From: a virus
Virus record (IMG/VR): IMGVR_UViG_3300028394_000143
Location: 1-40,465 of that record
Reading direction: 5' to 3' (one strand)
Length of the DNA: 40,465 nucleotides
The notes beneath the pieces were generated by a model. That model made no database searches. It saw nothing but the letters and a program-made list of their open reading frames with translations, and was not told the DNA's origin. How positions within the stretch are numbered: position 1 is the stretch's first letter; the number at the start of each line of letters is the position of its first letter. Shown here one piece after another: positions 1-40,465 of this stretch. The position numbers and the translations under genes were made by a program.

Positions 1-140
1 TTCTGACTTGGCAAGACTTGACAACAGGAGAATCACGACAGGCAGTAATCGAACAAGTTACATTCACCCGTATGACACCGCCCGATAAACGCTTTGATGG
101 TTTTGGTGGCATCATAGAGATAACTGTTAGGACAGTATAA
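1..140 (+). CDS. Tail protein, C-terminal end (partial at window start)
   Basis: This is the last 45 codons plus stop of a large tail protein; the first full codon begins at base 3 and the TAA ends at 140. It encodes the same residues as the end of the complete gene at 38306-40261, and bases 1-124 are identical to 40122-40245. The fragment shows that the sequence was linearised inside a gene. The last A of the stop is also the first base of the next ATG. Confidence 0.9.
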   Translation, partial: LTWQDLTTGESRQAVIEQVTFTRMTPPDKRFDGFGGIIEITVRTV

Positions 141-142
141 TG
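1..142. repeat. Terminal direct repeat, left copy
   Basis: Bases 1-124 match 40122-40245 exactly. Bases 125 and 128 differ, and identity then resumes through the ATG at 140-142. Beyond that the two copies diverge strongly in DNA while still encoding related small proteins. The sharp switch from identity to divergence is not expected of a true terminal redundancy, which would be identical throughout. It fits a circular assembly closed over two strain variants, or a real partial duplication. Confidence 0.9.
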
Positions 143-337
143 AGCGCGGTAGATTGGGCAGCATTATTGGTATCTTTATCTGCAATTGTTGCAGCATTTG
201 CAACAGCAGTTCGATGGATGGTTAAGCATTATTTATTTGAATTAAAAACAAACGGGGGCAGTTCAGTCAAAGACCAAGTCAATAGATTAGAGGCCCGAGT
301 TGACCAGATTTATCTCTTATTATGTGAGAAAGAATAG
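140..337 (+). CDS. Small single-TM protein, holin or lysis-accessory candidate
   Basis: A 65-residue protein with a hydrophobic N-terminal segment (about residues 6-24), then a conserved RWMVKHYL stretch, the turn NGGSS and a charged amphipathic helix. This gives one membrane helix with a cytoplasmic or wall-facing coiled tail. It starts at the ATG that overlaps the stop of the tail gene by one base (TAATG). It opens a cassette that contains an endolysin, so a holin or lysis-accessory role is plausible but inferred from position. A divergent homologue, about half identical by hand alignment, occurs at 40261-40455. Confidence 0.75.
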
Positions 338-1952
338 AGCACTTGCTGCTTTCTTTATAGTTGTAGGCACTTCTTTTTATGCACCACCTGCTTATGCAAC
401 CCCACCAGAGTTAATGGTAAGAGATGTAACAATTATCTGCGCTAATCCTGCGGGAGAAACACACACTGCACTTACTGGTTGGGATGCTGACAATACTTAC
501 TTTGATGGCAAAGGTGACATAGCAAGATTATTTTGCGAGGGTGGCTTTGGTGGTGAATGGACCACTTACATAAGTGATAATTACTCAGGACCTGGACGAT
601 TCTACAATAGTGGTGTTGCTCCAACACCTATTCCTGAACCTACTCCAACGCCTTCTCCAACTCCAACTGTAGCGCCAACGCCCGAGCCTTCTCCTTCTCC
701 CACTCCCGTTGTAACCCCTCAACCTTCGATTTCTCCAACCGCAACTCCAACGCCATCTCCGTCTCCTTCAGAGACTGCGACTGCTTCAGTCGAACCAACT
801 CCTTCTCCGAGTCAAACACCCGTAGTTGAGCCAAGTCCAACTCCGACTGTAGTGCCAACACCTTTGCCTTCTCCAGTGCCAACTCAGACTCCAGAACCTT
901 TACCTTCTCCAACCAGTACTCCTGTGTTACCTGAACCATTGCCTACTCCATCCCCTGTAGATACCAATACGCCAGTGCCAGTACTCCCAACGCCACAGCC
1001 AACCCCAATACCATTACCTATTCCTGTTCCTCAGCCAGTGCCACAGCCTGAGCCAACGCCCGTTCCTGTGCCTGTCCCTGTTGTCGAACCAGTTCTACCT
1101 GTCCCTGTGGTCCAACCACCTGTTGTAAGCCCACAGCCAGAGCCAGGTCCAGAACCTCAGCCTCAACCTGAGCCAGTACCACAACCTGTACCCGTAGCAG
1201 AGCCTCCAGCACCTGAACCTTTGCCTGAGCCTGTTCCAGTAGCAGAAGAACCTCCTGCCCCTGTAGAAGAACCTCCTGTTGCAATTCCTGACCCTGAGGG
1301 TTCGATTGGTGAGCCTCCTGCTCCAGTAGAGGAACCACCTGCTCCTGAACCTCCATTAGACCCGTCCCCTGAGCCTGTACCAACTGCGCCAGAACCTAAT
1401 CCTCAACCAGCGGAACCTCAACCGACTATCCCAATTGTCCCAGAAGAACCTCATACTGAGCCTCCTATTGCTCCTCCTAATGCAACTGCACAGGAGAGAC
1501 AGATAGTAGCAGAGGCAGTTATAGAAGCAGCGCAAGGCGCACCAGTAACTGCACAAGCAATTCAAGATGCTGGTATTACTCTTCAAGACTTGCCACCTGA
1601 TACACCTATTGAGGTTCGTACAGATGAGGCAGGCAATGAAGTAGTTATTACCGCAGAGGTAGCAATTGCTTTGGTTCTCCTTGAGAATCCAGCAGAACTA
1701 ATTGCAGAACTCTTTAGTGACCCAGCCAATGCCTTGCTTGCTATTGCAAGCATTGGTGCTGATATGTCAGTAGAAGAACGTACAGAATCAGAAAAAATTA
1801 TTGTTGCCTCCGTTATTGTTGGACAGATTGCTACTACTGCAGCAACTATGGCAGCATCTACAACTACAACTAGAACCCCCTCTAGTGGTGGTTCTTCTGG
1901 TGGCGGTGCTGCCAGTAGAGAATCTAAAACCGTAAGGAGACGCAAGCCGTGA
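324..1952 (+). CDS. Secreted proline-rich repeat protein in the lysis cassette
   Basis: The GTG at 324 gives 542 residues and places a clean Sec signal peptide at the start: KNR, a hydrophobic core, then a likely cut after AYA (about residue 25). A short folded region with two cysteines follows (about 26-97). Next come nearly 290 residues dominated by Pro with Thr, Ser, Val and Glu (PTPTP, PEPVP and similar). The C-terminal domain (about 390-542) carries two hydrophobic stretches and a Ser/Gly linker ending in RRRKP. The upstream TTG at 300 would bury the signal peptide, so GTG is preferred, overlapping the previous gene by 14 bases. The layout resembles an exported protein with a wall-spanning rod. 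I recognise no enzyme domain; a spanin-like or wall-crossing lysis role is inference. Confidence 0.75.
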
Positions 1953-2113
1953 ACTTTTTTAGAGATATGTTAGAGCAGTGCTGGACCCTACTGGGTATGG
2001 GTATTGCTTGGGTCGTCCTTGATGGCTCAGCCAAGACAGTAGTGGGATATGCCATTGTTGGCACCCTTGTTGTTTGGGCAGTTACTTATCCGTTACGTAA
2101 TCCAAAGGAATAG
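1949..2113 (+). CDS. Two-TM small membrane protein, holin candidate
   Basis: A 54-residue ORF starting at GTG 1949, which overlaps the preceding TGA by four bases (GTGA). AAGGAGA lies upstream at 1934-1940. Two hydrophobic segments (about residues 11-26 and 31-47) are separated by a short DGSAK turn, and the tail is basic (LRNPKE). Size, two-helix topology and a position just upstream of the endolysin match class II holins. The function is inferred from these features only. Confidence 0.7.
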
Positions 2114-2115
2114 TA

Positions 2116-2208
2116 ATGGGATTTACAACTATAGTTCCCGAACCAATGTGGGAACCAGTAACTCCTGATATAGAACCTAGTGAATGGGAAGATGAAGATG
2201 ACGATTGA
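2116..2208 (+). CDS. 30-residue acidic peptide
   Basis: The ATG at 2116 begins two bases after the preceding stop and opens a 30-codon ORF ending in an acidic run (EWEDEDDD). Its end overlaps the endolysin start. There is little room for a separate ribosome binding site, so translation would depend on coupling to the gene before it. It could be a genuine micro-protein or a coupling leader for the endolysin. Confidence 0.4.
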   Translation: MGFTTIVPEPMWEPVTPDIEPSEWEDEDDD

Positions 2209-2662
2209 GCATAGCCAAAATGGTTGGGTTGCATCTAAAGATAAAGAAGCAATTAACATTAAACATTTTCTTGTTGATGGTACTAAAATCAAATTGCAAT
2301 GCAATGAAATATGTGGTCCAGTATTAGCAGCATTTGCTGCTGAGTTTCATGTTAATGTAGAACCCCTTGAAGAAGGGGCATTTGATGACTGGTCGTATGC
2401 ATATCGTCAGGTACGTGGTAAGACAGAAGATTTATCTAACCACTCATCTGGTACTGCTATAGACCTTAATGCAGTCAAGCATCCACTTGGTAAAGAGAAC
2501 ACCTTCACTGAAGCACAGCGTAAGGTATTAGATATTCTTTGTAAGAAATATGGGTTACGCGCAGGCTACACTTATAAGACTCGCAAAGATGATATGCATT
2601 TTGAAATAGTAGAGACACCTGAACAGGTGAAAGCACGTGTAATCAAGATGAAACTAAAGTAA
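2198..2662 (+). CDS. Endolysin: M15-family (VanY-like) peptidase
   Basis: A 154-residue zinc peptidase that should cut the peptide stems of host peptidoglycan. The M15 signature is present as SNHSSGTAIDL (His82 and Asp89) with the final zinc histidine in DMHFEI (His134). The ATG at 2198 is chosen because GGGAAG lies six bases upstream; ATG 2192 and GTG 2180 are in-frame alternatives. There is no signal peptide or wall-binding domain, so release needs a holin, for which 1949-2113 and 2673-2864 are candidates. L-Ala-D-Glu versus D-Ala-D-Ala specificity cannot be decided here. Confidence 0.9.
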   Translation: MTIEHSQNGWVASKDKEAINIKHFLVDGTKIKLQCNEICGPVLAAFAAEFHVNVEPLEEGAFDDWSYAYRQVRGKTEDLSNHSSGTAIDLNAVKHPLGKENTFTEAQRKVLDILCKKYGLRAGYTYKTRKDDMHFEIVETPEQVKARVIKMKLK

Positions 2663-2672
2663 AGGAATCCCC

Positions 2673-2864
2673 ATGAATCAAGAAAAGATTAAGCAAATTG
2701 GTTTAACATACCTACGTTCTGCAGCAGCAGTAGCAGCAGGTTTGTATATGACTGGCGTACATGACCCTAAGACATTGGCATCAGCCTTTGTTGCTGGCTT
2801 AGTCGGTCCATTGCTCAAGGCACTTGACCCATCAGCAAAAGAGTTTGGTGTAGTCAAGAAGTAA
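2673..2864 (+). CDS. Small hydrophobic protein after the endolysin, holin-like
   Basis: 63 residues with two moderately hydrophobic segments (about 13-29 and 36-50) joined by a HDPKT turn, and a lysine-ending tail. AAAGGAA lies just upstream of the ATG. It is the last gene of the late transcript, directly before a strong terminator. Its position beside the endolysin suggests a holin or antiholin partner for 1949-2113; the family is not certain. Confidence 0.65.
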   Translation: MNQEKIKQIGLTYLRSAAAVAAGLYMTGVHDPKTLASAFVAGLVGPLLKALDPSAKEFGVVKK

Positions 2865-2884
2865 TACCACTTAGAAACTAGAAG

Positions 2885-2926
2885 CCCCCGCTCAGGTACA
2901 TTAACCTACCTGGCGGGGGTCTTTTT
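2885..2926 (+). terminator. Strong intrinsic terminator ending the late operon
   Basis: CCCCCGC (2885-2891) pairs with GCGGGGG (2913-2919) and CAGGTA (2893-2898) with TACCTG (2907-2912), with one bulged T. TC and five T follow. It sits 21 bases after the last lysis gene and borders the stop of the leftward gene at 2927. The hairpin also forms on the minus strand but with a weak U tail, so it may partly stop leftward transcription too. Confidence 0.92.
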
Positions 2927-3085
2927 CTATTTGTCTAACAGTTCTTCAGTGTCCCAATTGAAAAAGTCAGGCTTAAGTTTACTGCGATTTCTAAAAGACC
3001 ACCATGCATTCTGAATTCGATAAAGAAGTTCCTTGCCTAGTTCTCCTAGCACAATGCCTAGTGCTATGCTTAGATATAGTTCCAT
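2927..3085 (-). CDS. 52-residue membrane-associated small protein
   Basis: A short ORF preceded by TAGGAGA eight bases before its ATG (3083-3085). The product has a hydrophobic N-terminal helix (about residues 2-14), a basic and aromatic middle (YRIQNAWWSFRNR) and an acidic tail. It is the last gene of the early arm and its stop abuts the T run of the terminator. No family recognised. Confidence 0.7.
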   Translation of the reverse strand: MELYLSIALGIVLGELGKELLYRIQNAWWSFRNRSKLKPDFFNWDTEELLDK

Positions 3086-3093
3086 AGTTTCTC

Positions 3094-3354
3094 CTATTTG
3101 TATGTTAGATACATTGGTATTGGTTCGATATTAAGTTGTCGCCGCATTTTATGGCGTTGATTTTCTGTTGTATTACCCCAGTAACCCATAACATTATACT
3201 TAAGTGCATAGTCAAGGCATTCTTTTTGAACTATACATGACCCACAAATCTTTTTAAGTGCTTTGACTTCTGGGTATGTGTTTTGTCCGTCAGGTACAAA
3301 AAACAAATCAGTATCTGTTGACTCGCAATTAGGTGTGTTACTAGGTTTGTACAT
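3094..3354 (-). CDS. whiB: WhiB-family transcriptional regulator
   Basis: 86 residues with the four-cysteine cluster of WhiB-like proteins: Cys10, Cys37 and Cys40 (CGSC) and Cys46, followed by the turn GYWGNTTENQR, the counterpart of the family's G-(V/I/Y)-WGG motif, and a basic DNA-contacting tail (HKMRR). WhiB proteins carry a 4Fe-4S cluster and bind the host principal sigma factor; they occur only in actinobacteria and their phages. GGGGGA precedes the ATG. It lies in the same operon as a sigma-like protein, suggesting joint control of host RNA polymerase. Confidence 0.93.
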   Translation of the reverse strand: MYKPSNTPNCESTDTDLFFVPDGQNTYPEVKALKKICGSCIVQKECLDYALKYNVMGYWGNTTENQRHKMRRQLNIEPIPMYLTYK

Positions 3355-3516
3355 TTATCCCCCTGTTGAATAGAATCCACTGCCGTTAAACTTTACGGCA
3401 ATAGATGTCCAGATACGTACCATTGTGTTGCCACATACAGTACATGGTGGTGCTGCTGGGTCTTGCACTTCAAGTATTGTATTGCAAGTTTCACATTTGA
3501 AGTCGTAGTTAGGCAC
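3355..3516 (-). CDS. FmdB-type zinc-ribbon protein
   Basis: A 53-residue ORF with a GTG start at 3516 and GGAGA six bases upstream. The pattern PNYDFKCETC, then PPCTVCG, matches the small FmdB-like zinc ribbon (two CxxC pairs), and the C-terminus KFNGSGFYSTGG also resembles that family. It probably binds zinc and may bind nucleic acid or RNA polymerase. It overlaps the gene before it by eight bases and ends at the ATG of whiB, so the three are translationally coupled. Confidence 0.8.
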   Translation of the reverse strand: MPNYDFKCETCNTILEVQDPAAPPCTVCGNTMVRIWTSIAVKFNGSGFYSTGG

Positions 3517-3691
3517 AGTAATCTCCGTCTATCTCCGTTGGTGCGGTAGTTAATGTACCGCACTCAATGCATTCTTGTTTCAAATCATACCAGCCAACTG
3601 CCCTGGTTTCCTCATCCCACATGACAATAACTTTAAACATTTTACAGCCACAAATGCAAGCAAAGGCTGGCTCACCTCTAAGGTCGTTCAC
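3509..3691 (-). CDS. Small zinc-ribbon-like protein
   Basis: 60 residues starting with GTG, which overlaps the preceding stop by four bases. Cysteines are arranged CICGC near residue 12 and CIEC near residue 41, consistent with one zinc site holding a small beta domain. No precise family recognised; it is one of several cysteine-rich small proteins in this operon. Confidence 0.7.
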   Translation of the reverse strand: MNDLRGEPAFACICGCKMFKVIVMWDEETRAVGWYDLKQECIECGTLTTAPTEIDGDYCA

Positions 3692-4350
3692 TCTTCTTCA
3701 TCTTCTGTAATAGGGCTATCTGGTTCTGGTTCTGGCCTAGTATCTCTGTCATAGTATGGCTTCCATCCACCTAGATTTTTAACTACTGAGTTTAGAGCAC
3801 GGGAAACTTTCATCCGTGCACCATCTACTGTTGTGTCCATATCTTTGGATAGTAATGCCCAGTCAGGTGAATCTATACTAAAGCGCAGCCTTAGTATATT
3901 CTGCTTGGCTTCTGATAATTTATAGAAGGCTGATGCTATATCTGAACGCAATGATAACCAATTGTTACCATCTGATGCGATACCAGTACCAAACTTTGCA
4001 TTGAGGTCTTGAATACTTGTAGGGATTTCATATGTATCACCTATGATAGATGGCAAGAATGCTTCGACTACTGACGTGTCGTAGTAATATAAATCTGATG
4101 TGTCGTAGCCAATCTTTTTAGCCTTGTCTCGTTCACAAAACTTAAGCGCTGCATTACGCAGCGACTTAGCAATTAACTTGTCGCGGTCTTTTTGTTTTAG
4201 GGCTGACCATTCTTTGTACTTATTGGGATGACCGACAAACCATACCCACAACTCTTGACCTATATCATCACGTTCTAACATAGTATAACGCTTTGCATAT
4301 TCAGATGAGAGTTGTTGTACTAACTCGTTATATTCTTCAATGTAAGTCAT
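3688..4350 (-). CDS. RNA polymerase sigma-factor-like protein
   Basis: 220 residues. The N-terminal helices (about 10-75, including RDDIGQELWVWF) look like a divergent sigma region 2. Residues about 140-195 form a region-4-like helix-turn-helix: LSEAKQNILRLRF, then DWALLSKDMDTTVDGARMKV, then a basic helix. A Pro/Glu/Asp-rich acidic tail follows. This is a low-similarity call based on domain order and HTH shape. Its place next to WhiB, which partners sigma factors, supports a role in redirecting host RNA polymerase. The ATG overlaps the upstream stop by one base. Confidence 0.65.
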   Translation of the reverse strand: MTYIEEYNELVQQLSSEYAKRYTMLERDDIGQELWVWFVGHPNKYKEWSALKQKDRDKLIAKSLRNAALKFCERDKAKKIGYDTSDLYYYDTSVVEAFLPSIIGDTYEIPTSIQDLNAKFGTGIASDGNNWLSLRSDIASAFYKLSEAKQNILRLRFSIDSPDWALLSKDMDTTVDGARMKVSRALNSVVKNLGGWKPYYDRDTRPEPEPDSPITEDEEE

Positions 4351-5099
4351 TAGGGAATGATGACCTCGCCATTAACAATTGGTACTGCAAATGGTGTAAC
4401 CTTGCGGTTGTGTTCTACTAGGATACCAATGCCATGCTGCCAGTTAGCAGCACCTGATGTAAGATAAGATGCTTGCTTAATGTCCATCATGTGACCGACC
4501 TCTAACCCGTATAAAGTACTGGTTTTTCCGTAAAATCCTGTGGTCTCATGTTGTAATCCTATGCGGTGTGTGTGTCCACACACTACTGATTTGCCTAATC
4601 GTTTGGCTAAGTTTAATGCTGTAGCCCCAGGTGCACGGTTAAGTGCGCCTTCATCACCGTGTGCCATCACCCAACCAGGTAGTAGTTCATGCATCTTGTG
4701 TAAGTAATTAATCTTTAACTTACTGTAACCTAATAGTTCCTCAATCTCTAATGACTTGAGTGACATAAAGGCTGGTGCATACTTGCGCATGTATGTATCA
4801 ATGCGGTCAGTATGATTACTTCGTTGAATGTAAAATGGCTTGTTACCCAAAGCACTGCGGTAACGAGCCATGATGTCGTGCGTTAAATCTATACTGTCTT
4901 GCAGGGTTTCTGCGTACTCACCTGCCATGCCTTTGTTCCAACGACTGGGTTCGGGGGCATCTAGTTCATCCCCCACGCACCATAGTTCGTCTGGTTTATA
5001 ATCTTGTATAAACTTAAGCGTAGCCTCTACGGTTTTGTTATGTTGATAGGGTATCTGAAGGTCGCTTAAGACCACTACCCGCTTTGTTTTGTTTACCAT
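4350..5099 (-). CDS. Calcineurin-like metallophosphoesterase
   Basis: 249 residues with the two-metal phosphoesterase motif series in order: SDLQ (Asp13; the usual DxH His is replaced by Gln15), GDELD (43-47), SNHTD (94-98), HGD (147-149) and GHTHR (175-179). The fold covers DNA repair nucleases and nucleotide phosphodiesterases, and the actual substrate cannot be read from sequence. The start at 5099 has GGAAGG upstream and overlaps the end of the previous gene by 62 bases, a long overlap for this genome. Confidence 0.88.
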   Translation of the reverse strand: MVNKTKRVVVLSDLQIPYQHNKTVEATLKFIQDYKPDELWCVGDELDAPEPSRWNKGMAGEYAETLQDSIDLTHDIMARYRSALGNKPFYIQRSNHTDRIDTYMRKYAPAFMSLKSLEIEELLGYSKLKINYLHKMHELLPGWVMAHGDEGALNRAPGATALNLAKRLGKSVVCGHTHRIGLQHETTGFYGKTSTLYGLEVGHMMDIKQASYLTSGAANWQHGIGILVEHNRKVTPFAVPIVNGEVIIP

Positions 5100-5376
5100 T
5101 AGGTATACCTTCCCATTGTCCGCGTTGGACTAGTAACCCGATTATGGCATAATTTGCAAGGTCAATGAGGGTATCTTCAATACTTTCGTAGTTGGGCGTG
5201 TCGTTATCTCCAAGGTTAGATAGCCGTGCCAACTTGTCATACATGCGTACACGTAGTCCATTCATAGCACCACCAGGTGCACCTGCTATGTTCATTGGAC
5301 CGTAATCTTCATGCTTTCTGTAAAGAATTGTTAGTAATTGTAGTGTAATTGTTTTAGCATCTTCAAGGTTTTTCAT
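5038..5376 (-). CDS. DUF1599-like (nucleotide-modification-associated) protein
   Basis: 112 residues from the ATG at 5376, preceded by AAGGAAA; the GTG at 5409 would lengthen the overlap and lacks a site. The helical core has KHEDYG (about residues 21-26), GLRVRMYDKLARLSNL (about 40-55) and ESIEDTLIDLANYAIIGL, the pattern I associate with DUF1599 / nucleotide-modification-associated domain 1. The family is seen in phages near nucleotide or DNA modification genes. Here it sits beside the phosphoesterase and primase; no modification pathway is evident nearby. Confidence 0.65.
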   Translation of the reverse strand: MKNLEDAKTITLQLLTILYRKHEDYGPMNIAGAPGGAMNGLRVRMYDKLARLSNLGDNDTPNYESIEDTLIDLANYAIIGLLVQRGQWEGIPNGKQNKAGSGLKRPSDTLST

Positions 5377-5674
5377 CCAAGATTTCCTTAATACTGGTTT
5401 CAAAGTCACGCATTGCTTCTTTGATTGAGAACTCTTCCCATACTTCTTCTGCCTTGTCGTACTTGCTGGCTACTAGAATGGCAGCCAATGCGGTCACGCA
5501 CATCTTGGCTTCATCCAACTCACCCTCACATATAGTCTCATAGACATCACGGAGTGCGCTAATAATGTCAAGCATTCTAGTATCAGATACTGGTATGGCT
5601 ATGGCAAAATCCATGTGTTCTATATGGTCCCAGAAACTATCATCCAGGGGTAACGCATTCTCTGATTCGCTCAT
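5363..5674 (-). CDS. Hypothetical acidic helical protein
   Basis: 103 residues, rich in Glu and Asp and predicted mostly helical, with no cysteine cluster, signal or membrane segment. It begins inside the end of the TOPRIM primase ORF (35-base overlap) and its stop overlaps the next ATG by 14 bases, so it is coupled on both sides. The ribosome binding site is weak. I do not recognise it; the position suggests an accessory to replication. Confidence 0.6.
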   Translation of the reverse strand: MSESENALPLDDSFWDHIEHMDFAIAIPVSDTRMLDIISALRDVYETICEGELDEAKMCVTALAAILVASKYDKAEEVWEEFSIKEAMRDFETSIKEILDEKP

Positions 5675-6284
5675 CCAGCCACTCGCTTCCTTGTTTAATC
5701 ATCATGCTATTGACGTCTTCGCCATCTGGCATGCTGATGATATTGACACTGCCTAACTCTCTACTGATTTTCTTACCAAACTCTAGCCCTGCTGCATCAC
5801 CATCTGCTAGTACAATAACAACATCAAAGTCATCAAGTATCTTAACATAGTGTGGCTTCCAGTTGTTAGCCCCTGGTATACCCACTGTTGGGTGATTAGT
5901 TTTGACTGTCATCATGATGCAATCAAACTCACCTTCGGTGACGCATATGTATTTGTCTGCAACAAAGCATGCCTGTGTGTTAAACATTGTTGTCTTGGCA
6001 CCTACTAGACCCATATACTTAGGGTCTTCGCCATTCATACCACGGAATCTAATATCAACTACGCCTGATGGCGTGATGTATGGAATAGCAAGCCTGCCTT
6101 TGTAAGGCTCATGACCTGGAAGCGGTTCGTCTACCACCCCCAGATGAAAGATGCTTGCCTCTTCTACCGAGAGTTGACGGCTTGCTAGATAGTCTGTTGC
6201 TATTTCTATCCTTGCCGCGTATCTCTGTGTTGCCTGTAGTAAGAACTGACGTTGCGAACTTGACAGCCTCACGGTAATCACCAC
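5640..6284 (-). CDS. DNA primase, TOPRIM catalytic half
   Basis: Up to 214 residues. DYLASRQLS with FHLGVV (about 31-51) matches the DnaG linker before the catalytic core. TEGEFD (116-121) and DGDAAG (161-166) are the TOPRIM glutamate and DxD metal-binding motifs. This half makes RNA primers but lacks the zinc domain, which lies in the overlapping ORF 6109-6486, one base out of frame. The GTG at 6284 opens the ORF, but the first 25 or so residues are not primase-like, so translation may enter by frameshift from the zinc-domain ORF. It may equally be a single gene broken by an indel. Confidence 0.85.
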   Translation of the reverse strand: MVITVRLSSSQRQFLLQATQRYAARIEIATDYLASRQLSVEEASIFHLGVVDEPLPGHEPYKGRLAIPYITPSGVVDIRFRGMNGEDPKYMGLVGAKTTMFNTQACFVADKYICVTEGEFDCIMMTVKTNHPTVGIPGANNWKPHYVKILDDFDVVIVLADGDAAGLEFGKKISRELGSVNIISMPDGEDVNSMMIKQGSEWLDERIRECVTPG

Positions 6285-6486
6285 CTTCTTTGTACATGAT
6301 AAGAGAAAAGGTATCGCCTTTCACTCCACATCCGTGGCATATGAAAGCGTTCTTGTCAAAGTTAACTGCTGCACTTGCATGTGAATCAGAATGGAATGGA
6401 CATTTCATCTTGCGCCAACCGCTGCCCATAGCAGGCACGGTGGCGCCTATGTAATGGAGATACTCTTCAATCTTTGGTTTGTCCAA
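6109..6486 (-). CDS. DNA primase, CHC2 zinc-binding half
   Basis: A DnaG-type zinc finger: Cys29-P-F-His32, SHASAAVNF, then Cys50-H-G-Cys53-GVKGD, followed by the helix EGGDYREAVKFA (about residues 67-78). This domain recognises template for primer synthesis. After about residue 80 the product turns into a Ser/Arg/Gly-rich tail unlike any primase, exactly where the conserved primase sequence resumes in the next frame (5640-6284). The 176-base overlap of two halves of one enzyme suggests a +1 frameshift or an indel. The ATG has a 20-base overlap with the upstream nuclease gene. Confidence 0.85.
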   Translation of the reverse strand: MDKPKIEEYLHYIGATVPAMGSGWRKMKCPFHSDSHASAAVNFDKNAFICHGCGVKGDTFSLIMYKEGGDYREAVKFATSVLTTGNTEIRGKDRNSNRLSSKPSTLGRRGKHLSSGGGRRTASRS

Positions 6487-6814
6487 GCGCTCTCCTTAAT
6501 AAATCTACATATACATAGCCAGGCATGGTGCAGTACCAATCTTCGGGGCTTCCCCTGCCCTTACGTTTGTGCCACACCACGCCTGTCCATGCTTTGTCGT
6601 TAGCCATCTCGACTATCAACTCTTCTGTCCAACCCGCTAAGTCCATCTTGGCGTGGTTCTTTATCTCTATAGTGACTCCAGGGATACCAGATATATCTCC
6701 TTTGTCTAGCGTAGCACCAGCCAAACGTCTGTCCACATAAGGAAACCATTGCTTAAGGTATTTAACTACGTCTCGCTCTGCTCCTGAACCTTTGGCTTTT
6801 GCTGCGCTGCTCAT
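6467..6814 (-). CDS. PD-(D/E)XK nuclease, Holliday-junction-resolvase-like
   Basis: 115 residues fitting a compact resolvase fold: N-terminal KGSGAERDVVKYL with Glu13, then DKGDISG (Asp40) and the catalytic pair IEIKNH (Glu50, Lys52), followed by a helix and WYCTMP strand. Such enzymes resolve branched DNA before packaging. The ATG overlaps the stop of the ATPase gene (ATGA). The small size and placement between helicase and primase support a replication or recombination role; VRR-NUC-type endonuclease is the main alternative. Confidence 0.8.
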   Translation of the reverse strand: MSSAAKAKGSGAERDVVKYLKQWFPYVDRRLAGATLDKGDISGIPGVTIEIKNHAKMDLAGWTEELIVEMANDKAWTGVVWHKRKGRGSPEDWYCTMPGYVYVDLLRRALGQTKD

Positions 6815-7626
6815 ACTGTCATCTCTACCTGTCTGTAGTCTCTGACTACATCTTCAAGGTACATAGATGCTGGGTCAAATGATAATGATACATATGTGTT
6901 ACCAGTAAAGTCTGCTTTACCATAACGGTTTTTAACAGGGGCTACGCATAGGTATGCGTCTTGCCCCTGCATCATTTGTCCTACTGTCAACACCATAGCA
7001 GGTACCTGACTTACCATACCTTGCAACGCTGAGCGTGGCTGGCATGGAAAACCTTGAGCACCTTCTTTAGTATGGTGTAACACTAGTACACACGCATTGG
7101 TATCTCTTGCAAGATACTTGAGTTCTTTCATAACCTGTCGCATAGCAGCAAACTCTTCTCCGCCATCTGTTGCTATGTCCATAAGGTTATCTACTACGAT
7201 AAGCGTTGGACTTCTACCCCACATAGTTTCAAATGCAGATACTTCTGCATCTAAATCATTAAGGGTAGGGCTTGGTTCGAATGACCAGTATAAATTGGAG
7301 AACTCTCGCAAGAGTTCTTCTGCCTTTTTAGGTTGTGTTTTTAGCATGTGTTCTGCATGTGCTTGACTTATTTTTGCTTTCATAGCAAGCAAACGCATTG
7401 CCATAGTGTGTGCATTAGTATCAGCAGAGAAGTATAATGTTGGTTGTTTTAGTCTTGCTGCGATATGTAATGCAATAGATGACTTACCTGCGCCTGGTGT
7501 ACCAGCAATTATTGATACCTCAGCACGGCGAAAGATAATACCTTCACGTTGAAACGCCTGAAATGGTGGGGCTAATGGCTCCCCACCTACCTCAGGCTTG
7601 CCAATACTACGGCGTAATGTTTTCAT
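6811..7626 (-). CDS. DnaB/RecA-like P-loop ATPase (replicative helicase candidate)
   Basis: 271 residues containing one RecA-type ATPase domain: Walker A AGTPGAGKSS (41-50), Walker B TLIVVDN (141-147) and a sensor-like VLVLHHTKEG (about 185). There is no DnaB N-terminal domain, so it resembles the short RepA/DnaB-C helicases of phages. It is encoded just before the resolvase and primase and is the best candidate for the replication-fork helicase. A recombinase-type RecA role is less likely, since the usual DNA-binding loops are not evident. Confidence 0.82.
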   Translation of the reverse strand: MKTLRRSIGKPEVGGEPLAPPFQAFQREGIIFRRAEVSIIAGTPGAGKSSIALHIAARLKQPTLYFSADTNAHTMAMRLLAMKAKISQAHAEHMLKTQPKKAEELLREFSNLYWSFEPSPTLNDLDAEVSAFETMWGRSPTLIVVDNLMDIATDGGEEFAAMRQVMKELKYLARDTNACVLVLHHTKEGAQGFPCQPRSALQGMVSQVPAMVLTVGQMMQGQDAYLCVAPVKNRYGKADFTGNTYVSLSFDPASMYLEDVVRDYRQVEMTV

Positions 7627-8079
7627 TTATGCCTTTGTTTGGTCGGCTTGGAAACTATTCCACTCTGCTTGATTCTGTTTGATGTACTGAGTAGTACACT
7701 TAGTCATATCACCCTGCTTGGCAGGGCAGAAGTAACCTTTGTATGGACCGAACTTACCTGTTAGTCCATGAATGCGTGTCATTGTACCGTGAGGACAATT
7801 GCGTGAGCCTGCACCCATAGATGGTGCATCAAATGAATCTACTACCGTTCCACCAAATGCTGTAGCAATTGTTGCTACTTGTGGATTGGGTGGTACTGCT
7901 GCATTGACTGCAAGCACATTGCGGATGGCTGCTTCTAGTTCTTGTGTTGCCGCTGCAAGAGAAGCAATAGACAACGCAACACGTTGGTCTAGTTCTTCTG
8001 CTGTGTCAGCACGTAATGTAACAAGAGAACCTGCTACTGATTTGACTGTGATACTGATTGGTGATTCGGTACTTGCCAT
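7627..8079 (-). CDS. Hypothetical protein with C-terminal zinc-site motif
   Basis: 150 residues. The N-terminal half is a strand then an alanine-rich helix (about 25-62). The C-terminal half has Cys-Pro-His-Gly near residue 94, a GPYKGYFCPAK segment and a further Cys near 128, which could form a zinc site. The stop and start codons are adjacent to those of its neighbours with no spacer. Its place between a RecB-like nuclease and the helicase suggests a DNA-processing partner, perhaps an annealing or ssDNA-binding protein; not recognised. Confidence 0.7.
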   Translation of the reverse strand: MASTESPISITVKSVAGSLVTLRADTAEELDQRVALSIASLAAATQELEAAIRNVLAVNAAVPPNPQVATIATAFGGTVVDSFDAPSMGAGSRNCPHGTMTRIHGLTGKFGPYKGYFCPAKQGDMTKCTTQYIKQNQAEWNSFQADQTKA

Positions 8080-8856
8080 TTATTCTCCTTGAATAGATGT
8101 TACTAGGGATTTCTTTGTGTCTCTAAAGGCACGGACTTTCATTGCTAACTCTATACCTTTCCAACCTTGTTTGATGTCAACGAAATGCAGTTCACATTTA
8201 CCACTACCTGCTGGTAGATGGACAATGATTCCTTTATCTTGATTGACACCACCCCAACTACCACGGACTGCCGTGGCAGGGTTATACGGCAGGCCGTGCG
8301 CATACACGGCTAACTGCATAGCAATTTTATTTGGGTAGGAAATACTACCAGTCTTTAAGTCGGAGATAAACAACTCACCTTTGTATTCAACTATGCGGTC
8401 AGGTGTGCCAGCAATCTTGTATTTATCTAGCACACAAAACTGTTCAATGAATACATTCTTAAAGTGTTTAGTTGCATCAGCGTATGCTTGTATGTCTGCA
8501 ACATAATCTTCTGGTATTACGCCAAGGTCTTCACCTCTATCGTGTTTCTCTGTCAGTGTATGTATGGCTGTACCTATTGTAGCCTGCGCTGTTGCACCTG
8601 CTGCAGTCATAGCATCTTCAACTAACTTATCCATCTCTAACTTGTTGTCTCTCGCTGCACTTGCAGCCAACAGTAAATCAGGACGCAGTGTTAATCCTGC
8701 TGCAGCCATGCGTAACTTCCATGCTACTAATGCAGTGCCATCATCTAATGAACCTGCAACTGTAGTAGTTCGTGTATACGGCACAGGTTTACCACCTTTA
8801 GGTGGTACAACCATAGGTCTACCGTATTTATCTCTTGGTATTTCTACTTCTGACAT
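8080..8856 (-). CDS. RecB/Cas4-like PD-(D/E)XK exonuclease
   Basis: 258 residues with the ordered motifs of the RecB nuclease family: GTAIHTL (95-101), AGTPDRI (Asp153), ISDLKTG (Asp166, Lys168) and the downstream glutamine motif QLAVYAHG (Gln181). No iron-sulfur cysteines are visible, so it is closer to phage RecB-like exonucleases than to Cas4 proper, and no CRISPR is present. It probably resects DNA ends for recombination-dependent replication. Its ribosome binding site (AAGGGAGAG) is part of a strong potential RNA structure at 8857-8921. Confidence 0.88.
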   Translation of the reverse strand: MSEVEIPRDKYGRPMVVPPKGGKPVPYTRTTTVAGSLDDGTALVAWKLRMAAAGLTLRPDLLLAASAARDNKLEMDKLVEDAMTAAGATAQATIGTAIHTLTEKHDRGEDLGVIPEDYVADIQAYADATKHFKNVFIEQFCVLDKYKIAGTPDRIVEYKGELFISDLKTGSISYPNKIAMQLAVYAHGLPYNPATAVRGSWGGVNQDKGIIVHLPAGSGKCELHFVDIKQGWKGIELAMKVRAFRDTKKSLVTSIQGE

Positions 8857-8921
8857 AACTCTCCCTTGTTCATAGGTCAGGAGGGTGGGAACAAGGAGAG
8901 AACCGAAACCCCACCACTCCT
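8857..8921 (-). promoter_or_regulatory. Structured leader able to form an H-type pseudoknot over the RBS
   Basis: On the leftward mRNA two long stems interleave. Stem 1 pairs 8910-8921 with 8879-8889 (AGGAG+GGTGGG, 11 pairs, one bulge). Stem 2 pairs 8889-8900 with 8859-8871 (CTCTCC+TTGTTC, 12 pairs, one bulge). The 3' strand of stem 2 contains the ribosome binding site of the RecB-like gene, two bases before its ATG. The stems can coexist as a pseudoknot or act as alternatives. Either way translation would be masked until something releases it. Seen directly in sequence; regulation is inferred. Confidence 0.7.
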
Positions 8922-8930
8922 AACCCACAC

Positions 8931-8936
8931 ATCATA
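8931..8936 (-). promoter_or_regulatory. Candidate -10 box upstream of the RecB-like gene leader
   Basis: TATGAT on the minus strand would start transcription near 8924, a few bases before the first pairing base of the structured leader (8921). A matching -35 box is poor (TCAATG at 17-base spacing), so this would need an activator or an extended -10. The placement is suggestive only. Confidence 0.3.
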
Positions 8937-8948
8937 GCATGCCAGGTG

Positions 8949-9329
8949 TCATGCATTGATGTCATTGCCACAGTGAGGGCAAAGTTTTTCTCGTTTCTTA
9001 TACACTTCATGCATAACATTATCTTTGTAATCTTGATGCACATATATCTTGCATCTGTTGCGTGTCTTTACAGCACGCACTATAGCACCTGACTGATGCA
9101 GTACTGATAATACACCACTAGTCGTGCCGTGATGCCAGCCTGTATTTTCGGCTAACTCTTTCCAAGTCATACCTTGTATGCCTGCTAGTTTTAAATATGA
9201 TAATGTTGTTATCTGATAGTTTTTTTCTCTACCTGATTTAACATTATCTACAGCACGAGCCTTAGATGTATCAGTGCCTGACCATCCAGCCGTACCCTTA
9301 TATGGTCTATAAGGTACGTACTCTGCCAT
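8949..9329 (-). CDS. Winged-helix DNA-binding protein with C-terminal CxxC
   Basis: 126 residues. The middle part (about 40-95) reads as a winged helix: LSYLKLAG, then MTWKELAENTGW followed by HHGTTSGVLSVLHQSGAIVR and a basic wing with RNRCKIYV. The tail has a half zinc ribbon, CPHCGND. The DNA-binding call comes from the HTH pattern. It probably regulates phage genes or acts in replication control; no close family recognised. The ATG overlaps the preceding TAA by one base. Confidence 0.7.
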   Translation of the reverse strand: MAEYVPYRPYKGTAGWSGTDTSKARAVDNVKSGREKNYQITTLSYLKLAGIQGMTWKELAENTGWHHGTTSGVLSVLHQSGAIVRAVKTRNRCKIYVHQDYKDNVMHEVYKKREKLCPHCGNDINA

Positions 9330-9424
9330 TAGTTATCTTCTTCTATGTCTTCTAACATTTTATCTAACACTATTTGTGTTGTTTCAGAAGCATATTTTAG
9401 TTTATCTTCTAGTTCTTTACTCAT
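9329..9424 (-). CDS. 31-residue acidic helical peptide
   Basis: A micro-ORF that fits exactly between two genes: its ATG (9422-9424) overlaps the TAA of the gene before it, and its TAA (9329-9331) overlaps the ATG of the gene after it, both as TAATG. The product is a single charged helix ending in EDIEEDN. Perfect coupling on both sides argues that it is translated; function unknown. Confidence 0.6.
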   Translation of the reverse strand: MSKELEDKLKYASETTQIVLDKMLEDIEEDN

Positions 9425-9843
9425 TAGTAGTCCTCTTCTACATCATTAACTTCTGTTTGGTCAATGGTGTAATCACCATCATGGAATGATACATCTACAT
9501 TGTCTACGAACATAGACTCTGCTTCATCTGCATCTTCTGCTTCTACTTGGAAAGTACCAGTGATTGTGAATGTACCACCGTATCTTGATGTAAGTTTGTG
9601 TGAGCCAATACGTTCGAGTAACTCATTGACGTCAGACTTAGTGACTGTTTGCTCACCGTCTTCCCATTCAACTTCACTAAAGAAGTCACGGACGTTCTCT
9701 TTAATACTACGGATAGTGTTGTATTGCTGGTTGAGTAAGGTGTTAAGGTCATCTATTCCTTTTGCTTTCTCAATGTAACGGACAATTTCAGATTCAGTAT
9801 AGTTTACTGGACCATCTACTGTTGTGATTTGGATTGTGTTCAT
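9424..9843 (-). CDS. Hypothetical acidic protein
   Basis: 139 residues from the ATG at 9843, which has GAGAGGAA directly upstream; the ORF is open further upstream but that part is arginine-rich and unlike the rest. The C-terminal half alternates strands and acidic turns (ITGTFQVEAEDADEAE to DVEEDY), giving a very acidic protein. A coiled N-terminal helix precedes it. No family recognised; acidic early phage proteins are often DNA mimics or inhibitors, but nothing here proves that. Confidence 0.65.
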   Translation of the reverse strand: MNTIQITTVDGPVNYTESEIVRYIEKAKGIDDLNTLLNQQYNTIRSIKENVRDFFSEVEWEDGEQTVTKSDVNELLERIGSHKLTSRYGGTFTITGTFQVEAEDADEAESMFVDNVDVSFHDGDYTIDQTEVNDVEEDY

Positions 9844-9966
9844 GTGTTCCTCTCGTTGTTTGTGTGTGCCCCGTGTGCGCCACTGGCGGGACAACCCAGT
9901 GAAACGTCCCTTAAATGGAAAGAAGTAAACCATATAAGTTCTGCGCTTTTACCCCTCAAGGTAAAC

Positions 9967-10956
9967 TTATACTAACAGAGATAAAGCCTTTGTCTTTATC
10001 TTGTCATTGCGTCCACTCAAGGTGGCGGCGGCAAGGCGACTCGCGCCACCTGTTGCATAGTGGTCAGCATGTTCTACTACTGCATGCCATGCACCAAAGG
10101 CTGTGCCTCTGATGTTCTCTTGTGTTTCTGATTCGCTATAGATAGACCATGCTTTAGCACGGGAATCTTTAGCAATAGTCTGTTGCTTACGCTCACCTCT
10201 GGTGAGTAGGTCGTATGGCTTATCTTCTACTGTAGTAGGTAGAGGCCATACTCTCTTAAAGAAGTTAACTGCTTCTTGTCGTGTCATTGGTTTGCGTAAC
10301 AAATTGTTAGCAACCAATTGATAGTCTGCTATAGCAGTGTATGTTAGGTTAGTAATGTTGCGGATGTCCGCGATAGATAACTCTTGATTGGTTGAGTGTG
10401 TCATGCGGTATGTGTACTCATTGTACTTTCTACCTGTGTTACTAATTAAGCCGTTAACTTGATTAGCGCAGAACAAACGCTCAATAACTGGCTTGATTAC
10501 TACTGATGATGAGCCATCATGTGATGTCTTAACCAATAGGAACGCAGCATGTGGGTCATTGGCTACCTCTACACCTTGCGGTAATTCAAGTAGCATCCAG
10601 ATGTTAGAGCCTCCATTGAACTCACCTGCTGCGGTATAGCGTGCATCACCTGAGTCTACGAGTGTATCTAATGCATTAAATACTTCCATGTTCTGTACCA
10701 TTTTATACTTGTTACCTACAATACCAATGACTGTACTGTTATCCTCACGGATAATAGCCTGCTTCTTGTTTACATCTATGTAGGTGGCTGGTGTTACACC
10801 ATCAGTATCCATAGTTAAAGGCGTTGCCTCTGCTAACAATGGTGCTGTGCGTACAGTCCAGTTAAGTCCTGCTTGTGTGGCTGCACTAGCAGCAGAGGTA
10901 GCCTCTACTGCTGTACCACCACGTACCCATGCCGATTTGTTTTTAGTTGCTGTCAT
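9967..10956 (-). CDS. DUF932 / phage-plasmid-like protein
   Basis: 329 residues resembling the DUF932 (TIGR03299) family: an N-terminal alanine-rich lead, GIVGNKYKMVQNMEVFNALD (about 79-98), then FLLVKTSHDGSSSVVIKPVIERLFCANQV (about 143-171) and a C-terminal WSIYSESETQENIRGTAFGAW to HADHYATG. The family is common on phages and plasmids near replication genes, with no settled biochemical role. AAGGGGGAA lies upstream of the ATG. A 123-base gap with one six-pair hairpin separates it from the next gene. Confidence 0.85.
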   Translation of the reverse strand: MTATKNKSAWVRGGTAVEATSAASAATQAGLNWTVRTAPLLAEATPLTMDTDGVTPATYIDVNKKQAIIREDNSTVIGIVGNKYKMVQNMEVFNALDTLVDSGDARYTAAGEFNGGSNIWMLLELPQGVEVANDPHAAFLLVKTSHDGSSSVVIKPVIERLFCANQVNGLISNTGRKYNEYTYRMTHSTNQELSIADIRNITNLTYTAIADYQLVANNLLRKPMTRQEAVNFFKRVWPLPTTVEDKPYDLLTRGERKQQTIAKDSRAKAWSIYSESETQENIRGTAFGAWHAVVEHADHYATGGASRLAAATLSGRNDKIKTKALSLLV

Positions 10957-10968
10957 TGTTCCCCCTTG

Positions 10969-11385
10969 TTATAGATACTTTGCTATCTGCTTCATGGTTG
11001 AAGCATTAACTGTTGGTTCATCTGTCATACGTAGAATTGATAGAGCATTACTAATCTCTTCTACTGTTTCTTTGTATGTATGTGATGACATATTTTCCCA
11101 TGCCCGTTCAGGACATACAGGTAAATCCTTCTCATCAACTATAACATCGTAGTCAATGTTAAGAGTGCTGTTCCACGCACGATAGTTTGTTCGGAAATTA
11201 GTAGCCTTCTTAACATTAGCAACGGCAAAGTCTGTTAGTTCTTTTTGCCATGCAGCATAAGCCTTCTGGTGCTTCGCCTCATATGTTTCTTGGTTGGCAT
11301 AGTCTTTCTTGATTGCTATTAACTTGGCTTCTAAAGCGGTGACTACCTTATGTGTTGGTAGTTTGACTGTGATTCCTCTACTCAT
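10969..11385 (-). CDS. Hypothetical helical protein
   Basis: 138 residues from the ATG at 11385, with GGAGA six bases upstream. The N-terminal 60 residues form charged helices (ALEAKLIAIKKDYANQETYEAKHQKAY is split here by function only), the rest is mixed and includes a second helical C-terminus. It lies 12 bases before the DUF932 gene and overlaps the DUF4192-like gene by eight. No family recognised; likely co-expressed with DUF932. Confidence 0.65.
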   Translation of the reverse strand: MSRGITVKLPTHKVVTALEAKLIAIKKDYANQETYEAKHQKAYAAWQKELTDFAVANVKKATNFRTNYRAWNSTLNIDYDVIVDEKDLPVCPERAWENMSSHTYKETVEEISNALSILRMTDEPTVNASTMKQIAKYL

Positions 11386-11908
11386 TTGATTCTCCAAAGA
11401 TGCCTGTCTTTACGCGTGGATGTAGTTCCAAGCGCATGCTGTTGAATGCACCAACAGGCCAGTTAGTTTGGAACACTCTGCTTAATAGTGTTGCCAATGA
11501 ATAGCCTTGTGCTAACGCTGGTGCTAGTGCTTCATCTGCTTTACCATCTTGATGCTTCTCATAGTATGTAAGAGCAAGCAATGTAGTAGGTGCAGCAATA
11601 TACTTAGCAGGTGCATGCTTTGTTAAGAACTCAAAGCATAGTCTAGCCTTCTCTTCTGCTGGGTCATACATTCCTAGTGCATAGTCACGCACTTGAATAT
11701 CTTTGAGTGCTAGTATAACAGCGGCTGTTGTGATAGATAGTTCATCTTCACTTGTTTCTTTACTCAAGTCAAAGTTAGTATAAAAATCTTCTACTAACCT
11801 AGCAGCGCTTTGTTGTTCAGGTGTACCCATCTTAAACTGTCCGTGCTCATCTTGACTAGACAGTCTTTTGATTTGTTCTATTCTTGTTTTGATTATGGTT
11901 TTATTCAC
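11378..11908 (-). CDS. DUF4192-like actinobacterial protein
   Basis: 176 residues. RDYALGMYDP, APTTLLALTYYEKHQDGKAD, EALAPALAQGYSLATLLSRVF and a closing W..GAFNSMR follow the order seen in the C-terminal part of actinobacterial DUF4192 proteins, a tandem-helix family of unknown role. The phage copy is shorter than the usual host protein. Its presence supports an actinobacterial host and suggests either capture of a host gene or a shared accessory function. It overlaps both neighbours by eight bases. Confidence 0.7.
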   Translation of the reverse strand: MNKTIIKTRIEQIKRLSSQDEHGQFKMGTPEQQSAARLVEDFYTNFDLSKETSEDELSITTAAVILALKDIQVRDYALGMYDPAEEKARLCFEFLTKHAPAKYIAAPTTLLALTYYEKHQDGKADEALAPALAQGYSLATLLSRVFQTNWPVGAFNSMRLELHPRVKTGIFGESNE

Positions 11909-12065
11909 TTGCTTCTCCCTTGTTTAGTCGTGTGTCTATCCATCTATGTATGGACATGTTTGCCCCGTACATATTTACTGCATCCTGCACCCAGAAGAGT
12001 GCAGCATCATCGTTGTCCGCTTCTACTTCTATCTCTACTTGTACTATGTACTTAGTACCAGCCAT
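11901..12065 (-). CDS. 54-residue hypothetical protein
   Basis: The ATG at 12065 is preceded by TGGAGGAAA, a strong site; the longer ORF upstream lacks one. The product has a beta strand (YIVQVEIEVEAD) followed by a helix (DAALFWVQDAVNMYG), similar to small alpha/beta proteins that carry a ferredoxin-like half. No function assigned. It overlaps the transglycosylase gene by 14 bases. Confidence 0.65.
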   Translation of the reverse strand: MAGTKYIVQVEIEVEADNDDAALFWVQDAVNMYGANMSIHRWIDTRLNKGEASE

Positions 12066-12480
12066 GTTTCCTCCAGTGTGACCACGCAATTGATGGCTTG
12101 TCATATCGGTGAACGATATACTCCAGCCCCCGCGCAACTTGTTGCGGGGCTGGGGTTCCAGGCTTGGTGCCTAGTACTTGTGCTATACCATAGGCTGTTG
12201 AGTCAGGGTTGTCTGCATCATATTTCCATGCTGACTCTTTACCCCATAGTTTTATTAGTGCTTTATGTTCGCCTCGGTTCCACTCAGGGAACCACATCTT
12301 CATGTATGAAATAGCATACATCTTGGCTGCGTATGGTGTCCATATTTTGGGTAGTTTTTGTTCGTTATAACATAGGTCGTTAACATGTTGAGAGTAATGC
12401 TTAAGTGGTAAACCTATTAGCGTGGTCAGTGTTAGCAGCATAGTGCTACCAATAGCCGTCCATTTTCTTATCTCTTTCAT
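12052..12480 (-). CDS. Lytic-transglycosylase-like protein with N-terminal membrane anchor
   Basis: 142 residues. A basic start and hydrophobic segment (about 8-26) form a signal anchor. The rest matches short actinobacterial transglycosylase folds: WGKESAW with catalytic Glu82, AYGIAQVLGT (96-105), then RGLEYIVHRYDKPSIAWSHW and a terminal HGWY. It should cleave the glycan strand of peptidoglycan outside the membrane. It is encoded in the early arm, 10 kb from the lysis cassette, which is unusual and hints at a role other than final lysis, such as local wall opening. Confidence 0.8.
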   Translation of the reverse strand: MKEIRKWTAIGSTMLLTLTTLIGLPLKHYSQHVNDLCYNEQKLPKIWTPYAAKMYAISYMKMWFPEWNRGEHKALIKLWGKESAWKYDADNPDSTAYGIAQVLGTKPGTPAPQQVARGLEYIVHRYDKPSIAWSHWRKHGWY

Positions 12481-12489
12481 GACTATCTC

Positions 12490-12615
12490 CTAGTCTTCAT
12501 CTCCGTACATACGGTCAGGCTCATTGCATACACACTCATAGATAAAGCAACCACACTGGTCGCATTCATCTGATTGCCCTGTTGCTACAGGGTCATCTTG
12601 CTGTGGTTCAGTCAT
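12490..12615 (-). CDS. 41-residue cysteine-rich micro-protein
   Basis: A short ORF with AAAGG upstream of the ATG (12613-12615). CDQCGC and ECVC supply five cysteines inside 13 residues, typical of a zinc knuckle, in an otherwise acidic peptide. It overlaps the next upstream ORF by eight bases. It is probably a real small metal-binding protein; role unknown. Confidence 0.55.
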   Translation of the reverse strand: MTEPQQDDPVATGQSDECDQCGCFIYECVCNEPDRMYGDED

Positions 12616-12727
12616 CTGATACTACCTTTCTAAACATGATGCTCCACCAACCTTTGATGGTGCAGTCATTACAATAGTATTGTCCTGGTATATCACTGCA
12701 TAGCCAGTAATGTTTATGCTGACTCAT
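12608..12727 (-). CDS. 39-residue zinc-knuckle-like micro-protein
   Basis: The ATG at 12727 has AGGAA upstream and overlaps the end of the preceding gene by 14 bases. HKHYWLC then YYCNDC could form a His/Cys zinc site, followed by an aromatic and basic tail. It belongs to a string of tiny coupled ORFs in the early arm. No family recognised. Confidence 0.5.
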   Translation of the reverse strand: MSQHKHYWLCSDIPGQYYCNDCTIKGWWSIMFRKVVSDD

Positions 12728-12944
12728 CTTCTATTCCTGCATCTTGTAAGTCACCTGGTTGTGGTGCTTTTACTATCCGTTCATCTATTGGTGCTACTCT
12801 ATGAGAACCGCGTGTATCTACTCCACGATTATTACAGTAGGCTTCATATAATTCAGAGTATTCTAACGAATATTTATGTGCTAAAAAACGTTTGGCATAA
12901 TCGGATGCTGAACTTTTTATAGATGCTATTTCTTTTGGTGTCAT
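12714..12944 (-). CDS. Hypothetical small protein
   Basis: 76 residues from the ATG at 12944, which overlaps the previous TAA by one base; GGAGG lies ten bases upstream. The N-terminal half is helical and basic (KEIASIKSSASDYAKRFLAHKY), the C-terminal half polar and Pro/Asp-rich. No known domain seen. Confidence 0.6.
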   Translation of the reverse strand: MTPKEIASIKSSASDYAKRFLAHKYSLEYSELYEAYCNNRGVDTRGSHRVAPIDERIVKAPQPGDLQDAGIEDESA

Positions 12945-13120
12945 TAGAATGGTACCTCCGTATGATTCTCGCATGACTTACGCCATGCTCGTAGTCTTTG
13001 CTTGAGGAATCTGTTTTCTTGTAGTAAATGTACGTTAGCAAACGCTAGTATAAACATCATGATAATACTAGCACCTAACGCTATAGTTATAGCAACTATG
13101 TCACCGTATGATAGTGTCAT
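12944..13120 (-). CDS. Single-TM small protein with charged tail
   Basis: 58 residues from the ATG at 13120, with AAAGGAGA upstream. One hydrophobic helix (about residues 8-29) is followed by a charged, leucine-spaced tail (HLLQENRFLKQRLRAW) that could form a coiled coil. It is the first gene after a terminator and a TATAAT box, so it begins the second early transcript. It may be a membrane-attached regulator or superinfection factor; this is inference only. Confidence 0.65.
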   Translation of the reverse strand: MTLSYGDIVAITIALGASIIMMFILAFANVHLLQENRFLKQRLRAWRKSCENHTEVPF

Positions 13121-13136
13121 TATATTCTCCTTTGTA

Positions 13137-13165
13137 ATTATAGTTGATTGATGGAATTGCAATGG
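13137..13165 (-). promoter_or_regulatory. Candidate early promoter (second early transcript)
   Basis: A consensus -10 box TATAAT (13137-13142, minus strand) lies just upstream of the gene starting at 13120. The -35 is weak: CCATTG at 17 bases (13160-13165) or TTGCAA at 14 bases. It follows directly after a terminator, where a new promoter would be required. Confidence 0.5.
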
Positions 13166-13193
13166 TCCGCTGAGGTTACAGAACCCCGACCAC

Positions 13194-13235
13194 AAAAAAG
13201 GGGGAGATGAGTGCTGTCCTAGCCACCCACCTCCC
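13194..13235 (-). terminator. Intrinsic terminator after the SSB-like gene
   Basis: On the minus strand, bases 13235-13224 pair with 13213-13202 in a 12-pair stem (two G-U pairs) with a 10-base loop. CC and six U follow (13199-13194). It begins seven bases after the stop of the SSB-like gene, ending the first early transcript. Confidence 0.85.
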
Positions 13236-13241
13236 TATCTT

Positions 13242-13583
13242 TTAGTTCTTGCTTACCTCGAATACTTCGAGTTGTAGTTGTGGCGCTCGGCGTGCATTTT
13301 CAGCCACGTCCTGACGGCGGTCAAAGCGTGTTACCAACCGACCTTTGAGAGTTACTAGGTCTGATTGCTCCGCACCTGCACGTGTTACCCCTAGGATTTC
13401 TCCTACGGTTGAGTCATCAAGTGCCACGATATTGATACCACACACATACACTTGACGGTCAGCCTCACCGTTACTGAACGCTGATACTTCACGTTGGTCA
13501 AACCAACCTGTTACCATCGTTCCCTTTGAACCTGTGAATGTACGTACGTTCTTAATCTTGCCTGTAATTGTTACTTCGTTCAC
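13242..13583 (-). CDS. Single-stranded DNA-binding-like (OB-fold) protein
   Basis: 113 residues from GTG 13583, with AAGGAGA upstream. The strand pattern VTITGKIKNVRTF, VTGWFDQREVSAF and VTLKGRLVTRFDRRQD, ending in LQLEVFEV, looks like a short OB fold of the SSB type. The acidic C-terminal tip of bacterial SSB is missing. It would coat single-stranded DNA at the fork and pairs logically with the primase, helicase and nuclease of this arm. OB-fold homology is a pattern judgement rather than a motif match. Confidence 0.65.
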   Translation of the reverse strand: MNEVTITGKIKNVRTFTGSKGTMVTGWFDQREVSAFSNGEADRQVYVCGINIVALDDSTVGEILGVTRAGAEQSDLVTLKGRLVTRFDRRQDVAENARRAPQLQLEVFEVSKN

Positions 13584-13625
13584 GTTATCTCCTTGTTTAG
13601 TAGTTAGTTTCTATATTTTTTTTGA

Positions 13626-13668
13626 GGCCGATAGCCCCCTAACGCATGGCGTAGGGGGTCTATCTGCC
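13626..13668. other. Long GC-rich hairpin without a U tail
   Basis: Nested stems GGC/GCC, GATAG/CTATC, CCCCCTA/TAGGGGG and CGC/GCG pair across a three-base loop, about 18 pairs with small bulges. It lies between two leftward genes. Neither strand has a U run after the hairpin; on the plus strand the T run precedes it. It may act as an RNA processing or stability element in the 5' leader of the SSB-like gene rather than a terminator. Confidence 0.75.
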
Positions 13669-13675
13669 CTTCTTA

Positions 13676-14125
13676 CTATCTTACATTTAGTTCTAGTGGT
13701 CGGTCACAATCTTGACAATCGTTCATGTCTTTGCGTGTAAGCAGGTGACACCATGGACACTCAACCTCACGACTGCGCTGGCGCATGTCGTCAAGTTCCC
13801 ATAGTTCCTCATACACACCACCATCTTGAACTAGTACCACTGGTAGTTTGTACTCTTCACGCATGATGTACTCCTCTTCACCATCATCATTTAGTACTGT
13901 GCGTGAGACAGTTGTTGCTGATGTCCAGTCATGTCCCCCTGGTGCTTCTCTCAACCAACTCATCTGTCTTACGTACTGCATGTTGCCCTCGTCAACTAGT
14001 TGATGGGCAACTGCACTATCCCTTGCCTCTTTACCTTCCTCGCAGTTGAGACATACGTTATCAAGCATCATGCAGTCATAGCACTGTGTAGTTACTGAGA
14101 TGCCTTGGTTTGTGTATTCACTCAC
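13676..14125 (-). CDS. Zinc-ribbon protein, first gene of the early arm
   Basis: 149 residues from GTG 14125, with AAAGGAG eight bases upstream; no ATG fits. Two cysteine groups are present: CYDC with CLNC near the N-terminus (about 15-28) and CPWC with CQDC near the C-terminus (about 122-141), each able to hold a zinc. The middle is acidic and aromatic. As the first leftward gene it may be among the earliest made. No named family recognised; binding to host transcription or nucleic acid is possible. Confidence 0.7.
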   Translation of the reverse strand: MSEYTNQGISVTTQCYDCMMLDNVCLNCEEGKEARDSAVAHQLVDEGNMQYVRQMSWLREAPGGHDWTSATTVSRTVLNDDGEEEYIMREEYKLPVVLVQDGGVYEELWELDDMRQRSREVECPWCHLLTRKDMNDCQDCDRPLELNVR

Positions 14126-14150
14126 TTGTCTTACTCCTTTGTTTTGTAGG

Positions 14151-14362
14151 TTGGTGCTAGCCACCAATCTTTCGGAGGCATATCTAATGCCCTTGTCACT
14201 CTTGCCCTGTCTGCTGAATAGGCAGACATCTAGGGCGACAATCGGCTGATGCCGATTTGACTAGGAGCATTACGATTGCCTCGCGCCAAGGGCGCAGCGG
14301 CCCAGTTAGATTAGTGATTAGGGAAGGGCGAACAGCATGCGTCCGCGTGGCTTTAGACACGC
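14151..14362. ncRNA. Array of six hairpins, possible structured RNA or origin
   Basis: Six perfect or near-perfect stems follow one another: TTGGTG/CACCAA (14151-14167), GGCAT/ATGCC (14177-14191), GCCCT+GTCTGC paired with GCAGAC+AGGGC (14204-14236), AATCGGC/GCCGATT (14240-14257), GCGCC/GGCGC (14283-14295) and GCGTG/CACGC (14345-14362). The set would lie in the 5' leader of the first early gene. It matches no tRNA or RNA family that I recognise. Strand and function are open. Confidence 0.5.
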
Positions 14363-14452
14363 AGCATCGGCTGGCGTACCGACAGGTGAGTAGTTGACCA
14401 TTGCCAAGGCATTGGCTATTAAATAGGTAGTCCGAGTATTCTCATTTATTTG

Positions 14453-14463
14453 TACAGTCTGTA
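14453..14463. promoter_or_regulatory. TACAG-N-CTGTA palindrome, copy 1
   Basis: TACAG and CTGTA flank a single T. Related palindromes with two- and four-base centres occur at 14541-14552 and 14773-14786, and a half-matching copy (TACAGTCTG) at 14646-14654. A repeated inverted element in the divergent region suggests binding sites for a dimeric regulator or origin-binding protein. Confidence 0.45.
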
Positions 14464-14540
14464 TATATATACCCCCCTGACTGTCAGGCAGACTGACTAC
14501 CAACAGACAACCCGCAGTATATGTTCTGTTTGTATAGTAT

Positions 14541-14552
14541 TACAGTTCTGTA
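14541..14552. promoter_or_regulatory. TACAG-NN-CTGTA palindrome, copy 2
   Basis: The same arms as copy 1 with a TT centre, 88 bases to its right, in the AT-rich core of the divergent region. The varying centre length is unlike a strict operator and is the main reason for caution. Confidence 0.4.
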
Positions 14553-14683
14553 TTAGTCTATGACCCCTATAGTATTAATGTGTGTCAGTATTATATATTG
14601 TATCTCTACCTAAAAACATTTCTGTATATAGTTACAAGGGGTATATTACAGTCTGACCAGCACTTATATAAATACTTTAGAAT

Positions 14684-14723
14684 AAAACGTTCGTTTTACC
14701 TGTTTGAACGGATTAAGTATATA
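14684..14723 (+). promoter_or_regulatory. Candidate late promoter with overlapping operator palindrome
   Basis: TTTACC (14695-14700) and TATATA (14718-14723) are separated by 17 bases, a sigma-70-type arrangement pointing at the terminase gene. The perfect palindrome AAAACG-TT-CGTTTT (14684-14697) overlaps the -35 box, which is where a repressor or activator would bind. Function is inferred from position and spacing. Confidence 0.5.
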
Positions 14724-14741
14724 TAGAGAGTAAAATAGTTC

Positions 14742-14763
14742 AGAACTCTTTTTAGAGAGTTCT
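14742..14763 (+). other. Hairpin in the terminase leader
   Basis: AGAACTCT (14742-14749) pairs perfectly with AGAGTTCT (14756-14763) around TTTTAG. It lies downstream of the candidate late promoter and 73 bases before the terminase start. There is no U run after it, so it is more likely a leader stem or binding site than a terminator. Confidence 0.55.
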
Positions 14764-14772
14764 TCACTCTGT

Positions 14773-14786
14773 TACAGACTACTGTA
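14773..14786. promoter_or_regulatory. TACAG-NNNN-CTGTA palindrome, copy 3
   Basis: The same arms as the copies at 14453 and 14541, with an ACTA centre, 50 bases before the terminase start codon and inside its leader. This one would be well placed to affect late transcription or translation. Confidence 0.4.
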
Positions 14787-14835
14787 CAAACAACTATCTG
14801 TAGGGCGGGGGGACTCTGCCACAAAGGAGACAAAC

Positions 14836-16743
14836 GTGGCAACACCAGCGCACAAAGGATTTAAAAAGGGTGGAGAGCATCACCTTGCAAAGGAAGTAAC
14901 CCAGGCAAAGGCAGATGTTCTTGCTAGGGTCAAAGAGGGTGTACCTGTCCAAGCCGCCATGGTTGCGGCGGGTAAGAAACCAGATACGGTTCGCCAATGG
15001 ATGAACCGTGACCCTGAGTTTGCCCGCGCTCTGGAAGAAGCCAAAGAAGAAGGCTCAAAGCAATCCTTCACCGCCATGGGCGTTGAGAAGGAATCTATCC
15101 CATTTGCTGACTTTTCTAAGATGTTTTTTGACCAGACGGTCTTTCCCCATCATCAGGACTGGGTAGACCTACTGGAGGGACGCGAGCCTTCATGGCTTCA
15201 CCCTAATATGATTTATGAGCCAGGTGAGGAAAACCGCCTACTGGTGAACGTGCCACCTGAGCACGCCAAGTCCACGGTTATTACCGTGAACTACCCGACT
15301 TACCGCATCGCTCTCAATCCTAACATCCGCATCATCGTGGTATCGAAGACATTGAATAAGGCACGCGAGTTCGTATATGCTATCAAGCAACGATTGTCAC
15401 ATCCTCGCTGGCTCAAACTGCAGACCGCTTACGGTCCTGAGGGCGGTTGGAAACAAGACGCTGATACTTGGCGTACCGATACTGTCTACCTTGGGGGCGA
15501 TGCGCGTAACTCTAGCGAAAAGGACCCAACCCTTCAGGCGCTAGGTATGGGCGGTCAGATTTACGGTGCCCGTGCCGACCTCATCATTCTTGACGACTGC
15601 ATTACTACTGCCAATGCCCACGAGTGGGACCAGCAGATTAACTGGTTGCAAAAAGAAGTTATTACCCGTCTGGGCAAGAATGGTAAATTACTAGTTGTAG
15701 GGACACGGATTGCCGCAAATGACCTTTATAAAGAACTTCGTAATCCTAAGCATTGGTCTGGTGGTCGGACTCCGTTTACTTACATGGGCATGCCTGCTGT
15801 ACTTGACTATGCGGAGAAAACAGAGAATTGGACTACCCTCTGGCCTGAATCAGATGTTGCCTGGGATGGCGACTCTGATGTACCTAAAGAGAACGGGTAC
15901 TATCCCAAGTGGGATGGTCCAGCACTCTTCAAGAGACGCAGCGAAGTTACACCTTCGACATGGGCTTTGGTTTACCAGCAAGAAGACATCCAAGAAGACT
16001 CCATATTCCCGCCTGCACTCGTGCAAGGAGCGACCAATGGGATGCGCAAGCGAGGACCGCTAAAGGCTGGTGCTGCTGGACATCCACCTAAGGTTGAGGG
16101 TTTACATACCGTAATTGGATTTGACCCTGCTATGGCAGGTAATGCTGCATTTGTTGTAGTTGCATACAACAGAGCAGACGGAAAGATTTACGTGTTGGAT
16201 TGTGTCAACATGGAAGAGCCAACACCACAAAAGATTCGGGCGACAATTGAAGAACTGGTTATTAAATACAAACCGCAAGAGTTCCGCGTTGAAATCAACG
16301 CCCACCAAAAAGCCTATTCCCTTGACGAAGAACTACGGGGGTGGCTCGCTGGATACGGCGTACGCCTTGATGCTCACTTCACAGGGAAAAATAAATGGGA
16401 CACTTCTTTTGGCGTTGCGTCAATGTCTAACCTCTTTGGCACAGTCCGCGAAGAGAAGTTCCAAAAAAACAATATCTTAGAACTACCTTCATCTGAAGGT
16501 TCTGAGGGTATCAAAGCCTTAACTCAGCAACTACTAACGTGGAAGCCTGAGACTAGGGGTAAAACCGATACCGTCATGGCTTTATGGTTTGCCATCATTC
16601 GCATCCGCGAACTAATGCAATCTAATAGCCGAACATCGCAGTACGCAAACAATCGCTGGGCAACTCGTGCTCAGATGAACCAACGCCTTGCAGTAAACCT
16701 CGATGAGATGTTTGCAGAGCAATGGCAAGAAAACTTTGGATAA
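14836..16743 (+). CDS. terL: Terminase large subunit with N-terminal HTH
   Basis: 635 residues. The ATPase motor shows a Walker A-like NVPPEHAKST (138-147), Walker B LIILDD (249-254) and VVGT coupling motif (287-290). The nuclease domain begins with GFDPAMAG (Asp430) and ends near TDTVMALWFA (about 575-585). Residues about 20-75 form an extra HTH-like region (VPVQAAMVAAGKKPDTVRQW), resembling a small terminase DNA-recognition domain; no separate small subunit was found. The GTG start has AAAGGAG upstream. The gene looks GC-richer than its downstream neighbours. Confidence 0.95.
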   Translation: MATPAHKGFKKGGEHHLAKEVTQAKADVLARVKEGVPVQAAMVAAGKKPDTVRQWMNRDPEFARALEEAKEEGSKQSFTAMGVEKESIPFADFSKMFFDQTVFPHHQDWVDLLEGREPSWLHPNMIYEPGEENRLLVNVPPEHAKSTVITVNYPTYRIALNPNIRIIVVSKTLNKAREFVYAIKQRLSHPRWLKLQTAYGPEGGWKQDADTWRTDTVYLGGDARNSSEKDPTLQALGMGGQIYGARADLIILDDCITTANAHEWDQQINWLQKEVITRLGKNGKLLVVGTRIAANDLYKELRNPKHWSGGRTPFTYMGMPAVLDYAEKTENWTTLWPESDVAWDGDSDVPKENGYYPKWDGPALFKRRSEVTPSTWALVYQQEDIQEDSIFPPALVQGATNGMRKRGPLKAGAAGHPPKVEGLHTVIGFDPAMAGNAAFVVVAYNRADGKIYVLDCVNMEEPTPQKIRATIEELVIKYKPQEFRVEINAHQKAYSLDEELRGWLAGYGVRLDAHFTGKNKWDTSFGVASMSNLFGTVREEKFQKNNILELPSSEGSEGIKALTQQLLTWKPETRGKTDTVMALWFAIIRIRELMQSNSRTSQYANNRWATRAQMNQRLAVNLDEMFAEQWQENFG

Positions 16744-16752
16744 GGAAAACAA

Positions 16753-17046
16753 ATGCCATCCCCAAGACCACCAATGTCATCAGTTAAAGTAAAGGCTCCA
16801 GCAAAAGATACACAAAGCAAAATGGATGCTGTGCGCACTAGAGAAGGTTTAGCACGTCAAGAAAATGCTCGTATTAATAAAGCCGCACAAAGACTACTTG
16901 ATAAAACAGGCCAAGCCGTAGTAGACCAATCACGTGCTGGAGCACGTACTAGTGCTGGCATCTCTGGCAAAGGTGGAGTTAATGTTGGTAAAATGTTTAG
17001 AGGCGGCGGCGGCACAGGAATGTTCGGCCTACCAAAAAATAGATAA
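16753..17046 (+). CDS. Small basic protein between terminase and portal
   Basis: 97 residues, lysine- and arginine-rich, with a helical middle and a glycine-rich end (FRGGGGTGMFGLP). AAGGAA lies upstream. It sits between terL and the portal gene, a place often held by head-assembly accessories. No family recognised. Confidence 0.7.
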   Translation: MPSPRPPMSSVKVKAPAKDTQSKMDAVRTREGLARQENARINKAAQRLLDKTGQAVVDQSRAGARTSAGISGKGGVNVGKMFRGGGGTGMFGLPKNR

Positions 17047-17073
17047 TTTTTTTAATCAATCGTTAGGACAATA

Positions 17074-18846
17074 ATGGCATTATCAATAGAGCAGGTAACG
17101 GCACGGGTTGAATCCCTGCGCTACCGCAATCACGAACGTGATGCGCGTAACCTTGACGTACTTGCCGTACGTAAAGGAAAGATTGCTCAGGTATATCCTA
17201 ACTTTTTTCCAGAAGGTGTTGATGCAAACGTAGTAGCAAACTTTATTGATATTGTTGCTCGTGACCTATCTGAAGTTATGGCTCCGCTTCCAGCGGTTAA
17301 CTGCTCTGCAGCCAATCAAGTATCTGATAGAGCACGCACTTTTGCTGACAAGCGTACTCGTATTGCCTCTAACTATTTTCAACACTCAGACCTAGCAGTA
17401 CAGATGTACTCAGGTGCTGACTGGTATCTAACATATGGATTCGTCCCATTCATTATTGAATTAGACGATGAAGCAAAACTGCCACGTATTCGCATAGAAA
17501 ATCCTATTGGGGCTTACCCAGAGTTTGACCGCTATGGACGTTGTGTGGCATTTGCTAAACGTTACTCTATGACACTTGGTGAACTGGTATCTCAGTTTCC
17601 AGAGTATGATAGAGAATTACTTGGACCAGATGGATATAAGCAAGACCTTAATGCAGTAATTGAAATGATTCGTTATTATGACAAAGACCAATCTATCATT
17701 TATGTACCACGTAGAAATAATTTAGTTCTTTCTCAGGCTGCTAATCCACTTGGTAAGATGATGGTTGTTATTGCACGTAAACCATCTATTGATGGTGAAC
17801 TACGTGGACAGTTTGATGACGTACTTGGTATTCAGTTGCTGCGCAACCGATTTGCATTACTTGCAATGGAAGCGGCAGAGAAGTCAGTACAGGCACCAAT
17901 TGTTCTACCGCAAGATGTACAAGAACTTATGCTTGGTGGAGATGCTGTCATTCGTACAGCCAATCCAGCAGGTGTTCGCCGTGTAGAACTTACTTTGCCA
18001 CAGGGTGCATTTACTGAACAGAACATTCTTAATCAAGAACTACGTGTTGGTACACGATACCCTGAATCTCGTACTGGAAACATAGATGCTTCTATTGTTA
18101 CTGGTCAGGGAGTGCAGGCTCTTATGGGAGCCTTTGATACACAAGTTAAATCTGCACAAGCAATTTTTGCTGCAACACTTCGGGACATTATTAGTATTTG
18201 TTTTTGCGTAGATGAAATGATTTATCCCGAAGAAAAAACAATTCGTGGAGTAGATTCGGGTTCACCTTATGAGATTACATACAAGCCAACTAAAGACATC
18301 AAGAATGATTATTCTGCTGATGTCCGTTATGGCATGCTTGCTGGTCTTAATCCAGCACAAGGTCTTATCTTTATGCTTCAAGCACTTGGAGGAAAACTCA
18401 TCAGCCGAGATATGGCTATGAGAGAACTACCATTTACAGTTAACGTAACACAAGAATTAGAAAAAATTGAAATTGAAGAAATGCGCTCTGCGCTACTTGG
18501 TTCACTTACGGCATACACACAAGCAATTCCACAGATGGCTACTCAAGGTCAGGATGCTTCAGATGTTGTCCGTAAGATTGCTGCGGTAATAAAGGCTCGT
18601 CAAAAGGGACAAGCATTAGAAGATGCAATAGAAGCAACCTTTGCTCCGCAGCAACAGGTTCCTCCTGCTGGTGAACCAACTAATACGGTTGAGCAAATGT
18701 CCCCTGCTCCCGCTGGTCCGCCAGCAGGAGGTTCTCCAATACAACTACCGCAGGGAAGACCAGATTTACAAACAATACTTAGCACTATGACGGGTGAAGG
18801 TCAAGGACGAAGTGCAGTACGAACAACTAGGGAACAAGCAATTTAA
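17074..18846 (+). CDS. Portal protein
   Basis: 590 residues, directly after the terminase. The order of features fits a phage portal: a helical N-terminus, the stem/wing region ADWYLTYGFVPFIIELDDEAKLPRIRIENPIGAYPEFD (split here as residues about 117-152), the helix LLRNRFALLAMEAAEKS, and a C-terminal Pro/Gln-rich tail. It forms the twelve-fold ring through which DNA enters and leaves. The call rests on length, position and pattern; no single diagnostic motif exists. The unordered tail after about residue 525 is longer than the core needs. Confidence 0.88.
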   Translation: MALSIEQVTARVESLRYRNHERDARNLDVLAVRKGKIAQVYPNFFPEGVDANVVANFIDIVARDLSEVMAPLPAVNCSAANQVSDRARTFADKRTRIASNYFQHSDLAVQMYSGADWYLTYGFVPFIIELDDEAKLPRIRIENPIGAYPEFDRYGRCVAFAKRYSMTLGELVSQFPEYDRELLGPDGYKQDLNAVIEMIRYYDKDQSIIYVPRRNNLVLSQAANPLGKMMVVIARKPSIDGELRGQFDDVLGIQLLRNRFALLAMEAAEKSVQAPIVLPQDVQELMLGGDAVIRTANPAGVRRVELTLPQGAFTEQNILNQELRVGTRYPESRTGNIDASIVTGQGVQALMGAFDTQVKSAQAIFAATLRDIISICFCVDEMIYPEEKTIRGVDSGSPYEITYKPTKDIKNDYSADVRYGMLAGLNPAQGLIFMLQALGGKLISRDMAMRELPFTVNVTQELEKIEIEEMRSALLGSLTAYTQAIPQMATQGQDASDVVRKIAAVIKARQKGQALEDAIEATFAPQQQVPPAGEPTNTVEQMSPAPAGPPAGGSPIQLPQGRPDLQTILSTMTGEGQGRSAVRTTREQAI

Positions 18847-18856
18847 GGAGTAAGCC

Positions 18857-19093
18857 ATGGCAACACCTCGCAAGAGAACCACAAAGGTTAAAACAGTTGC
18901 TGATGAGACTTACTCAAAATTAGACCAGTATGCAATTGAACTACACGAATATTATAAATCATTGCGTAGAGCAGGATTTACAGTTGATAATGCTTTGTAC
19001 ATTCTTTCTGCAAAGCAAACGTATCCTGATTGGATGCAATCACCACCAACAACAGATGATGTTAGAAAATACATGGATGAGGAGGACGAATAA
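18857..19093 (+). CDS. Small protein downstream of portal
   Basis: 78 residues with a basic N-terminus (PRKRTTKVKT), a helical centre and an acidic end (YMDEEDE). AAGGAG precedes the ATG, and its stop overlaps the next ATG. It is likely a head-assembly or virion accessory; I recognise no domain. Confidence 0.7.
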   Translation: MATPRKRTTKVKTVADETYSKLDQYAIELHEYYKSLRRAGFTVDNALYILSAKQTYPDWMQSPPTTDDVRKYMDEEDE

Positions 19094-19506
19094 TGGCACG
19101 TGGAGGTTATCGTCAGCCTAATAATCCAGCACCTGTATCAGGTCCTGGTGCGCTTTCAGCGCGTACAGATGGTGGTGCTACCGAAGGAATGACACAGCCA
19201 CAGCAAGATTATAGTGGTTTTGCATATGGAGAAAACAAAGGTTTAGCAGAACAGCAAAGCGGTGCAGGTATGGCTGGTAATCCATTTCCTATGGCTGGCA
19301 TTACACAACTTACTGCTCCTACAGAACGTCCAAATGAAGCAGTTACTTCTGGTATAAATTATGGTGAAGGTGCAGGAACAGAAGCAATGCGTGGCATGCC
19401 TAATCAAACACCATCACTTGTTGACACTATTAAACATCTTACACAATTTGACCCATCAGGTGATGCGGAATTAATCTATAGGTCGTTACTTGACAGTGGG
19501 TACTAA
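19093..19506 (+). CDS. Gly/Gln/Pro-rich small virion-associated protein
   Basis: 137 residues. The first 100 or so are low-complexity and rich in Gly, Ala, Gln and Pro, so probably unstructured; the last 30 (PSLVDTIKHLTQFDPSG onward) look like a short helical peptide. It is fused by TAATG overlaps to its neighbours. The unstructured body with a helical end could be a linker or chaperone for the large protein that follows; inference only. Confidence 0.65.
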   Translation: MARGGYRQPNNPAPVSGPGALSARTDGGATEGMTQPQQDYSGFAYGENKGLAEQQSGAGMAGNPFPMAGITQLTAPTERPNEAVTSGINYGEGAGTEAMRGMPNQTPSLVDTIKHLTQFDPSGDAELIYRSLLDSGY

Positions 19507-22500
19507 TGGAGCGCCTAGAACCTTCAGTTGCTGAGGCATCTCCAAATCTTTATGCTGCTGCTAAAAGCGCAAACTTATCACCAGCAGAAACAACACAAAT
19601 AAATCAGTTAAGTTATTCACTTAAAGAACATCGCCGTTTATCTAAGTTGCCTGTTGATACAGCAAAGCAACAATTTGTTAAACTTGATAAAGATGTACAA
19701 GATGGTTTAAAGTTTCTTTTTAAAGATGCTGCTTACTCGCAACCAGACCCTTCAGTTGCTGACCGCACATTTGGTGTAGTTAAGGCTATAGCCAAAGGTT
19801 TTGCTAGTCCACTTGTTCAAATGTATGACCTTGCCGCTGGCTATGGTCGTGTAATCAATCAACCATACTTACTTGCTCGTCAAGTCCAACAGGGTGCACC
19901 ATTTAATAAAAAAACTTGGGATAGTGGTTGGAGTGGCAAATCACTTTATGATGATGGTGCTATTAAAAAAGTTAAAGAATACTTTGGAGATACTGATACT
20001 GTAGTTGCACAAGGATTGCTTGCTGGTAAAACTCCTGGTGAGATTATTCAATCATATGGTACTCCAGATGAAAAGATTCTTGCATCTATTACTAAGGCTT
20101 ACAATAAGCCAGATGATTTTAAACAGGTTATGGATGGCGTTAAGTACGCTCAAATTAGCCCTGGTCGTGACCTAGCACGAATGATGGATACTGTGCCACC
20201 TAAGTCTGGTGGTTTACATGGTGATTATGTCAGCGGTAAAGTCAAAAATGTTTCTGGTATTATTGATTTTACTTATCAAATTGTTGTAGACCCATTAACG
20301 TGGTTAACTGGTGGAACAACTAAAGGCGCCACTCTTGGCGAACGTTTAGCAAAAAATGTTACCGATGCAGCAGCACGCGGAGAACTTAATCTTGGTGTAC
20401 GTGAAGTTATGGCTAAGCCAGAAGTATTTAACCTATGGGAAAATCAACTTGGTCCTGCAATTAAAAAGTATTCTGAAGCAGGAACTGCTGTTGAAAAAAC
20501 TATTGCTTATCGTGAATTAATTGACACTACTCCTGGTTATCGTAATCGTGAGGCTGTTAATTTACTTGCTCGCAATAATGTTGTTGATGCTGCATCTGCT
20601 GAAAGATTTTTTTCACAAGCAAATAATGTAAACTTACTTTTGTCTGGACGTATTGATGGTGTTGATTATTACCGTAATGGTATTGCTGTTGCCAAAACAC
20701 ACCGCAACATGGCTGATGGTTTATCATCTTATTTAGATAGTGTATTCAACGCTACTAGTGCTAAACAACTAGGACCACTATCTACACGTGGTCGTACAAC
20801 TACACAATTAGAAGCACAAGGTGAAGATATTTATTCTTCTTTTGTACAATCAGGAGATGCTCTTGATGTAATGACTGGTGCAATGAAGTCACAAGTTCTT
20901 ACAGATGCAATTGCTGAAATTAAAGGTTTTAAAAAGATTGGCACTATGGCTTCTCGTAGCCCACTCAATCTTGAAATACGTCTTGGAGCAGATGCTGCTA
21001 AGACTGCTGAAAACTTTACTGCTAAAGCACGTTTGCTTTTGCCACGTGACCTTGCAGAGTTTTTAACTACAAAGTTTCTTGATTCAACAGAAGATGAACA
21101 AGTTGTAATAATGCGCAATATGGATGCAGCAATTATGCTTAAGGCTGGATTAGGTGGAGAACCTGATGGCAGAATCCTTATGAACAAGATTCTTGCTGAT
21201 AAATATGGTGGCAAATCTGGTATGGGTGTAGTAAGCAACCTTGAAATTAATCCAGAACATGTTAAGTTTCTTGATGAAACAACTATACGTAATGAAAATG
21301 GAGTACCTATGGTGCAAACCATGGGCGCTATTCAACCATTCCAAGAAGCCAAAACTATTGGTGCATTGCCTTATGCTGAGATTGCAGCAATGTCTAATCA
21401 GATTCGTTCAAAGAAGAATCTGTTTTATGCTATTGGTGGTATTCCAGCAAGTGAAACAGCACGTAAGATTACAGATATTTGGTCATTGCTTACACTGTTC
21501 CCACGTTTAGGTATTCGTTCTGCTATTGATGAAGGCATAGCCTACGCATTAACGGCACCTGGTAAAGATTTATTTCATTTTGCTGCACGTACTGGTTCTC
21601 GACTAGGCAAAATGTCTACTGTATTTACGGGTTCTAACTCTGCAGTTGGCCCTATTAAGTCTGGTTTATTAAAGATTGTTGGCAAAGCACCACAAGATGC
21701 TATTGGTCTTGAAAGACGTGCAGAAATAATGCGTACTTTAGCAGAAAAACTTGGCGTACCAGTAGAACAGTTAACTAATATCCAAAAGCGTGAAGCAATT
21801 GGTGAAGAAGTAATACGAATTTATGGTCGTTTTATTAGTGAAGAAGACCAAGGCTTGCTTATGCAAGCGCTTGTTCATCAACCAGAAATGCTTAATTCAG
21901 TTGCTAACTCAATTGTGGCTCAAAGTGGTTTATCTGGTAAGTATGCTAAAGAAGTTATTGATGGCATTGTAGATATGAGTGCTTTATCAAAGCACCTATC
22001 AGATTTAAAACTTGAACGTGGCACTAAAGCCTATTCAATTTCTACAAATGACCTAGCAATTGCTAATCAAGCATGGCTTACAGCAGCACATCACGAAAAC
22101 TGGTTTTTAAGTTTTGTTGCTAATCGTAAAGAATTACCCAACAATCGTGTAATTGACCCAGGTTATGTCTTCTATACTAATGAAGGGCTCCGCCCTGGTG
22201 GTATTAATGACGCAACTGGTAAAGAACATTTTGAAAATGCATTAGACCAACTATCTGAGGCTGCTGGTTTGTCATATAACGTACAAACTAAAATGTGGTA
22301 TGTGTTTGACCAAGCGGCAGTAGATTCATTTAAGGCTATGTCATCACGAACAGTTGATTTAAAGGCTCGTGGTATTGATGATGTAGGCATTGTACGTGAC
22401 CAGATGGGTCGTATTCTTGCAGACCTTTATACTACCTTTCACGGTAGTTCTAAAGGTTATAATCAAGAACTATTTAATGCAGTGCGTAGTGAGTTCCTTA

Positions 22501-24596
22501 AGTTCCAAGAACTTGAAATAACAACAGGGGCAAAGGTTGCACGTAAGTGGGCTAAAGCATCAGCAAGTATTCCATATGAGCGTTTTTCAGAATTAACTAT
22601 AGGGCATCAACCAGTTGGTGAGATTAACACTGCTATTAACTTCCCTGGATTTAGTGATATTGAAGGTGCATACAGAGCATTTGGTAATAAATTGATGGAA
22701 GGTATGGACAGGCAGATAAATGCCCTGTTTCGTCAGCCAGCAGTTATGGTTACTTATGTACAGTTGCGCAAGCAATACTCAGGTATTGAACGTGCATTTA
22801 TAAAACAATCATATGATGCACATATTGCAGAAAATCCTGCTATGTACATTACTGAAAAAAGTAAATCACGTTTGCTCACACAAATGCAAGCATTAGGACA
22901 AAAACGTTTTACTGAAATTGCATCTCGCGATGCAGCAGATAGGGTATTAATGTTTGCTGATAACCCTGCTATTCGTTCTAACGCAGCATTTAGCGCACGT
23001 ACTGTAGGTCGTTACTATCGTGCAACAGAAGATTTCCAACGCCGTATTTTCCGTATGACTAAGGTAGCACCACGCGTTTTGTATCGTTTACGTTTAGCGC
23101 ATCAGGGCTTAGATGCTACTGGTGAGGTTCATCCAGACCAAAATGGTGACCCGTACATTATTATGCCAATGGATAAGATTATCTATAAGGCTACTGATAC
23201 CACACTGCGTGCTCTTACTGGTGACGGATACCGTCAACCAGCATTTAGTGACTTTACCCTTAAGTTAAAGTTAGTTAACCCATCATTCCAGCAAGATGCG
23301 GGACTACCTACATTGGCTGGTCCAATGGCAGGGCTAAGTGTTATTGCTATTAAGAATCTATTGGGTGCTACTAATAATCCATTCTTAACTAAAGCAGGAG
23401 AGCAATTAGATACTATTGCACTAGGCAATATTGGTGACAATATTGATATTGCACGGGCTATTCTACCATCAACTGTAACTAAGTTGTATTCTATACTTCC
23501 TTTTAACGAGAAAACTCGTCAAGAAGTAACAGCAGGACAGCAGGCTATGGCATACATGGCAGCGCATGGCATGTATCTAGATGCTAACTCAACTGCCGAA
23601 GAAAAAACTGCATATATTAAGAACCTACGTATTAGCGCACACAACATTGTTGCATTGCGTTCTATTATAGGTCTCATCTCACCTGTTGCGCCTTCATTGC
23701 AAGAGAGTATAGATGTACCTGACTATCTAAAGAATGCAAAAATTACAGGACTGCGTCCTGAGTTCTTTGATATTCTTAATGGTATTACCATTGCTAATCA
23801 GGGTGATGTTCAAGACCCATATGGATTAGCATTGTTTACATTTATGGGTGAGAACCCAGGTAAGTTAATCTATACAGTATCTCGTACAGATAAAGCAACC
23901 AAGGTTGTTGTAAAGAATACAGAAGGACTTAAGAACTGGGCTATTGAAAATAATAAACTTATTGAAACCTATGGAGAAGCAGCATATATCTTTGCTCCAC
24001 AAGTAGGTAAGTTTACACCAGCATCTTATAATTGGATTCAAGCATCAGGTCTTATGAGTAGCAAAACACTTGAGAAATACTATGACGACATTCTAGTATC
24101 GCAAGATAAGCAGGCTTATTATAATATTGCTACACAAGAAAAAGAAATGCTATCTAATATAGCAGACCCTAATGCTCGTGCAACAATTATTAATAATGCA
24201 ACAATGGCTCGTGCAAGTCTTAAAGCATCTAACCCATTGCTAACTAAAGCCCTTATTGGTGGGGGTAATAGTATTGGTGATGAAACAAATATGATGGCTA
24301 AAGTAGAACAAATTATTTCAGACCCTAAGACTAATATTGATGCAGGCACACGTGCCCGTATGGGTCTGGCTATTAAAATGATTAAAGACTTTATAGCATT
24401 TGCTCAAGACCCACGTTTTGGTGATGCTATTAATGGTATTGAAATCAAACGTGAACGTAAGGCACAAGTTGAGGCTGACATCAAGGATTTGATGGCTGGA
24501 AATTTGTATGTTACTGAAGCGAACCGTGCAATTTTTCAATCAATCCTAGATAGTTTATCTCGTGATTCGTATATTTCATTTAATCGGAGGTCATAA
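19506..24596 (+). CDS. Giant virion protein (1696 residues), probable ejected or internal protein
   Basis: The largest gene of the window, an eighth of the genome. The product is long, mostly helical and soluble, with a few hydrophobic stretches (for example near residues 80-105 and 1260-1290). I find no signal peptide and no clear enzyme motif. It lies between portal and capsid genes and is coupled by one-base overlaps at both ends. Its size and place suggest an internal or ejected virion protein that enters the cell with the DNA, as in T7-like phages, although there such genes lie elsewhere. A hidden polyvalent domain (peptidase, transglycosylase, ADP-ribosyltransferase) cannot be excluded. 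Confidence 0.7.
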   Translation: MERLEPSVAEASPNLYAAAKSANLSPAETTQINQLSYSLKEHRRLSKLPVDTAKQQFVKLDKDVQDGLKFLFKDAAYSQPDPSVADRTFGVVKAIAKGFASPLVQMYDLAAGYGRVINQPYLLARQVQQGAPFNKKTWDSGWSGKSLYDDGAIKKVKEYFGDTDTVVAQGLLAGKTPGEIIQSYGTPDEKILASITKAYNKPDDFKQVMDGVKYAQISPGRDLARMMDTVPPKSGGLHGDYVSGKVKNVSGIIDFTYQIVVDPLTWLTGGTTKGATLGERLAKNVTDAAARGELNLGVREVMAKPEVFNLWENQLGPAIKKYSEAGTAVEKTIAYRELIDTTPGYRNREAVNLLARNNVVDAASAERFFSQANNVNLLLSGRIDGVDYYRNGIAVAKTHRNMADGLSSYLDSVFNATSAKQLGPLSTRGRTTTQLEAQGEDIYSSFVQSGDALDVMTGAMKSQVLTDAIAEIKGFKKIGTMASRSPLNLEIRLGADAAKTAENFTAKARLLLPRDLAEFLTTKFLDSTEDEQVVIMRNMDAAIMLKAGLGGEPDGRILMNKILADKYGGKSGMGVVSNLEINPEHVKFLDETTIRNENGVPMVQTMGAIQPFQEAKTIGALPYAEIAAMSNQIRSKKNLFYAIGGIPASETARKITDIWSLLTLFPRLGIRSAIDEGIAYALTAPGKDLFHFAARTGSRLGKMSTVFTGSNSAVGPIKSGLLKIVGKAPQDAIGLERRAEIMRTLAEKLGVPVEQLTNIQKREAIGEEVIRIYGRFISEEDQGLLMQALVHQPEMLNSVANSIVAQSGLSGKYAKEVIDGIVDMSALSKHLSDLKLERGTKAYSISTNDLAIANQAWLTAAHHENWFLSFVANRKELPNNRVIDPGYVFYTNEGLRPGGINDATGKEHFENALDQLSEAAGLSYNVQTKMWYVFDQAAVDSFKAMSSRTVDLKARGIDDVGIVRDQMGRILADLYTTFHGSSKGYNQELFNAVRSEFLKFQELEITTGAKVARKWAKASASIPYERFSELTIGHQPVGEINTAINFPGFSDIEGAYRAFGNKLMEGMDRQINALFRQPAVMVTYVQLRKQYSGIERAFIKQSYDAHIAENPAMYITEKSKSRLLTQMQALGQKRFTEIASRDAADRVLMFADNPAIRSNAAFSARTVGRYYRATEDFQRRIFRMTKVAPRVLYRLRLAHQGLDATGEVHPDQNGDPYIIMPMDKIIYKATDTTLRALTGDGYRQPAFSDFTLKLKLVNPSFQQDAGLPTLAGPMAGLSVIAIKNLLGATNNPFLTKAGEQLDTIALGNIGDNIDIARAILPSTVTKLYSILPFNEKTRQEVTAGQQAMAYMAAHGMYLDANSTAEEKTAYIKNLRISAHNIVALRSIIGLISPVAPSLQESIDVPDYLKNAKITGLRPEFFDILNGITIANQGDVQDPYGLALFTFMGENPGKLIYTVSRTDKATKVVVKNTEGLKNWAIENNKLIETYGEAAYIFAPQVGKFTPASYNWIQASGLMSSKTLEKYYDDILVSQDKQAYYNIATQEKEMLSNIADPNARATIINNATMARASLKASNPLLTKALIGGGNSIGDETNMMAKVEQIISDPKTNIDAGTRARMGLAIKMIKDFIAFAQDPRFGDAINGIEIKRERKAQVEADIKDLMAGNLYVTEANRAIFQSILDSLSRDSYISFNRRS

Positions 24597-25840
24597 TGGT
24601 TGAGTTCTTTGGAGGTACCCCAGGTGCAACTACTATTAAACCCACCCCAACACCTACCCCTTCTTTAATTAATTCTGATTTTTTTGGTGATACTGCTAAA
24701 TATAAAGTAATAACTCAAAATGGCAAACAGTATGTTTCTGACCCTACACTTAGTGGCAACAATCAAGTTTTTATTATTATAACTGGTTCTGGTAAAAATA
24801 TTAAATATGAGGTTACAAGTGATTTAACTAAAGCACAAGCATCATATATTAAAAACTTTCCTGGTGGGTTGCCTGCGCTTAAGAAAGCGCTTTTAAATTC
24901 TGGTTACATAACAAAAGATGAGTATGCCAACAATAGTTACATTGGTGGTCTTATTGGTGCTATCTCTGATTTAACAATTCAAAGCGTACAAGGGTATGCA
25001 TATGAAGGTAAAACAGAGTTTAAGCCTATGTCTTCTTTCCTTGCAGGACAAAAGGGGACAGGCACTACCAGCAAGGCTGGTACATTTAAAGATACTACTA
25101 CTGATATTACAACCATTGGTGATGCATACAAAGAAATCAATGACTACATGCTTGATGTCTTTGGACGTGAAGCAACCCAAGAAGAAAAAGATACTTTTTA
25201 TAAAGACATCAATGCTCGTGAGTTAAAGTCAGGTGTACAGACTGTAACCGTTAGAGATGCAACTGGTAAGATAACAAAGACTCAAAAGATTGGTGCTGCG
25301 CTTACATCAGATGAGCGTATCAATTCACTTAATGCTGTTGTTAAGACTGCCCTTAAAGGTACAGAAGCAGAAACAATTCTTAGTTCTTCTAAGGGCAGCA
25401 AGATTGCCCAAGATATTGCTAAGATTCAAAAGTCTGCTGCTGACTATGGTCAGCCTATGTCGGCAGGACAGGCTATGAAATATGTTCTTGATGGGTTTGG
25501 TACACCTGATTATGTAGCAAAACAAATAGAACGTCTACGCCTTAATGCTATGACAATGTTTGGCAATCTTAAAGACCACATTAACAATGGTGGCAATGTT
25601 AAAGACATTGCTGACCAGTATGCATACATTAAGTCTAAAAAACTAGGCATTGCATTAACTGATTCAATGGCTGATAAAGATGTAGTAGATGCTATTAGCA
25701 AAACTGGTGGACTTATGTCCACTGCAGATTTTAGTAGACAAATGCAAGCAAACCCACTATGGCGTCAAACAGAAGAAGCACACAATACTGCTTCTGATTT
25801 TGCTAACACCATACTTAAGTCGTTTGGATTCATGGGGTAA
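24596..25840 (+). CDS. Structural protein, possible second internal virion protein
   Basis: 414 residues. It begins with a Thr-Pro linker (KPTPTPTPS), followed by a beta-rich part and a helical remainder. GGAGG lies upstream of the ATG, which overlaps the previous stop by one base. I recognise no domain. Together with 19506-24596 and 25841-27205 it forms a three-gene block unlike the usual portal-to-capsid spacing. Confidence 0.65.
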   Translation: MVEFFGGTPGATTIKPTPTPTPSLINSDFFGDTAKYKVITQNGKQYVSDPTLSGNNQVFIIITGSGKNIKYEVTSDLTKAQASYIKNFPGGLPALKKALLNSGYITKDEYANNSYIGGLIGAISDLTIQSVQGYAYEGKTEFKPMSSFLAGQKGTGTTSKAGTFKDTTTDITTIGDAYKEINDYMLDVFGREATQEEKDTFYKDINARELKSGVQTVTVRDATGKITKTQKIGAALTSDERINSLNAVVKTALKGTEAETILSSSKGSKIAQDIAKIQKSAADYGQPMSAGQAMKYVLDGFGTPDYVAKQIERLRLNAMTMFGNLKDHINNGGNVKDIADQYAYIKSKKLGIALTDSMADKDVVDAISKTGGLMSTADFSRQMQANPLWRQTEEAHNTASDFANTILKSFGFMG

Positions 25841-27205
25841 ATGATGGCTAGATTAAATCCAGATTTAATGCAACTAGATGATGGCGCTACTGGTGCTCCA
25901 CGCGTTGCTGGTCCACGTACTGACACTAGTAAAATTTCTCTTGCTGAAGCAGAAGCGGCATCAATGCAGGCAGGTACTGAACTTGGACTTACTCCAGAAC
26001 AACTTCAAGAGGGTATAACAGATGCCTCTAAACTAACTAAATTATCTGGAGAAACTAACACACAGTTTAATGCACGTGTTGTTCAAGGATATAAAGATTT
26101 GTCACCAAAACCTGAGTTAACTCCCGAAGAAGAAGCCGCTGGATTTACAATTCAATTTGTGCGTACAGGCGCTGGAGGTAAAGGCGAGTATCGTAAAATA
26201 CGTCCACTAAAATTTAACGTTGCTGCAGCAAATGCAGCATCTGGTAATAATGGATTTATTTTTGATAATGGTGATGGTGCTGTTATTACATATGATGCTA
26301 ATGGAAAGCCAATTGTTACTGATGCTAACCCTATTAGTGATGATACACGCGATGCTTTTGCTACGTTACAGAATCTATTTACATCTTATGGATTAGGCGG
26401 TCTTGCTAGTGAAATTACTGGCTATATGACATCAGGATTAACGGCATCAGAAGCACTTATTAAACTTAAGACTAACCCTTCTGGTGCATATGCTGAGCGT
26501 TTTGCTGGTAACTTTGCTCGTACTAAAAAGGGACTTAATGTTATATCTGAGGCTGCATATATTGACCTTGAAAATTCTTATGCAGAAACCCTTAAGGCTT
26601 ATGGTTTAGGTAACATGTTAAGCACAGACTCTAAACAAAATGCAAAACAATTTGCTTCATATATTGAAAATGATATATCAGCAGTAGAGTTTAAAGACCG
26701 TATTGACACAGTGCAAAAACGTGTTGTTAATGCAGACCCTTCCATTAAAGCAATGTTTAAAGAATTTTATCCAAGTCTTACAAATAGTGACCTTGTTTCA
26801 TACTTCCTTAATCCAACTGAAACTATTGGTAAATTAAAAGAGAAAGTAACTAGTGCCGAAATTGGTGCAGCATTTACTGGACAAGGATTAACAACTAGTC
26901 TTACATCAGCAAGTGACCTTGCTAGGTATGGTATTGACCGTGCTGGCGCACTTGAAGGTGCTGCAAATATAGCAGGTGTATTACCTGAGGCTACTAAACT
27001 AGGTAACATTTATGGCGAAACTGGTATTACATACAACCAGCAAACTGGCGAACAAGAGTTCTTAAAGTCTAGTGATGAAGCAAAACGCAAACGCAATCTA
27101 TTAGCATCTAAAGAACGTGCTAGTTTTAATGCATCTGCAGGTAATGCACCAGGTGCATATAGCACTGGATACTTAAAGAAATCTTCAGCAGCAGGCTTAA
27201 TATAA
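25841..27205 (+). CDS. Structural protein, possible third internal virion protein
   Basis: 454 residues starting ATGATG; GGGGT upstream favours the second ATG at 25844 slightly. It is helical and polar throughout, with a distinctive end (GAYSTGYLKKSSAAGLI). The gene sits before a 120-base gap and the scaffold gene. No family recognised; likely a virion or assembly protein by position. Confidence 0.65.
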   Translation: MMARLNPDLMQLDDGATGAPRVAGPRTDTSKISLAEAEAASMQAGTELGLTPEQLQEGITDASKLTKLSGETNTQFNARVVQGYKDLSPKPELTPEEEAAGFTIQFVRTGAGGKGEYRKIRPLKFNVAAANAASGNNGFIFDNGDGAVITYDANGKPIVTDANPISDDTRDAFATLQNLFTSYGLGGLASEITGYMTSGLTASEALIKLKTNPSGAYAERFAGNFARTKKGLNVISEAAYIDLENSYAETLKAYGLGNMLSTDSKQNAKQFASYIENDISAVEFKDRIDTVQKRVVNADPSIKAMFKEFYPSLTNSDLVSYFLNPTETIGKLKEKVTSAEIGAAFTGQGLTTSLTSASDLARYGIDRAGALEGAANIAGVLPEATKLGNIYGETGITYNQQTGEQEFLKSSDEAKRKRNLLASKERASFNASAGNAPGAYSTGYLKKSSAAGLI

Positions 27206-27214
27206 AATAGATTC

Positions 27215-27239
27215 CTATGTGACCGACCAGCCCACATAG
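27215..27239 (+). other. Hairpin in the leader of the scaffold-capsid genes
   Basis: CTATGTG (27215-27221) pairs with CACATAG (27233-27239) around 11 bases, in the only sizeable gap between virion genes (27206-27325). A second smaller stem (CTAGT/ACTAG) follows. There is no U tract, so it is not a terminator. It may stabilise or process the mRNA for scaffold and capsid. Confidence 0.45.
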
Positions 27240-27325
27240 CGTATAAGACTGGTAGCAAGAGCCAGGCTAGTTCCCCGACTAGAATCTGAGGCTTGCGATT
27301 CAAACGAATAGAAGGGTGGGTTGCT

Positions 27326-27802
27326 ATGAGCAACAACTACTGGGATGAAGACGAAGACGACCTAGATACCGATAACGAGGTGCAGATGGATGGAAGTGAC
27401 TTACTTAAAAAGTTACGGAAAGCCAAGCGCAACGATGAGAAACGTATCAAAGAACTCACTGAGCAACTTGAGGGATTATCCAAGGCGCAGCGTGAGCGTA
27501 CAGTCAAAGAGGTCCTAGAACAGAAGGGTGTCAATCCAAAGGCACAACGATTAATCCTAAAAGACTTGGATGAAGTTAGCGAAGAGTCAGTTAATAACTG
27601 GCTTGCAGATAATGGAGACCTGTTTGGATTAACACAGCCAGAGGCAACTGAAGAACAGCAACTAAATCGTGCAGCCCTAAGGCAGCAAGATGTAGTTACT
27701 CAACTTGGTACGACCCCTGACCGAGCAGAAGATTTATTGACTCGAATTAATAATGCGGCTTCCGCAGAAGAACTCAATTCAATCATCTACTCTCAACAGT
27801 AA
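27326..27802 (+). CDS. Scaffold-like protein
   Basis: 158 residues from the ATG at 27326, which has AGAAGGG upstream; the upstream in-frame start gives a tail unlike the rest. The N-terminus is very acidic (WDEDEDDLDTD). A long charged coiled coil (about 20-70, LLKKLRKAKRNDEKRIKEL) and further helices follow. Small size, acidity, coiled coil and position just before the major capsid gene are the classic profile of a capsid scaffold. Confidence 0.75.
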   Translation: MSNNYWDEDEDDLDTDNEVQMDGSDLLKKLRKAKRNDEKRIKELTEQLEGLSKAQRERTVKEVLEQKGVNPKAQRLILKDLDEVSEESVNNWLADNGDLFGLTQPEATEEQQLNRAALRQQDVVTQLGTTPDRAEDLLTRINNAASAEELNSIIYSQQ

Positions 27803-27846
27803 TAAATACATAGTAATTTCACAACTCACCTAGGAGGTGAACAACA

Positions 27847-28791
27847 ATGGCTAATGCATATACATCCTCTACTGGCAATCTCGCTGGTACCGCTGGTGGT
27901 GCAGGTCTCGTCCAAAAGGCGTATGACCGACTATTAGACTTTGCGTTGCGTTCAGAACCCCTAATTCGTAGTGTCGCAGATAAGAAGCCCACTAAGTTAG
28001 CAAACCCTGGCTCAACCGTAGTTCTACAACTATACGCAGATTTGTCTGAACAGACAACTGCTTTGACAGAATCAACTGAGCGTGACTCAGTTCAGATTGC
28101 TGCTCCAACATCAGTTACTATTACTCTTGCTGAGTACGGTAACTCTGTCCTTGTTACACGTGCTTTGGAACTATTCAGCCTTGCTGATGTAGACCCAGCA
28201 ATTGCTAACATCATTGCTTTCAACCTTGCAGGTTCAATTGATACAGTCGCACAGACTGAACTTCGTGGTGGCACTAACGTCATCTACGGTGGCACACGTA
28301 CTAACACAGTAACAATTGCTGCTACAGATACAATCACTTCTGCAAACATCCGTAAGGCTGTTGCTAAGTTGCGTTCAGGTCTGTCAGTTCCACGCAAGGG
28401 TTCAATGTACTGGTGTGGTATCCACCCAGAAATCTCACACGACCTTCGTGCTGAGACTGGTGCTGGTGGATGGCGTTTGCCTCACGAGTACAACTCAAAT
28501 GATAACATTTGGGCTGGAGAAATTGGTTCATATGAAGGAGCCTACTTCGTAGAGTCTGCTCGTATGTTCAACGATACTGACGGTGCTTCAAGCGCCAAGG
28601 TATACCGCACAATTCTTGCTGGCAAAGAAGCAATGGCTGAAGCCGTTGCTGAAGAGCCACATGTAGTTATCGGTCCAGTCATCGACCAGTTAATGCGTTT
28701 CCGCCCAATGGGTTGGTACGGCGTTCTAGGCTTCAAGCGTTACCGCGAAGCAGCCTTGTATCGTATTCTTAACGGTTCATCAGTCGCTTAG
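27847..28791 (+). CDS. Major capsid protein
   Basis: 314 residues with a near-perfect ribosome binding site (TAGGAGGTG). The sequence resembles N4-gp56/HK97-type capsid proteins: an N-terminal arm, a long helix (AYDRLLDFALRSEPLIR), SVTITLAEYGNSVLVTRALELF, and a closing LMRFRPMGWYGVLGFKRYREAALYRI (its core is at residues about 278-304). Codon use is biased to frequent codons, as expected for the most abundant protein. An attenuating terminator follows. It lies after the scaffold candidate. Confidence 0.85.
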   Translation: MANAYTSSTGNLAGTAGGAGLVQKAYDRLLDFALRSEPLIRSVADKKPTKLANPGSTVVLQLYADLSEQTTALTESTERDSVQIAAPTSVTITLAEYGNSVLVTRALELFSLADVDPAIANIIAFNLAGSIDTVAQTELRGGTNVIYGGTRTNTVTIAATDTITSANIRKAVAKLRSGLSVPRKGSMYWCGIHPEISHDLRAETGAGGWRLPHEYNSNDNIWAGEIGSYEGAYFVESARMFNDTDGASSAKVYRTILAGKEAMAEAVAEEPHVVIGPVIDQLMRFRPMGWYGVLGFKRYREAALYRILNGSSVA

Positions 28792-28805
28792 TTGATTGAC
28801 TGAAG

Positions 28806-28827
28806 GGCAGGGGAAACCCTGCCTTTT
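28806..28827 (+). terminator. Intrinsic terminator or attenuator after the capsid gene
   Basis: GGCAGGG (28806-28812) and CCCTGCC (28817-28823) form a seven-pair stem with a GAAA loop, followed by four T. It lies 14 bases after the capsid stop. The short T run suggests partial termination, giving more capsid mRNA than tail mRNA while allowing read-through to the next genes. Confidence 0.85.
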
Positions 28828-28849
28828 GGTAAGTTCATTAAGGAGAACA

Positions 28850-29122
28850 ATGGCAACGTATACACTCGTAACACCAACCTTGGAACAAGGACACATTGGT
28901 GGTCACCGTTTGTTCACACACTTTAAGCAACGTACAAAGAGTTACACCATCATACTTAGCAGTGGTGTCTACTCACTTATACAATATCCAACCGAAGATG
29001 AATTAGCAACTTACACTGCTTACTATATGGGTGGATGTCAACACACTGGAATTAGCGATGCTATTAAAACGGCAATGATTGCTGATGGCATTGTAACTTC
29101 GGCTAACTTTACAACAGAGTAG
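28850..29122 (+). CDS. Small virion-associated protein after capsid
   Basis: 90 residues from the ATG at 28850 with AAGGAGA upstream. It is beta-rich in the first half (YTLVTPTLEQGHIGGHRLF, SYTIILSSGVYSLIQYP) and helical in the second. It may be a head decoration or head-closure protein by position. No family recognised. Confidence 0.65.
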   Translation: MATYTLVTPTLEQGHIGGHRLFTHFKQRTKSYTIILSSGVYSLIQYPTEDELATYTAYYMGGCQHTGISDAIKTAMIADGIVTSANFTTE

Positions 29123-29128
29123 GGACAA

Positions 29129-29578
29129 ATGCACCAACATATTAGCAAGGTACTTGAGTGGGGATTTAGCGCAGACCATAACTTTGAAGTAGCCCTCTGG
29201 GGTTGCGTGTTATGTGATGTAACAGCAGACAAGCCATTTGAGTATGAAGAAGTTTCTATTGACCACACTCAGTGTGGACCTGATTGTTTTGGTTGCAAAG
29301 CCAAGAATCTACAGTTAAATGCAGGTGATGCTAGAGGCGATGTAATCGCAAGTGGCACAACACAAAAGAAGTGGAACTCTGAACTCGAAGCATATCGTAG
29401 TGCTAGAGCACAGGGCATCCAGCCTAACGGTACAAAAAGAAAACAGATAGAAGCAGCACATGATGCATCCGAAAGATTAGGTGCAGCATATGACGGCGGT
29501 ACAATGGTACAAGCAAAAAAGTTAGACAAATCCACAGCCACAGTAATGCGAGAACTCAAGGAAGCAGGAATACAATAA
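29129..29578 (+). CDS. Zinc-site protein in the head module
   Basis: 149 residues. CVLC (about 26-29), then a histidine and CGPDCFGCK (about 49-57) suggest a zinc-stabilised N-terminal domain. The rest is helical and charged (KKWNSELEAYRSARAQG, KRKQIEAAHDASERLG). It is coupled to the lysine-rich peptide that follows by a TAATG overlap. No family recognised, but it is likely a virion or assembly protein by position. Confidence 0.65.
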   Translation: MHQHISKVLEWGFSADHNFEVALWGCVLCDVTADKPFEYEEVSIDHTQCGPDCFGCKAKNLQLNAGDARGDVIASGTTQKKWNSELEAYRSARAQGIQPNGTKRKQIEAAHDASERLGAAYDGGTMVQAKKLDKSTATVMRELKEAGIQ

Positions 29579-29757
29579 TGCCAAAAGTCGGAAAAATGAC
29601 ATTCCCATACACAGCAGCAGGCAAGATGGCAGCAAAGAAAGCAGCCTACAAGACTGGCGAGAAGATGGAATCTAAGTCTGAAAAGAAGATGGAAACTAAG
29701 ATGGGTATGAAGAAGATGGCTAAGAAGCCTATGAAGAAGATGGGCAAGAAGAAGTAA
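29578..29757 (+). CDS. 59-residue lysine- and methionine-rich peptide
   Basis: An extremely basic micro-protein: about one-third lysine with many methionines, in a KKM repeat pattern, and no acidic tail. Both ends overlap neighbours as TAATG. The character fits binding to DNA or RNA inside the virion, but the function is unknown. Confidence 0.65.
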   Translation: MPKVGKMTFPYTAAGKMAAKKAAYKTGEKMESKSEKKMETKMGMKKMAKKPMKKMGKKK

Positions 29758-29912
29758 TGGCTACTCCTAAAAAAACTCCACCAGTTAAGTTTACTGGTTC
29801 TTTGGCAAAAGTACTTAAGCCTATTAAGCCTGCTCCAATGACACCAGAAGATAGAGCAATGTATAAACTTCTTCAAAAGAAGTATCCTGACTTATATCCA
29901 AAGAAAAAGTAA
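29757..29912 (+). CDS. 51-residue basic Pro/Lys peptide
   Basis: Starts at a TAATG overlap. A Lys/Pro-rich body (TPKKTPPVKF, KPIKPAP) leads to a short helix with MTPEDRAMYKLLQKKYPDLYP and a KKK end. Like its neighbour it is very basic. It may be a virion nucleic-acid-binding peptide; no family recognised. Confidence 0.6.
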   Translation: MATPKKTPPVKFTGSLAKVLKPIKPAPMTPEDRAMYKLLQKKYPDLYPKKK

Positions 29913-29927
29913 TAAAGGTAGGGGACA

Positions 29928-30626
29928 ATGGCTAAACAAAAGAAAGAAACCTTAGCAGTCGCTTGGTGCGACAATGGTATGGTAGATGGCAAGTTTATGG
30001 AAGGTGTCGTAGATACCCTTATAAACTCAGGCGTTGAGTTCTGTGGGTCACTTCGCGCTCACGGTAATCAGATAGCGCAGCAGCGAGAGATGTTAGTCAA
30101 TCGCTGGTATGACAACAATAAATCTGATTGGCTACTCTGGCTTGACTCGGACATTATGATTACCCCAGAGAAGTTTCTTAAACTCTGGAATCGTAGAGAT
30201 GCCGTAGATATTCCATTGCTTACTGGTGTTTACTTTACAAGTAATGAACCAGAGCAACCGTTGATGAAACCTCTAGCAACTGTCTATGAGTTTGCTGAGG
30301 CAGAGTTTGGTATTGGGATTAGACGACTAGACCCACTACCTAAGAATGCATTTATAAAAGTAAGTGCTGCAGGTATGGGTTTTTGCCTAATGCATCGCAG
30401 TGTAATAACAAGAATCAAAGAAGCATTACCAGGAGTTCCGTTCTTCACAGAAGTGGGCGCTAACAAACAGTTCACTGGTGAAGACATCTACTTCTTTGCA
30501 GTAGTCAACAAGGCAGAAATTCCTCTGTGGTGTGATACCGCTGCAACTGTAGGACATATGAAGCGATTCAATATGGATGAGAACTACTACGATGCTTTTG
30601 GTAGGGGCAAAGGTTATGCAAACTAA
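29928..30626 (+). CDS. GT-A fold glycosyltransferase-like protein
   Basis: 232 residues. WLLWLDSDIMITP (68-80) holds the DxD metal motif (Asp73, Asp75) typical of GT-A enzymes, preceded by a helix with QQREMLVNRW. The later FTGEDIYFF (about 182-190) supplies the catalytic-type acid, and CDTAATVGHMKRF the closing histidine. It would transfer a sugar from a nucleotide donor; acceptor unknown. AGGTAGGGG lies upstream. It lies in a head-gene block beside a methyltransferase and may modify a virion surface or host polymer. Confidence 0.82.
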   Translation: MAKQKKETLAVAWCDNGMVDGKFMEGVVDTLINSGVEFCGSLRAHGNQIAQQREMLVNRWYDNNKSDWLLWLDSDIMITPEKFLKLWNRRDAVDIPLLTGVYFTSNEPEQPLMKPLATVYEFAEAEFGIGIRRLDPLPKNAFIKVSAAGMGFCLMHRSVITRIKEALPGVPFFTEVGANKQFTGEDIYFFAVVNKAEIPLWCDTAATVGHMKRFNMDENYYDAFGRGKGYAN

Positions 30627-31209
30627 GTATCCTAATTGGTTTGAAATGACTGCAAAGGAAAACTTTGAGTCACAACTACTACCACTTGCTGGTAAGTTTA
30701 ATCTTAGGTTCTTACAGATTGGCGCCTTCACAGGCGATGCAACTGTATGGCTGGTAGATAACGTGCTTGTTACAAAGAACTCTGTGCTAGAAGATGTTGA
30801 CATTTGGACTGGCTCAGATGAAGAAGAACATCACGCTATGGATTGGCTAGACGTTGAGCGTGTATACGATTCACGTATTGCCTTTCGTCCTAATGTAATT
30901 AAGTACAAAATGGACAGCAAAGAGTTCCTTCGCTCTATTGAAGAACCAACGTATGACTTTATCTATATTGATGGAGACCATACTGCAGAAGGTGTACTAC
31001 AAGATGCCGTGCTTGCTTGGAGATTACTTAAGCCAGGTGGGATTGTGGCATTTGATGACTACCTATGGGAAGACCCTAGAGGTATTGAGTTCCAGCCAGG
31101 CTGGTCAATAGATACCTTTGTAGGGGCAGTCAAAGATGAATCAGAAGTTCTATTATCAAACTCACAAGTATGGCTAAGGAAGAATAATGACAGCAGCCTG
31201 GACACGTAA
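30616..31209 (+). CDS. Class I SAM-dependent methyltransferase-like protein
   Basis: 197 residues from the ATG at 30616, overlapping the glycosyltransferase by 11 bases. LRFLQIGAFTGDATVWL (about 28-44) is the SAM-binding loop, and FIYIDGDHTAEGVLQDAVLAW followed by LLKPGGIVAFDDY matches the Methyltransf_24 type. This group often methylates sugars or small molecules. Coupling to the glycosyltransferase suggests both act on the same glycan or on virion proteins. Confidence 0.82.
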   Translation: MQTKYPNWFEMTAKENFESQLLPLAGKFNLRFLQIGAFTGDATVWLVDNVLVTKNSVLEDVDIWTGSDEEEHHAMDWLDVERVYDSRIAFRPNVIKYKMDSKEFLRSIEEPTYDFIYIDGDHTAEGVLQDAVLAWRLLKPGGIVAFDDYLWEDPRGIEFQPGWSIDTFVGAVKDESEVLLSNSQVWLRKNNDSSLDT

Positions 31210-31477
31210 AGAAGGCAAGAACCCTAAAGGTGGACTCAATGCCAAGGGCAGGGCATCTTATAAGGGTGGCACTCTCAAAGCGCCTGTAAAGGCTGGAGAC
31301 AACCCACGTAGGGCATCCTTTCTAGCACGCATGGGTGGAATGCCAGGACCAGAGCGCAAGCCTGACGGCTCGCCAACAAGACTGCTTCTATCGCTTAATG
31401 CGTGGGGAGCAAGTTCTAAGGCTGATGCTAAGGCTAAGGCTGCAGCAATCTCTAAGAGAAACAAGGCTAAGAAATGA
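31187..31477 (+). CDS. DUF6321-like basic protein
   Basis: 96 residues. The opening AAWTRKEGKNPKGGLNAKG and GGTLKAPVKAG match the small DUF6321-type protein found in many aquatic phages, often with other short basic ORFs. The tail is a lysine/alanine helix (KADAKAKAAAISKRNKAKK). It overlaps the methyltransferase by 23 bases and the next ORF by four (ATGA). Role unknown; the basic character suggests nucleic-acid contact. Confidence 0.7.
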   Translation: MTAAWTRKEGKNPKGGLNAKGRASYKGGTLKAPVKAGDNPRRASFLARMGGMPGPERKPDGSPTRLLLSLNAWGASSKADAKAKAAAISKRNKAKK

Positions 31478-31650
31478 AGAAGAAATCTACAGTCAATGCT
31501 GCTGGTAACTACACCAAGCCAGGGATGCGTGCTTCTTTGTTCAAGAAAATTAAGGCTGGCTCTAAGGGTGGAGACCCTGGTGAATGGTCTGCTCGTAAGG
31601 CTCAATTGCTTGCTGTTCAGTACAAAAAAGCAGGCGGAGGTTACAAGTAA
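31474..31650 (+). CDS. DUF5872-like basic protein
   Basis: 58 residues. The pattern GNYTKPGMRASLFKKIKAG, GGDPGEWSARKAQLL and a YKKAGGGY end fits the DUF5872 type, common in large aquatic viruses and phages. The start is set by an ATGA overlap, the end by TAATG. It is very basic and its function is unknown. Confidence 0.72.
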   Translation: MKKKSTVNAAGNYTKPGMRASLFKKIKAGSKGGDPGEWSARKAQLLAVQYKKAGGGYK

Positions 31651-31886
31651 TGCCATTGGCTAAATCTCAAAAGTCTTTAAAAGACTGGACTGCACAGAAG
31701 TGGAAGACCTCTGACGGCAAGCCATCAAAAGGTAAGAAACGTTATCTGCCTGCTGCTGCTTGGACTTCTTTAAGTTCAGCAGAAAAAGCAGCAACCAATA
31801 AAGCCAAGGCTACAGGCAATGCCAAAGGTAAACAATTTGTTAAACAACCTAAATCAATTGCAAAGAAAACGGCGGGATATAGATAA
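31650..31886 (+). CDS. Small basic virus-type protein
   Basis: 78 residues. KDWTAQKWKTSDGKPSKGKKRYLP, then LSSAEKAATNKAKATGNAKG and QPKSIAKKTAGYR: the pattern of short basic proteins that accompany DUF5872 in aquatic viruses. Both ends overlap neighbours as TAATG. Likely nucleic-acid or virion associated; unproven. Confidence 0.65.
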   Translation: MPLAKSQKSLKDWTAQKWKTSDGKPSKGKKRYLPAAAWTSLSSAEKAATNKAKATGNAKGKQFVKQPKSIAKKTAGYR

Positions 31887-32071
31887 TGAAAAATGGTTCA
31901 TCAAAAACAGAATTAAAACAAGATATAAAAATGACTAAAGGTATGACTCCTGCTCAAAAATCTGCTTATATGAAAGCCGATAGAAAAATGCATGCTAAAG
32001 AATTACCTAATAAAAAAGAAATAAAAATAGGCGCAACTTTACGTAAAAAAATCATTACTAAAAAAGGATAA
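31886..32071 (+). CDS. 61-residue lysine-rich protein
   Basis: A helix-rich, lysine-rich peptide (SKTELKQDIKMTKGMTP, KADRKMHAKELPNKKE) ending in RKKIITKKG. It is AT-richer than its neighbours. The start overlaps the previous stop by one base. It is one of six consecutive or near-consecutive basic ORFs; no family recognised. Confidence 0.6.
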   Translation: MKNGSSKTELKQDIKMTKGMTPAQKSAYMKADRKMHAKELPNKKEIKIGATLRKKIITKKG

Positions 32072-32074
32072 CTA

Positions 32075-32329
32075 ATGGCACTAGGCAAAGAGGGTAGTAG
32101 TTTAACAGCAGAATTAAATCGTCTTGCTGGTACAACTGGCAAAGCACAACAAGGTGCGGCAAACGCTTATGCTAGTACATCTGGTTTAGGAGTAATTGCA
32201 GCCCTTAACATTAAGGCTAGTGGCTCACGTCAACCTTCTGAATACAAAGGACTTAATGCTGTATGTAATGAACTTGCCTCTACTACTGGTAAGTCTGCTG
32301 TTGCAGCCCTAAGGAGCATAAACGTATAA
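32075..32329 (+). CDS. Small Ala/Gly-rich protein
   Basis: 84 residues with a helical Ala/Leu-rich pattern (LTAELNRLAGTTGK, NAVCNELASTTGKSAVAAL); the two LA-TTGK segments look like an internal repeat. AAAGGA lies upstream, and the stop overlaps the next ATG. It is a head or tail accessory by position; function unknown. Confidence 0.65.
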   Translation: MALGKEGSSLTAELNRLAGTTGKAQQGAANAYASTSGLGVIAALNIKASGSRQPSEYKGLNAVCNELASTTGKSAVAALRSINV

Positions 32330-33279
32330 TGACTACATTATTAGATATGATTAATGAAGTGTCAATGAACCTTTCAGGTTATACACTTCAACAAGACCGC
32401 GCTACTCACATTACTGCAGATGTAGCAGCAACCGCTTCAACTATTGCTGCACCCATTACTCTATCCCTTGCATCTACCGACAGTGTAGGCAAGGGTGTTG
32501 TTGAGATTGATGAAGAACTATTCTGGGTAGATAACTATGACCGAGTTGGTAACACTGCAACTATTGCTCCCTATGGTCGAGCATATCTAGGTACTACTCT
32601 TGCTGCACACACGGCAGGTACTAAGGTTACTATTGCACCTACCTTTCCACGCTTTACAATTAAACGAGCAATCAATGATACTATCAGTGCGATTGGCTCA
32701 TCTATTTTTGCAGCCAACACAACTACTATTACATCTAACTCTGCAGTCTCAGCCTTTAGATTGCCTTCTGGCACTTCCACTACGCTAAGCATTCGTGGCA
32801 TTCTTGCTGTTGCATACCAAGCACTAGGTGCAAGTAAAGAATGGATTCCTATTCGCAATTATCGTTTTGATGGTAATGCTAATACAACAGCATTTACTAG
32901 TGGTCAAACTTTATCTATCTATGATTACATCCCTTCAGGACGTACTGTTCAAGTTGTGTATTCTACTAACCCAGTTCCTTTTTCAGATTTGTCAACAACC
33001 GCATTAACTAATGCACAGGTCTTTGAAACAATATCTGGACTTCCAGTATCCTGTAAAGACTTAGTTATTCTTGGTGCTACTTATCGTTTGTTGTCTAACC
33101 TTGACCCAGCACGTGCGTCAATGGTTAGCCCACAGGCAGATGAGACAGATTCCAAGCGTCCGTACGGTTCATCTCAATCACTTACTAAGCAAGTTTACGC
33201 TTTGTTTAATCAACGATTAAATGAAGAGATTAAGAAACAGCAAGACAAATATCCTATCCGTGTCCACTACTCCCTTTGA
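32329..33279 (+). CDS. Structural protein, probable head-to-tail connector or adaptor
   Basis: 316 residues, beta-rich in the first two-thirds with helices at about 105-123 and near the end (QVYALFNQRLNEEIKKQQDKYP). There is no enzyme motif. It is the first gene after the basic small proteins and before the fibre genes, where podovirus connectors or tail-tube proteins lie. Function inferred only from place and fold character. Confidence 0.6.
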   Translation: MTTLLDMINEVSMNLSGYTLQQDRATHITADVAATASTIAAPITLSLASTDSVGKGVVEIDEELFWVDNYDRVGNTATIAPYGRAYLGTTLAAHTAGTKVTIAPTFPRFTIKRAINDTISAIGSSIFAANTTTITSNSAVSAFRLPSGTSTTLSIRGILAVAYQALGASKEWIPIRNYRFDGNANTTAFTSGQTLSIYDYIPSGRTVQVVYSTNPVPFSDLSTTALTNAQVFETISGLPVSCKDLVILGATYRLLSNLDPARASMVSPQADETDSKRPYGSSQSLTKQVYALFNQRLNEEIKKQQDKYPIRVHYSL

Positions 33280-33290
33280 TAGGCAGATAA

Positions 33291-35591
33291 ATGACAACTA
33301 GAAAATACTCGTCCCGAGCCCAGCAAACTACATTAAGTAGCGGAATCACCTCTGGTGATACAACTATGACTGTAGGTTCTGGTTCCAACCTAATGGGTGG
33401 TAAGACACCCGCAGTAGGTGAAACCTATACAGTTGTCATTGACCCTGATACGGCCCTTGAAGAAATTGTAGATGTCAGTAACTATGCATCAGGTAACACA
33501 CTTACTATTGCTAGAGGCATTGATGGTTCAACTGGTGTAGCCCACTCTGCTGGTGCCATTGTTCGACATATGGTTATTGGTCGTGACCTAACTGAGGCTA
33601 ATACGCACGCTGAGAATACAACTACAGCACACGGTGTAACTGGAGCAGTAGTAGGTACAACTAACACACAGACTTTAACTAACAAAACTTTAACTGCACC
33701 AACCCTAACCACCCCAGCCTTAGGCACACCTGCATCTGGTGTTTTAACCAATGCAACTGGATTACCACTAACAACAGGTGTAACTGGCACACTGCCAGTA
33801 GCCAATGGTGGTACTGGTATTACTTCACTAGGTACTGGAGTTGCTACATTCCTTGGAACTCCATCTAGCGCAAACCTAGCCGCTGCAGTTACTGGTGAAA
33901 CAGGTACTGGTGATTTAGTATTTGCTACTAGTCCAACACTGGTCACACCCGTCCTTGGTGTAGCAACAGCAACTAGCATCAACGGAACAACAATTCCATC
34001 AAGTGCAACTCTAGTTAAGACTAGCGATACTGGCACAGTAACTAGCACAATGATTGCAGATGGAACCATTGTTAATGCTGATGTTAATGCCTCTGCTGCA
34101 ATTGCTTATAGCAAGTTATCCCTTGCAGGAACTATTACATCTGCTGATATTGCAAACGATACGATAGTTAATGCCGATATAAATACGGCAGCAGCAATTG
34201 ACTGGACAAAACTTGGTATATCCTCAACTGTATCATCAACTGAAATTGGATATGTTGATGGAGTTACTTCTGCTATTCAAACTCAAATAGATTCTAAGTT
34301 AGCAACTACTACTGCTGCAAGTACCTATGCTCCATTAGCAAGTCCTACACTAACTGGTGTTCCTTTAGCACCTACTGCTGCTGCTAATACAAATACAACT
34401 CAAATTGCTACAACTGCTTATGTGCAAACAGAACTTACCGACCTTCTTAATGGTGCTCCTGGAGCACTTGATACTCTTAATGAATTAGCAAGCGCCCTAG
34501 GCAATGATGCTAATTATTCAACAACAATAACTACTGCACTTGCTGGCAAATTACCTCTTGCAGGTGGCACTATGACTGGTGCTATTGCTATGGGTACTAA
34601 CAAAATTACTGGTCTTGGTACACCAACAGTATCTACAGATGCCGCAACTAAAGGTTATATTGACACAGCAGTTATTGCTCCAGGAAACTTAACTGGTCCT
34701 ATTACCTCAGTAGGCGCAGCAACATCTATTGCATCTCAGACTGGTACTGGTACTAAGTTTGTAGTAGATACCAGCCCTACTCTTGTAACTCCTGTGTTGG
34801 GTGTGGCTACTGCTACATCTATCAATGGCACAACTATTCCATCAACCAAGACTTTAGTGGTAACTACAGATAAATTATCCACTCTTGCTGCAACAACATC
34901 TGCAGAATTAGCAGGCGTTATTTCAGATGAGACTGGTTCTGGGTCATTAGTTTTTGCTACCTTACCTACTTTTGGAAGTACTGGAGTTAAATTATCTGGC
35001 TCTACCTCTGGCACAACCACAATAGTTTCGGGCGCTACGGCTGGTACTTCAGTTTTGACTTTGCCAGTAGCAACCGATACCTTGGTTGGTAAAGCAACTA
35101 CAGATACTTTTACTAATAAAACTCTTACAAGTCCAACAATTAATACAGCAATTAATAATGGTCTTAATGTATCTAATGTTGCAACTGGAACTATTGCCGA
35201 TAACATAGTTAAAGGCTTAAACGAAGATGTCAATGTTGTTGCAGCAGCGGCAACAGGAACAATTAACATTGAGATTGGAACTGCGTCAATTTGGTACTAC
35301 ACGACAAATGCAACAGCAAACCATACCCTTAATTTTAGATACTCAAGTACCGTTTCATTAAATACTTTTATGAATACAGGTGATGCACTTACTGTTGTTT
35401 GGCTTAACACAAATGGAACAACTGCTTACTATCCAAGCGCATTTCAGATTGATGGTTCTTCAGTAACTCCTAAGGTTCCTGCTGCTATTACTGCTGGTAA
35501 TGCTTCATCTATTGATGCATATTCTTTTACTATTATTAAAACTGCTTCTGCTACATTTACTGTTTTAGAAACACAAACTAAGTTCGCCTAA
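33291..35591 (+). CDS. Tail fibre protein with repeats
   Basis: 766 residues rich in Thr, Ala, Gly and Ser. It contains phage-fibre repeat units: [54 protein letters not shown] with TQIATTAYV, and [19 protein letters not shown]. One block ([20 protein letters not shown] and following) occurs twice, near residues 210 and 490. The C-terminal 110 residues are an aromatic beta domain that probably forms the tip. It likely trimerises and binds the host surface. No chaperone domain or lyase motif is visible. Confidence 0.85.
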
Positions 35592-35601
35592 GGGGAGTTT
35601 A

Positions 35602-36498
35602 ATGTCACCAATTGTTAGTACATTAGCAGGGGCTTCAGCACGTGGATATGGTGGATTGCGTACTTTTGCCCCTGCAACTTTATCTGTTGAGTATCTCGTT
35701 GTAGCAGGTGGTGGTGGTGGTGGTGGAACTGGTACTGCCGATAACCCTGGCGCTGGTGGCGGTGGTGCTGGTGGTATGCGTACTGACACAGGATTCTTAG
35801 CAACATTAAGCACTAACTATACAGTAACTGTTGGAGCAGGTGGCGGTGGGGGAGGTTCAAGAAATGCTGGCGGAAAGGGAGATGATTCTGTTTTTGCAAC
35901 TATAACCTCTACTGGTGGTGGGTTTGGTGGTGGTTCTTCTAATGCTAATGGAGCAGGTGGTAGTGGTGGTGCAGGTGGTGGTGCAGGTAATGGCTATCTA
36001 ACCGCAGGTGGTTCTGGTAATACGCCTTCTACATCTCCGTCTCAAGGCGCTAACGGTAAAAGTCAAGTAAGTAGAGCAGGTGGTGGTGGCGGAGGCGGTG
36101 CTTCTGGTGCTAATGGTGGTGTTGGCGCTAATGGCAATGGTGGTAATGGAACAGCCTCATCAATTACTGGTTCTTCTGTAACTTATGCAGGTGGTGGTGG
36201 TGGCGGTGGAAATAACAACGAACAAGGCGCTGCTGGTGGAACAGGCGGTGGTGGAGGTTTAAGCAACCCTGTTGGAGTTGATGGAACTGTTAATACTGGC
36301 GGTGGAGGTTCTGGTGCTGGTAGGTCAAACGGGCAATACTCTGGTGGTTCTGGTGGTTCTGGAATAGTTATTCTTAAATACCCAGATACAAAAACAATAA
36401 CAATTGGTGCAGGATTAACAGGTTCTACGCCTGCACCTAGCGGTGGATTTAAGGTTACAACAATTACTGCTGGTACAGGAAATGTGAGTTGGGCATAA
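35602..36498 (+). CDS. Glycine-rich tail protein
   Basis: 298 residues, about 40 percent glycine after residue 35, with runs of seven or more Gly such as AGGGGGGGG-type stretches, broken by beta elements (TNYTVTVGAGG, SGIVILKYPD). This fits the glycine-rich domain of phage and bacterial adhesins, where polyglycine helices pack side by side. It follows the fibre gene and probably forms part of the fibre tip or adhesin. GGGGAG lies upstream. Confidence 0.82.
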   Translation: MSPIVSTLAGASARGYGGLRTFAPATLSVEYLVVAGGGGGGGTGTADNPGAGGGGAGGMRTDTGFLATLSTNYTVTVGAGGGGGGSRNAGGKGDDSVFATITSTGGGFGGGSSNANGAGGSGGAGGGAGNGYLTAGGSGNTPSTSPSQGANGKSQVSRAGGGGGGGASGANGGVGANGNGGNGTASSITGSSVTYAGGGGGGGNNNEQGAAGGTGGGGGLSNPVGVDGTVNTGGGGSGAGRSNGQYSGGSGGSGIVILKYPDTKTITIGAGLTGSTPAPSGGFKVTTITAGTGNVSWA

Positions 36499-36908
36499 TG
36501 GCACATTACGCATTCTTAGATAAAAATAATATAGTTACAGAAGTAATTACTGGTATTGACGAATCACAAACCATTGAAGGTTTAGATACAGAAACTTGGT
36601 ATGGAAACTTCCGTGGTCAAGTCTGCAAGCGTACCTCTTATAATGGTAACATTCGTAAGAACTACGCTAGTATCGGATTCACCTACGATGAAGTCCGTGA
36701 TGCCTTTCTTCCTCCAACTCCATTTGCTTCTTGGGTTATAGACGAGCATACTTTTCAATGGGTTCCCCCTATATCAGAGCCAACGGAAGAAGGCGATTAT
36801 GTTTGGAGTGAGTTACAGATTAACTGGATATTGCGTCCAGAAAAACCTGATGTTTCAACCGCGTGGAATTGGGATTACAAAACAGACCAATGGATAGAAT
36901 TTACATAG
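36498..36908 (+). CDS. Conserved aquatic-phage tail-region protein
   Basis: 136 residues from the ATG at 36498, overlapping the previous stop by one base. WYGNFRGQVCKRTSYNGNIRKNYASIGFTYDEVRDAFLPPTPF (residues about 34-77, given here by its ends) and repeated WxxW-type segments resemble a protein family widespread in marine cyanophages and other aquatic phages. Role unknown, often near tail fibres. It overlaps the sulfotransferase-like gene by 19 bases. Confidence 0.72.
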   Translation: MAHYAFLDKNNIVTEVITGIDESQTIEGLDTETWYGNFRGQVCKRTSYNGNIRKNYASIGFTYDEVRDAFLPPTPFASWVIDEHTFQWVPPISEPTEEGDYVWSELQINWILRPEKPDVSTAWNWDYKTDQWIEFT

Positions 36909-37351
36909 ATGGGTTTCCTCGTTCGGGTAATGTATTTACTCAACAAGTTTTAGAAAATGCTTTCCCACAGGCGTTTGTAACTCCCTTTACTCATAGTGTT
37001 CCAGTTTTGACCAAAGAACACTTTGTTCTTATTAGAAATCCCAATGTTTCTATTTCTAGTTTTATGAATTTTTTTCAAGAATTTGATAAAGATGCTTGCG
37101 AAAGATGGTGGTTGCGTTTTCACAATGCAGTTTTAGATAAAACAAGTCCTGAGCGTTGGATTTTTTTTGAAGATTTAACAAACAAAACTGAACAAACGGT
37201 AGAGTGTATTGGCAATATTGTAGGAATAGAACCTATAAAAATTAACTACTCAAGTTTAAGTAAAAATTCTACACGTGAATCTTATCCATTATATTCATTT
37301 AATAAAGCACAAGAATTATATACAAAATTAAAACAAAAGGGACAAAAATGA
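36890..37351 (+). CDS. Sulfotransferase-like protein
   Basis: 153 residues from the ATG at 36890. GFPRSGN (8-14) is the 5'-phosphosulfate-binding loop of PAPS-dependent sulfotransferases, and LIRNPNVSISSF (about 47-58) matches the 3'-phosphate-binding motif with its serine. The protein is short for the family (usual length 250 or more), so it may be a minimal form. Its stop overlaps the APS-kinase-like gene (ATGA), which could make the sulfate donor. The substrate is unknown; sugars or tail proteins are possible. Confidence 0.78.
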   Translation: MDRIYIDGFPRSGNVFTQQVLENAFPQAFVTPFTHSVPVLTKEHFVLIRNPNVSISSFMNFFQEFDKDACERWWLRFHNAVLDKTSPERWIFFEDLTNKTEQTVECIGNIVGIEPIKINYSSLSKNSTRESYPLYSFNKAQELYTKLKQKGQK

Positions 37352-38094
37352 TTATACAAATTATAGGTTTGCCTGGTAGTGGTAAGACAACACTTGCTAC
37401 CGCTCTGGCTGACCGTATTAATGCTGTGCATATAAATGCTGATTATGTACGGGCAACTATTAATTCTGATTTAGGTTTTACGCCTGAGGACAGAGTTGAA
37501 CATTCCCGCCGTTTGGGTGAAATGGCTAAGATGTTATCTAGTCAAGGCTTAAATGTTGTTATTGATTTTATTTGCCCTACTCTTGCTACTCGCATAGCCT
37601 TTGGCAAACCTGACATTTGTATTTGGATGGACACTCTTACCAAAAGTCGTTTTGAAGATACAAATAAATTGTGGGAAATACCTATTGAGTTTGATTATCA
37701 TTTTATATCTTATGACAGCAAAGGTCAAACAGATTTAATTATTGCTCAATCTGGTTTACACGACTGGAAGGCACCTACAACCCTATTGCTTGGCCGCTAT
37801 CAGCCTTGGCACGAAGGGCATCAAGCACTATGGGAGGCAGCGGGTGAACGAACATCACAAGTTATGGTCGCTATCAGAGATACGCACGGCACTAGTGAAA
37901 AAGACCCGTTGGTTTTTTCAGAAGTGGCTAGACGAATTAGACAGGAACTACCAGCAGCCTTTATAGTAAAAATGCCTAACATTACTAACATAGTTTATGG
38001 TCGTGATGTTGGCTATAAAATTGAACAAGTAGAACTTTCACAAGAACTTCAATCTATTTCCGCTACACAAAAAAGAAAAAAGTTGGGGCTGTGA
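37348..38094 (+). CDS. APS kinase-like domain fused to a nucleotidyltransferase domain
   Basis: 248 residues in two domains. Residues 1-130 resemble adenylylsulfate kinase: P-loop GLPGSGKTT (7-15), INADYVR (29-35), NSDLGFTPEDR (39-49), DFICPT (73-78) and WMDT. Residues 143-248 form a nucleotidyltransferase of the HxGH class: LLGRYQPWHEGH (147-158) and the ISATQKR motif (237-243). The second domain could be NMN adenylyltransferase-like, cytidylyltransferase-like or a compact ATP-sulfurylase-like enzyme. Beside a sulfotransferase, production of PAPS is the attractive reading, but it is inferred. The start overlaps the previous stop by four bases. Confidence 0.8.
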   Translation: MIIQIIGLPGSGKTTLATALADRINAVHINADYVRATINSDLGFTPEDRVEHSRRLGEMAKMLSSQGLNVVIDFICPTLATRIAFGKPDICIWMDTLTKSRFEDTNKLWEIPIEFDYHFISYDSKGQTDLIIAQSGLHDWKAPTTLLLGRYQPWHEGHQALWEAAGERTSQVMVAIRDTHGTSEKDPLVFSEVARRIRQELPAAFIVKMPNITNIVYGRDVGYKIEQVELSQELQSISATQKRKKLGL

Positions 38095-38306
38095 AAGTAA
38101 CTAAGGCACGTTCATTTACTAAATCACTTAGTTATAGAATTTTTGGAACATTAAGTTCTTTTGCTGTTGCCTATGCCATTACTGGTAATGGCAGTTTATC
38201 TGCACTTATTGCGTTCTGGGAGACATTAGTTAAAGTTGGTATTTATTATTGGCACGAAAGAATCTGGGATAAAATATCCTGGGGTAGAAAAACTAAGGAG
38301 CAATAG
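38091..38306 (+). CDS. DUF2061 membrane protein
   Basis: 71 residues from GTG 38091 (GTGA overlap). The DUF2061 pattern is visible: KSLSYRIFGTLSSF, then AYAITGNGSLSALIAFWETLVKVGIYYWHERIW, with two membrane helices (about 15-31 and 36-52). Its function is not known. It lies directly after the APS-kinase fusion, so it may serve that module, for example as a membrane partner or transporter; this is inferred. Confidence 0.8.
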   Translation: MKVTKARSFTKSLSYRIFGTLSSFAVAYAITGNGSLSALIAFWETLVKVGIYYWHERIWDKISWGRKTKEQ

Positions 38307-40261
38307 TGGCAACGAGAGATATAACCGAAGGTAGAGGCTCTGCAACTGCCAGCATTGGTCGTGCTATTGCTGTTGACTTAGGTATTGTTTCATCTAGTTC
38401 TACTTGGCAGAACACTAACGAGTCATATGATGTGGCAGTAGGTGGGCTTCCATTCTTCTACGCTATCAGTGATGCTCGTCCATACATCCGCCAGACTGCA
38501 CCGTTTCGTAAGGAACAGTCAGACATCGGCGCAGAACCAGGTGAGCAATCACTTACTGGTTTCTGGCTAAGAAGCCAGTCTTCTTTCCACAATGGCACAG
38601 GCATTAAGTTTTATGACCCATCTGCGGGTGAGACAGTTAACTATCGTTTTGCTGACTCAGACAATGTAGATGTATGGACTAAGGGACAAGTAACTCTCCT
38701 CAAAGAGACAGCCAATATGACTGGTGTTACTACTGGTGTATATAAACTTATCTCTGTAGTAGATGGCTCAACTGATAAAATTGTTGCTTGGACACCAGCA
38801 AATACAACTATCAAAAACTATACTCCTACTGGTACTGCTGTTACATATAGCCACGTAGTTACTGCTGGATTAGATACTGCCACACTTGCAATTACAACTG
38901 ATGGAGCACATCTATTTGTAGCCGATAACGACCACATTTATTCAGGTGAGATTGCAGTACCTGCTTCTGGCTACTCAGAATACTATGCAACTGGTAGTGA
39001 ACGAGTAGTAATGGCTTGGGTTAAGCAACGTCTAGTTGCTGGTGTTGCTAATAGTATTTATGAATTAACTGGCACTAAAGGCACATCACGTGCCTTACCT
39101 ACTGCTACATACACACACCCTAATGCCGACTGGGTATGGTCATCTATTTCTGAAGGTGGCTCTGCTATCTATGCTGCTGGTTACCTTGGTGGTAACTCTG
39201 CTATCTACAAGTTTGTTCTATCTACTGCTGGTGTTATGCCTACCCTGACATCAGGGATTGTAGCAGCGCAACTGCCTATTGGGGAGATAGTCTACAAGAT
39301 TGAGTCTTACCTTGGTTACTTAATGATTGGTACCAATAAAGGTATGCGTGTGGCTAGTATCTCAGATACAACTGGTGACTTGTCCTATGGTCCATTGATA
39401 TTTGAAGACACTAATGGTGTCTATGATTTTGCATTCCGCGATAAGTATGTCTGGGCAACTGGTACAATTGGGACATCTCCTGGGCTATACCGTATTGACC
39501 TAGGCACAGAAATTGAATCTCTACGCTTTGCCTATGCTAAGGATACCTACCTCAGTACTGCTACTGGATACGCAACTAGCGTAGACTTTATAGGTAACAC
39601 CAACCAACTAGCATTTACTACATCAGGCAGCAACGGCATAGCCGTTCAATCAACTACAGTCTTAGCAACATCTGGCTCTATAACTACAGGTAAGATTAGA
39701 TTCTCTACCCTAGAGCCTAAGAACTACAAGCGTCTTATTGGACGTGGCACATTTACATCTGGTGGATTTACATTATCATCTCTTGCTACAGAGACAAGTG
39801 GTAATGAAACACAGTATGACCACATCACATATAACTCAGGTGTAGATGCGGTAGAAGTAACTACATCTCAGCCTGAGACAGCGCAAGAGTTCCTTGCATA
39901 TAAGTTTACACTTGACCGTGATACAACAGATACAACCACTGGTCCTACCTTTAAGGGCTACCAAGCCAAAGCAACCATTGCATCTCCACGCAATAGAGTC
40001 ATTCGTTTTCCTGTCTACTGTTTTGATATTGAAACAGATAGGTTTAATACTGTAGTTGGCTATGAAGGTAGAGCATATGCTCGTATCCAATTGCTAGAAG
40101 AGATTGAAAAGACAGGCGATGTTCTGACTTGGCAAGACTTGACAACAGGAGAATCACGACAGGCAGTAATCGAACAAGTTACATTCACCCGTATGACACC
40201 GCCCGATAAACGCTTTGATGGTTTTGGTGGCATCATAGAGATAACAGTCAGGACAGTATAA
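38306..40261 (+). CDS. Large tail protein (beta-rich, propeller-like)
   Basis: 651 residues from GTG 38306 (TAGTG overlap, AAGGAG upstream). The sequence is almost all beta with repeating units such as GAHLFVADNDHIYSG, GSAIYAAGYLGGNSAIYKF and YLGYLMIGTNKGMRVA, suggesting a beta-propeller in the middle, then a C-terminal beta domain. It is probably a tail tube, hub or spike component. The last 45 codons recur at the very start of the window, so it is the gene across which the genome was opened. Confidence 0.75.
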   Translation: MATRDITEGRGSATASIGRAIAVDLGIVSSSSTWQNTNESYDVAVGGLPFFYAISDARPYIRQTAPFRKEQSDIGAEPGEQSLTGFWLRSQSSFHNGTGIKFYDPSAGETVNYRFADSDNVDVWTKGQVTLLKETANMTGVTTGVYKLISVVDGSTDKIVAWTPANTTIKNYTPTGTAVTYSHVVTAGLDTATLAITTDGAHLFVADNDHIYSGEIAVPASGYSEYYATGSERVVMAWVKQRLVAGVANSIYELTGTKGTSRALPTATYTHPNADWVWSSISEGGSAIYAAGYLGGNSAIYKFVLSTAGVMPTLTSGIVAAQLPIGEIVYKIESYLGYLMIGTNKGMRVASISDTTGDLSYGPLIFEDTNGVYDFAFRDKYVWATGTIGTSPGLYRIDLGTEIESLRFAYAKDTYLSTATGYATSVDFIGNTNQLAFTTSGSNGIAVQSTTVLATSGSITTGKIRFSTLEPKNYKRLIGRGTFTSGGFTLSSLATETSGNETQYDHITYNSGVDAVEVTTSQPETAQEFLAYKFTLDRDTTDTTTGPTFKGYQAKATIASPRNRVIRFPVYCFDIETDRFNTVVGYEGRAYARIQLLEEIEKTGDVLTWQDLTTGESRQAVIEQVTFTRMTPPDKRFDGFGGIIEITVRTV

Positions 40262-40263
40262 TG
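40122..40263. repeat. Terminal direct repeat, right copy
   Basis: Identical to bases 1-124 over 40122-40245, with mismatches at 40246 and 40249, then matching through the ATG at 40261-40263. It marks the point where the assembly wraps around. Confidence 0.9.
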
Positions 40264-40455
40264 CAATTCAAGGACTATCTAACAGTGGCAGTAGCCGTCA
40301 TAGCAATCTTCTCAGCATTTGCTGGTGGCATAAGGTGGATGGTCAAACATTATCTGAATGAACTCAAACCCAATGGTGGTAGTTCAATGAAGGATTCTAT
40401 GGCTCGTATGGAAAAACGTATTGACGATTTGTATACATTGATAGCGGAGAGATAA
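40261..40455 (+). CDS. Divergent second allele of the small single-TM protein
   Basis: 64 residues with the same design as 140-337: an N-terminal hydrophobic helix, the shared RWMVKHYL, the ELKxNGGSS turn and a charged helical tail. The two proteins are about half identical by hand alignment, and their DNA is much more different than the flanking repeat. It overlaps the tail-gene stop by one base exactly as its counterpart does. This is either a variant from a related strain joined at the end or a true second copy. Confidence 0.75.
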   Translation: MQFKDYLTVAVAVIAIFSAFAGGIRWMVKHYLNELKPNGGSSMKDSMARMEKRIDDLYTLIAER

Positions 40456-40465
40456 ATGAAAGCAA
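40456..40465 (+). CDS. Start of the next gene (cut by window end)
   Basis: ATG at 40456 followed by AAAGCAA, directly after the TAA of the previous gene. It occupies the place of the proline-rich gene at 324 but begins differently (ATG rather than GTG, no overlap with the previous stop). Only three codons are visible. Confidence 0.4.

Follow-up and report, generated by a model that had tools for sequence, protein, structure and literature searches.

Among the known systems closest to the phage protein described here are the animal PAPSS1/2 proteins, in which an APS kinase is followed by an APS-forming nucleotidyltransferase; the phage fusion shares both this order of kinase and nucleotidyltransferase and the HxxH nucleotide motif. 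The PAPSS1 chains 1x6v and 1xnj align loosely over the whole fusion model (rmsd 14-15), but the second part of the phage protein, at approximately 110 aa, is much smaller than its PAPSS counterpart, the sulfurylase, and the phage fusion has no RNP loop, no extra N-terminal domain, and a shortened kinase lid. An APS-forming part is also joined to an APS kinase in the CysN-CysC and Sat-APS kinase fusions, as we propose for the phage protein, although the phage nucleotidyltransferase (NTase) bears no relation to the CysN GTPase and the window copy has no match to the Pfam ATP-sulfurylase family (PF01747). With NadM-type NMN adenylyltransferase and PPAT the NTase has in common the HxGH fold and a GRxQPxHxGH motif; it differs from them in its shorter chain, its YGRDVGYK motif, its sulfur context, and its APS-kinase-type partner.

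Sulfotransferases of marine phages have been reported, and their function called unclear (PMC10580990). Those phages also carry a Sulfotransfer_3-type gene, but in the cassette that we describe the sulfotransferase is linked to a putative donor-making enzyme and to a DUF2061 gene. Our literature searches returned no description of a phage sulfotransferase paired with an APS kinase. The Campylobacter-type phosphoramidate pathway combines an APS-kinase-like kinase with a cytidylyltransferase, and no sign of it appeared in the neighbourhoods that we read.

A three-gene cassette beside fibre genes

The window, that is, the whole stretch of DNA analysed, comprises 40,465 bases and is a virus record in IMG/VR. 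The phage carrying the cassette is a freshwater phage, and a gene for a WhiB-family transcription factor (3094-3354, minus strand; 51.5 bits) suggests an actinobacterial host. A 550-aa ORF at 300-1952 (plus strand) consists mostly of Pro-rich PxPxP repeats and has a signal-like N-terminal segment. The features of the cassette and its immediate upstream neighbour are as follows:

36501..36908, plus strand: 135-aa protein of phrog_7759, function unassigned (PHROGs E 3.5e-34)
36890-37351, plus strand: minimal sulfotransferase, 153 aa from ATG (ORF call)
36911..36931, plus strand: 5'-PSB loop GFPRSGN, residues 8-14 (R11 invariant in alignment)
36992..36994, plus strand: His35, candidate catalytic base (invariant in alignment)
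37034..37060, plus strand: 3'-phosphate motif RNPNVSISS (RNP..S, residues 49-57; R49, P51, and S57 invariant)
37348-38094, plus strand: kinase-NTase fusion, 248 aa (ORF call)
37348..37755, plus strand: APS-kinase-like domain of the fusion (PF01583, AF2 model, alignments)
37762..38091, plus strand: 110-residue HxGH NTase domain, residues 139-248, proposed to form APS (AF2 model, genomic context)
37792..37821, plus strand: nucleotide-binding motif GRYQPWHEGH (G, R, Q, P, H, G, and H invariant in 36 sequences)
37996..38019, plus strand: motif YGRDVGYK (in the 36-sequence alignment Y, G, R, V, G, and Y invariant, D and K in >90%)
38091-38306, plus strand: DUF2061 small membrane protein, 71 aa (ORF call, DUF2061 profile)

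The three genes lie where the first-pass annotation had placed them, and the four-base overlaps that it described are found at two junctions: ATGA at 37348 between the sulfotransferase and the fusion, and GTGA at 38091 between the fusion and the DUF2061 gene. Upstream, the 5' end of the sulfotransferase gene shares 19 bases with the preceding gene, and downstream the DUF2061 gene and the next gene share a single base (38306). The reported position beside fibre genes and a large tail protein also agrees with the neighbours that we identified, namely a 766-aa fibre-like protein, a Gly-rich protein, and a 651-aa protein of phrog_11667, a family to which PHROGs assigns no function. Because a second IMG/VR contig (L082) repeats the gene order of the window with a 100% identical sulfotransferase, an assembly artefact is unlikely.

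Proposed route from sulfate to a sulfated target

We think it fairly likely that the cassette both makes and uses activated sulfate, along a route running from sulfate through APS and PAPS to a sulfated target. The C-terminal NTase domain of the fusion would join ATP and sulfate into APS, as its genomic context suggests; the N-terminal kinase domain would phosphorylate APS to give PAPS; and the minimal sulfotransferase would use PAPS as donor to place a sulfuryl group on an acceptor. Both the proximity of the cassette to fibre genes and the fusion of the sulfotransferase to phrog_7759 in relatives point to a virion or fibre component, or a host-surface glycan, as the putative acceptor, and the DUF2061 protein would act as a membrane accessory of sulfate activation. 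That the genes could make PAPS and sulfate a target had been suggested before, and the operon-like run of a probable PAPS-making enzyme, a predicted sulfotransferase, and a DUF2061 protein is consistent with that suggestion, from which the NTase was missing.

The main interest of the cassette is this small NTase, a previously unrecognised domain. If it makes APS, then aquatic phages carry a self-contained route for sulfate activation and sulfation, some phage cysC genes have been assigned to the wrong pathway, and there is a concrete candidate gene for the SAR11 puzzle of an APS reductase without sat.

The fusion protein contains two enzyme domains

The APS_kinase profile (PF01583) matches residues 2-82 of the fusion with 57.7 bits (cut-off 21.1), and APS kinases match the AF2 model of the fusion (pLDDT 84.5) at Z 14-15. 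The structure prediction that had been put forward as a check thus returns an APS-kinase fold, and the missing APS pocket that was to count against the idea did not occur for the kinase. The earlier label of an APS-kinase-like fusion is accurate for this half of the protein and overlooks the other, since a second enzyme domain makes up the C-terminal half. In the kinase half, the P-loop and the (D/A)D..R, F, R, R, F.xP substrate motifs are present; D32, R35, F44, R49, R55, F74, P77, and R82 are common to it and canonical APS kinases, and identity to the canonical APS kinase of a cellular contig from the OCS116 cluster (L098) is 43% over 86 columns. We call the kinase APS-kinase-like because the canonical lid, KGLYKKAR...FTGIDSPYE, is replaced by R-F-x-D-T-N-K, which is invariant in the aligned phage fusions, and because the apsK equivalog model gives 60 bits, short of its cut-off of 138.7. 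The family and fold predict conversion of APS to PAPS, and the loss of the canonical lid argues against a PAPS-making fusion.

The NTase was modelled alone, since the structure search with the whole fusion filled with kinase matches. The resulting AF2 model (pLDDT 89.4) reaches Z 9-10 to PPAT, NMNAT, and GCT; Foldseek with the NTase gave no match below E 0.001, and no ATP sulfurylase is among the 50 structural matches listed, a result still compatible with kinship. The CTP_transf_like profile is found at E up to 1 in all 17 NTase members considered (best 1.9e-7), and the ATP sulfurylase profile PF01747 matches three of the 17 (best E 0.0015) and leaves the window copy unmatched. The nearest solved sequences are NadM-type NMN adenylyltransferases, the best at 46 bits over the N-terminal half of the domain only. 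By motif and predicted fold, the NTase is a member of the HxGH nucleotidyltransferase superfamily.

In ATP sulfurylase, the QxRN loop binds sulfate. The corresponding QxRNPxHxxH RNP loop is absent from the NTase, which has GR(Y/W/F)QP(W/F)HxGH instead, and the YGRDVGYK motif resembles, and may be equivalent to, the GRD loop of ATP sulfurylase described in PMC3779200. Chains of NMNAT or PPAT exceed the NTase by approximately 50 residues, so that the acceptor site of those enzymes would have little room in it. Neither fold nor sequence decides what the acceptor is, and genome context is more informative; judged by that context, the NTase may have an ATP-sulfurylase-like function, yet its lack of the RNP loop places it outside the ATP sulfurylase family.

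Recurrence among phages and the association with DUF2061

The first-pass annotation had called the pairing of a donor-making enzyme with a transferase unusual, which does not hold: the fusion occurs in >590 matching IMG/VR loci, a sulfotransferase-like gene stands within three genes of it in 54 of 152 phage loci, and a DUF2061 gene follows it within 1 kb in 131 of the 149 phage loci with room for one. Once fusions over 95% identical were removed, 40 of the 52 loci with a sulfotransferase-like gene in the flank had it at most three genes away, against 19 in shuffles of gene positions. Sulfotransferases above Pfam cut-offs adjoin or lie near the fusion, or a separate kinase-NTase pair, at L091, L096, and L102. 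A sulfotransferase-like ORF is present in the fetched flank of 73 of the 152 loci; about half show none, which argues against the sulfation reading.

Aquatic phages also show, near the fusion, recurrent genes for tryptophan halogenases (L062:6999-8537 and about 22 other loci) and Asp/Asn beta-hydroxylases (L014:1215-1784 and about 21 others), which suggests a wider set of modification enzymes.

The identification of the 71-aa product as a DUF2061 membrane protein stands, with a 62.8-bit match to PF09834 (cut-off 23.1). In the literature that we found, DUF2061 is listed only as an iron-regulated membrane protein without known function. A connection to sulfate activation comes from the genome G005, in which a single protein comprises GTP_EFTU, GTP-eEF1A_C, and DUF2061, the last at the C-terminus of CysN, and is encoded beside CysD. 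Eight genomes from a single Xanthobacteraceae-type family, G005 and seven others, have such CysN-DUF2061 fusions (L217:2416-4053 on the minus strand, and L234-L240), beside CysD where seen; among further DUF2061 loci from the same order as G005 (L218-L223), inspection by eye revealed no clear neighbours for sulfate activation. As DUF2061 both follows the phage fusion and is fused to CysN, two unrelated contexts connect it with sulfate activation, and it is probably a membrane accessory of that process.

The nucleotidyltransferase in OCS116 and SAR11 genomes

In L098, the NTase shares a reading frame with an intact APS kinase of the canonical type (apsK 243 bits, cut-off 138.7); relative to CysN-CysC, it takes the place of CysN, and the linker looks similar. 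A contig from a gammaproteobacterial MAG (L099) has the same NTase-kinase start and ends inside the kinase, and the NTase also occurs in a 310-aa frame in a second genome of the OCS116 order. PF01507 (CysD/CysH) is absent from both NTase-carrying OCS116 genomes, and PF01747 is absent from the OCS116 genome G015, making the fused NTase the visible candidate source of APS in OCS116. The genome of L099 does contain PF01507 genes.

For the SAR11 bacteria of the ocean, we considered 197 genomes belonging to the same family as the Pelagibacteraceae genome G017, a sample that includes incomplete MAGs and SAGs. The NTase is present in 117, aprA in 98, and both in 88 (Fisher p 5e-19, uncorrected for phylogeny), and aprA accompanies the NTase in 85 of the 93 genomes with a free-standing copy versus 3 of the 23 whose NTase frame is of fused length. 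The distance from the NTase to aprA is 1.4-4.0 kb in 40 genomes, where both genes always share a strand, and SAR11 loci that read on the plus strand almost all have an APS-kinase-like P-loop gene ahead of the NTase. Classical genes are scarce (PF01747 in 9 of the 197, CysD over cut-off in 7). P. ubique has been described as being without sat and most cys genes, with cysC and aprA tabulated in the same strains, and the same paper relays the proposal that AprBA detoxifies sulfite (PMC5069961). The SAR11 arrangement is similar to that of Allochromatium vinosum, where sat is cotranscribed with aprMBA (PMC3779200): in both, an APS-handling nucleotidyltransferase gene (putative in SAR11) adjoins the APS reductase genes, but SAR11 has the kinase and mini-NTase where A. 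vinosum has sat. With sat nearly absent and the NTase linked to aprA, the step from APS to sulfate is a gap that the NTase gene could fill, and the SAR11 kinase and mini-NTase could be a candidate for the missing sat step. A point against this argument is that simple sulfite oxidation has no need of a kinase in the AprBA cluster.

The kinase and mini-NTase genes adjoin aprBA at L100:7992-12806 and in 40 SAR11 genomes, and between the two pairs lie a CADD/TENA-like gene and a membrane protein that is AprM-like by position. Some SAR11 single-cell genomes (L093:7947-8768 and L095:373-1194) carry a fused kinase-NTase with an altered motif, YGRKVGYK, just before a region whose ORFs look spurious, as is typical of an rRNA operon.

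Candidate roles of the nucleotidyltransferase

On balance, we lean by a narrow measure toward the NTase being a new, very small class of APS-forming or APS-consuming adenylyltransferase, working in aquatic phages with an APS kinase to feed sulfotransferases and in SAR11 as a partner of AprBA in sulfite oxidation. The handling of APS is supported by the fusion to a canonical APS kinase in an OCS116 genome, CysD/CysH-type genes being absent from the OCS116 genomes that carry the domain, by the co-occurrence with aprA in SAR11, where sat and cysD are nearly absent, by the proximity of relatives to sulfotransferases, and by the presence of DUF2061 both after the fusion and on CysN. The phage protein is then probably a compact PAPS synthase in kinase-then-sulfurylase order, with a small sulfurylase part of a different subfamily.

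The resemblance to NMN adenylyltransferases in sequence and to PPAT/NMNAT in fold, together with the missing QxRN loop, counts against APS formation. The same features, along with the structural similarity to GCT, favour a different division of labour, in which the kinase would turn host APS into PAPS, the NTase would make another activated nucleotide (of the NMN, phosphosugar, or phosphoalcohol type) for a different modification, and the sulfotransferase would use PAPS independently. We regard this as unlikely, given the in-frame joining of the NTase to an apsK-type kinase (complete in L098, truncated in L099), its linkage to aprBA in SAR11, its pairing with DUF2061 and sulfotransferases, and a chain too short to leave much space for the acceptor sites of NMNAT/PPAT.

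Sulfate assimilation would be a further purpose for APS-forming and PAPS-forming enzymes, with the cassette serving as an auxiliary metabolic gene set for cysteine supply. Phage cysC from freshwater viromes has been interpreted in this way; it is annotated as assimilatory in PMC10914622 and placed in sulfur-pathway energy metabolism in PMC8066274. None of the 41 phage records with the fusion contains a PF01507 gene (PAPS reductase/CysD-type; CysH), which disfavours an assimilatory role even though the host could supply one, and sulfotransferase-like genes stand close by; we therefore consider this reading improbable.

The sulfotransferase as the predicted user of PAPS

The route through PAPS to a sulfated target, which we prefer, calls for an active transferase. 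The first-pass annotation had described a minimal sulfotransferase with both PAPS-binding motifs, and GFPRSGN and RNP..S are indeed there, with R11, H35, R49, P51, and S57 invariant in an alignment of 13 phage relatives; on these motifs, we predict a PAPS-dependent enzyme. Sulfotransfer_3 scores 19.1 bits (E 0.0017), below its cut-off of 27, and a profile of the 13-member family retrieves solved PDB sulfotransferases at E 2e-5, while Sulfotransfer_1 recognises all members but one at E up to 1 (12 of 13; best 7.8e-8). A degenerate or structural protein, with only PAPS or APS production mattering, is the least probable reading: the 153-aa length, the sub-threshold Pfam score, and relatives in which DAASRCAN or DAPPRCAN replaces GFPRSGN speak for it, and the five residues kept across 13 divergent members and the intact motifs of the window copy speak against it. 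The altered relatives retain the R of the PSB loop, and sulfotransferase activity may not be universal in the family.

Close relatives of the window sulfotransferase number two in IMG/VR and none among INPHARED phages, and remote relatives occupy the same place in other phages. Over whole phage records, Sulfotransfer_1 matches 9 of 41, the window not among them, and thus undercounts this divergent family; a sulfotransferase-like neighbour family, S2a, has the motifs and a representative with no Pfam sulfotransferase match. In several relatives (L007, L008, L023, L027, L030, and L036), the Trp-rich phrog_7759 domain is N-terminal to the sulfotransferase in one ORF, whereas in the window the two are separate genes beside the fibre genes.
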